Origin: a virus
Reading direction: 5' to 3' (one strand)
IMG/VR virus record: IMGVR_UViG_3300045738_000166
Span: 1 to 41,041 of that record
DNA length: 41,041 bases
Position numbers and translations under genes: made by a program. Below, piece after piece: positions 1 to 41,041 of the stretch. Positions within the stretch are counted from its first letter, which is position 1; the number at the start of each line of letters is the position of its first letter. Under the pieces are notes generated by a model that saw only the letters and a list, made by a program, of their open reading frames with translations, was not told the DNA's origin and ran no database searches.

Positions 1-14
1 ATCAAAGTTATTAA

Positions 15-22
15 TATTTATA
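15..22 (-). promoter_or_regulatory. T4-type late promoter, leftward
   Basis: The plus strand reads TATTTATA, so the minus strand carries the exact late octamer TATAAATA. It lies just past the stop codon of the GNAT-like gene and points left, so it probably serves a gene outside the window. Only the octamer supports it. Confidence 0.5.
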
Positions 23-31
23 TAATGAGGT

Positions 32-640
32 TCAATTTGCAAAATATTCTTTCCATTCTTTGTGAGTTATTGAATCAAAATCAAATGTGTAGTTAGTATT
101 TAATGTATGTATCGTTACATTCTGCCAACAATATTTATGGTTGTATGGGTTACTTTTTTTACTACAAGTAAAATACATATCTGGAAGTAATTTGAACGTA
201 CTATTAAGTCTTTCAGTAAATCTTTTTAAACTGATCCAACGCCGAGGAAATTCTGTAGTAACAATTACTGCATCAAGTTTTATTTTTTTAGCAACTTCTA
301 CTTGTAATGGAATAAAAATATCACTCCATAGATGTTGCATATTATCTGTATTAGAATTATATCCTAAACCTTTACGTCTATATTTTGGATTTTTGTAAGT
401 AGATTGTAAACCTCTACCGACATTGCCCCAACGTTTACTATATAATCCACTAAAAGCTATAAGAGTATTGCCTTCTAACATTACATGAAAACAATCATAA
501 TCTCCAATTTCATTTAACAATTTTTTGTAATTTTTTTCGTTATGTAAATTTTGTTTGTATAATGTTTCTAGTTCTTTTTCAATAATACTTAATATTGTTG
601 GGTTTGGTTTATTAATAATATCTTCAATAACCATATTCAT
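32..640 (-). CDS. GNAT-like N-acyltransferase
   Basis: A 202-residue protein that I read as a GNAT-fold acyltransferase. Residues 52-66 look like the central beta strands, and residues 87-93 (YRRKGLG) match the acyl-CoA pyrophosphate-binding turn (Q/R-x-x-G-x-G/A) at the start of motif A, followed by a helix. The substrate is unknown. The start codon lies inside the end of the upstream radical SAM gene (17-nt overlap), so the two are probably translationally coupled. The gene is third in a leftward operon fired by late promoters at 1.8 kb. The family call rests on one motif and general layout. A divergent or catalytically dead GNAT fold is possible. Confidence 0.55.
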   Translation of the reverse strand: MNMVIEDIINKPNPTILSIIEKELETLYKQNLHNEKNYKKLLNEIGDYDCFHVMLEGNTLIAFSGLYSKRWGNVGRGLQSTYKNPKYRRKGLGYNSNTDNMQHLWSDIFIPLQVEVAKKIKLDAVIVTTEFPRRWISLKRFTERLNSTFKLLPDMYFTCSKKSNPYNHKYCWQNVTIHTLNTNYTFDFDSITHKEWKEYFAN

Positions 641-1493
641 TTAATTTTACATCCTCAAAAAATGGAGCGCATTTCCAATCTTTGGTAATACGTCCACGAT
701 ATTCATTTTCAGAATCAACTAAACCATCTTCATCAACTTGCCAATCAATAAAACGTATTAGTACATTTTTATATTCATATACTATAGAAGTTCCACAATT
801 TTTAATTTGGTGGCTAGATTTTTTAATGTCGAATTTATTTTTAAAAATATCAACCAATTCTTCAATAGTGTATGTATAATCTTTGCCCAAATTACGGCCA
901 AGTAGACCTACACTTTTAAAACGAAGTATAGGTTTAACTTTAAATTTGTAATTTGTTTCTTCCATAGCATTAAAAAACAAATTAATTTGATCGTCTATTG
1001 TATGTTCATTAACACCTTTTGCTATAATAGTTCCGGTATTAATAATCATATTTTCTAACATACAATTATGTAGAGCCCTAACTTTTAATTTAGAATACTT
1101 TCCATTATCTAAAATTTTATAAACTTCATCATCATTTGCACCATTCATTGATATTAAACAAAGACGTAAACCAGCATCTTTTAATTCTTTAACATATTCT
1201 TTACGGCCGAGTTTTAAACCATTCGTAGTTAAACTAACCTTATGTCCTAATTTTTTAACATTACGAATTATATCTGGTAAATCTTCTCGTATTGTAGGCT
1301 CAGCACCTATTAATCTGATATAAACTCTCTTGGGCAATTTTTCTAGAAAAGAATATAATTTGTTGGCATCCATATCGGGAATTTCTCGATTGGGAATATA
1401 ACAATTTGCACAAGACATATTACAACGATGAGTTATATCAGCCACTAATACATCAAAGATATTATCTTCAGGAAGTAATTGGTAATATTTCAT
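624..1493 (-). CDS. Radical SAM enzyme
   Basis: A 289-residue protein with the radical SAM iron-sulfur motif CxxxCxxC at Cys24, Cys28 and Cys31 (HRCNMSCANC). A GAEPT segment near residue 64 corresponds to the family's GGEP motif, which contacts the methionine of SAM, and SLTTNG near residue 87 is a typical next strand. The family cleaves S-adenosylmethionine to start radical chemistry. MoaA- and peptide-maturase-like members share this N-terminal layout. Two late cysteines (NCG near 233, WKC near 274) could bind a further cluster but do not form a full SPASM pattern. It sits between a 104-residue unknown protein (9-nt gap) and a GNAT-like gene (17-nt overlap) in a late operon. The substrate cannot be read from the sequence. 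Confidence 0.85.
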   Translation of the reverse strand: MKYYQLLPEDNIFDVLVADITHRCNMSCANCYIPNREIPDMDANKLYSFLEKLPKRVYIRLIGAEPTIREDLPDIIRNVKKLGHKVSLTTNGLKLGRKEYVKELKDAGLRLCLISMNGANDDEVYKILDNGKYSKLKVRALHNCMLENMIINTGTIIAKGVNEHTIDDQINLFFNAMEETNYKFKVKPILRFKSVGLLGRNLGKDYTYTIEELVDIFKNKFDIKKSSHQIKNCGTSIVYEYKNVLIRFIDWQVDEDGLVDSENEYRGRITKDWKCAPFFEDVKLNEYGY

Positions 1494-1502
1494 TACAAAA
1501 AA

Positions 1503-1817
1503 TTATGTATTATTAAAACTTATCTCTCCGTCAATTTCTTCTTTAACAGTCCAACCATCAGATAAAAGTGTTGCAACACTATTAGTTCTGCTTGTTTGGC
1601 CAGCTTGTCTAGTTGATCTGTAGTTAGAATAGTTTTCGGGCGTCCATGTCCGAGTTTCTATTAGAGTTGTTGAATTTTCTAACTCCCTAACAACGCTTTT
1701 CATGTCAGAATCAGAAACATTATATGGTAGAATAGACAATATATCATTCAATGCATCTGTTACATTAGCAAAGGATCCTGCAGATTTTATATATGTTAAT
1801 TTTTGTGTTATATCCAT
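1503..1817 (-). CDS. Hypothetical late protein, first gene of radical SAM operon
   Basis: A 104-residue protein of no family I recognise. It has no signal peptide, membrane segment or cysteine. The N-terminal half looks helical and the middle (about residues 57-80) is rich in Thr, Ser, Arg, Asn and Tyr. It is the first gene of the leftward operon, and its ATG lies exactly 5 nt after a perfect minus-strand TATAAATA (1823-1830), with a second octamer at 1841-1848. The 9-nt gap to the radical SAM gene suggests a functional link. It could be a substrate or accessory protein of that enzyme, or an unrelated virion protein. The promoter and tight spacing argue that the gene is real. Confidence 0.7.
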   Translation of the reverse strand: MDITQKLTYIKSAGSFANVTDALNDILSILPYNVSDSDMKSVVRELENSTTLIETRTWTPENYSNYRSTRQAGQTSRTNSVATLLSDGWTVKEEIDGEISFNNT

Positions 1818-1822
1818 AGTAA

Positions 1823-1830
1823 TATTTATA
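1823..1830 (-). promoter_or_regulatory. Late promoter 5 nt before a start codon
   Basis: Exact TATAAATA on the minus strand, followed by TTACT and then the ATG at 1817. By the T4 geometry (octamer about -13 to -6) transcription would start at or next to the A of the ATG, giving a leaderless mRNA. No Shine-Dalgarno sequence is visible. Confidence 0.6.
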
Positions 1831-1840
1831 CACTATGTTT

Positions 1841-1852
1841 TATTTATAAATA
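1841..1852. promoter_or_regulatory. Palindromic bidirectional late promoter
   Basis: TATTTATAAATA is its own reverse complement. It carries TATAAATA on the plus strand at 1845-1852 and on the minus strand at 1848-1841. It lies between the leftward radical SAM operon and the rightward fibre genes, so one site could serve both directions. Confidence 0.6.
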
Positions 1853-1877
1853 AACCAGAGGATAAGCAGCAAAAGAT

Positions 1878-1885
1878 TATAAATA
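1878..1885 (+). promoter_or_regulatory. Late promoter of the fibre island
   Basis: Exact TATAAATA on the plus strand, 37 nt before the ATG at 1923. The leader contains AGGA at 1911-1914, a usable ribosome binding site. No other plus-strand octamer was seen until 10.45 kb, so this site and 1845-1852 probably drive about 8.5 kb. Confidence 0.65.
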
Positions 1886-1922
1886 GATATATAATAAGAG
1901 ATAAACATCTAGGATACTCTAT

Positions 1923-2303
1923 ATGGCATCAGTTATAAAAGTTAAACGTTCAGAAGTATCGCTTAACGCACCCACTACAAGTGATTTGGCCGTAGGCGAA
2001 ATTGCTATTAATACTGCTGATAATAAACTCTACATTAAAGATAGTACTGGTGCTATTAAAGAAATTGGAGGAGGTGCAGGTGTTAGTTTGCATGACGTAC
2101 TCACCACTAACAATTCTTCAACAGAATCTATACATCTGAATGGTTCTACTATTATCTTTGAAGGTGCTACTGCTGATGCATTTGAAACAACAATAACAGC
2201 TACAGATCCACTTCAGGATAATACTTTAACATTACCTGATCAAAGTGGATTAATAACAACGGAAGCTGATGCACTAGCTTTTTCAGTAGTGTTTGGCGGA
2301 TAA
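1923..2303 (+). CDS. Small phage fibre/structural protein
   Basis: A 126-residue protein. Residues 1-45 (IKVKRS, then LAVGEIAINTADNKLYIKD) match the short N-terminal domain of many phage fibres and adhesins, in which a GELA/GEIAIN strand is followed by a DNKLYI hairpin. The rest is beta-rich, Thr/Ala-rich fibre-like sequence. The 1,669-residue fibre at 13.9 kb starts with the same type of domain (FKIKRS, QGELAL, DRLFIG). It is first in the rightward late unit. A short fibre, a fibre base or a connector are all possible; the exact role is not visible. Confidence 0.7.
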   Translation: MASVIKVKRSEVSLNAPTTSDLAVGEIAINTADNKLYIKDSTGAIKEIGGGAGVSLHDVLTTNNSSTESIHLNGSTIIFEGATADAFETTITATDPLQDNTLTLPDQSGLITTEADALAFSVVFGG

Positions 2304-2306
2304 TTT

Positions 2307-2636
2307 ATGGCAAGTTCTTTTAAAAATGCGGGTGGCGCTGTAGGACAAACTGATGATGCTACGGCAAATATATATACTTGTCCGGCATCTACGCAGGCTG
2401 TATTACACGCAATTTACTTATCAAATACATCAACAACGAATGTGGGTAGAGTAGATATTAAAGTAACAATTGATGGAGGTTCAACCTTTCGTCATATAGG
2501 AAAATATTTAGAAGTTATGGCTCAAAATACTTTAGTATTAGATAAACCAGTTAATTTAGAAACTGGAGATATAATTAGGGTTGTTGCTGATGTTAATCAT
2601 ATAGAAGCTTTCATTAGCATTTTAGAGGTTTCATAA
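2307..2636 (+). CDS. Putative beta-sandwich structural protein
   Basis: A 109-residue protein with alternating beta strands and no signal peptide, membrane segment or catalytic motif. The pattern YTCPAST-QAVLHAIYLSN, a GGSTFR hairpin, then NTLVLDKPVNLETGDIIRV resembles small beta-sandwich virion proteins common in marine phages, though I cannot name a characterised homologue. The ATG follows the upstream stop by 3 nt, and the next gene starts 1 nt after its stop, so it lies in a tight structural operon. Probably a fibre or connector component. Confidence 0.65.
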   Translation: MASSFKNAGGAVGQTDDATANIYTCPASTQAVLHAIYLSNTSTTNVGRVDIKVTIDGGSTFRHIGKYLEVMAQNTLVLDKPVNLETGDIIRVVADVNHIEAFISILEVS

Positions 2637-2637
2637 T

Positions 2638-3063
2638 ATGTCGTATATCACACAGACAGATACTTTTTCAGAAAATGGTCGATCTTGGTGGCCTGAAGCT
2701 GCAGTTCATATTTTGCATAGAGATGAAACTGGATTGCTAACATATAAGAAAGTTTATGTTCAAGGCAACGATACGATTGAACTAAATAGTGGAGAGGGAT
2801 TTGCTTTCGGATCATTAGATGCTTTACTTGCTGGTGTAGATGCTTCTGGAAATAACATCAATGAATCTCAGTGGGGAGTTGATGAATCTGGACAAGAATA
2901 TTATGAGGATAATATTGGAAATAGAGCATTTGAACAGATGTCGATAAGCAGAGATAAAATAACTTATTATTTAAACAGCGACGGTAACTTAGTCGCTAGA
3001 CACGAACAGAATTTTACTTACGCTGCCGCACAAGACGGCGCAACAGAAAACTGGATAGGATAA
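2638..3063 (+). CDS. Hypothetical structural-operon protein
   Basis: A 141-residue acidic protein rich in Gly, Asn, Tyr and Trp, which I do not recognise. It begins SYITQTDTFSENGRSWWPEA and ends with aromatic, Ala-rich segments. No membrane segment or cysteine is present. It sits 1 nt after the previous gene and 4 nt before the modular fibre, so it is expressed with the adhesins and is probably a virion part or a fibre adaptor. Function is inferred from context only. Confidence 0.6.
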   Translation: MSYITQTDTFSENGRSWWPEAAVHILHRDETGLLTYKKVYVQGNDTIELNSGEGFAFGSLDALLAGVDASGNNINESQWGVDESGQEYYEDNIGNRAFEQMSISRDKITYYLNSDGNLVARHEQNFTYAAAQDGATENWIG

Positions 3064-3067
3064 AACA

Positions 3068-5008
3068 ATGGCAGATTTTGTATTAGGAAGATTAAGATTT
3101 CATTTTAAAGGCGATTGGGTTACTGCTACAGCATATATCAAAGATGATTGTGTACGCTATGGCGGTAATGTTTTTGTTGTAAAGTCAAATCATACTTCAA
3201 ACGCAGATTTTTATGTAGACCTTACCGCAAGTAAATTAGAAAAGTTTACAGGCGGCCATGAATTTAAAAACACTTGGGCAACTACAACATACTATAAGGT
3301 AGATGATGTTGTACAGTGGGGTGGTAAAACTTATATCGCTAACCTTGGACATACGTCGGCCGCAAGTCTTTATGATGATGAAGCTAAATGGACAGAGTTT
3401 ACCTCTGGATTTGCTTGGTTAGGAACATACACAAACGCTACAGATTATAAACTTAATGATGTAGTGAAGTATGGTGCTTCTACTTATGTTTGTACCACAC
3501 AACATACAGCTGGTTCAACATTAGATGGAACTAAATTTACATTGTTTGCTTCAGGTTTAGAGTTTGAAGATAGTTGGGTAATAGGTACAAATTATCAATT
3601 AGGCGATATTACAACTTACGGTGGTTATAGTTATGTTGCTGCGAGAGATAATATTGGAGTTGTTCCTTATAACAATACTCTAGATTGGAGTATTTTATCC
3701 ACAGGTTTTAAACAGAAAGGACAGTATAATAACGCAACAGCATATAGTCCTGGTGATGTAGTAATCTATGGCGGGCATTCTTTTTCTGCCAAGGTTGATA
3801 CTACAGGTAACGCACCAGATTCCGCAACACACTGGGAATTGGTTGTTGAAGGCTTAACATGGAAAGATGCTTGGACTGATGCTACTGTATATAGTCCTGG
3901 TGATACTCTTGGCCATATTGCTAATGCATATCGTTGTAAATTAACTCACACATCAAATAATGGTGTCAATGATCCAGTAACAGATAGTGCTGGTACTTAT
4001 TGGGACCTAGTTGCTGAAGGTGATTCTGCTGCAGTAATGTCTGCACAGGGCGATCTGCTCACACGAAACCCAACCGCAAATTATCGTTTGCCGATTGGAG
4101 CCGCAGGTTCTTATTTACGATCTGACGGAGCCGATCCATCTTGGGAAACAGGACCGATTGGAGTTGCAGATGGTGGCACAGGACTTTCAACAGTTGCTGT
4201 TGACACATTAGTTACAGGTAATACAGCAGGTGCATTAACATCAGAAGCAAAGTTGAAGTTTGTAGATATTGGTTCCGGTGCAATGCAATTGCAGGTTACT
4301 GGTGGTGTAGATATTCAAGGTGCACTAACGACAGTATGTTATGATGTTAGTGGAGATACTGTTCTTGCTACTGCTAGAATTACAGACTTAACAGATGGAC
4401 GAGTAGTAATTTCTGGCGCTTTAGGTGAGATTGAAGATGACGCTAATTTTACATGGAATAAATCTACAAGTCTCCTCTCTGCAACAAAAATTTCTATAGG
4501 CACATCCGCAGTAATAGCAAGTGCTTCAGTTGCAGACTTAACAGATGGACGTGTAGTGGTTGCAGGCGCTTCTGGAGAATTAGAAGATCACGCCGCTTTT
4601 ACTTATAATGGAACTACGCTTGCTGTTGATTCGCTTGATGTAGATAACATTAAAATTAATGGTAACGTAATATCGTCAACGGATGTAAATGGTAATATTA
4701 CATTTACACCAAATGGTACTGGTGGACTTATATTCAGTACAGTTGCAACACAGTCTACTGCACCTAGTATAGGAACTCATGTAACAAATAAAGATTATGT
4801 TGATGAACAAGCTGCACCTGCTACAACAGCATTGCAGATAAATCAAACGACTGGTGCTTTAACACACATTGTTTCAACGAACTTTAATGTTCCAGCTCAA
4901 GTGGCAGATTTTGGACAAGATCCTGCTAATTCAGTGTGGTTTGCTGCAGGTGAAGGTGCTACATTAGAAATTGATGCAAAAGGACACTTACAACTAAACG
5001 TTGCATAA
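3068..5008 (+). CDS. Tail fibre with six carbohydrate-binding-like modules
   Basis: A 646-residue fibre/adhesin. Residues 9 to about 320 hold six tandem modules of about 50 residues, each with the pattern W/Y-x4-5-Y-x3-D-x-V-x-Y/W-G-x2-Y/F, usually followed by HTS or a similar turn (GDWVTATAYIKDD, NTWATTTYYKVDD, GTYTNATDYKLND, DSWVIGTNYQLGD, GQYNNATAYSPGD, DAWTDATVYSPGD). This resembles the small chitin-type carbohydrate-binding modules (CBM5/12). The C-terminal half has repetitive shaft-type sequence (ADGGTGLST, two copies of ADLTDGRVV, TNKDYVDEQ) seen in phage fibres. It probably binds host surface glycans. The following RCC1 genes begin with the same module, pointing to a shared anchor or a shared glycan. 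Confidence 0.75.
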   Translation: MADFVLGRLRFHFKGDWVTATAYIKDDCVRYGGNVFVVKSNHTSNADFYVDLTASKLEKFTGGHEFKNTWATTTYYKVDDVVQWGGKTYIANLGHTSAASLYDDEAKWTEFTSGFAWLGTYTNATDYKLNDVVKYGASTYVCTTQHTAGSTLDGTKFTLFASGLEFEDSWVIGTNYQLGDITTYGGYSYVAARDNIGVVPYNNTLDWSILSTGFKQKGQYNNATAYSPGDVVIYGGHSFSAKVDTTGNAPDSATHWELVVEGLTWKDAWTDATVYSPGDTLGHIANAYRCKLTHTSNNGVNDPVTDSAGTYWDLVAEGDSAAVMSAQGDLLTRNPTANYRLPIGAAGSYLRSDGADPSWETGPIGVADGGTGLSTVAVDTLVTGNTAGALTSEAKLKFVDIGSGAMQLQVTGGVDIQGALTTVCYDVSGDTVLATARITDLTDGRVVISGALGEIEDDANFTWNKSTSLLSATKISIGTSAVIASASVADLTDGRVVVAGASGELEDHAAFTYNGTTLAVDSLDVDNIKINGNVISSTDVNGNITFTPNGTGGLIFSTVATQSTAPSIGTHVTNKDYVDEQAAPATTALQINQTTGALTHIVSTNFNVPAQVADFGQDPANSVWFAAGEGATLEIDAKGHLQLNVA

Positions 5009-5037
5009 AATAAGGAAAGTATAGAGGATTAATTAAG

Positions 5038-7659
5038 ATGTCAGTAACAACAACACAAATAGGAAATTTACACTTCAACTATAAAGGCGATTGGGATTCT
5101 GGTACAGCTTATGTAATAGATGATGTAGTACAGAGAGGCCTCACTGATTTTGTTTGTCTTTCGGCACACTCGAACAGTACTCCTTCTATTGAGAGGGAAT
5201 TAACATATGATGTTACAGTAGCTGCAGGCACACAGTATCCAAGTGGTGCGGGAAATACTTTTCATTTTGCTGGCCAAGGTATGGATAATCCTGCGGCACC
5301 GGCCGATAATCCGAAATTAGTTATTAGTAGAGGTGAAACACATCATTTTAAACAAGATGATGCTACTAATGATGGCCATCCAATGTTATTTGGAACAAAT
5401 GGAGACACTACTGTTGTATTATATGAACAGGGCGTTCGTTATTATTTGGATGGTAAACTGACAGCTGTTGCAAATTGGAAAAACCTTACCAAGTTTAATG
5501 CAGCAGAAACAAGACGTATTGTTATTACTCTGAAAGATGATGCCCCAGTAGGCGGAACTCCTGCTGACCTTTGGTATCATTGTGATGTACATGGTGTTGC
5601 TATGGGTGAGGAAATTATAGTAACTAATGCTACACGATACTGGCATCCAATCAGAGAGAGTTTTGATTTTAAAGGAACACATGATAATACATCTAGTACA
5701 CAGTATTATGTCAACGATATAGTTGCTATTGATGTTCCTGTAGATAATACATTAGGTGGTCCAGAACACTCAGGTTCGACCTTGGGTGGACAAACAACTG
5801 CTGTGATGATGACAAACAAAAGTCATGAATCAAGAGCACACTATATTTGTGTACAGGACCATCAGGCTGATGGTACAGATTCAACAATACCTTGGCGTAA
5901 CAACGCTGACTGGGATGTTATAACTCAAGAAGATGATTTTGATGATACAAATATAGCAAATGATCATGCTCGAGGACAAACGGGATTGTTTTCTGGAAAT
6001 TATATTGAATCTTTAGTACAACCAATGCACGATAGAATTTTGGGACAAGATAATCCAACAAGGAGAAAGACTGGTCAGTACATGAGATATTACTGTCATG
6101 GTATGCCAACGTTTATTGGTGGACGAGGAAATGTAATGTTGTCTGGTTCATCTTCTACAGGACAGAATTCACATAACCAAGACTACATGACAATGACTGG
6201 TATGAACTTTGCTTTTCTAGATTGGTACCGTTCTAAAGATCATGGTAAAACTGGAGTACATACTACTCCAGATGGTAAAATTCCTAAGGTTATTAAATAT
6301 CAGATTGGATATGATAGTGGTTTGTGTTTAATGAACAACGGCGAAGTATATCACTGGGGTTACGGTGGACACGGCCAGAATGGAGATAGATCAACTTCTA
6401 ATAGAAGTTATACAAACCGAGTTGGTGGTACTTACAGAGAAATTTTTGATGCAACAGATACCACAACACACGTTTGGAAAGATATAAGAATAGCTGATAT
6501 TCATATATCCAACTGGGGTCAGCAGGATAGTACACATCATTGTGGTGCTATTGATGAAAATGGCGAAGTGTGGATGTGGGGATATAACGGATATGGTCAG
6601 TTAGGTATTGGTAATACATCTAACCAAACTGTACCACAAAAGATTAATAGTGCGTTTTTTAATAACTCTCCCGTTCTAGATATGTGGTTAATGGGTGGAA
6701 GTTATGGTACAAGTTATTTCTTGACTCAAGCAGGTAGACTTTATAGTTGTGGTTATAATGGTTATGGACAACTAGGACATGATAGTACGTCACAGGCTGT
6801 GGCGCCACTAAATGCTGTTGGTGAAGTGGGTTCTGGTGCTACAGTAGAAATAGCAACAGATACTACAGAAAAGATTGTTAAGCTACTATGCGATGAATGG
6901 GGCAGTTATGGTAGAGCCGCATTTTTAACAGAATCTGGTATGGTTTATACTGTTGGTTATAATAATTATGGTTGGGCGAGTTCAGGATCAACAGCACAAC
7001 AGGAAAAGTTTACGAAAACTGCATTGGGTGCTGGATCTGGTACAGGCGCTTGTGATAATTTCTGGTTTGTAGGCAACGGGCAATACGGTTCTATGTATAT
7101 GCAAGATACAGCTTCACCTAAAGTTGTTACTTCAACAGGCCGCAATGGTAATTATCAGTTATGTAATGGTAATAATACAGACCAATCTGCTCCAGCAAAT
7201 GTGTTTCTTTCAATTCGAGGTTCTTCAGTGCCTTGTACGCAAGTTAAAGAAGTTAAAAGTATGTCTGGGTATGATTACCACAACGTATTCATTCTAGTAG
7301 AACCTGTTACTGGTAGCGATAAAGGAATTATGTTTGTGGGAGGAAGAAACAACAGAGGTTCTTCTTCAATGGGATGGTCTGATACTTATGCTAATGCAAG
7401 TCAAGATAGATCAAATGAGATTGAAGATAAATCGAATGGTTACGCTCAGATGCCAAGATTGATGTCTGATGTACAAGGACACGTTAGAACGATTATGCCT
7501 TTTGGTTATACAACAGATGATGCTTCAAGTCATTATTGGCACTGTAGTATTATAACAGACAGAAATAGGTATGTACATTGTGGTAATGAAGATTATTATA
7601 CTTCAGGACATATGCGGAATAATAGACGAACTATTATGCAACCGCCACCAATAGGATAA
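5038..7659 (+). CDS. RCC1-repeat adhesin with a cupredoxin-like domain
   Basis: An 873-residue virion-type protein. Residues 8-45 are a GDW/carbohydrate-binding-like module. Residues 54-197 look like a cupredoxin domain: ISRGETHHF, His114 in DGHPM, then WYHCDVHGVAMG giving Cys182, His185 and Met189, the ligand pattern of type 1 copper sites. From about residue 415 to the end there are RCC1-type repeats (GEVYHWGYGGHGQ, GEVWMWGYNGYGQLGIG, GYNGYGQLGHD), expected to form a beta-propeller. It lies between a fibre gene and a second RCC1 protein, with an AGAGGA-type ribosome binding site. Probable role: receptor binding or an outer baseplate/fibre part. Copper binding is inferred, not known. Confidence 0.72.
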   Translation: MSVTTTQIGNLHFNYKGDWDSGTAYVIDDVVQRGLTDFVCLSAHSNSTPSIERELTYDVTVAAGTQYPSGAGNTFHFAGQGMDNPAAPADNPKLVISRGETHHFKQDDATNDGHPMLFGTNGDTTVVLYEQGVRYYLDGKLTAVANWKNLTKFNAAETRRIVITLKDDAPVGGTPADLWYHCDVHGVAMGEEIIVTNATRYWHPIRESFDFKGTHDNTSSTQYYVNDIVAIDVPVDNTLGGPEHSGSTLGGQTTAVMMTNKSHESRAHYICVQDHQADGTDSTIPWRNNADWDVITQEDDFDDTNIANDHARGQTGLFSGNYIESLVQPMHDRILGQDNPTRRKTGQYMRYYCHGMPTFIGGRGNVMLSGSSSTGQNSHNQDYMTMTGMNFAFLDWYRSKDHGKTGVHTTPDGKIPKVIKYQIGYDSGLCLMNNGEVYHWGYGGHGQNGDRSTSNRSYTNRVGGTYREIFDATDTTTHVWKDIRIADIHISNWGQQDSTHHCGAIDENGEVWMWGYNGYGQLGIGNTSNQTVPQKINSAFFNNSPVLDMWLMGGSYGTSYFLTQAGRLYSCGYNGYGQLGHDSTSQAVAPLNAVGEVGSGATVEIATDTTEKIVKLLCDEWGSYGRAAFLTESGMVYTVGYNNYGWASSGSTAQQEKFTKTALGAGSGTGACDNFWFVGNGQYGSMYMQDTASPKVVTSTGRNGNYQLCNGNNTDQSAPANVFLSIRGSSVPCTQVKEVKSMSGYDYHNVFILVEPVTGSDKGIMFVGGRNNRGSSSMGWSDTYANASQDRSNEIEDKSNGYAQMPRLMSDVQGHVRTIMPFGYTTDDASSHYWHCSIITDRNRYVHCGNEDYYTSGHMRNNRRTIMQPPPIG

Positions 7660-7678
7660 ATTAAATAGGAAAAGAACA

Positions 7679-10450
7679 ATGGCAAAAATTGATCTAGGAA
7701 AATTAAAACTCTCATTTGAAGGAAACTGGGATGCTACTCTAGCCTATGAAAAGGATGATATGGTAGAACATGGAGGTAAGTTATGGGTAATGAAGAAAAC
7801 TTATTTACCTAATGGCTTTGAAACTTTTGCTCCAGGAGATAGAGGGTTTGAATATAAAAATCATAAAAAGGTTTGGAACACAAGAAACCGAACAGAGGGG
7901 TATTTGGAATCTGATGACGAGATTGCAGCTTCTCATGCTTTTGATGATTCTGGCAACTTTCATTACAATCATAAACCAGTAGAAAACAGTTACGAAGTTG
8001 AACGTAAAGATATTGGTGGTAGTGTAATGAGATATTGGATTGCAGGAATACAAGAAAATGAAAATTTGGGAAGTCCTTTGGATGGTAGTTGGGGCACCAA
8101 GGGTGGCCTATATGAAATGGGTCATTTTAATTTCTATCAGAACCAAGAAAACAATCAAGCTTACGCTTTAGATTTTAGTACAACCGCAGATGGTACTCAT
8201 GGTGCTGGAACAACAATCTGGACTAGTGGTACAGATTCTCCTTTAAAATATTTCTTAAATGGTGATGAAGTAACACAGGCATATTATGTAACAACTTTTG
8301 CAACTACGGCTGAATTTGGTAGAAATAAACATAGAGCTCGTAGAGTTGAACTCCGAGTTCCTGTTGGATTAATAGATCAAAAGATTTATCCGTTTTGTCA
8401 AGCTACAGCTGGATTGTATAATTCTAAAGGAATTACAGTAGACGAAGGTTGGATTGGACATGAATATTGGGATTTACTTGCAAATGCTGGAATGACTTAT
8501 CGTGGACCATGGGATGGTTCCGAACAGTATTACTGGGGTGATATAATTTCTTATAGATACAATAGTGAACTGCCGAATCATGCTGTAACAGGAGAAACTG
8601 TTAAAGAACATGATCGTAACAGTGCTACTGTAGGATTTTATAGAGCGTTATCTGATAACGTAAAATCTCCACCATGGACTAGTCGAGAAATTAATAAAGC
8701 AAGATCGAGACTTATGTCCCATGAAATGGGTACAGGTAAAGGTGGAGCTGCTATTACTACCGCAGGTGGCCATAGATTTTTTGGTCCTGATGGTGTTCCT
8801 AGTGAAACTCAAGGTTGGAATTGTAAATGGGAAGAAATTTCTGGAGGAGTTAGTAACGACCAAGCTTGTGTATGGGGTAATAACATGGGTAGAATTGGTT
8901 GGCCTTTTAAGGAACCAAATAATAGTAACTTTGAAACTTACCGTTCCCGTGCTATGATAGATGAGCATGGAACTGTATGGAATTTAGGAAGAGGTCCGAC
9001 AGGAAGTGCTGAGGCTTGGAGTGGCCATACCAGTGATGGTATTGGTTATTGGTTTGAAATGGACTTTACATTTCACGATCAACGACAGTCTGAAGATATG
9101 AATTGGCATGGTACAAATGATCATGGTATTAAAGGAACCCTTCATAGAAGTCGTAAGACTAATCCTACTGAAAAAGGACATACACCAAGGTGTGTGCAAA
9201 TTATAAGAGGATATGGTTGGCACTATTGGCTGTTTGATAATGGTGAAGTACATCATAAGGGTTATGGTGGACATGGTCAGGCTGGTCATGGACAATATAG
9301 TAATAATACAAGGCCAAACAGAGTAGAAAACTTGGACGATGTCCATATAGTTAAGATTGCCTCGAATACTCAGAATGAAACTAATTCACATAGTATGCTG
9401 GCTTTGGATGATAAAGGCCGAGTATGGACATGGGGTTATAGTGGTAATGGTCAAGCGGGTAATGGACGAACTGAACATTGGGGTGCTCCATATCAGATTC
9501 CTTCTCACTATTTTGAAGATAAACGTATAATTGATATTGCGCTTACTGGGCATACATCTTCATCGTGTTGGGCAAGGACGACAGATGATCACCTTTATTG
9601 TTGGGGAGAGAATGGTGGTGGACAGTTTTGTCAGAACAACACAACTAACTATTATCGTCCAGTAAAATGGAGTGGTCGATCTTCTATTCCTTGGGATCCT
9701 GAAGCAAATAATGGAATGGCTTCTTTTCAGATTGCTGGATATGGAGCTAACCAAACAGTTTGGATACTAGATGGTAATGGATTTGTTTGGCATGGTGGCC
9801 ACAATGGCTATGGCCAAGCTGGTGGATCAGATACAACAAACCATCAAGATAGTCCAGAAAAAATGACCTCAACACCCAACGGTGATATCGTTGATATTTG
9901 GGGTATGCATTATAACAGTTATATAGGTTTGTGGATGAGAACTACAGATGGAAGTACTTATCATTCAGGCCATTCTGGCAGTATGTATTTGTCGGGTGAT
10001 GGAGGTACAGGTGATAATACTCCTCCGGTTCAAATTACTAAAATTAAGAATTTGAAGGAAGTTTTTTATTGCGGTACTTATTCTGATCAGGGAATGACTT
10101 GGTGGCTTACAGATGAAGGTGAATGCTATGCTCAGGGTAGAAAGGATTATAATGATATTTCTAATCCGTTGTCTGGTAATAACTGGACTGGAGAAGATGG
10201 TACTTATAAACCTTATCACCAGTGGGGCCCAGCAGGTTGCAAAATTGCACATATTATTCCGCAAGGAATACATCAAGGCACTAGTTACTATGGTATGATG
10301 CCTTGGTATATTACAGAAGATGGACAGACTCAGGTTATCGGGTTTAGTGGACATAGTACTAATGATGGAAACCATTGTGGAGGTCATAACTCCTTTAATT
10401 ACAATAGTAATAATAACGGTCAAATGATTAATCCAGGTATAGGTAGATAA
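7679..10450 (+). CDS. RCC1-repeat adhesin, paralogue 2
   Basis: A 923-residue protein paralogous to its upstream neighbour. Residues 5-40 repeat the N-terminal module (LGKLKLSFEGNWDATLAYEKDD). Residues about 145-255 align with the neighbour's cupredoxin-like domain but keep only the cysteine (Cys240): the histidine and methionine positions are Tyr, Thr and Tyr. RCC1-type repeats run from about 505 to the end (GEVHHKGYGGHGQAG, GRVWTWGYSGNGQAGNG, FVWHGGHNGYGQAGG). The protein is very rich in Gly, Asn, His and Trp. AGGAAAAG precedes the start, 19 nt after the previous stop. Probably a tail adhesin. The long antisense reading frames here are codon-bias shadows. Confidence 0.7.
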   Translation: MAKIDLGKLKLSFEGNWDATLAYEKDDMVEHGGKLWVMKKTYLPNGFETFAPGDRGFEYKNHKKVWNTRNRTEGYLESDDEIAASHAFDDSGNFHYNHKPVENSYEVERKDIGGSVMRYWIAGIQENENLGSPLDGSWGTKGGLYEMGHFNFYQNQENNQAYALDFSTTADGTHGAGTTIWTSGTDSPLKYFLNGDEVTQAYYVTTFATTAEFGRNKHRARRVELRVPVGLIDQKIYPFCQATAGLYNSKGITVDEGWIGHEYWDLLANAGMTYRGPWDGSEQYYWGDIISYRYNSELPNHAVTGETVKEHDRNSATVGFYRALSDNVKSPPWTSREINKARSRLMSHEMGTGKGGAAITTAGGHRFFGPDGVPSETQGWNCKWEEISGGVSNDQACVWGNNMGRIGWPFKEPNNSNFETYRSRAMIDEHGTVWNLGRGPTGSAEAWSGHTSDGIGYWFEMDFTFHDQRQSEDMNWHGTNDHGIKGTLHRSRKTNPTEKGHTPRCVQIIRGYGWHYWLFDNGEVHHKGYGGHGQAGHGQYSNNTRPNRVENLDDVHIVKIASNTQNETNSHSMLALDDKGRVWTWGYSGNGQAGNGRTEHWGAPYQIPSHYFEDKRIIDIALTGHTSSSCWARTTDDHLYCWGENGGGQFCQNNTTNYYRPVKWSGRSSIPWDPEANNGMASFQIAGYGANQTVWILDGNGFVWHGGHNGYGQAGGSDTTNHQDSPEKMTSTPNGDIVDIWGMHYNSYIGLWMRTTDGSTYHSGHSGSMYLSGDGGTGDNTPPVQITKIKNLKEVFYCGTYSDQGMTWWLTDEGECYAQGRKDYNDISNPLSGNNWTGEDGTYKPYHQWGPAGCKIAHIIPQGIHQGTSYYGMMPWYITEDGQTQVIGFSGHSTNDGNHCGGHNSFNYNSNNNGQMINPGIGR

Positions 10451-10453
10451 CTA

Positions 10454-10461
10454 TATAAATA
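10454..10461 (+). promoter_or_regulatory. Late promoter
   Basis: Exact TATAAATA starting 4 nt after the stop of the second RCC1 gene. The leader to 10502 contains CGGAG at 10487-10491 as ribosome binding site. It re-initiates transcription inside the fibre island. Confidence 0.65.
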
Positions 10462-10501
10462 GTAGTAACAAAATATTTTTTATAAACGGAGATAAAAGAA
10501 A

Positions 10502-10906
10502 ATGGCAAAGAAGATTTTTAGTCACGCTAATCTGCCACTTAATGATGATTATGTTCAGCCTGTAGTAACTACAGAAGATACGGGAGATACTCCCTTGTTC
10601 TTAGCAAGCCATGACGATAAGGAATGGTTTTCTTATGATGATGCTAAAGTAACTGTTACAGCTGGTCAAGGATCATATGCTGTAACAGTGTATGATAGTA
10701 CAGATGATGCGGATGCTTTAACAGCAATGAAAGATGTTTCAGATCCAGTTAGACAGGGTATAGAGACGATAGAATCGGATGCTACAGTTGGAAGAAGCAC
10801 TCTATCTATGTTGGCTCTTATTGCAGCTGATGATGCTACTGAAAAAGCAAGACTTACTCAGGTAACAACAGATAAAGCAGCTTATTTAACTAGTCTGGGA
10901 TTCTAA
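10502..10906 (+). CDS. Hypothetical fibre-island protein
   Basis: A 134-residue acidic protein of no recognised family. Residues 30-66 look like beta strands (GDTPLFLASHDDKEWFSYDD, then KVTVTAGQGSYAVTV). The C-terminal 60 residues look helical and Ala/Asp-rich, ending KAAYLTSLGF. It is the first gene after an exact late promoter and is followed by the third RCC1 adhesin. That placement would suit a chaperone or connector for that adhesin, but this is only an inference. Confidence 0.6.
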   Translation: MAKKIFSHANLPLNDDYVQPVVTTEDTGDTPLFLASHDDKEWFSYDDAKVTVTAGQGSYAVTVYDSTDDADALTAMKDVSDPVRQGIETIESDATVGRSTLSMLALIAADDATEKARLTQVTTDKAAYLTSLGF

Positions 10907-10935
10907 CATAATTCAAATTTTAAGGTAATAAGGCA

Positions 10936-13182
10936 ATGGCATTAGACGTAAGCAAATTAAAACTAAACTGGACAGGCGAATGGATGCCTAAGACATCTTA
11001 TACAAAGGGTGATCTTTCGAGTTGGACAGGTAAAACTTATAGGTGTATGAGAGATACTCCTGTAGATTTCGTAATCTATAATGAAGGTACGATGTCTTCC
11101 AATCATTATACAATGGAACATCCAGAAGTAGTTAAGAAAAGTTATAGACCAGATAACCGAACTTACTGGTCATTACATATTAGAGGTGCTCCAGATTGTG
11201 CTCTTTGGGAATATCACCGACAATATGAACCTGGTGAGTTTGCTAAAGCTAATGGTAAAACTTACCAATGTATCAGTCAAACACGACACGCTAATACTTG
11301 GGTAGAAGAAACAGAATATTGGACAAAAGTATTTGAGTCCCGTAAAGGACGTGATGGCCGACATGAAGTTGTAGCACATGGCCATGCTGCTCCATTAGGT
11401 TGGAGATATAATATGGGATATAATAATACTCAACACCAAATGGATGATTATTATAGTATCATGAATCTGTGTACAGATGGAACAGTAATGCATGTTGGTG
11501 GAGTAGACAGAAATAGTAAATTTGGTGCTGGTGATAGTGATTCAGGTAACTATAGTAATGGTTCTCATAAGTATAATGGTTTTACTTTTGTAGATTGGCT
11601 TAACAGTTCTGATAATTCTAGTTGGAATGTTAATGCATTTACTACAGATGAAGATTCATTAAATACACCAGATGGAGAAACTCCTAGGTGTATTCAGGCT
11701 GTCGAGTGCTATAGTACTGGATTGTTTTTGTTTAACAATGGTGAAGTTTATGCAGCTGGTTATAATGGTCAAGGCCAAATGGGCAACTGGAATACAAGTG
11801 ATTATAATTATCCTCAGAGAGTTACTGCAAAGGATGAAACGGATTGGAATGGTAATCCCTGTAAAACTTTTAACCAGACAAAGATTGTAAAGGTTGGCGG
11901 CACTAGTATGGGTGGTGGCGGTGGCGGACATTCTATGTTTGGTATCGGTGAAGATGGTTCTGTTTGGATGTGGGGTCATAATAACCAAGGTCAACTTGGT
12001 TTTGGTAACCCACACGTTCAAACTTCAACTGACTGGTCTGGTACTACTGCTATTGGAGCAGATGGTTTGGATTATACCAGAACAGGAGGTTCTGCTAACT
12101 GGCCATTCGCTTGGTATTCAGCTAATTTCAACCGACCACATCGTATACCTCAAGAAGCATTTGATGGTAAGAGAATCGTTGATATGTGGGGTCATGGCCA
12201 AGATGATGGTAGATTCCATGCTTTAGATGAAGAAGGTTTCTTGTGGGCTTGGGGCCATAATATGAATGGTGAACTAGGCATAGGTCAAAGAAACGGTACA
12301 TATTATATGTACACACCTACAAGAGTTGGTATTGATTGGAATGTTCATGGAGGCATGAAAAAGCTTATAACCCGTTCTTGGGGTTGGGGCCAAACATTTG
12401 TCCTAGATGGAGAAGGTTGGATTTGGGGTACTGGACAAGATGATAACTCTTACGGAACTCCAGGTTGGGGTCCGATTGGTTATACTTCAGCTCACTACTG
12501 GGGTTCATTTAAAAGATTAAACTTCCGTCCAAATGGAGATGTTGATGATTTCTGGTGCGGAGGTGATAGTAACGATGGTTGGTTTGCTCTACGCCAAAAA
12601 AGCACAGGCGCTTGTTGGGAATTGAATGGTGGCTATGCTAATGGTGGTAGAGGTCATTCTGTTCATAACAATAACTATTGGGCAGGCGGCACCGGTATAA
12701 ACAATGTAGTAGGCATGATCAAAGGCCCACAGTATATTAAATGGGTAACTGGACCAAACAATTCAGATCCAGGTGATGCTTCTTATACATATTCTGATCC
12801 ATTATATTTGGATTGGAATGGAGATGTATATATGGGTGGTAGAAACGAGGACGGATATGCTTCAGTTTGGTGGAATGCGAGTAGTACTCAAAGTGGTTGG
12901 AATGGTCATAACTGGCCGGCAACTTCTGAACCAAGCTTTATAGGTATTAACTTTGAAAATAAGAGAAAGGTTTTTTACCCATCAGGAACAAGAATTGTGA
13001 ATGTTCAAATGTTTGGACAGGGCCATTATCCAATGGCTGCATACACTGACGATAGAGGTAAGGTCATGTGGGCAGGTTACGATTACAATAATAGAAGTTG
13101 CCATCACTATAGTTGGATGCAATATAGTATAAATGACAATCACCGTGATATTTATAATATGCATTCTGGACCTACTGATTAA
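10936..13182 (+). CDS. RCC1-repeat adhesin, paralogue 3
   Basis: A 748-residue protein. It starts with the module shared by all four large adhesins here (VSKLKLNWTGEWMPKTSYTKGD), and a second copy-like segment lies near residues 92-130 (EYHRQYEPGEFAKANGKTYQC). No cupredoxin-like domain is present. RCC1-type blades run from about residue 250 to the end (GEVYAAGYNGQGQMG, GSVWMWGHNNQGQLGFG, FLWAWGHNMNGELGIG, WIWGTGQ, DVYMGGRNEDGYA). It ends this transcription unit: a strong terminator follows 22 nt downstream. Probably a receptor-binding or outer tail protein. Confidence 0.7.
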   Translation: MALDVSKLKLNWTGEWMPKTSYTKGDLSSWTGKTYRCMRDTPVDFVIYNEGTMSSNHYTMEHPEVVKKSYRPDNRTYWSLHIRGAPDCALWEYHRQYEPGEFAKANGKTYQCISQTRHANTWVEETEYWTKVFESRKGRDGRHEVVAHGHAAPLGWRYNMGYNNTQHQMDDYYSIMNLCTDGTVMHVGGVDRNSKFGAGDSDSGNYSNGSHKYNGFTFVDWLNSSDNSSWNVNAFTTDEDSLNTPDGETPRCIQAVECYSTGLFLFNNGEVYAAGYNGQGQMGNWNTSDYNYPQRVTAKDETDWNGNPCKTFNQTKIVKVGGTSMGGGGGGHSMFGIGEDGSVWMWGHNNQGQLGFGNPHVQTSTDWSGTTAIGADGLDYTRTGGSANWPFAWYSANFNRPHRIPQEAFDGKRIVDMWGHGQDDGRFHALDEEGFLWAWGHNMNGELGIGQRNGTYYMYTPTRVGIDWNVHGGMKKLITRSWGWGQTFVLDGEGWIWGTGQDDNSYGTPGWGPIGYTSAHYWGSFKRLNFRPNGDVDDFWCGGDSNDGWFALRQKSTGACWELNGGYANGGRGHSVHNNNYWAGGTGINNVVGMIKGPQYIKWVTGPNNSDPGDASYTYSDPLYLDWNGDVYMGGRNEDGYASVWWNASSTQSGWNGHNWPATSEPSFIGINFENKRKVFYPSGTRIVNVQMFGQGHYPMAAYTDDRGKVMWAGYDYNNRSCHHYSWMQYSINDNHRDIYNMHSGPTD

Positions 13183-13203
13183 GTCAAATTTGATTTAAAA
13201 TGT

Positions 13204-13244
13204 AAATCGGGCTATATCCTTAGGGGTATCGCCCGATTTTTTTT
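13204..13244 (+). terminator. Rho-independent terminator
   Basis: AAATCGGGC (13204-13212) pairs perfectly with GCCCGATTT (13231-13239). After one mismatch the stem continues with ATATCC against GGGTAT-type pairing, closed by a small TTAG loop. A run of eight T (13237-13244) follows. It ends the RCC1 unit before a new late promoter at 13265. Confidence 0.92.
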
Positions 13245-13264
13245 GGCTATAACTTTCTATATTT

Positions 13265-13272
13265 TATAAATA
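13265..13272 (+). promoter_or_regulatory. Late promoter of the long-fibre and neck genes
   Basis: Exact TATAAATA directly after the terminator, 24 nt before the ATG at 13297, with GGTCGGAG as leader ribosome binding site. It probably drives the long fibre and, by read-through, gp13 to gp17. Confidence 0.7.
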
Positions 13273-13296
13273 GTACCATAAAAGGTCGGAGTTTAT

Positions 13297-13647
13297 ATGG
13301 CAATAATTAATAATTTACTCGTTGAAGCCAATGCTGATTTTACAGTTACAGTAGAATTAACTAATGAAGATGCGGATGGTAATATCACTACATTAGATTT
13401 AACTGGATATACAGCTTTAGCTGAAATAAGAAAACGCTATGAATCTAGTAGCGTTGCTGAAACTTTTGCTGTAACTTTTCCATCTGATAGGACACTTGGA
13501 AGTCTTGAACTTGCATTGACTGATGTTCAATCAGCAACACTTAAAAATGGAAGATTTGTTTGGGATTTACAATTAACAGATACCGCCGGCACCAAAACAA
13601 GAACTTTAGAAGGAAGATTAACAGTTAATCCTTCCGTATCTAGGTAA
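13297..13647 (+). CDS. Putative Ig-like baseplate/fibre-attachment protein
   Basis: A 116-residue beta-rich protein. Its pattern (an ADFTVTVEL strand, LDLTGYTALAEIRKRY, then GRFVWDLQLTDTAG and a final RLTVNP strand) resembles small Ig-like domains at the N-terminus of phage baseplate upper proteins and similar virion proteins. No enzyme motif is present. It is the first gene after the terminator/late promoter pair, followed by a 74-residue protein and the long fibre, so it may help attach that fibre. The domain resemblance is by pattern only. Confidence 0.6.
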   Translation: MAIINNLLVEANADFTVTVELTNEDADGNITTLDLTGYTALAEIRKRYESSSVAETFAVTFPSDRTLGSLELALTDVQSATLKNGRFVWDLQLTDTAGTKTRTLEGRLTVNPSVSR

Positions 13648-13663
13648 CGTAGGGAGCATATAA

Positions 13664-13888
13664 ATGGCTACAAGTATAACAGGCAGCACATTAAAAGCTA
13701 AAGTAGTTAAATCACAATTAAAGCTTAGAACTTTAACAGATGTTAATTTTGGAACATTGAATACTGCAGCTAATGATAAAGTAATTTTTTATGATTCTTC
13801 AACTGATACTTGGCAATTAAAGGATCTCCTTACAGAGGTAGATTACAGTAATATTGCTGGAGTAGAATTTGATGGGGGGACTTTCTAA
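13664..13888 (+). CDS. Small hypothetical protein before the long fibre
   Basis: A 74-residue protein with AGGGAG (13651-13656) before its ATG. The second half (DKVIFYDSSTDTWQLKD) resembles a short beta-hairpin unit that recurs in phage fibres. Its stop codon abuts the ATG of the 1,669-residue fibre without any gap, so the two are translationally linked. Probably a fibre adaptor or a split-off fibre domain. No further function is visible. Confidence 0.6.
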   Translation: MATSITGSTLKAKVVKSQLKLRTLTDVNFGTLNTAANDKVIFYDSSTDTWQLKDLLTEVDYSNIAGVEFDGGTF

Positions 13889-16800
13889 ATGGCAGTTTCA
13901 GTATTTAAAATTAAACGTTCATCTGGTGTAGCAGCACCAACTGATCTGAAACAAGGAGAACTTGCTTTAACATATGGTGCAGGTACTCACACTAATATGG
14001 GTGATAGGTTGTTTATTGGTACTGGTGATGAAGTAGGAGGCGTTGCAGAATATTTAGATATAATAGGTGGTAAGTATTTCACAGAACTGCTTGATCATTT
14101 AAAGGGTGTAGCAACAGCTGACTCTGCTGTTATTCTAGATGAAAATAAAAAGATTAATCAATGGCGTGTAGATAAAGTAGAAATAGATGGTTCTGGTATA
14201 TCTATAGATTCAGAAGCAATTGCTGGTACAGATTTATCAATAGATGTCAATGGAACAGATACATTAAAGTTAAATACAAATAAAACTGGTGCACCTGTAT
14301 CTATTGGACATACAACATCAGAAACAACAGTCAATGATAACTTAACGGTTACTGGTAATTTAGCAGTTAGTGGTGTTACCGCTTTTAGTGGAGACACAAC
14401 GTTTACTGGTGCTATAGATATTACAGGTGATCTAGATGTAGACAATATTAATCTAGATGGAAATTCTATAGTATCGAGTACTGGAGTTCTTAATGTAGAT
14501 GCCGATGGTGTCAGTTCTTTAAATATAGGAACTGTAACAAGTGGTTCTGTAATTTCTATTGGACATACTACTTCTGAAACTACTGTTAATGATAACTTAA
14601 CGGTTGTTGGAGATTTGATTGTTAATGGTACACAGACAACTCTTAATGTTGCAACCATTTCAGTAGACGATAAGAATATAGAACTGGGTGCAGTTACTAC
14701 ACCAACAGATACTACAGCAGACCTTGGTGGTCTTACTCTTAAAGGAGCTACTGACAAAACTATCTCTTGGCATAATGCAGATGATAGATGGCATTTCAAT
14801 CAAGGTATTGATATTGACTCTGGAGATTTGATTGTTGCTGGAGATACAAATACAGGTACATTGGGCGCTACTGGTGCTACACTGTTAGCTGGAACTTTAG
14901 ATGTTACTGATGGTACTACTCTTGCAGATACGTTAGAAGTTACAGGCGTAACAACATTTTTAAGTGATATAGATTTTGATGGTTCCAATATAGATGTATC
15001 TACACAAGCCACAGATATTAATATTCTTGATAATAGTGCTACAGCTTTTACAATTTCTGAAGGTGCAAACAACTATGCTATATTTCATACCACAAACGCT
15101 GGGGAGAAAATCCAGTTTCTAAAAGATTTAGATATAGACGGTAATGTAGACATAAGTGGTAATCTAACAGTTCAAGGACTATCGACTCTGAATGGAGGCA
15201 CATTAACACTTGGCGATTCAGCCACAGATAATGTTGTATTTGGTGCTGATGTAAATTCAAATATCATTCCTAATACAGATGATGCTTATGATTTAGGTAC
15301 TACTACACAAGAATGGAAAGATTTGTTTATAGATGGCACGGCTCATATTGATACACTTGATGTAGATGATAATGCTACTGTCACTGGTACTTTAGGAGTT
15401 ACTGGTGCTACGACATTAAGTTCCACATTGGGAGTTACTAGTGCGGCAACATTAAGTGATACTTTAGGAGTAACAGGCGCTACAACATTAAGTTCGACAC
15501 TAGACGTAACTGGTGCTACAGGTATAGATGGCGATTTTGATATCGCAACTAATAAATTTACTATTGCTGCAGCAAGTGGTAATACCGCTATTGCAGGAAC
15601 ATTGGATGTAACAGGTAATACAACAGTAATAGGTACTTTAAATGTTACTGGTGCTATATCACCAACAACACACCTAGATATGCCAGACAATGCTCATGTT
15701 AAATTGGGTACTGGTGATGATTTACAACTCTACCATGATGGTACAGATTCATATATAACTAATGACCAAGGTGCATTGAAAATTGCTACAGAAGCTTCTG
15801 CTACACCTATTACGATTGGACATACAACATCAGAAACAACTATTGCTGATAACTTGACAGTTGCTGGAAATGCATTAGTTAGTGGTAATCTAACAGTTCA
15901 AGGACTTTCAACATTAAATGGAGGCACATTAACTCTTGGCGATTCAGCCACAGATAACGTGGTGTTTGGTGCAGACGTAAATTCTAACATTATACCAAAC
16001 ACAGATGATGCTTATGATTTAGGAAGTTCAACACAAGAATGGAGCAATTTATTTATAGATGGTATTGCTCACATTGATGTTTTGGATGTTGATGAAGATG
16101 CTACAATAGCAGGTACTCTTACTGTAACAGGAGTTCTTTCACCACAAACTCATATTGATATGCTAGATAGTGCAAATATCAAATTGGGGGCTGGTGATGA
16201 TTTACAACTCTACCATGATGGTACAGATTCATATATAGCAAATTCAACTGGAACATTAAACATTGCTACGATATCCAGTGGTATACCTATTACGATTGGA
16301 CATACTACTTCAGAAGTTACTGTAGCAGAAAACTTAACTGTTACTGGCAATACTACAATCAATGGTACTACATTAGATGTTAATGCAAATTTAGAAGTAA
16401 CAGGAACATCTACGATTACTGGTGGTGTAGATATAACTGGAGACCTAGATGTTGATAATCTCAACCTTAACGGCAATACGATTATATCAACTGACACCGA
16501 TGGACATATTAATATCACACCGGATGGTACTGGTACAGTTATAGTAGAAAGTGCTGTTCTTAATACAGATGTTGCAGGTACTGCTGTTCTAGATGATGAC
16601 TCTTTTGGAACTGCAACTAGTGCAACTCTTGCTACCTCTGAAAGTATTAAGGCTTATGTAGACACACAAATTACAGCTGAAGATTTAGACTTAACCACAG
16701 ATAGTGGAACAATATCTATTGATCTAGATTCTGAAACATTATCCGTTGTTGGTGGCGAAGGCATGAATACATCTGCTACAGGTAATGTTGTAACAGTAGA

Positions 16801-18898
16801 AGGTGAAGATGCTTCAGATACTAATAAGGGTATAGCATCATTTGCTTCGGCAGATTTTGGTGTTACATCTGGTGCTGTCACTATTAAGAGTGGTGGTGTA
16901 TCAAATACACAATTGGATAATAGTTCTGTAACTATTAATAGTAATTCATTGTCACTAGGTGGTACTATTACGCTTGATTCGGATGATATCGCTGAAGGTT
17001 CTCTAAACCTTTATGCAACTGCTGAAGTTATTGATGACAGAGTAAGTAATTTAATTGTAGATGGTGAAGGTATCACTACTACCTATGATGATGCCGCAAA
17101 CACATTAACTATAGATGGTGAAGATGCTTCAAGTTCTAATAAAGGTGTAGCATCTTTTGATTCTGCTCATTTTAGTGTTACATCTGGAGCGGTAAGTATT
17201 GGTACAGACACTGTAGATGATACTCTTATAGATTGGGGCACAGGAACTAATCAAGTTAGTACTGATGACGTACCAGAAGGATCGAGTAACCTCTGGTATA
17301 CAAATGAACGTGTTGATGACAGAGTAAGTAATTTAGTTGTTGATGGTGAAGGTATTACTACTACCTATAATGATGCTGCAAATACATTTACTATTGATGC
17401 GGAAGATGCTACAGATTCTAATAAGGGAGTTGCATCATTTGCTACGGCTGATTTTGATGTTACTACTGGTGCTGTTACAATTAAGAACCTTGGTGTATCA
17501 AATGCACAACTTGCTGGGTCGATTGATAATGCGAAACTATCCAATTCTACTATAGTACTGGGTAGTGATACAGTTAATCTCGGTGATACAATTACAGACC
17601 TTAATGCTTTAACTTCACTTGATGTTGATAATCTAACATTAGATGGTAATACGATAAGTTCTACAAATACTAATGGAGATATTCTATTAGATCCTAATGG
17701 AACAGGATCAATTGATGTTAATAATGCAAGAATTATTAATATTGCTGAACCTTCAGGTGCACAAGATGCTGTTACAAAACAGTATGTTGATGCAGTAAAG
17801 AGTGGACTTGATATTAAAGATTCTGCTAGAATGGCAACAACTGCCAATTTATCAGGTACATATAATAATGGTACAGCGGGTGTTGGTGCTACTTTAACTA
17901 ACAATACTACACAAGCTGCATTTGCAGTAGATAGTGTTACAGCTTCTCTTAATGATAGGGTGCTTGTTAAAGACCAGACTGCACAGGCAGAAAATGGTAT
18001 CTATACAGTAACAACCGTAGGTAGTGGTGCTGCGAATTGGGTGTTGACAAGAGCTACTGATGTAGATGGTTCGCCGGCACAAGAATTGGATGGCGGTACA
18101 TTTGTATTTGTTGAAGAAGGTAGTGTTGCAGCTGAAAATGGATATGTATTTACACATGATGGTATACCAACAATTGGAACAACAGCATTAACAGTTTCAC
18201 AATTTTCTGGTGCTGGTCAAATAATTGCTGGGGATGCATTAACTAAATCAGGTAATACATTAGATGTTGCGGTAGATGATTCATCTATTGAAGTTACAGC
18301 TGATGCATTGAATGTTAAAGCGTTGGGTATATCAAATTCAATGCTTGGTGGATCAATTGCTAATGCTAAACTATCTAATAGTTCAGTAACAATAAACAGT
18401 AATTCATTGTCGTTGGGTGGTACATTAACTCTAGATACAGATGATTTTGCTGAAGGTACTAATATATTCTTTACTAATGAAAGGGTGGATGATCGTATAA
18501 GTTCATTGGTACAAGATGGTGAAGCTATTACAACTACTTACAATGATGTCGCAAATACATTTACTATAGAAGCTGAGATTGCTACAAGTTCTAATAAAGG
18601 TGTAGCTACATTTAATACATCGGACTTTGATATAACAACTGGTGATATTACAATAAAGGCGCTTGGTGTTTCAAATGCACAACTCGCAGGTAGTATAGAT
18701 TTAACCACAAAAGTAACTGGAACTCTTCCTGTTGCTAGTGGTGGTACAGGTGATGTAACATGGGCGGCAGGCGGTGTTATGTATGGTGATGATGCAAATG
18801 ATTTGAACGTAACAGCTGCAGGTAGTGCTGGATATTTCTTGTATTCAAATTCAGGAACTCCAGATTGGACTAATGTAATAGATGGTGGAACATACTAA
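13889..18898 (+). CDS. Giant repetitive tail fibre
   Basis: A 1,669-residue fibre, the largest gene here. The N-terminal domain (FKIKRS, KQGELAL, DRLFIG) is a phage fibre head-type domain. Residues about 130-920 are shaft repeats built on TLDVTG / TTLSSTLGVTG units and larger modules (LYHDGTDSYI and ITIGHTTSE recur). Residues about 970-1270 and 1490-1640 repeat another unit (VDGEGITTTY, NKGVASF, GVSNAQLAGSI). Around 1290-1440 there is a module found in other phage fibres (AVTKQYVDAVKSGLD, DRVLVKDQ, NGIYTVTT). It is Thr/Gly/Asp-rich and lacks cysteine-based motifs. The stop overlaps the gp13 start (TAATG), tying it to virion assembly. It functions most likely as a long tail fibre. Confidence 0.82.
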   Translation: MAVSVFKIKRSSGVAAPTDLKQGELALTYGAGTHTNMGDRLFIGTGDEVGGVAEYLDIIGGKYFTELLDHLKGVATADSAVILDENKKINQWRVDKVEIDGSGISIDSEAIAGTDLSIDVNGTDTLKLNTNKTGAPVSIGHTTSETTVNDNLTVTGNLAVSGVTAFSGDTTFTGAIDITGDLDVDNINLDGNSIVSSTGVLNVDADGVSSLNIGTVTSGSVISIGHTTSETTVNDNLTVVGDLIVNGTQTTLNVATISVDDKNIELGAVTTPTDTTADLGGLTLKGATDKTISWHNADDRWHFNQGIDIDSGDLIVAGDTNTGTLGATGATLLAGTLDVTDGTTLADTLEVTGVTTFLSDIDFDGSNIDVSTQATDINILDNSATAFTISEGANNYAIFHTTNAGEKIQFLKDLDIDGNVDISGNLTVQGLSTLNGGTLTLGDSATDNVVFGADVNSNIIPNTDDAYDLGTTTQEWKDLFIDGTAHIDTLDVDDNATVTGTLGVTGATTLSSTLGVTSAATLSDTLGVTGATTLSSTLDVTGATGIDGDFDIATNKFTIAAASGNTAIAGTLDVTGNTTVIGTLNVTGAISPTTHLDMPDNAHVKLGTGDDLQLYHDGTDSYITNDQGALKIATEASATPITIGHTTSETTIADNLTVAGNALVSGNLTVQGLSTLNGGTLTLGDSATDNVVFGADVNSNIIPNTDDAYDLGSSTQEWSNLFIDGIAHIDVLDVDEDATIAGTLTVTGVLSPQTHIDMLDSANIKLGAGDDLQLYHDGTDSYIANSTGTLNIATISSGIPITIGHTTSEVTVAENLTVTGNTTINGTTLDVNANLEVTGTSTITGGVDITGDLDVDNLNLNGNTIISTDTDGHINITPDGTGTVIVESAVLNTDVAGTAVLDDDSFGTATSATLATSESIKAYVDTQITAEDLDLTTDSGTISIDLDSETLSVVGGEGMNTSATGNVVTVEGEDASDTNKGIASFASADFGVTSGAVTIKSGGVSNTQLDNSSVTINSNSLSLGGTITLDSDDIAEGSLNLYATAEVIDDRVSNLIVDGEGITTTYDDAANTLTIDGEDASSSNKGVASFDSAHFSVTSGAVSIGTDTVDDTLIDWGTGTNQVSTDDVPEGSSNLWYTNERVDDRVSNLVVDGEGITTTYNDAANTFTIDAEDATDSNKGVASFATADFDVTTGAVTIKNLGVSNAQLAGSIDNAKLSNSTIVLGSDTVNLGDTITDLNALTSLDVDNLTLDGNTISSTNTNGDILLDPNGTGSIDVNNARIINIAEPSGAQDAVTKQYVDAVKSGLDIKDSARMATTANLSGTYNNGTAGVGATLTNNTTQAAFAVDSVTASLNDRVLVKDQTAQAENGIYTVTTVGSGAANWVLTRATDVDGSPAQELDGGTFVFVEEGSVAAENGYVFTHDGIPTIGTTALTVSQFSGAGQIIAGDALTKSGNTLDVAVDDSSIEVTADALNVKALGISNSMLGGSIANAKLSNSSVTINSNSLSLGGTLTLDTDDFAEGTNIFFTNERVDDRISSLVQDGEAITTTYNDVANTFTIEAEIATSSNKGVATFNTSDFDITTGDITIKALGVSNAQLAGSIDLTTKVTGTLPVASGGTGDVTWAAGGVMYGDDANDLNVTAAGSAGYFLYSNSGTPDWTNVIDGGTY
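15155..15297 (+). repeat. 143-bp direct repeat, copy 1
   Basis: This segment of the fibre gene recurs at 15881-16023. The two copies encode the same residues throughout (SGNLTVQGLSTLNGG to DDAYDLG) while differing at many synonymous positions, so the protein sequence is held while the DNA drifts. Confidence 0.9.
15711..15757 (+). repeat. 47-bp identical direct repeat
   Basis: Bases 15711-15757 are identical to 16191-16237 (offset 480 bp) and encode the GDDLQLYHDGTDSYI motif of the fibre. Exact DNA identity contrasts with the diverged 143-bp repeat and suggests recent recombination or gene conversion. Confidence 0.9.
15881..16023 (+). repeat. 143-bp direct repeat, copy 2
   Basis: Second copy of the repeat at 15155-15297, offset 726 bp, with the same encoded residues and scattered silent differences. 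Internal to the giant fibre gene. Confidence 0.9.
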
Positions 18899-19713
18899 TG
18901 GCTGAACCAAATTCAAAAGCTACATTAAAAGAATGGTGTTTAAGGAGACTAGGCGCTCCTGTTTTAGAAATTAATGTGGATGATGATCAGGTAGATGATC
19001 GTGTAGATGAAGCGTTACAGTACTTTTTCACATTTCAGTATAATGGTATGCAGCGGTGTTATCTTAAACACGTTATTACAACAGAAGATGTAGCTAGAGC
19101 TGAGTCTGATGCAACAGAAACTATAGTAGATACGGGAGATAGTTCAGTATCTACTGCTTGGAAACAAGGAAAAGGATACCTTGTGATGCCTGAAGGAGTT
19201 TTAAGTGTATTGAGAGTTCTACCATTTAGTGATCGTGGTAAACTTAATATGTTTGATGTTAGATATCAGTTGCGTTTGAATGATCTTTATGATTTTTCAG
19301 CTGAATCTATTATACATTATCAAATGACCATGTGGCATTTAGATTTTTTGGACATGATTCTTATAGGAGAAATTCCTATACAGTTTAATGTGCATCAAGA
19401 TAGATTATATCTTAATATGGATTGGGGCCAAGACATGAGTATTGGTGAACATCTTATTATAGAATGTTTTAGAAAGATAGATGCTGCAACGTTTACTGAC
19501 ATCTATAATGATTTGTGGTTAAAGAAATATGCTACTGCTCTTATTAAACGGCAGTGGGGAGAAAACCTTTCAAAGTTTAATGGTGTACAGTTGTTGGGAG
19601 GAGTAACTATGAACGGTGAAATGATTTATAATGATGCTAAAGATACAATTCAAAGTTTGGAAGAAGAATCTAGAACTACTTGGGAAGAACCATTGCATTT
19701 CGACATTGGGTAA
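18898..19713 (+). CDS. gp13: Neck protein gp13
   Basis: A 271-residue protein matching the gp13 neck protein of T4-like marine phages: N-terminal KATLKEWCLRRLGAPVLEINV, then DDQVDDRVDEALQYFF and a long mixed alpha/beta body. In T4, gp13 and gp14 close the filled head and form the tail-joining site. The ATG overlaps the fibre stop as TAATG, and gp14 follows after 6 nt. The gene order 13-14-15-16-17 confirms the call. Confidence 0.88.
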   Translation: MAEPNSKATLKEWCLRRLGAPVLEINVDDDQVDDRVDEALQYFFTFQYNGMQRCYLKHVITTEDVARAESDATETIVDTGDSSVSTAWKQGKGYLVMPEGVLSVLRVLPFSDRGKLNMFDVRYQLRLNDLYDFSAESIIHYQMTMWHLDFLDMILIGEIPIQFNVHQDRLYLNMDWGQDMSIGEHLIIECFRKIDAATFTDIYNDLWLKKYATALIKRQWGENLSKFNGVQLLGGVTMNGEMIYNDAKDTIQSLEEESRTTWEEPLHFDIG

Positions 19714-19719
19714 TTAATC

Positions 19720-20652
19720 GTGCCTACAACAAATTTATATTTTTCTAAAGGTACGGCTAATGAACAATTACTATACGAAGATTTAGTAGTTGAAGCCTTA
19801 CAGATATATGGCCATGAAGTTTATTACATACCTAGAAAACTGATAAGCGAAGATGATCTTTTCGGAGAGGATCCTATTAATGTATTTGAGGATGCTTTTC
19901 CTATGGAAATGTGGATGGAACAGTTAGAAGGTTATGAAGGTGAGAAAGAATTAGTTTCGAGATTTGGTTTAGAAATTAGAGATCAAACAACGTTTGTCGT
20001 TTCTCGTAGGAGATGGGAAGATATTTTAACTGCTGCTTCAGGTACAGGTTCTTCGAGTACATTATTTGATACAGAATTTTTGAATGATATTTTGCCGACA
20101 GGTAGGCCCAATGAAGGAGATTTAGTTTATCATCCAACAGTCAAAAAATTATTTGAAATATCCTTTGTAGACCACGATGATCCATTTTATCAAATAGACA
20201 ATTTGCCTGTATATAAATTATACTGTCGTACCTTTGAGTATGGTAGTGAAGCTATTGATACAGGCATTGCTGCAATAGATAGTATCGAAGATGCTTATAC
20301 TCTTGATCCTAGAAATTGGAGAATAATGGGAGAAAGTCCTATCACTTACAATGAAGATATACGTTTAGAACAAGGTACAGATTTGTATAGTACAGGATTA
20401 CTTGATTTGGAAACTGGAACAGATACAGGTTATCTTGTTAATGAAGATGAAACAGGAGCGGAAGCTATACTTTACGAAGATGCTGAAGGAGATGAGTACT
20501 ATATAATCCAGGAGGCTTTTAGTATAAGTGACCAAATGCCTCAAGCTGATAATACCTGGATAGAAGAAGCAACATTGGGCACTGGTGGAAAAGAAGCTAT
20601 ATTAGATTTCACAGAAATAAATCCATTCGGTGAACCTACGGAGACGAAATAA
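19720..20652 (+). CDS. gp14: Neck protein gp14
   Basis: A 310-residue protein typical of T4-like gp14, which with gp13 completes the head-tail neck. Recognisable segments are NLYFSKGTANEQLLYEDLVVEA near the start, GHEVYYIPR (residues 31-39), VVSRRRWEDI, and EGDLVYHPTVKKLFEI. The start is GTG at 19720, since the family begins MP-T-N-x-YF and no ATG fits. It ends TAATG, overlapping gp15 by one base. The C-terminal third is Glu/Asp-rich. Confidence 0.88.
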   Translation: MPTTNLYFSKGTANEQLLYEDLVVEALQIYGHEVYYIPRKLISEDDLFGEDPINVFEDAFPMEMWMEQLEGYEGEKELVSRFGLEIRDQTTFVVSRRRWEDILTAASGTGSSSTLFDTEFLNDILPTGRPNEGDLVYHPTVKKLFEISFVDHDDPFYQIDNLPVYKLYCRTFEYGSEAIDTGIAAIDSIEDAYTLDPRNWRIMGESPITYNEDIRLEQGTDLYSTGLLDLETGTDTGYLVNEDETGAEAILYEDAEGDEYYIIQEAFSISDQMPQADNTWIEEATLGTGGKEAILDFTEINPFGEPTETK

Positions 20653-21425
20653 TGCTTGGAGAACATTTTTATAATGAATCATTGAGAAAGGTTATTATAG
20701 CTTTTGGATCAATGTTTAATAATATAACTATTATTAGAACTGATAGTACAGGCAAAGATAGACAAAGCCTGAAGGTTCCATTAGCCTATGGACCTAAACA
20801 AAAATTTATTGTTAGGTTGGAACAAGAACCTACTTTACCACAACCTGTAGCACTTACATTACCTCGTATAGGTTTTGAAATTCAATCTTTTACTTATGAT
20901 CCTGGTAGAAAATTAAATCGTATAATTAAACAAAAGAAGATTGCAGCTGCAACAGATAAAAAATTAAAACAGATGAGTACACAATATACTCCTGTTCCAT
21001 ATAATGTTAATTTTGTATTGTTTGTTATGACTAAAAATTCGGATGATGGTATTCAAATAGTAGAACAAATATTACCATACTTTCAACCAGAATATACAGT
21101 TACTGTTAGAGAGGTTCCTGACATGGATATTGTTAGGGATGTTCCTATTATATTAAATAATATTAATTATGAAGATTCATATACTGGTGATTTTACAGAA
21201 CGTAGAGCTATAATTTATACGTTTGATTTTACTGCTAAAGCTTATGTTTATGGTCCTGTAATTACATCAGAACCTATTACAACGTCTAAAGTTGATGTTT
21301 ATGCGGATCTTCCTGCAGAATCACCAACAAGAGTGCAGAGATATACTGCTGTGGCAACAACACCTCCCAGTGCTCCTGGTGAAGATGATTTTGGATTTAA
21401 TGAAACAACAAGTGAGTGGGTGTAA
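20652..21425 (+). CDS. gp15: Tail sheath stabiliser gp15
   Basis: A 257-residue protein corresponding to T4 gp15, the tail terminator/sheath stabiliser that caps the tail and binds the neck. The N-terminal GEHFYNESLRKVIIAFGSMF, the PLAYGPKQKFIVRL segment and the YNVNFVLFVMTKNSDDGIQIVEQI core are characteristic. The C-terminus is Pro/Thr-rich and flexible. It starts in a TAATG overlap with gp14 and ends in one with gp16. Confidence 0.9.
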   Translation: MLGEHFYNESLRKVIIAFGSMFNNITIIRTDSTGKDRQSLKVPLAYGPKQKFIVRLEQEPTLPQPVALTLPRIGFEIQSFTYDPGRKLNRIIKQKKIAAATDKKLKQMSTQYTPVPYNVNFVLFVMTKNSDDGIQIVEQILPYFQPEYTVTVREVPDMDIVRDVPIILNNINYEDSYTGDFTERRAIIYTFDFTAKAYVYGPVITSEPITTSKVDVYADLPAESPTRVQRYTAVATTPPSAPGEDDFGFNETTSEWV

Positions 21426-21865
21426 TGAGTAGAGTTGAAGAAGCTATAGGTGATGCTCTTGGTTTAGCTACAAGTATTAAACAAGAGATATTAGACCCAA
21501 AACCATACACTCCAACGTTGCCAGCTACACGTCCTGGTGAGACAGAAGATATTGATACTGACTATAGATACAGTAGAGAAAACTTCTACAGCCTCATTGA
21601 GCGTGGTCAGGATGCTATTACCGGCATACTTGAACTTGCAAAAGAAAGTGAACATCCTAGAACGTATGAAGTTGCGGGCCAATTGATTAAGACTGTATCA
21701 GAAGTTACGGAGAGATTGGCTGATCTTCAAGAAAAAATGCAACGGTTAAAGGAACTTCCGGATCATGGACCTAAAAGTGTTACTAATGCATTGTTTGTAG
21801 GTTCTACTAAAGAGCTACAAGAACTCTTAAAAGATAATTCTAATGGTAGAAATATACAAAGGTAA
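21425..21865 (+). CDS. gp16: Small terminase subunit gp16
   Basis: A 146-residue protein at the position of T4 gp16, the small terminase that recognises DNA and stimulates gp17. It is mostly helical with a coiled-coil-like centre (residues about 55-115, TVSEVTERLADLQEKMQRLKEL), as expected for an oligomeric ring. I chose the ATG at 21425, which overlaps the gp15 stop as TAATG like its neighbours. A GTG at 21416 would add three residues. The last 23 nt overlap gp17. Confidence 0.85.
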   Translation: MSRVEEAIGDALGLATSIKQEILDPKPYTPTLPATRPGETEDIDTDYRYSRENFYSLIERGQDAITGILELAKESEHPRTYEVAGQLIKTVSEVTERLADLQEKMQRLKELPDHGPKSVTNALFVGSTKELQELLKDNSNGRNIQR

Positions 21866-23489
21866 TCCAAATTTAAAGTCGGCTCTTGTACCACAAGAGT
21901 ATGGTGAAAAAGAGATTGCTGAATTTATTAAATGTTCTAAAGATCCAATCTATTTCATAGAACAATATGTGAAGATTATTAGTTTGGATGAAGGCCTTAT
22001 TCCATTTAAACTATATAATTTTCAGAAAGATATAGTAGGTACGTTTCATAATAATCGCTTTACTATATGTAAACTTCCTAGACAGTCTGGTAAGTCTACT
22101 ACTATTATTGGATATCTAATACATTATGCAATATTTAATGAACAAACTAATGTAGCTATTCTAGCTAATAAAGCTTCTACATCTAGAGATTTGTTGGGTA
22201 GATTTCAATTGGCATATGAAAATTTACCTAGTTGGTTACAGATGGGAGTATTAAATTGGAATAAAGGTTCACTTGAATTAGAAAATGGTTCAAAGATACT
22301 TGCGGCTTCTACGTCAGCATCTGCTATTCGTGGTATGACATTTAATATTATATTCTTAGATGAGTTTGCTTTTGTACCATCTCATATAGCTGAACAGTTT
22401 TTTGCATCAGTATATCCAACTATTACAGCTGGTAAAACATCCAAGGTGATGATAGTGTCTACACCACATGGTATGAATATGTACTATAGAATGTGGATGG
22501 ATGCAGTTAATAAACAAAGTGAGTTTATACCTATAGAAGTACATTGGACAGAAGTTCCTGGTCGTGATGAAGAATGGAAAAAACAGACAATAAAGAATAC
22601 ATCAGAACGACAATTTCAACAAGAATTTGAATGTTCGTTCTTGGGGTCTGTTGATACTTTAATTTCTGTTATCAAGTTACAGGAGATGCCTTATTGGGAT
22701 CCAATTGAGAAAAGTGGTGGTTTTGATGTTTATGTACAACCAGAAAAGGACCATGACTATTGTATGACAGTTGATGTTGCTAGAGGTGGCGCTAACGATT
22801 ATAGTGCATTTGTTGTAATAGATATTACTACAATGCCTTATAGAATGGTTGCTAAGTATAGAAACAATGAGATAAAACCTTTAGTTTTTCCAGAGATAAT
22901 TTATAAAGTTGCTAAGACTTATAACAATGCATATTTGTTAATAGAAATAAATGACATTGGTGGTCAAGTTGCAGATGCATTACACCATGATATGGGATAT
23001 GAAAATATTATAATGACTCAAATGAGAGGACGATTGGGTCAGGTTGTGGGTGGAGGGTTTGGAGATACCCAGGTAGATTTGGGAGTAAGAACTACTAAAT
23101 CTGTTAAACGTGTTGGTTGTTCTAATTTAAAACAACTGATAGAAGGTGACAAGTTAGAAATAAATGATTTTGATACTATTGTAGAATTATCTACATTTAT
23201 TCAAAAGACTCAATCTTTTGAAGCTGAAGATGGTTCTTCAGATGATTTGGTGATGTGTCTAGTATTCTTTGCTTGGTTAACTGACCAACAGTACTTTAAA
23301 GAATTAACAGATGAAGATATTAGAAAACGACTTTATGAAAGTCAAAAGGAAAGTATTGAGGCAGATATGTCTCCATTTGGTTTTATAGAAACTGGATTAT
23401 ATGATAGTGAAGTGGAGTTTGTAGATAAAGATGGTGATTATTGGAGGCCGGTTGAAGCTCCAGATTTCTTTGAAGAAGATAGATATTAA
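21843..23489 (+). CDS. gp17: Large terminase gp17
   Basis: A 548-residue packaging motor with both expected domains. ATPase: Walker A LPRQSGKST (78-86) and Walker B IIFLDEFAF with Asp173-Glu174. C-terminal RNase H-like nuclease: Asp311 in MTVDVARGG, Glu368/Asp371 in LIEINDIGG, and Asp467/Asp468 in SSDDLVM. It cuts concatemeric DNA and pumps it into proheads through the portal. It overlaps gp16 by 23 nt. Its stop overlaps that of a convergent minus-strand gene. T4 gp17 is longer (610). All catalytic positions look intact, and no intron or inserted homing gene is present. Confidence 0.96.
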   Translation: MVEIYKGNPNLKSALVPQEYGEKEIAEFIKCSKDPIYFIEQYVKIISLDEGLIPFKLYNFQKDIVGTFHNNRFTICKLPRQSGKSTTIIGYLIHYAIFNEQTNVAILANKASTSRDLLGRFQLAYENLPSWLQMGVLNWNKGSLELENGSKILAASTSASAIRGMTFNIIFLDEFAFVPSHIAEQFFASVYPTITAGKTSKVMIVSTPHGMNMYYRMWMDAVNKQSEFIPIEVHWTEVPGRDEEWKKQTIKNTSERQFQQEFECSFLGSVDTLISVIKLQEMPYWDPIEKSGGFDVYVQPEKDHDYCMTVDVARGGANDYSAFVVIDITTMPYRMVAKYRNNEIKPLVFPEIIYKVAKTYNNAYLLIEINDIGGQVADALHHDMGYENIIMTQMRGRLGQVVGGGFGDTQVDLGVRTTKSVKRVGCSNLKQLIEGDKLEINDFDTIVELSTFIQKTQSFEAEDGSSDDLVMCLVFFAWLTDQQYFKELTDEDIRKRLYESQKESIEADMSPFGFIETGLYDSEVEFVDKDGDYWRPVEAPDFFEEDRY

Positions 23490-23758
23490 TGAGGCCATCT
23501 TGGATCTGGTTCTTCGTTTATTAAATCGTTGTAATCTTTATTAGCTTTACAGTGCATACATATAGGAAAGCTTTCTACAATTAATTGTTGTGCTTCATGG
23601 AACTCTTTTGTTTTTGATCCATACCTTAACATATTATGTAATATTTTTGCGTTATGAGGAAACCATGTAAGCAAATGTTCTTCTCCAATACCACAAACTT
23701 CACACGACCTATCTTTAAAGGTGTTAATAAATCTTAGTTTTCTTCCTTTAGTATACAT
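23486..23758 (-). CDS. Small Cys-rich (HNH-like?) protein
   Basis: A 90-residue basic protein on the minus strand between gp17 and gp18. Two CxxC pairs (SCEVCGIGEEH near 18-28 and ICMHCKANKDY near 67-77) frame about 45 residues with several histidines, which suggests a zinc-binding fold like that of HNH nucleases. The usual HH dyad is not clear: the matching place reads WFPHN, so it may be degenerate or a non-nuclease zinc protein. A perfect minus-strand late octamer lies 22 nt upstream of its start, and its stop overlaps the gp17 stop tail to tail, both supporting a real gene. Confidence 0.7.
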   Translation of the reverse strand: MYTKGRKLRFINTFKDRSCEVCGIGEEHLLTWFPHNAKILHNMLRYGSKTKEFHEAQQLIVESFPICMHCKANKDYNDLINEEPDPRWPH

Positions 23759-23779
23759 TTGTGCATAATTCTTTTTAAC

Positions 23780-23787
23780 TATTTATA
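23780..23787 (-). promoter_or_regulatory. Late promoter, minus strand
   Basis: The plus strand reads TATTTATA, giving TATAAATA on the minus strand, 22 nt upstream of the small Cys-rich gene that starts at 23758. It faces left into gp17, so its transcript would be antisense to the 3' end of gp17 if not terminated. Confidence 0.6.
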
Positions 23788-23838
23788 CTGGGTTATAAAC
23801 AAATGTGCAAAAGCATCTGTTTTGAAGATTGTTAAAAT

Positions 23839-23846
23839 CATAAATA
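23839..23846 (+). promoter_or_regulatory. Near-consensus late promoter of gp18
   Basis: CATAAATA, one mismatch from the late octamer, 64 nt upstream of gp18. It is the best late-promoter match in the 23759-23909 gap and gives the sheath gene its own start after the minus-strand interruption. Confidence 0.5.
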
Positions 23847-23909
23847 ACTAATGAAAGATTGAAAAGATGTTTATTTATTATAATTTAACAAACCAAGGAG
23901 AAATTGAAA

Positions 23910-25868
23910 ATGGTTGATCTAGTTTCACCTGGTATTACTATAAAAGAAAAAGATGCAACGACTTCGGTAAGAAGTGAACCTACAAGTATAGGTGCAATGG
24001 CCGGAGTATTTGTAAAAGGACCGATTGAACAAGTAGTTACAATTGCTTCTGAAGATGAATTAATTATTCATTTCGGAAAACCAAATACTACTAATTATCA
24101 ATATTGGTTTAGTGCTGCATCCTTTTTGCTGTATAGCAATACATTAAAGGTGGTTAGAATAAATACTTCAGGTGCTTTAAATGCAACAGCACTTGGTGGT
24201 GGACTTCTAATCAAAAATAAAATCCATTATCAAGATGGTGATGGTACAGGTAATGGTCCTTATGATGGTGGAGAAGCAGCCCAAGGAATTTGGGCAGCTC
24301 GATCTGCCGGGTCATGGGGAAATAGTTTAAAAGTTTCTTTCTGTAATGATGCTGCCGCTTTCTCTCAGACTACAGTTACTACTATTTCTGATTCGTCAAT
24401 TGCTGCTGGAAATACAACACTTGATCTCACAAGCGCAACTGATGTTATTGCTGGGGATATTATTTATTTTCAAGAAAGTGATGGACAAAAATATAAAGTG
24501 GTATCAATAGCAACAAACACAGTTACAATTGAACGTTATCCAACAACAGGGGCTACAGGCTTAGCTTCTGCTGTTAGTAATGGAGCTAATGTTGACCGAG
24601 AATGGCAATATGCTGATCAGTTTGATAGAGCTCCTGGAACTTCAGGTTATGTTTCAGATCGTAGTGGTTCTAATGATGAATTGCATCTTATTGTAGTTGA
24701 TGAAGATTCTAAGATAAGTGGTGTTGCTGGGTCTATTTTAGAGAAGTGGGAAGGCTTATCAAAGGCTTCTGATGCTTTAACTGATGATGGCGCTAAAAAT
24801 TATTATGTAGATGTTCTTACAGATTCGTCTGAATATGTTTACTGGATAGATCATCCCGGTGGTGCAACTAATTGGGGCAGTACTGGAGCTGGTACAACAT
24901 TTACTGATGCTACTAATGCTATTGATGAGTCTAGTGGTGCTGGTGGAGTTGGTGATACAACTGCACCGTCAGAAGGCGAAAGACAGTTGGGTTATAAACT
25001 GTTTGAAGATCCAGATACACAAGATGTCAATTTAGTAATTGCTGGACCTGCTTCTGTGGGAAATACAGGAAGTAAAACTCATGGTGTTTTCATTACTGAT
25101 TTAGTAGAAAAGAGAAAAGATTGTGTTGGTTTTATTTCAGCGGATTATAGTGATGTTGTAAATATTGCTAAGACATATACACAAACAACAAATGTAAAAG
25201 GCTTCTTTGATGGTCTGAATAGTTCGTCTTATACTGTATTTGATAGTGGTTATACAAAACAGTTTGACAAACATAATGATGTTTATCGTTGGGTGCCTTT
25301 ATGTGGACATATAGCAGGTTGTTGTGCTCGTACAGATGCTCTAGAAGATCCATGGTGGTCGCCTGCTGGTATAGCTCGTGGGCAGATTCGTGGTTCTATT
25401 GCGCTTGCTTTTAATCCAACACAAACAGAACGTGATACACTTTATCGTGCTCGTGTTAATCCTATAGTTACATTCCCTGGAGAGGGAACAATGCTATTTG
25501 GAGATAAGACAGGCCTATCGAAAAATAGTGCATTTAGTCGTATTAATGTTCGACGTTTATTCCTCACTATAGAGGAAGCTTGTAAAATTGCTGCTCGTTC
25601 TGTACTTTTCGAGTTCAATGACTCATTTACAAGAGATAATTTTAGGGCAATGATAGAGCCTTATTTGCGTGATATACAGGGTCGTCGTGGTATTACTGAT
25701 TTTCTGGTAGTCTGTGATGAAACAAACAATACAGCACAAGTCATTGACAACAATGAATTCCGTGCTGATGTTTATGTGAAACCTGCACGCTCAATTAACT
25801 TTATTACACTAACCTTCATCGCAACACGAACAGGTGTTGATTTCGCTGAAGTGGTTGGTCGGGTATAG
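23910..25868 (+). CDS. gp18: Tail sheath protein gp18
   Basis: A 652-residue contractile sheath subunit (T4 gp18 is 659). The N-terminus VDLVSPGITIKEKD and the GAMAGVFVKGPIEQVVTI strand are classic for T4-like sheaths. The C-terminal domain has the conserved NVRRLFLTIEEACKIAARSV and FNDSFTRDNFRAMIEPYLRD segments that hold sheath rings together. I start at ATG 23910, 9 nt after AAGGAG (23895-23900). The in-frame TTG at 23904 is too close to that site. gp19 follows after 11 nt with its own GGAGGA-type site. Confidence 0.95.
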   Translation: MVDLVSPGITIKEKDATTSVRSEPTSIGAMAGVFVKGPIEQVVTIASEDELIIHFGKPNTTNYQYWFSAASFLLYSNTLKVVRINTSGALNATALGGGLLIKNKIHYQDGDGTGNGPYDGGEAAQGIWAARSAGSWGNSLKVSFCNDAAAFSQTTVTTISDSSIAAGNTTLDLTSATDVIAGDIIYFQESDGQKYKVVSIATNTVTIERYPTTGATGLASAVSNGANVDREWQYADQFDRAPGTSGYVSDRSGSNDELHLIVVDEDSKISGVAGSILEKWEGLSKASDALTDDGAKNYYVDVLTDSSEYVYWIDHPGGATNWGSTGAGTTFTDATNAIDESSGAGGVGDTTAPSEGERQLGYKLFEDPDTQDVNLVIAGPASVGNTGSKTHGVFITDLVEKRKDCVGFISADYSDVVNIAKTYTQTTNVKGFFDGLNSSSYTVFDSGYTKQFDKHNDVYRWVPLCGHIAGCCARTDALEDPWWSPAGIARGQIRGSIALAFNPTQTERDTLYRARVNPIVTFPGEGTMLFGDKTGLSKNSAFSRINVRRLFLTIEEACKIAARSVLFEFNDSFTRDNFRAMIEPYLRDIQGRRGITDFLVVCDETNNTAQVIDNNEFRADVYVKPARSINFITLTFIATRTGVDFAEVVGRV

Positions 25869-25879
25869 GAGGATAACAA

Positions 25880-26413
25880 ATGGCTAATTTAAATGCGTTT
25901 GTAAACAGACTCGCTGGTGGTGGTGCTCGTGCTAATCAATTTGAAGTCACGCTAGTGGGTGTTGGAGTTTTAACAGAACCTTTTTCGTTTTTGTGCAGAA
26001 CAGCTCAGATACCAGGATTGACTATAGGAGAAGTTACAGTACCTTATAGAGGTCGTCAAGTATTTGTTGCTGGAGATCGTACATACGATGCATGGACAGT
26101 TACAGTATTTAATGATGCTAACTGGGCGGTAAGAGGTGGATTGGAAACTTGGATGAATGCTTTGAGTGATATTGGTTCTAGCACTACTGCTGCAACATCG
26201 CCTGCTGCTTATTATGGAACAGCAAGCATAAGGCAGATGGATAGAACAGGTAGTATTATTTGGGGTGGATCATTATACAATGTATGGCCCACAACAATAG
26301 ATCCTATTGAATTTTCATATGATACAAATGATGTTGTTGAGGAGTACGGCGTTACTTTCAGATTCAATTACATGACAACTGGACCAGTTGGACTTGGAAT
26401 CGGAAGTACATAA
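25880..26413 (+). CDS. gp19: Tail tube protein gp19
   Basis: A 177-residue tail tube subunit (T4 gp19 is 163). The N-terminal FVNRLAGGGARANQFEV, then FLCRTAQIPGLTIGEVTVPYRGRQV and the YDAWTVTVFNDANW hairpin are typical of this family of stacked hexameric tube rings through which DNA passes. The position directly after gp18 and before gp20 matches T4. AGGAGG (25867-25872) gives strong translation, expected for an abundant protein. Confidence 0.95.
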   Translation: MANLNAFVNRLAGGGARANQFEVTLVGVGVLTEPFSFLCRTAQIPGLTIGEVTVPYRGRQVFVAGDRTYDAWTVTVFNDANWAVRGGLETWMNALSDIGSSTTAATSPAAYYGTASIRQMDRTGSIIWGGSLYNVWPTTIDPIEFSYDTNDVVEEYGVTFRFNYMTTGPVGLGIGST

Positions 26414-26438
26414 TTTGAAAAAGTAGTTATTGAAGTTG

Positions 26439-26446
26439 TATAAATA
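26439..26446 (+). promoter_or_regulatory. Late promoter 5 nt before gp20
   Basis: Exact TATAAATA followed by TTGGT and then the gp20 ATG at 26452. T4 late geometry would place the RNA start on or beside the A of the ATG, giving a leaderless portal mRNA. No Shine-Dalgarno sequence is seen. Confidence 0.65.
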
Positions 26447-26451
26447 TTGGT

Positions 26452-28104
26452 ATGGCAGACTTTTTTGGATTTGAAATAAAGAGAAAGGACAAAGCGGCGA
26501 AGGGTAAATCCTTCGTCGCTCCGTCCGACGAAGAAGGTACCCTAGATATTGCTGGTGGTACTGGTTTTTTTAGCCAGTATATAAATGTAGATCGAGCAGC
26601 AAAAAATGATTGGGACCTAGTTCGTAAATATCGCACCACAGCTGAAGCTCCAGAATGTGATAATGCGATAGAAGATATTGTTCAAGAAGCTATTACAGCT
26701 GACGAAACGGATATCTCAGTTAAGGTAAATCTAGATTACACAGATTTATCAATCCCCATTAAGAAAAAAGTTATCGGCGAATTTGGAGAAGTTCTACGTT
26801 TGTTAGAATGGAAACATAAAGGTCACGATATCTTTAGACGTTGGTATATTGATGGTAGAATTCATTATCATAAAATGATTGATGAAAAATCTCCACGAAA
26901 AGGTATATCAGAAATACGATATATAGATCCTAAATTTATTAAAAAGGTTCGTGTAGTAGAAAAGGACAAAAGTAAACCGGATGATGTTACTTTAGTAAAG
27001 AAAGTTGATGAATTTTTTATCTATAATGAAGTAGGCGTCTACCCAGCATTTCAAGGCGTACCGGGCAATAGCGTACAAAATAGTCAGGGAATTAAGATTT
27101 CACCAGATAGTATTTGTTATGTAACATCTGGTATTTTTAATCCAACTACTAAGCAAGTGTATGGACATCTACATAAAGCTATTAAATCAGTAAATCAGCT
27201 TCGTATGATGGAAGATTCTTTGGTGATTTATCGTATCGCTCGTGCACCGGAACGTAGAATCTTTTACATTGATGTAGGTAACTTACCTAAACCAAAGGCA
27301 GAGGCTTACCTAAAAGATATTATGGCTCGTTATCGCAATAAGATTGTTTATGACGCTAGTACTGGTGAAGTCAAAGATGATAGAAACCAAATGTCTATGT
27401 TGGAGGACTTCTGGTTACCTCGTAGAGAAGGTGGTAGAGGTACAGAAATTACTACATTGAACTCGGGTGCAAATCTCGGTGAGATGGATGATGTAACTTA
27501 TTTTAGAGAGAAACTTTGGCGATCTTTAAATATTCCTATTTCACGTTTGTTATCCGATAGTGGTTTTAATATGGGACGATCAGCAGAGATTACTAGAGAT
27601 GAGGTAAAATTTGCGAAATTTATTCAGAGAATACGGAAGAAATTTTGTGGTATATTCCAAGATATATTAAAAACACAATTGGTTTTAAAAGGTGTTATTA
27701 CTATAGAAGATTGGGATCTAATTAAAGAACACGTTGTTTATGACTTTAATGATGATAATCATTTCTTTGAATTAAAAGATGCTGAGTTATTGAAAGAAAG
27801 AATTGACCAATTAACTACAGTATCAGAATATATTGGTACATATTTCTCCGTTGAATGGGTAAGAAAGAATGTTCTTAAACAAACAGATGAAACAATAGAA
27901 GAAATAGATAAACAAATTGCTACTGAAAAGAGTGTTGGTACTATAGCTAAAGATGCTGGTACTGAATTGGGCGGACCAGATGGGGGTTTTGGAGAACCTG
28001 TTGGTCAATTTGATGATGATGAAGAAGAAGATGATGATTATCCAGATGCAGATGATGACAATGGTAATGGTAATGGTAATGGCTCAGAAAACCGAAACTT
28101 ATAA
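26452..28104 (+). CDS. gp20: Portal vertex protein gp20
   Basis: A 550-residue portal protein (T4 gp20 is 524). It begins ADFFGFEIKRKDK, typical of marine T4-like portals. The body contains the conserved DWDLVRKYRTTAEAPE-type segment, RYIDPKFIKKVR and WRSLNIPISRLLSDSGFNMGR with the following helices that line the crown. Portal dodecamers seed prohead assembly and form the channel for gp17. The C-terminus is very acidic (DDDEEEDDDYPDADDD) and ends in Gly-Asn repeats, longer than in T4. The stop codon is embedded in the next late promoter. Confidence 0.95.
   Translation: MADFFGFEIKRKDKAAKGKSFVAPSDEEGTLDIAGGTGFFSQYINVDRAAKNDWDLVRKYRTTAEAPECDNAIEDIVQEAITADETDISVKVNLDYTDLSIPIKKKVIGEFGEVLRLLEWKHKGHDIFRRWYIDGRIHYHKMIDEKSPRKGISEIRYIDPKFIKKVRVVEKDKSKPDDVTLVKKVDEFFIYNEVGVYPAFQGVPGNSVQNSQGIKISPDSICYVTSGIFNPTTKQVYGHLHKAIKSVNQLRMMEDSLVIYRIARAPERRIFYIDVGNLPKPKAEAYLKDIMARYRNKIVYDASTGEVKDDRNQMSMLEDFWLPRREGGRGTEITTLNSGANLGEMDDVTYFREKLWRSLNIPISRLLSDSGFNMGRSAEITRDEVKFAKFIQRIRKKFCGIFQDILKTQLVLKGVITIEDWDLIKEHVVYDFNDDNHFFELKDAELLKERIDQLTTVSEYIGTYFSVEWVRKNVLKQTDETIEEIDKQIATEKSVGTIAKDAGTELGGPDGGFGEPVGQFDDDEEEDDDYPDADDDNGNGNGNGSENRNL
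28059..28081 (+). repeat. GGTAAT hexanucleotide microrepeat
   Basis: Tandem GGTAAT units at the end of the portal gene encode a Gly-Asn run (NGNGNGNG). Such a tract can change length by slippage in steps of two residues without a frameshift. It lies in the non-conserved portal tail. Confidence 0.8.
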
Positions 28105-28107
28105 ATA
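28100..28107 (+). promoter_or_regulatory. Late promoter overlapping the gp20 stop codon
   Basis: Exact TATAAATA with the gp20 stop codon TAA (28102-28104) inside it, 17 nt before the next ATG. AAGGA serves as ribosome binding site in the short leader. Confidence 0.65.
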
Positions 28108-28124
28108 GTAAAAAGGATTATATT

Positions 28125-28367
28125 ATGTCGAAAAAAGGTATAAAAAAGATGGTAGATTCAATTGTTAGTGGAGATTTATCTCAAGCTAATGCTGAATTTG
28201 ATACTGTGTTACAAGCTAAACGCACAGCGGAATGGGATAATGCTAAACTTGTTTTAGCACGATCATCTTTTGATGATATAGAAGATATTACTCCTGAGCG
28301 TGAGCCGAAAGTTACATACGAACCAGTAGACACGGGTATTACAGGAGAACCAGAGGAAAAGGGATGA
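28125..28367 (+). CDS. Prohead core protein (gp67/gp68-like)
   Basis: An 80-residue charged protein located where T4 has its small prohead core proteins, between portal and protease. Residues 1-45 (KKMVDSIVSGDLSQANAEFDTVL, then a Lys/Ala helix) resemble T4-like gp67/gp68 core proteins, which form part of the internal scaffold and are cut by gp21. The C-terminus is acidic and Pro-rich. ATGA overlap couples it to gp21. Which of the two T4 genes it corresponds to cannot be decided. Confidence 0.72.
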   Translation: MSKKGIKKMVDSIVSGDLSQANAEFDTVLQAKRTAEWDNAKLVLARSSFDDIEDITPEREPKVTYEPVDTGITGEPEEKG

Positions 28368-29011
28368 AACTTATATGCGAACATATAGATGATATAGAAT
28401 ATATTTTTGAAGATGATTCAACTAGCGAAAAGAAGAATTATAAAATCCGTGGTGTGTTCATGCAGGCAGAAGTAAAGAATAGGAATAATCGTATGTATCC
28501 TATGGCTGTTTTAGAAAAGGAAGTAGCCAGATATAACAAAGAATACGTCCAACAGAACCGTGCATTTGGTGAACTTGGACATCCAGAGGGACCTGTAGTA
28601 AATTTGGAACGTGCTTCGCATATGATAACAAAGTTGCAGGCAGAAGGCAAAAATTTTATAGGTGAAGCCAAAATTATGGATACTCCTTATGGTAAGATTG
28701 TAAAGAACTTGATAGATGAGGGCGCAAAGTTAGGGGTCTCATCTAGAGGTATGGGTTCATTAGAACCAAGAAAAGATATGCAGATTGTTAGAGATGATTT
28801 TTATCTAGCAACTGCTGCTGATATTGTCGCAGATCCGTCCGCACCTAATGCCTTCGTTGAGGGTATCATGGAAGGTAAAGAATGGGTATGGGATAATGGC
28901 ATTGTAAAAGAAATTCAAATTGAAGAATATCGTAAAGAATTAGCAAGAAAATCTAAAAGAAATGAAGAAAAACAGCTGAAAATCTTTGCGGACTTCATGT
29001 CAAAACTTTGA
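28364..29011 (+). CDS. gp21: Prohead core protease gp21
   Basis: A 215-residue herpesvirus-type serine protease (T4 gp21 is 212). The catalytic His73 lies in FGELGHPEGPVVNLER and the nucleophile in LGVSSRGMGSL (Ser126 or Ser127), the family's signature pair. It cleaves scaffold and capsid proteins during prohead maturation and then itself. Its ATG overlaps the upstream stop (ATGA). gp22 follows from a new late promoter 5 nt after its stop. Confidence 0.95.
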   Translation: MKLICEHIDDIEYIFEDDSTSEKKNYKIRGVFMQAEVKNRNNRMYPMAVLEKEVARYNKEYVQQNRAFGELGHPEGPVVNLERASHMITKLQAEGKNFIGEAKIMDTPYGKIVKNLIDEGAKLGVSSRGMGSLEPRKDMQIVRDDFYLATAADIVADPSAPNAFVEGIMEGKEWVWDNGIVKEIQIEEYRKELARKSKRNEEKQLKIFADFMSKL

Positions 29012-29015
29012 ATTT

Positions 29016-29023
29016 TATAAATA
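29016..29023 (+). promoter_or_regulatory. Late promoter of scaffold and capsid genes
   Basis: Exact TATAAATA, 35 nt before the gp22 ATG and 4 nt after the gp21 stop. It would give extra transcript for the scaffold and major capsid genes. Confidence 0.7.
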
Positions 29024-29032
29024 ACTAATATA

Positions 29033-29054
29033 GATAAACTAACAGGGAGTTATC
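29033..29054 (+). promoter_or_regulatory. Leader hairpin around the gp22 ribosome binding site
   Basis: GATAAACT (29033-29040) can pair with AGTTATC (29048-29054), with one bulged A, around loop AACAGGG. The AGGGAG ribosome binding site (29044-29049) is split between loop and stem. It begins about 4 nt after the predicted RNA start. It may tune scaffold translation or protect the 5' end. The stem is short and AT-rich, so weak. Confidence 0.35.
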
Positions 29055-29058
29055 CGAA

Positions 29059-30255
29059 ATGACAGATATTAATACAGAACTGGAGGCTATCGCTGCAGAG
29101 ACACTTGCAGATGATACGCAACTAGATGAAGTTAGCTGGGATGAACCCAAGAAAGGTGCGGCGCCGGCTGAAAAAATGCAGTCTGTTCCGGGAACTCGCC
29201 AAGATATGGGTCCCGCTGTTGTTTCTCCAGATGCTCCTTCGGATCCTGGTAAAGAAGCTTCAAAGAAGGCTACGCAGTCTGATAAATTGCCCCGTAAGGG
29301 AAAACCTTCTAACGCTTCTGGAAAAGTAGAATCTGATAAACCTTTAAAAGCTACTGGCCCTACTGCAAAGGAAGAGGTCGAGGCTGATGAAGATGATCAG
29401 ATAATTAGTGAAGATGAAACTGAAGATACTACTACAGAAGTAGTTGCTGAAGCTGAATCTCAGGATGAAGAAGAAGTGAAGGAAGAAACTATAGAAGATC
29501 GCTTATCAAGTATGGACTTTACAGATGATGTTAAGGCCTTAACAGATGGCGACGATGATTTTTCAGATGAATTTAAGCAGAAGGCGGCTACAATTTTTGA
29601 AGCTGCTGTTAAAGCAAAGATTCGCACAGAGTTGGAACTTATGACTGAAGCTTTTCAAAACGAATATGATTCAGCTATTGAGGAAGCTAAAGATGGCATG
29701 ACCGATAAGGTTGATGGTTATCTTAACTATGTTGTAGAGGAATGGATGAAGAATAATGAGATGGCCGTTCAACATAAAATGAAAACGGAAATCGCAGAAA
29801 GCTTTATTCGAGGGCTCAAGACTTTATTTGAAGATCACAATATTGCTATTCCAGATGAACAGTTTAATATGCTCGATGCAGCTGCCACTAAGGCGGACGA
29901 AAGCGAAGCTAAGTTGAACGAAACTATGGAAAGAAATATTGAACTTACTAAAGAAGTTGGTGAGTTAAAAAGGAATGAGATCCTTTTAGATGTAGCTTCT
30001 GATCTAGCAGATACAGAAGTAGAAAAGTTTGCAGAGTTGACAGAAAATGTTGCGTATGAAGGTGAGGAGGATTTTCGTGAGAAAATTGCTACACTGATGA
30101 ATTCCTATTTTCCGAAAGCCGCAGCAAACGGTGATGACACAGCAGCACCATCAGAAGATACGGAAAATTTAGATGTGTCCGACACAATGGCTGCTTATAT
30201 GACTGCTATATCTAGAACAGAAGCACGTTCTGGTATGGCTTCTATAAAACAATAA
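29059..30255 (+). CDS. gp22: Prohead scaffold protein gp22
   Basis: A 398-residue, strongly acidic, helical protein at the T4 gp22 position. It is much longer than T4 gp22 (269) because of an N-terminal low-complexity region (about residues 1-150) rich in Lys/Pro/Ala and then Glu/Asp (EDETEDTTTEV). The C-terminal two thirds are coiled-coil-like (KADESEAKLNETMERNIELTKEVGELK) and end with DTMAAYMTAISR, close to the conserved end of T4-like scaffolds. It forms the internal core around which gp23 assembles and is degraded by gp21. Confidence 0.9.
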   Translation: MTDINTELEAIAAETLADDTQLDEVSWDEPKKGAAPAEKMQSVPGTRQDMGPAVVSPDAPSDPGKEASKKATQSDKLPRKGKPSNASGKVESDKPLKATGPTAKEEVEADEDDQIISEDETEDTTTEVVAEAESQDEEEVKEETIEDRLSSMDFTDDVKALTDGDDDFSDEFKQKAATIFEAAVKAKIRTELELMTEAFQNEYDSAIEEAKDGMTDKVDGYLNYVVEEWMKNNEMAVQHKMKTEIAESFIRGLKTLFEDHNIAIPDEQFNMLDAAATKADESEAKLNETMERNIELTKEVGELKRNEILLDVASDLADTEVEKFAELTENVAYEGEEDFREKIATLMNSYFPKAAANGDDTAAPSEDTENLDVSDTMAAYMTAISRTEARSGMASIKQ

Positions 30256-30273
30256 AATAGGGAGAAAACTATA

Positions 30274-31575
30274 ATGTTTCAAACGGAACAACTACAGGAA
30301 AAGTGGCAGCCAGTATTACAGCATCCTGATCTCCCAGAGATCAAAGATGCTTACCGTCGGGCAGTTACAACAGTTATCCTGGAAAATCAAGAAAGAGCAA
30401 TGCGTGATGACGCTGAGTTCCTTTCTGAGGCAGCTCCTACTAACCAAACTGGTTCAGCTATTGCGAATTGGGATCCAATCTTAATTTCGTTAGTGCGTCG
30501 TGCTATGCCTTCACTTATTGCTTATGATGTTTGCGGCGTACAGCCAATGACAGGTCCTACAGGACTTATCTTTGCAATGAAGGCACGTTATACGTCGCAG
30601 TCTGGAACAGAAGCGTTATTCAACGAAGCTGACACGGATTTTTCCGGAACTGGAACCCATGTGGGTTCAGATGTACTAAAAGCCTTAAGCGCTAGTAACT
30701 ATGCTTCAGGTACAGCTATGACCACAGCTGCTGCAGAAGCGTTGGGCGATTCCGCCTCTAATGCTTTCGCAGAAATGGCATTCAGTATTGAGAAAGCAAC
30801 CGTAACTGCAAAGTCACGGGCTCTCAAAGCTGAATACACAATGGAACTCGCTCAGGATTTGAAAGCGATTCATGGTCTGGATGCAGAAACCGAACTTGCA
30901 AATATTCTTTCAAGTGAGATTCTTGCTGAAATCAACCGTGAGGTAATCCGAACAATCTATATCAACTCGAAACAGGGTGCTGCAGTTAATACAACGACTG
31001 CCGGTATTTTCGATCTTGATACAGACTCTAATGGACGTTGGTCTGTTGAGAAATTCAAGGGTCTTATGTTCTCACTAGAACGTGATGCTAACGTAATTGC
31101 TCGTGATACTCGTCGTGGCAAGGGTAATATTATCCTCTGCTCCGCTGATGTCGCTTCTGCTCTTACAATGGCAGGCCTGCTTGACTATTCAAGTGGTATT
31201 TCTGACAGTCTTACGGTAGACTCCACAGGCAACACATTCGCTGGTACATTGAATGGTCGCTTTAAGGTCTATGTTGATCCTTACACAAACATGGGTGTGC
31301 CTTATTCAGGCTCCGGCGCCACTGCTAACCAGTACTACGTTGTTGGTTACAAGGGCTCTTCCCCATATGACGCTGGCTTGTTCTATTGCCCGTATGTTCC
31401 ATTGCAGATGGTTCGTGCCGTTGGTGAGAGTTCCTTCCAGCCGAAGATTGGTTTCAAAACTCGATATGGAATGCAGGTTAATCCTTTCGCTCAGGCAGCC
31501 GCTGCTACAGACGGCCCTGGCGCTCGTGATTCTAATGTGTACTACCGTAGAGTGCAAGTTACCAACTTGATGTAA
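30274..31575 (+). CDS. gp23: Major capsid protein gp23
   Basis: A 433-residue HK97-fold capsid protein. Conserved T4-like segments include NWDPILISLVRRAMPSLIAYDV, GVQPMTGPTGLIFAMKARY, KAEYTMELAQDLKAIHGLDAE and the C-terminal FQPKIGFKTRYGMQVNPFA. In T4 gp21 removes the N-terminal propeptide at an acidic site. Codon choice differs from the neighbours, with more CGT, ATC, TTC and CTT codons, fitting very high expression. AGGGAG (30258-30263) precedes the ATG. A strong terminator follows. No separate gp24 vertex gene is seen. Confidence 0.97.
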   Translation: MFQTEQLQEKWQPVLQHPDLPEIKDAYRRAVTTVILENQERAMRDDAEFLSEAAPTNQTGSAIANWDPILISLVRRAMPSLIAYDVCGVQPMTGPTGLIFAMKARYTSQSGTEALFNEADTDFSGTGTHVGSDVLKALSASNYASGTAMTTAAAEALGDSASNAFAEMAFSIEKATVTAKSRALKAEYTMELAQDLKAIHGLDAETELANILSSEILAEINREVIRTIYINSKQGAAVNTTTAGIFDLDTDSNGRWSVEKFKGLMFSLERDANVIARDTRRGKGNIILCSADVASALTMAGLLDYSSGISDSLTVDSTGNTFAGTLNGRFKVYVDPYTNMGVPYSGSGATANQYYVVGYKGSSPYDAGLFYCPYVPLQMVRAVGESSFQPKIGFKTRYGMQVNPFAQAAAATDGPGARDSNVYYRRVQVTNLM

Positions 31576-31616
31576 CAGAAGTTCACCGCTATTATAACAA
31601 TAACAAGGTGATTTTA

Positions 31617-31650
31617 GAAGCCCCGCTCCCGTAAAGGAGTGGGGTTTTTC
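31617..31650 (+). terminator. Rho-independent terminator after gp23
   Basis: CCCCGCTCC (31621-31629) pairs with GGAGTGGGG (31636-31644), nine pairs with one G-U and a six-base loop, followed by T5 and CTATAT. It closes the head-gene unit. Confidence 0.92.
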
Positions 31651-31668
31651 TATATAGGGGGAAATCAT

Positions 31669-31809
31669 ATGTTATTATCTAAAGCTACAAAAAAATTAAT
31701 TGGTGATTTAGCAGTCACTGTGATGGTATTCTCATGCCTAGCATTTTTAATTTGGATGATTTATTTCTTTCAACATAATAAACTGGTGTTTCAGGTTATA
31801 CATACTTGA
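31669..31809 (+). CDS. Small single-span membrane protein
   Basis: A 46-residue protein. Residues 13-34 (GDLAVTVMVFSCLAFLIWMIYFF region) form one clear membrane segment preceded by a Lys-rich N-terminus, suggesting N-in topology. GGGGG (31657-31661) lies 7 nt before the ATG as ribosome binding site. Its stop overlaps the TTG start of the next membrane protein (TTGA), so the two are translationally coupled. Function unknown; a lysis or envelope-modifying role is possible. Confidence 0.65.
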   Translation: MLLSKATKKLIGDLAVTVMVFSCLAFLIWMIYFFQHNKLVFQVIHT

Positions 31810-32123
31810 AACGAATCAACGATAGCCCTATAGTAGATGACATAACGGCTCAGATAAACAAACAAGGCTATTGGAAGAACCCTCAGACACAATATAATTG
31901 GGAAGCAGGTGAGATTATTCGTGTATCTAAAATACGGTCTATCTACAAGACAATCAGTTGGCGTATACTAGCCACTACAGATACATTCATTATCAGTTAC
32001 TTTATCACAGGGTACATCAGTTGGGCTCTTACGATAGCCTCTATAGAGGTGTTCACTAAGATGGGGTTGTATTACTTCCATGAGAGGGCGTGGCATCGAA
32101 TTAAATTTAAACGACCTTGGTAA
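31806..32123 (+). CDS. DUF2061-type membrane protein
   Basis: A 105-residue protein with the pattern of the DUF2061 family of small predicted membrane proteins: SIYKTISWRILATTDTFIIS, FITGYISWALTIASIEVFTK and YYFHERAW. Two membrane segments fall at about residues 52-68 and 70-88. The function of the family is unknown to me. The start is TTG at 31806, overlapping the upstream stop as TTGA; no ATG fits. It follows the capsid terminator, and an exact late promoter starts 4 nt after its stop. Confidence 0.8.
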   Translation: MKRINDSPIVDDITAQINKQGYWKNPQTQYNWEAGEIIRVSKIRSIYKTISWRILATTDTFIISYFITGYISWALTIASIEVFTKMGLYYFHERAWHRIKFKRPW

Positions 32124-32126
32124 TCT

Positions 32127-32134
32127 TATAAATA
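32127..32134 (+). promoter_or_regulatory. Late promoter
   Basis: Exact TATAAATA, 4 nt after the DUF2061 stop codon and 58 nt before the ATG at 32192. The predicted RNA start near 32140 coincides with the first arm of a leader hairpin. Confidence 0.7.
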
Positions 32135-32140
32135 GTGGAA

Positions 32141-32176
32141 AGGTATTTTGCCGTACGATGAGCTCTGCGGATACCT
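32141..32176 (+). promoter_or_regulatory. 5'-terminal leader hairpin
   Basis: AGGTAT (32141-32146) pairs with ATACCT (32171-32176), with an inner CCG/CGG pairing. It would form at the extreme 5' end of the late mRNA and leaves the AGGAG ribosome binding site (32179-32183) free just downstream. Such 5' hairpins protect mRNAs; here that is an inference. Confidence 0.45.
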
Positions 32177-32191
32177 ATAGGAGAAAAAATA

Positions 32192-32575
32192 ATGGCAAGC
32201 ACAGCACAAGCTTTAAGAAATAAAAAACAAGGTAGTTTTGTTATCAAAATTGAAGGAGATGCAGCTGATACTACAACAATAGATGCATCTTCTGCCGGTA
32301 CAAATATGCCGGAAGATGGTACAGCAACTATTAGACGTATCATGTGGACAGTAGAAGATGGCCAGATCACAATAACATGGAAAGGAGCAGCCGATGCGGT
32401 GGCAACAAGATTGTCAGGCAATGGTAATTGGAATTTTACACAGAATCCTCCTGTAATACCTAATAATGCAACAACACCTACGGGTGATGTAACCGTTATT
32501 AAAACAGGTGCTTCAGATTATACAGTAGTAATCGAATTTGGTACAGGCGCTATGCAAGAAACTGCAGCAGCGTAA
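32192..32575 (+). CDS. Unknown late, probably virion, protein
   Basis: A 127-residue beta-rich protein without cysteine, membrane segment or enzyme motif. Strand-like segments alternate with Gly/Asn turns (GSFVIKIEGDAAD, RRIMWTVEDGQITITWKG, SGNGNWNFTQNPP, DYTVVIEFGTG). I do not recognise a named family. It has its own exact late promoter, a 5' leader hairpin and a good AGGAG site, all suggesting high late expression, and it is followed after 5 nt by a tail-tube-like gene. A capsid decoration or tail component is plausible. Confidence 0.65.
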   Translation: MASTAQALRNKKQGSFVIKIEGDAADTTTIDASSAGTNMPEDGTATIRRIMWTVEDGQITITWKGAADAVATRLSGNGNWNFTQNPPVIPNNATTPTGDVTVIKTGASDYTVVIEFGTGAMQETAAA

Positions 32576-32580
32576 TATAG

Positions 32581-33207
32581 ATGGCAACTGAATACGGTGG
32601 TTCTACTAGCACTGCTTCATCGGGTACGGTTGGCGCCTTAAGCAGGCAGCCAACCGTATTCGATTATGCTCAATCTAATCAGTTTAAATTATATCTACCA
32701 CTATTTCCAACAATGGAATGGTTTGTTGTTCGAGCCGCTGTTCCGGGAATGAATTTAGGACAAGCTACACAAGTAACTCCTTTTGTAGATATGCCTCTTG
32801 TTGGTGATAAGATTGTATATGATGCTTTTAATTTAACTTTTTTGGTTGATGAAAAATATCATAATTATATGGAGATATATAATTGGGTAAAGAATATTGG
32901 ATTTCCTTTTGAACGAGAAGGACAATTTAATAAATTACCTAGAGCGGATGGTATTGATAGAAGTGGTCATAAACAGATGCATCCTGTTACAGGAAAAATA
33001 GTAGACAGTAGCGATAGAAATTTATATACTGATATAGAATTAACTATTCTTACTAGTAAGAACAACCCTATTGTTAGAATTACAATGTATGAAGCATTTC
33101 CTACTAATTTGGGGGCTTTAGAATATAGTCAACAGGAATCTGACACTGATTATGTCAGATGTGATGTTACTTTTGCCTATAGTTGGTTTGATGTTAATTC
33201 TTTATAA
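32581..33207 (+). CDS. Tail-tube-fold protein, candidate gp3 tail completion protein
   Basis: A 208-residue protein that follows the tail-tube plan: FKLYLPLFPTMEWFVVRAAVPGMNLGQATQ, then a TPFVDMPLVGDKIVYDAFNLTFLVDE hairpin and YMEIYNWVKNIGFP, mirroring the IPGLTIGEVTVPYRGR and YDAWTVTV elements of gp19 here. It is therefore a tube-related protein rather than the main tube. In related marine T4-like phages the gene between gp23 and uvsY is commonly annotated gp3, the tail-tube terminator; a gp54-like initiator is the other option. Its stop codon is inside the next late promoter. Confidence 0.65.
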   Translation: MATEYGGSTSTASSGTVGALSRQPTVFDYAQSNQFKLYLPLFPTMEWFVVRAAVPGMNLGQATQVTPFVDMPLVGDKIVYDAFNLTFLVDEKYHNYMEIYNWVKNIGFPFEREGQFNKLPRADGIDRSGHKQMHPVTGKIVDSSDRNLYTDIELTILTSKNNPIVRITMYEAFPTNLGALEYSQQESDTDYVRCDVTFAYSWFDVNSL

Positions 33208-33210
33208 ATA
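33203..33210 (+). promoter_or_regulatory. Late promoter of the candidate structured RNA
   Basis: Exact TATAAATA that includes the stop codon (33205-33207) of the tail-tube-like gene. Adding the usual six bases puts the RNA start at about 33216, which is exactly the first base of the long helix of the RNA described next. Confidence 0.7.
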
Positions 33211-33215
33211 CTTTT

Positions 33216-33346
33216 GGAGGCGGCCTGAGGTCAATTTTAAAGTTAATTTTAAAGAAATCTTCCAAAATATAGTTGTTTAATTGATTGGAAGTTTAAGATG
33301 TAAAGCACAAAGTAAGTGATTGATTTTGGGTCGCCTCTGCTTTTTA
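33216..33346 (+). ncRNA. Candidate structured RNA with 21-bp terminal helix
   Basis: In a 152-nt gap without any credible reading frame, bases 33216-33236 can pair without interruption with 33318-33338: 14 Watson-Crick and 7 G-U pairs, starting GGAGGCGGCCU against GGGUCGCCUCU. The 3' arm runs into GCTTTTTAT, a terminator-like U-run. The 5' arm begins where the late promoter at 33203-33210 should start transcription. Inside, CTTCCAA (33259-33265) pairs with TTGGAAG (33285-33291), and AATTTTAAAG occurs twice (33233-33242, 33245-33254). I recognise no known RNA family. It may be a small RNA of about 130 nt, or an elaborate terminator/leader before uvsY. Confidence 0.6.
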
Positions 33347-33359
33347 TAATGGATATATT

Positions 33360-33785
33360 ATGGATCTCGAAACACTACAAAATCAAGCTGATATTGATTT
33401 AAAAATAGATGATACTGAATTAGACCTAGAGTCTATTCGTACTCCTCAGCTGCACAACAAATACCTTAAATTATTTACAAAGCATTCTTTGCAATTAAAA
33501 AAGGTAAAGGATGATTATGATGGACTGTATAAATTAAAGTGGGAATATTATACAGGGAAGGCGCCGATGAATGTTTATCAAGCTGAACCTTTTGATTTGA
33601 AGGTACTCAAAGCGGATGTTCATATCTATTTAAATGCAGATGCAGAACTGCAAAAACTAGGACAACGACAAGAATATTTAAACATAATTGTAGTTTATTT
33701 AGAACGAGTATTACGGGAAATAAATAATCGTAACTGGAACATTCGTAATACCATAGAATGGAAGAAGTTTATTCATGGTGAATAG
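33360..33785 (+). CDS. uvsY: Recombination mediator UvsY
   Basis: A 141-residue protein matching UvsY (T4: 137 residues), which loads the UvsX recombinase onto gp32-coated single-stranded DNA. The LHNKYLKLFTKHSLQLKKVK helix, the conserved LKWEYYTGKAP segment and the C-terminal EYLNIIVVYLERVLREINNR helix fit the family. Next to uvsW, as in T4. No convincing ribosome binding site precedes the ATG (only GGA at 33351-33353), so translation may depend on the structured RNA upstream. Confidence 0.9.
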   Translation: MDLETLQNQADIDLKIDDTELDLESIRTPQLHNKYLKLFTKHSLQLKKVKDDYDGLYKLKWEYYTGKAPMNVYQAEPFDLKVLKADVHIYLNADAELQKLGQRQEYLNIIVVYLERVLREINNRNWNIRNTIEWKKFIHGE

Positions 33786-33787
33786 GT

Positions 33788-35236
33788 TTGAAAGTTACCC
33801 TTGAAAAATTTAATGAAGTATATCTCCGAGTCAAATGTGAGCAATCTGTGGCAAAAGAGCTTTCGGAGTTCTTCACCTTTGAAGTACCGAATGCAAGATT
33901 TATGCCGTCGGTACGAAACCGTGTGTGGGATGGTCGTATACGTTTATTCAGCCCTGCTACTGGTAAAATATATCTGGGACTATTATCGTATGTCCGGAGA
34001 TTCCTCGCAGAAAACGGACACAAAATCGAATACGGAGAAGGATTAGTTCCGCCTAGAAGGTTGGATAAAAACTTAACAAAAAAATTTGTACGAAAAATTG
34101 AAAAAGGAATCCGAACAAGAGATTATCAGATAGATGCGATACATAATATACTTGAATGTGATAGGGGCCTCATTTTGTCTCCTACTGGTTCTGGTAAATC
34201 ATTTATAATTTATGCTCTAGTAAGATATTATATTGAAAAACTAGAAGATAAAAAAATTCTTATTGTTGTACCTAGTACAGGTTTAGTAGAACAAATGTAT
34301 TCTGATTTTGCAGACTACGGCTGGTTTCCGGATGAATATTGTCATAAACTTTATGCAGGAGCAGATAAGAATACTCCTAAAGAAGTAATCATTTCTACAT
34401 GGCAATCTATTTACAATCTACCTAAAAGTTATTTCAGTCAATTTGGAACAGTGTTTGTGGATGAGGCACATCTAGCAAAAGCTAAATCGTTGACAGGTAT
34501 AATGACCAAATTACATGACTGTAAATATCGTATAGGTCTTACTGGTACACTTGATGGTACAGAAATACATCGTTTAGTTTTAGAAGGTCTTTTTAATAAA
34601 CATAAACAAGTAACAACTACTTCAGAATTAATAAGAAGAAAACAATTATCAGATTTACATATAAGCTGTTTGGTGTTAAATCATCCTAAAGATAAAAGAA
34701 ATAGATTTAATTATCAAGAAGAATCTAGTTTACTAGCTGTAGATCCAGCTAGAAATAAATTTATAGCTAATCTTGTTAAAGATCAGGAAGGAAATAGTTT
34801 AGTCTTATGTAGATTTATAGTGCAATTGGATCATCTTTATGAAATGTTAAACAAAGATGTACTTAGAAAAGTGTTTATGATATATGGTGGAACAGATACA
34901 GAAGATCGTAATGAGATAAGAGGTATTGTAGAAAAGGAAAATAATGCTATTATTATAGCATCGTATGGTGTATTTTCACAAGGTATTAATATTAAAAGAC
35001 TTCATAATATTATATTTGGATCACCATATAAATCACAGATCAAAGTGTTGCAATCTATAGGAAGGGGTTTGAGAGTTGCTGAAGATAAAAAACAACTGAA
35101 AGTATTTGACATTGTAGACGATTTGAGTTATAATGGAAGGGAGAATTATACTTTAAAACATTTTAAAGAAAGAATTACAATATATAATGAACAATCATTT
35201 GAATATGATATTATACCTGTTAAACTTAAAAAGTAA
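33788..35236 (+). CDS. uvsW: DNA/RNA helicase UvsW
   Basis: A 482-residue superfamily 2 helicase (T4 UvsW is about 500). The N-terminal domain (residues 1-85, with RVKCEQSVAKELSEFFTFEV and RNRVWDGRIRLF) is UvsW-specific. Walker A SPTGSGKS is at 131-138, DEAH at 225-228, and a QSIGRGLR motif VI near 420. In T4 it unwinds R-loops and branched DNA, ending origin-dependent and promoting recombination-dependent replication. The start is TTG at 33788, 2 nt after the uvsY stop; family alignment supports it and no ATG fits. Confidence 0.95.
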   Translation: MKVTLEKFNEVYLRVKCEQSVAKELSEFFTFEVPNARFMPSVRNRVWDGRIRLFSPATGKIYLGLLSYVRRFLAENGHKIEYGEGLVPPRRLDKNLTKKFVRKIEKGIRTRDYQIDAIHNILECDRGLILSPTGSGKSFIIYALVRYYIEKLEDKKILIVVPSTGLVEQMYSDFADYGWFPDEYCHKLYAGADKNTPKEVIISTWQSIYNLPKSYFSQFGTVFVDEAHLAKAKSLTGIMTKLHDCKYRIGLTGTLDGTEIHRLVLEGLFNKHKQVTTTSELIRRKQLSDLHISCLVLNHPKDKRNRFNYQEESSLLAVDPARNKFIANLVKDQEGNSLVLCRFIVQLDHLYEMLNKDVLRKVFMIYGGTDTEDRNEIRGIVEKENNAIIIASYGVFSQGINIKRLHNIIFGSPYKSQIKVLQSIGRGLRVAEDKKQLKVFDIVDDLSYNGRENYTLKHFKERITIYNEQSFEYDIIPVKLKK

Positions 35237-35243
35237 ATAAATA
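35236..35243 (+). promoter_or_regulatory. Near-consensus late promoter 5 nt before a start codon
   Basis: AATAAATA (one mismatch) begins on the last base of the uvsW stop codon and is followed by GTACC and the ATG at 35249. Same 5-nt spacing as at 1823 (minus strand) and 26439. Confidence 0.4.
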
Positions 35244-35248
35244 GTACC

Positions 35249-35749
35249 ATGGAAGAACTCCTAAAGATTGACAAAGGTAATGAAAATCATTATAAAGTTT
35301 TAAAACTTATTGGTGGAGATGAAGTATTTTGTAAGGTAGTACAGGAATTTGCTGATGCTTTAGTTGTGGAAATGCCCATGACTATTGTTAAGCATCAAAT
35401 GATTGTTCCACCCCAGCACCAGAAACCTACTGAAAGGAAGGTGATTGAACATACTGGGTTGGATCGTTGGATGAACTATACCCATGATGAAACGTTTATC
35501 ATATATAAAGAACGTATATTATCTTTTGGAAGCTTAGCTCCCGAAGTACTTGTTTATTATAAAATGTTAAGTAAAAAAGCTAAGATAGAATCTGGTCATA
35601 TGAAAGATGTTGATGAGAATGAGATTATGGAACATATCCAGGAGAATTTAGCTAGAGTAGCAGCGATGATGGGTGAAGATATGGATGAAATGGAATCAGA
35701 AGAAGCTCCAACAGAAGAACTTATAGCTACTAAAAGAATACTCCATTGA
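35249..35749 (+). CDS. Hypothetical protein with LSm-like N-terminal barrel
   Basis: A 166-residue protein. Residues 13-55 (HYKVLKLIGGDEVFCKVVQEF, then a DALVVEMPMTIV strand) look like the five-stranded Sm/LSm barrel: a conserved L-x-GGDEV turn, a bent strand and a hydrophobic hairpin. The middle is mixed, and residues 120-158 are acidic and Met-rich (MMGEDMDEMESEEAP). If the fold is right it may bind RNA or pack as a ring. Similar small proteins occur in marine phages without known function. It sits between uvsW and the gp55 cluster. Fold is inferred from pattern only. Confidence 0.55.
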   Translation: MEELLKIDKGNENHYKVLKLIGGDEVFCKVVQEFADALVVEMPMTIVKHQMIVPPQHQKPTERKVIEHTGLDRWMNYTHDETFIIYKERILSFGSLAPEVLVYYKMLSKKAKIESGHMKDVDENEIMEHIQENLARVAAMMGEDMDEMESEEAPTEELIATKRILH

Positions 35750-35840
35750 TCCATGGATACTCTCTTTCCTCGAAGGGACGCTGTCCAGCTTATCATGCTT
35801 TTAGGAGTTTGTCAACCCCCAATCTAAAGAAAATTAAGAC

Positions 35841-35875
35841 TTGACATTTCACTTTAGCTGTGTTAAGCTTATAGT
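35841..35875 (+). promoter_or_regulatory. Host-type (sigma-70-like) promoter
   Basis: A perfect -35 TTGACA (35841-35846) is followed after 17 nt by TAAGCT (35864-35869), a poor -10; TATAGT at 35870-35875 is a better -10 but at 23 nt. It lies in the 157-nt gap before the deoxyribosyltransferase-like gene and gp55. No late octamer is present in this gap, fitting early or middle expression. Confidence 0.5.
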
Positions 35876-35906
35876 GTCTTAAACATATAAAGAAGGCATT
35901 TAATTT

Positions 35907-36383
35907 ATGAAGAAGTACATATATTTGGCAGGACCTATAGCAGGTTGTACGGCTGAGGAAGCAACAGGATGGCGAGATTATGTGTGTACATTTTTTCCGT
36001 ATGGTATTATAGGAATATCTCCTTTAAGATGTGAACCATTAAAGGAAGGAATGACGTATACAGAACCTGGCGCTACAGAAAAGAAGTGGTCTGATCCTAG
36101 AGCTATTGCAACAAAGAACTGGCTTGATACAGAGTCATGTGATTTGGTGTTGGCTTATCTACCCAAAGAATTAAACGAAAGACGTCCCTCATATGGTACG
36201 ACTATCGAAATTGGTTGGGCGATTGGATTAAGAAAACCTCTTATCGTTGTTTCTGATGATGACTATTTAATGAATCATCCTTTAATCAAACATAATGCAT
36301 CATGGCGCTTTGATAATCTCGAAGATGCTGCAGATGTTATTGTTGGATTGTTTGGTGATTATGTTGGACCCGTACAACACTAA
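35907..36383 (+). CDS. Nucleoside 2-deoxyribosyltransferase-like enzyme
   Basis: A 158-residue protein with the fold pattern of nucleoside 2-deoxyribosyltransferases: N-terminal YIYLAGPIAG (residues 4-13), an Asp-containing strand (SCDLVLAYLP, Asp79), and SYGTTIEIGWAIGLRKPLIVV with Glu101 at the catalytic glutamate position. The family exchanges or hydrolyses the base of deoxynucleosides or nucleotides, so it may serve nucleotide salvage or degradation during infection. It lies behind a host-type promoter and is followed by gp55, both suggesting pre-late expression. The exact substrate is unclear. Confidence 0.8.
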   Translation: MKKYIYLAGPIAGCTAEEATGWRDYVCTFFPYGIIGISPLRCEPLKEGMTYTEPGATEKKWSDPRAIATKNWLDTESCDLVLAYLPKELNERRPSYGTTIEIGWAIGLRKPLIVVSDDDYLMNHPLIKHNASWRFDNLEDAADVIVGLFGDYVGPVQH

Positions 36384-36407
36384 TAGGTTCTCCATAAGGA
36401 GATCAAA

Positions 36408-36899
36408 ATGGCGAAGCGTAAGAAGGACCCAGTACATTATGTAGATAATAAAAAGTTTTTTGCTGCTTTAGTAGAACGAAAAGAACAGACAGCTGAGGCC
36501 GAAGCAATCGGTGACAAAGCTCCACAGATTACCAATTATTTAGGAGAATGTATCCTAAAGATTGCTAATCATTTGTCTTATCGTCCTAATTTTATTAATT
36601 ACACCTATAGAGAAGAAATGATATCTGATGGTATAGAAAATTGCCTTCAGTATATGGATAGATTTGATCCAGAAAAATCAAGTAACCCCTTTGCATATTT
36701 TACACAGATTATTTATTATGCATTTGTTCGTAGAATAACAAAGGAGAAGAAACAACAAGCGATTAAAGAAAAGTTGTTAAAGGAATCAGATATTGAACAG
36801 AGGATTGCTTTACAAGCTCATGATGATGATGGCAAGTACCAACAACAGTTTGTGGATATGTTAGAGAAATATACATTTCATGCAGACCAGGATGAATAG
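36408..36899 (+). CDS. gp55: Late-transcription sigma factor gp55
   Basis: A 163-residue homologue of T4 gp55 (185), the small sigma factor that directs host RNA polymerase to TATAAATA promoters. The core (ILKIANHLSYRPNFINYTYR, then EEMISDGIENCLQYMDRFDPEKSSNPFAYFTQIIYYAFVRRI) corresponds to sigma region 2 and is strongly conserved. The C-terminus (FVDMLEKYTF) is hydrophobic and acidic, in the place where T4 gp55 contacts the gp45 sliding clamp. A strong AAGGAG site precedes the ATG. The many late octamers in this window are its expected targets. Confidence 0.93.
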   Translation: MAKRKKDPVHYVDNKKFFAALVERKEQTAEAEAIGDKAPQITNYLGECILKIANHLSYRPNFINYTYREEMISDGIENCLQYMDRFDPEKSSNPFAYFTQIIYYAFVRRITKEKKQQAIKEKLLKESDIEQRIALQAHDDDGKYQQQFVDMLEKYTFHADQDE

Positions 36900-36902
36900 T
36901 TA

Positions 36903-37967
36903 GTGAAGGTAGCAATAATTACAGATACACACTGGGGAGGTAAAAATGACAATTTGGCGTTCTCTGAATTCCAACGGAGATTCTACGAAGGAACTTTTTT
37001 CCCAATACTTGATCGGGAGAAAATTACAACGATACTTCATTTGGGTGATGCTTTTGATCGCCGGAAGTATTCTAATTTCTTATCTCTTAAACTAGCAAAA
37101 GAAATGTTTTTTGAACCTGCAAGGGATTTCAAAATACATATGCTTGTAGGCAATCACGATGCTTACTACAAAAATAATAATGACGTAAATTCTATAGCAT
37201 TAACTTGTGGAGAGTACGATAACATAATTTTGTATCAAGACATTCCAGAAGTTGTAGAGATAGGCGGGTGTCATATTTTATTTATACCTTGGATAGCATC
37301 AGCACATTTTGTGCCAGCTATGAACATGATAAAGAAGGCGAAAGCTGATATTGTTATGGGACATTTAGAGATCAATGGTAGTGAGATGGTACCAGGTCTT
37401 TATTGTGAAGGTGGTTTAGATAGAGAATTATTTAAACGATATGAACGAGTATTTTCAGGACATTACCATACCCAACAAGACGATGGCCATATTAGATATT
37501 TAGGAGCTCCTTACGAAATAAATTGGAACGATTATAAGACCAATAAAGGATTTCATATTTTTGATACCGAGACTAGAGAATTTGAGTTTTATCAGAATCC
37601 TAATCGACTGTTTAAAAAGATATTCTACGATGACGGCCACAGTTGTGATGAGATGCTCAACATGGATCTTTCTCAATATGAGAATTGTTATGTTAAAATA
37701 TTTGTTATTCAGAAGAATGATTTTTATGCATTTGATAGGTTTGTAGATAAGTGTTATAACGAAGGTAATTTTTATGAATTGAAAGTGGTAGAAGATTTTT
37801 CAGATTTAGATCCAGATGCTATAACAGATGAAGTGGTAGAAGTGGGTGAAGATACTATGGCGCTATTAGATAGATATGTAGAAGAAATTGATAGTCAAGC
37901 TTTAAACAAAAATAAATTGAAAAGACTATTAAAGAATTTGTATGTGGAGGCCAGTGAGATTGAATGA
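36903..37967 (+). CDS. gp47: Recombination nuclease subunit gp47 (Mre11/SbcD-like)
   Basis: A 354-residue metallophosphoesterase (T4 gp47 is 339). Phosphoesterase motifs are in order: DTHWG (Asp8, His10), GDAFDRR (Asp49), GNHDAY (Asn84-His85-Asp86), GHLEI and FSGHYHTQ. With gp46 it resects DNA ends for recombination-dependent replication. The start is GTG at 36903, 3 nt after the gp55 stop, with no good ribosome binding site, so translation may depend on coupling to gp55. ATGA overlap joins it to gp46. Confidence 0.95.
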   Translation: MKVAIITDTHWGGKNDNLAFSEFQRRFYEGTFFPILDREKITTILHLGDAFDRRKYSNFLSLKLAKEMFFEPARDFKIHMLVGNHDAYYKNNNDVNSIALTCGEYDNIILYQDIPEVVEIGGCHILFIPWIASAHFVPAMNMIKKAKADIVMGHLEINGSEMVPGLYCEGGLDRELFKRYERVFSGHYHTQQDDGHIRYLGAPYEINWNDYKTNKGFHIFDTETREFEFYQNPNRLFKKIFYDDGHSCDEMLNMDLSQYENCYVKIFVIQKNDFYAFDRFVDKCYNEGNFYELKVVEDFSDLDPDAITDEVVEVGEDTMALLDRYVEEIDSQALNKNKLKRLLKNLYVEASEIE

Positions 37968-39679
37968 TAGTATTTGAAAAGGTTATATGGCAGAACTTTT
38001 TATCAACAGGTAACACTCCAATAGAAATAGTTTTAAATGAATCTCCTTCTACACTTATTATTGGAGACAATGGCAGTGGAAAATCTACAGTTTTGGATGC
38101 TTTGACGTTTAGTTTGTTTGGTAAGCCCTTTCGACGTATAAAGAAAGACCAGTTGGTGAATAGTGTTAATGGTCGAGATTGTAAGGTAGAGGTTGAATTT
38201 AGAATAGGACGTAAGAAGTTTTTAATACGAAGGGGTATAAAACCTACAAAATTTGAGATTTATATAGACGGTAAGTTATTAAATCAAGATGCTAGTTCAA
38301 GAGATTACCAACGACATCTTGAAAATAATATATTAAAGTTAAATCATAGATCATTTACACAAGTGGTAATATTAGGATCGTCATCTTTTATTCCTTTTAT
38401 GCAATTAACCGCAGCTTCTAGGCGAGAAGTTGTGGAAGAGATTTTAGATATCAAGATTTTTTCTATGATGAACGTCTTACTCAAACAGAAAGTTAAAGAC
38501 AATAAGGAAAAAACTAGTGCTATTTCTTATGAAAATAGTTTATTAGAACATAAAGTTCTTTTGCAAAAGGATAAGATTTTAGAAGCAAAAGAAAAAAGTA
38601 AATCTTCTCTCAAAGTACTAGAGAAAAAGATGAAGAAAAATGCTGATGATATGAAAAAGTTGGAAGATGAAGTATTAATATTGAAGGAGTGGGTGTCAGA
38701 ATGGGAGAAGGATATTTTACCCAAACATGAAAAAGTAGATGAAGATAGAACAGAGTTAAAACATATAAGATATAAGATGGACCTTAAATCATCTGTGGCT
38801 AAAAATGATATAGAATTTTTTGAAAATAATGATGAGTGTCCTACTTGTGATCAACACATAGATGAGGAGTTTAAGAGTAAGGCTATAGAGGAGCGTACAA
38901 ATAAAATGATTACGACTGCTTGCACCTTAACTGAAATAGATGCACGATTAACAGAAATGGATGCTCGTTTTAAGTTGTATGAAAAAATAGAGGGTGATAA
39001 ACGAGAACATGAGGTAAATATAGCTAAGAAAACGGCTTCATCAGAATCTATTTTAGATTTTAATGAACAGGTATCTAAACAGATAAATGATATACATAAT
39101 GCGGGGTTATTCCTTGAGGAAGATAAGAAACGGTTACAGGAGTATCGTGAAGATACAAAGAGGATACAAAAAGAAAGAGAAAAAATCCAAGACCAAGCAA
39201 CCTATTTCACGATTGCGAAGCAGTTGCTTCAGGACTCGGGAATTAAAACCAAGATCATTAAGAAGTATCTACCTATCATGAATAAGTTGGTGAACAGTTA
39301 TTTAAACCAGCTGGAGTTTCAAGTTAAGTTTGAGTTGGATGAACAGTTTAATGAAACGATTAAGTCTAGATATAGAGATGTGTTTAGTTATGATAATTTT
39401 AGTGAAGGTGAGAAGATGCGAATAGACTTGGCGTTACTTTTTACCTGGAGACAGATCGCTAAAATGAAGAATAGCACCAACACCAATTTATTGGTATTGG
39501 ATGAGATTTTTGATTCTTCATTAGATGTAAATGGAACAGATGAATTTTTGAAGATCCTAAATACTTTAAGCAATGAGAATATATTTTTAATCAGCCATAA
39601 ATCAGATTTGAATGTAGATAAGTTTGATAGCCTGATTAGATTTGAAAAGGTACAAAACTTTACACGGTTAACAACATGA
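37964..39679 (+). CDS. gp46: Recombination ATPase subunit gp46 (Rad50/SbcC-like)
   Basis: A 571-residue SMC/Rad50-type ATPase (T4 gp46 is 560). Walker A GDNGSGKST is at 34-42. Two coiled-coil arms (about 170-285 and 300-430) flank a zinc hook CPTC at Cys292/Cys295. The ABC signature FSEGEKMRIDLALL and Walker B LLVLDEIFDSS follow. It partners gp47, and the hook joins two complexes. ATGA overlaps exist at both ends, with gp47 and with peptide deformylase. Confidence 0.96.
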   Translation: MIVFEKVIWQNFLSTGNTPIEIVLNESPSTLIIGDNGSGKSTVLDALTFSLFGKPFRRIKKDQLVNSVNGRDCKVEVEFRIGRKKFLIRRGIKPTKFEIYIDGKLLNQDASSRDYQRHLENNILKLNHRSFTQVVILGSSSFIPFMQLTAASRREVVEEILDIKIFSMMNVLLKQKVKDNKEKTSAISYENSLLEHKVLLQKDKILEAKEKSKSSLKVLEKKMKKNADDMKKLEDEVLILKEWVSEWEKDILPKHEKVDEDRTELKHIRYKMDLKSSVAKNDIEFFENNDECPTCDQHIDEEFKSKAIEERTNKMITTACTLTEIDARLTEMDARFKLYEKIEGDKREHEVNIAKKTASSESILDFNEQVSKQINDIHNAGLFLEEDKKRLQEYREDTKRIQKEREKIQDQATYFTIAKQLLQDSGIKTKIIKKYLPIMNKLVNSYLNQLEFQVKFELDEQFNETIKSRYRDVFSYDNFSEGEKMRIDLALLFTWRQIAKMKNSTNTNLLVLDEIFDSSLDVNGTDEFLKILNTLSNENIFLISHKSDLNVDKFDSLIRFEKVQNFTRLTT

Positions 39680-40209
39680 AATTAGTAGAAGAAACAAACC
39701 CCATATTGATGCAGAAATGCAATCCTTTTGATTTTGAAGAACCTGTTATGGATCCATATGAATTAGCTGAAGGATTGCATGAGATAAGAAAGAAAGGAGG
39801 GGGAATTGGATTAGCTGCACCCCAAGTAGGAATTCCTACTATGACTTTGGTTATTGGTATGGGCAACTTACAGACAGAAGGTACTGAAGATTATGACCAA
39901 GTGTTTTTTAATCCTAATATACTTTCATTTGGAGATGAACAGTCGTATATGATAGAAGGTTGTTTAAGTTATCCAGAGTTGTTTGTTAAAGTAAAACGTC
40001 CCACAGAGATTGTAATGGAGTGGTGGACTGAAGAAGATACTAGATGTGAAGAAAAGTTTATTGGTATAACATCTAGAATTATACAACATGAAGTAGATCA
40101 TTTAAATGGAATTACTTTTCTTAGAAAAGCTAATAGATATCATGTGGAATTAGCTAAGAAAAAACGTACTTCTTTATTAAAAGTTAGGAGACTTCAAAAA
40201 AATGATTAA
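39676..40209 (+). CDS. def: Peptide deformylase
   Basis: A 177-residue peptide deformylase with all three catalytic motifs: GIGLAAPQ (43-50), EGCLSYP (94-100, metal ligand Cys96) and HEVDH (138-142, two His ligands and the catalytic Glu139). It removes the formyl group from new proteins. Phage copies occur in several marine T4-like phages, where they may support translation of phage or photosystem proteins. The ATG overlaps the gp46 stop (ATGA) and the end overlaps the next gene by 8 nt. Length and motifs suggest an active enzyme. Confidence 0.95.
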   Translation: MKLVEETNPILMQKCNPFDFEEPVMDPYELAEGLHEIRKKGGGIGLAAPQVGIPTMTLVIGMGNLQTEGTEDYDQVFFNPNILSFGDEQSYMIEGCLSYPELFVKVKRPTEIVMEWWTEEDTRCEEKFIGITSRIIQHEVDHLNGITFLRKANRYHVELAKKKRTSLLKVRRLQKND

Positions 40210-40585
40210 GAGAAGAGCTTTCGTATACTATGTAGCAGTAAAGTTTGCAGATATACTTCCAGAGAAGGTGCCAAATTATAGGACTATGGATGATGCAGAT
40301 TTTATTAGCATATTAAGTTGGTGTGAAGATTGGGAACCAGAGAAAGTATATAAGACAGCATATAAAGAGTCACATATAGATTATATACAGACTTGGGATG
40401 AGTGGTCTAATAATATGATACCATTGCCTCTTGTAGTTAGAACAGAATTAGAAAGAGCTATGAAGATCCATGATGTTGCAGGTAATTTAAAAGCTATAAG
40501 AGCTTTTTCTTTTTTTTATAACAATGGACGTAGAATGATTTTGTGGGGAGGGTTATCCTTTTTAGCATTATGGCTTCTGTTTTAG
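40202..40585 (+). CDS. Hypothetical protein with C-terminal membrane anchor
   Basis: A 127-residue protein of no recognised family. The first 105 residues are mixed helical with many Trp and Tyr (ISILSWCEDWEPEKVYKTAY, TWDEWSNNMIPLPL). The last 15 residues (ILWGGLSFLALWLLF) form a short hydrophobic tail after Arg-Arg, suggesting a tail-anchored protein. It overlaps peptide deformylase by 8 nt and the next radical SAM gene by 16 nt, so it is coupled to both. Function unknown. Confidence 0.65.
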   Translation: MIKRRAFVYYVAVKFADILPEKVPNYRTMDDADFISILSWCEDWEPEKVYKTAYKESHIDYIQTWDEWSNNMIPLPLVVRTELERAMKIHDVAGNLKAIRAFSFFYNNGRRMILWGGLSFLALWLLF

Positions 40586-41041
40586 AGTGGGACGATTACG
40601 CCAAACTTTATTCCGACAATGGATTGATAATGTGGTTAGACATATCGACCTTTTGTAATGCTAAGTGTCCTCAATGCCATAGAACTAACCCAAATGGACT
40701 TGGAAAGGTAGATTGGCTTCCTCTTATACAATGGTCCCTTGAAGAATTTGTAAAAGCTTTTCCCGAAACGACAATGCAACATATCAAAAGATTTGATATT
40801 TGTGGTACGTGGGGTGATCCTATAATGAATAAGGATATATTTAATATTGTTAAGTATATTATAGAAAATTCTTCATCATGGATTCAAATCAACACTAATG
40901 GTAGTATCAGAGATACAGAGTGGTGGTGGAATTTGGGTGTTCTTGGCGGTAAGAGATTAGAAATTATATTTGATATAGAGGGTACAACACAAAAACAACA
41001 TTCACATTATAGACAAAATACAAATCTAAAGAAAATATTAA
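40570..41041 (+). CDS. Radical SAM enzyme, N-terminal part (runs off the window)
   Basis: The first 157 codons of a protein that continues past the end. The cluster motif CxxxCxxC is at Cys29, Cys33 and Cys36 (TFCNAKCPQCHR). FDICGTWGDPI near residue 78 fits the SAM-contacting GGEP-type position, and IQINTNGS is the next conserved strand. The ATG overlaps the preceding stop by 16 nt. It differs clearly from the radical SAM protein at 624-1493 and is on the opposite strand. Without the C-terminus (SPASM or other) the substrate cannot be judged. Confidence 0.82.
   Translation, partial: MASVLEWDDYAKLYSDNGLIMWLDISTFCNAKCPQCHRTNPNGLGKVDWLPLIQWSLEEFVKAFPETTMQHIKRFDICGTWGDPIMNKDIFNIVKYIIENSSSWIQINTNGSIRDTEWWWNLGVLGGKRLEIIFDIEGTTQKQHSHYRQNTNLKKIL

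Follow-up and report, generated by a model that had tools for sequence, protein, structure and literature searches.

In a T4-like phage, the gene of the recombination mediator UvsY is preceded by a folded RNA module which begins at the predicted start of a late transcript, and the same architecture, in modules of roughly 100-130 nt, is present upstream of uvsY in a large group of marine T4-like phages, about 85 distinct relatives. The module is very probably a structured, cis-acting 5' leader of the late uvsY(-uvsW) mRNA; this reading is broad and takes in action on the polymerase, masking of the ribosome site and sensing of a small molecule, which are weighed separately below. What comparison of related sequences establishes is the conserved fold, where it lies and that it is coupled to the promoter; the transcript, its start and its end are predicted.

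Organization of the uvsY locus

The window, the whole stretch of 41,041 nucleotides that was analyzed, is part of a T4-like phage genome. The features used in this study are as follows.

30274-31575: major head protein
32581-33207, + strand: tail tube protein gene (PHROG 45, E 2.4e-32)
33203-33210, + strand: T4-type late promoter TATAAATA, exact match
33216-33338, + strand: structured leader module, starting with the predicted +1 and ending with helix P1 (z -4.67; homologous modules in relatives)
33216-33236, + strand: 5' arm of P1 (21 of 21 positions pair with 33318-33338; P1 of relatives 100% paired, with compensatory changes)
33259-33291, + strand: inner hairpin P2 (from the fold and the alignment with relatives)
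33318-33338, + strand: 3' arm of P1, partner of 33216-33236, on the same evidence as the 5' arm
33339-33359, + strand: A+U-rich linker ahead of the uvsY AUG (from the sequence)
33360-33785, + strand: uvsY, recombination mediator, the gene led by the module (PHROG 231, E 1.8e-43)
33788-35236, + strand: uvsW helicase, immediately 3' of uvsY (PHROG 16, E 5.5e-104)

The stop codon of the tail tube gene (TAA, 33205-33207) lies inside the promoter box. T(-13) of the T4 late box is documented (PMC2988020), and a box span of -13 to -6 was derived from it. As TATAAATA occupies 33203-33210, this spacing puts the predicted +1 at 33216, in agreement with the perfect late promoter and the start at about 33216 of the original prediction. 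The linker contains a Shine-Dalgarno-like GGA at 33351-33353 and TTTTT at 33341-33345.

Fold of the window copy

The two arms of P1 form 21 unbroken pairs, 14 Watson-Crick and 7 G-U, exactly as predicted, and are followed by GCTTTTTATAAT. The region 33216-33346 has a minimum free energy of -38.2 kcal/mol (z -4.67), and not one of 200 dinucleotide shuffles, the control proposed with the original prediction, was equally stable. The predicted internal 7-bp hairpin was also recovered; it is P2, in which CUUCCAA (33259-33265) pairs with UUGGAAG (33285-33291). P2 represents the counterpart of the CUUC...GAAG hairpin conserved in relatives, and UUUAAGA on its 3' side may correspond to their conserved AUAUUUAG.

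On the + strand of the window, nine perfect TATAAATA sites were folded. Besides the uvsY leader, z below -3 was obtained at 26439 and 29016, where the RNA is mainly coding sequence after a leader of 0-45 nt. At 26439-26600, the predicted +1 of the late promoter coincides with the start codon (ATG) of a long open frame and a strong hairpin (z -3.7) lies within the coding start.

Distribution of the element among relatives

Searches of IMG/VR and of phage records with UvsW, UvsY and the tail tube protein yielded several hundred loci. In the sampled loci, the gaps between the tail tube gene and uvsY fell in two main sets, one of 9-66 nt without the element and one of 109-159 nt with it, and in a small third set genes are inserted between the two. 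De-duplication gave 93 candidate leaders, and removal of seven promoter-like chance matches without a fold left the above-mentioned figure of about 85. Their late promoter is in the same place and mostly overlaps the tail-tube stop codon, and the upstream neighbour of the leader is the tail tube gene in the relatives whose upstream side was read.

In the UvsY tree, the window is at the base of a fully supported clade of 59 rows. The element occurs throughout this clade with two exceptions, L133, where it is present behind a variant promoter box TATAAGTA, and L035. The latter is an odd contig (2406-2578) in which the tail-tube coding sequence continues into the middle of the leader and the 5' half is missing, an arrangement due to recombination or misassembly. 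Outside this clade, the element is found in the Melnitz clade (21 rows) and in the pair L219/L235. The pelagiphages Mosig and HTVC008M possess uvsY and lack the leader element, so in general uvsY can do without it.

Several further arrangements were seen around uvsY. L268 (DQKQ01000259.1), recorded as a contig of a Flavobacteriales MAG, carries a uvsY with 55% identity and a leader of the type of L170, and is probably a phage contig. In two phages without the element (L037 1209-1276 and L041 1640-1707), a short CCCAC/GTGGG hairpin lies between the tail tube gene and uvsY, with a GTATAAATA box directly 3' of it. HTVC008M has an endonuclease V gene inserted before uvsY (L109 2126-2608), and Mosig has a 2OG-Fe(II) oxygenase gene inserted after it (L108 2577-3164).

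The window copy shares with its relatives the place, the late promoter, P1, the CUUCC/GGAAG hairpin and the position of uvsY about 20 nt downstream. It does not have the CUC bulge between P1 and the next helix, P1b, and its core is much changed. Covariance models R1 and R3, built without the window copy, both gave their top match of the 41 kb at 33214-33341, in exact register. The scores, 12.2 bits for R1 (E 1.3) and 13.5 bits for R3 (E 0.64), fall short of significance. The window copy is thus a divergent member of the family, assigned to it from position and architecture more than from sequence.

Covariation and the conserved core

Among the 22 sequences of group I, all cells of P1 (10 pairs) are paired (100%), and 6 of its 10 pairs have changed on both sides; for P1b (7 pairs) these figures are 89% and 6 of 7. 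The inner hairpin P2, at 95% pairing, hardly varies. Shuffle and slide controls on the alignments also favor the covariation. A model-based alignment of 32 sequences agrees with the group I counts, although it was fitted to the model and is therefore biased toward it.

Column-by-column ranking of covariation under a tree-based null had too little power, the best pairs reaching only E 0.08-0.4, and hence whole helices were tested against a phylogenetic null in which columns evolved independently along the tree. With 39 substitutions on the tree, 100% of the cells of P1 remained paired; for the 7 pairs of P1b these values were 43 and 92%. None of 1000 null simulations reached either result. In group II alone, P1 is too little varied for significance (424 of 1000 null simulations). 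Across 31 diverse representatives, less than 80% identical to each other, each 5' arm pairs with its own 3' arm at a mean of -24.4 kcal/mol compared with -13.7 for swapped arms, a difference matched by none of 100000 permutations. The original prediction had proposed a search for covariation in homologous gaps. Compensatory changes are present there, and with the conservation in about 85 relatives the claim of a structured RNA beginning at the late +1 holds on its comparative side.

The invariant bases are mostly in P2 and in the stretch 3' of it, AUCUUC...GAAG-N-AUAUUUAG; the core of group II reads UCUC...GAGAUAAUAUAGAAC. Group II also has a long-range helix, ACUUN/NAAGU, which covaries (0 of 1000 null simulations) and for which group I and the window show no counterpart. 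It shares bases with a weaker conserved local hairpin, GAAC/GUUC or GUAAC/GUUAC (74 of 1000), in the group II leaders where the overlap is seen (L110 2056-2170, equivalent to 129845-129959 of the Melnitz genome MZ577097, and loci L190-L210 and L347-L393). This overlap of sequences suggests that ACUUN/NAAGU is either a loop-loop contact or an alternative fold. In one subfamily (L120, L122, L127, L133, L140, L141, L144, L148, L152 and L170), an inner helix of another kind seems to take the place of P1b: (A)CAG(C/U)CCG is found close to the 5' arm, and close to the 3' arm there is GGGUGG or a similar G-rich sequence.

A strand-specific RNA element tied to uvsY

G-U pairs are common in the element; for instance, column pair 12-113 is U-G in 15 of the 22 group I sequences. 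The fold of the + strand is stabler than that of the - strand (p 0.0015). A coding explanation was rejected, the reading frame being open through the element in 0 of 31 representatives. As judged from these comparisons, the conserved fold is a strand-specific RNA and not a signal at the level of DNA or protein.

The element is linked in cis to uvsY. The core motif of group II was scanned for in all of IMG/VR and found in 47 contigs, of which 45 carry it 55-63 nt before uvsY and the remaining two at unrelated sites. The group I motif occurred in 27 contigs, at uvsY in 22 and without uvsY nearby in five, which were taken as chance. In the complete 141.5-kb Melnitz genome, the uvsY site is the sole model match with E below 0.01 (E 4.8e-18), and the next-best match (E 0.06) is antisense within a gene. 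Weak extra model matches in Melnitz, Mosig and HTVC008M were considered as second copies; they overlap coding sequences and were taken as chance.

Position relative to promoter, ribosome site and 3' side

The first pair of P1 lies at -1 (14 copies), +1 (13) or +2 (4) of the predicted late start in 31 of 31 representatives, and the distance from the end of P1 to the uvsY AUG is 8-27 nt. This constant position and spacing, together with a free ribosome site, makes control of uvsY, one of the roles suggested in the original prediction, the best-fitting one.

The U-run at the end of the helix had been taken to define, with the promoter, a discrete RNA of about 130 nt, acting as a free late regulatory RNA or as a 6S-type polymerase decoy with its 3' end after P1. 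The module does have its own promoter and a self-closed fold, and in the window T occupies 6 of the 8 nt directly after the perfect helix. The run itself is therefore real, but at least 6 T within these 8 nt are found in only 4 of the 31 representatives, so conservation gives no support for a discrete 3' end near 33346. The strict linkage and constant distance to uvsY also argue against a free RNA, as does the lack of a 6S match in Rfam, and we consider it unlikely.

The same deficit of U-runs weakens the terminator role that had been offered as another option. A terminator, or a 3'-end stabilizer of the tail-tube mRNA, would suit a stable helix immediately 3' of the tail-tube stop, and some copies (L015, L137, L140, L144) have a T-rich tail. 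Most copies, however, have no T tract, and such a role explains neither the start of the helix at the late +1, common to all copies, nor the conservation of the inner core; it is improbable. Given the 5' end within P1 and the lack of a conserved terminator, the late transcript should continue into uvsY.

Accessibility of the uvsY ribosome site was 0.50 with the leader and 0.51 without it (p 0.58). Read-through RNA gave a mean of 0.47 against 0.50 for RNA from the late start (p 0.24), and removal of the 5' arm, by which the 3' arm of P1 was tried and rejected as an anti-Shine-Dalgarno element, made no difference (p 0.64). Simple masking is thus not predicted. In the minimum free energy fold of a long transcript of the window, the ribosome site is paired with the promoter region, and the 5' arm of P1 is purine-rich and the 3' arm pyrimidine-rich. 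Both would suit a translational switch that hides the site, either in read-through RNA, the mechanism of T4 gene e, or through a new pairing of the 3' arm. Against this stand the equal accessibilities across relatives, which render the switch highly improbable.

A small-molecule riboswitch could account for the closing helix and the sequence-conserved core, and the ACUUN/NAAGU helix of group II could be a loop-loop contact of such an RNA. Yet the accessibility folds gave no expression platform, the element is confined to uvsY, a gene without a metabolic link, and no riboswitch in Rfam matched; this explanation is very unlikely.

As the module is the first thing that the late polymerase transcribes, in 31 of 31 representatives, it might also bind the transcribing RNA polymerase in cis and modify elongation. 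The putRNA of phage HK022 is a known nascent RNA acting in this manner (PMC9378689). Terminator-like sites downstream, by contrast, number 7, close to the 4.8 expected by chance, and the other late promoters of the window run almost straight into coding sequence without such a leader. The chance of a put-like action appears rather small.

With the U-run not conserved and the ribosome site unmasked, a cis-acting 5' leader is favored over a terminator or a 6S-like RNA.

Comparison with known structured leaders

Rfam 15 at the gathering threshold, including 6S, tmRNA, riboswitches and marine phage motifs, gave no match in the window and 13 loci, in line with the earlier statement that no known family was recognized, and under permissive thresholds the region matched nothing in Rfam but eukaryotic small RNAs, which are noise. 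A literature search on uvsY with RNA terms found no description of the element. It is not described in the T4 reviews (PMC2988020, PMC3014915), the only such RNAs named in the Melnitz paper are a glutamine riboswitch and a tmRNA (PMC9004378), and Weinberg 2010 contains no uvsY motif (PMC2864571).

The autogenous operator of gene 32 in T4, T2 and RB69 is likewise a folded 5' leader of a phage recombination/ssDNA-binding gene, with an A+U-rich stretch reaching the ribosome site, and the T4 leader is bound by the gene's own ssDNA-binding product (PMC3014915). The uvsY leader differs in preceding uvsY and not gene 32, in being driven by a late promoter, in the size of its module, which is much larger and has its terminal helix at +1, and in that its protein binding is putative. 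The gene 32 leader has an upstream pseudoknot, whereas for the uvsY leader a long-range contact is suggested in group II. T4 gene e also combines a late promoter with an RNA structure upstream of the gene (PMC3014915), but its late transcript is without the 5' strand of the structure, while that of uvsY holds the whole structure and masking of its ribosome site is not predicted. HK022 putRNA resembles the uvsY leader as a folded, cis-acting phage leader near the transcript start (PMC9378689); it is found in early lambdoid operons and has polymerase as its target. Structured leaders as such are a known kind, and the uvsY leader family and the fixing of its helix to the late start appear to be new.

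The known 5'-terminal stabilizers of mRNA are short simple hairpins. The helix of the uvsY leader, in comparison, encloses some 80-100 nt of loop that include a conserved core. What it has in common with the 5'-terminal stem-loops of papA and other E. coli mRNAs is that the first base is in or next to a stable helix with the coding region downstream; such terminal pairing stabilizes mRNA in E. coli (PMC3997798).

A proposed role for the leader

On the precedents of stabilization by 5' pairing and of T4 gene 32, we propose a 5'-end-protected leader with a candidate protein-binding core in a marine T4-like phage clade, to which we give an even chance of being correct. The late RNA polymerase would start at about 33216, and the first bases of the RNA would be locked in P1, which would close a compact module about 20 nt ahead of the uvsY start codon. 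The paired 5' end may shield the late mRNA against 5'-end-dependent decay. The conserved inner hairpin and the AUAUUUAG-like core would form a putative binding site whose likeliest ligand is a nucleic-acid-binding protein of the phage, UvsY itself or gp32 being first candidates, and such binding would tune uvsY expression late in infection.

More tentatively, the family may represent a new class of phage leader RNA, in which a helix sits on the late start and the core has the late polymerase as its target or senses a phage protein (free UvsY or gp32, for example). If true, this core, possibly locked by a loop-loop contact, would link late transcription to recombination-driven replication.

To our knowledge, few examples of structured RNA have been described in T4-like phages apart from the classic ones of coliphages. 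The element is present in the cultured Methylophilales phage Melnitz EXVC044M (host OM43, strain H5P1), which makes the leader family testable. The helix fixed to the promoter would be a clear natural case of capping of an mRNA 5' end by structure. If the leader controls the dose of UvsY, it would place phage recombination under post-transcriptional control, comparable to the autoregulation of T4 gene 32.
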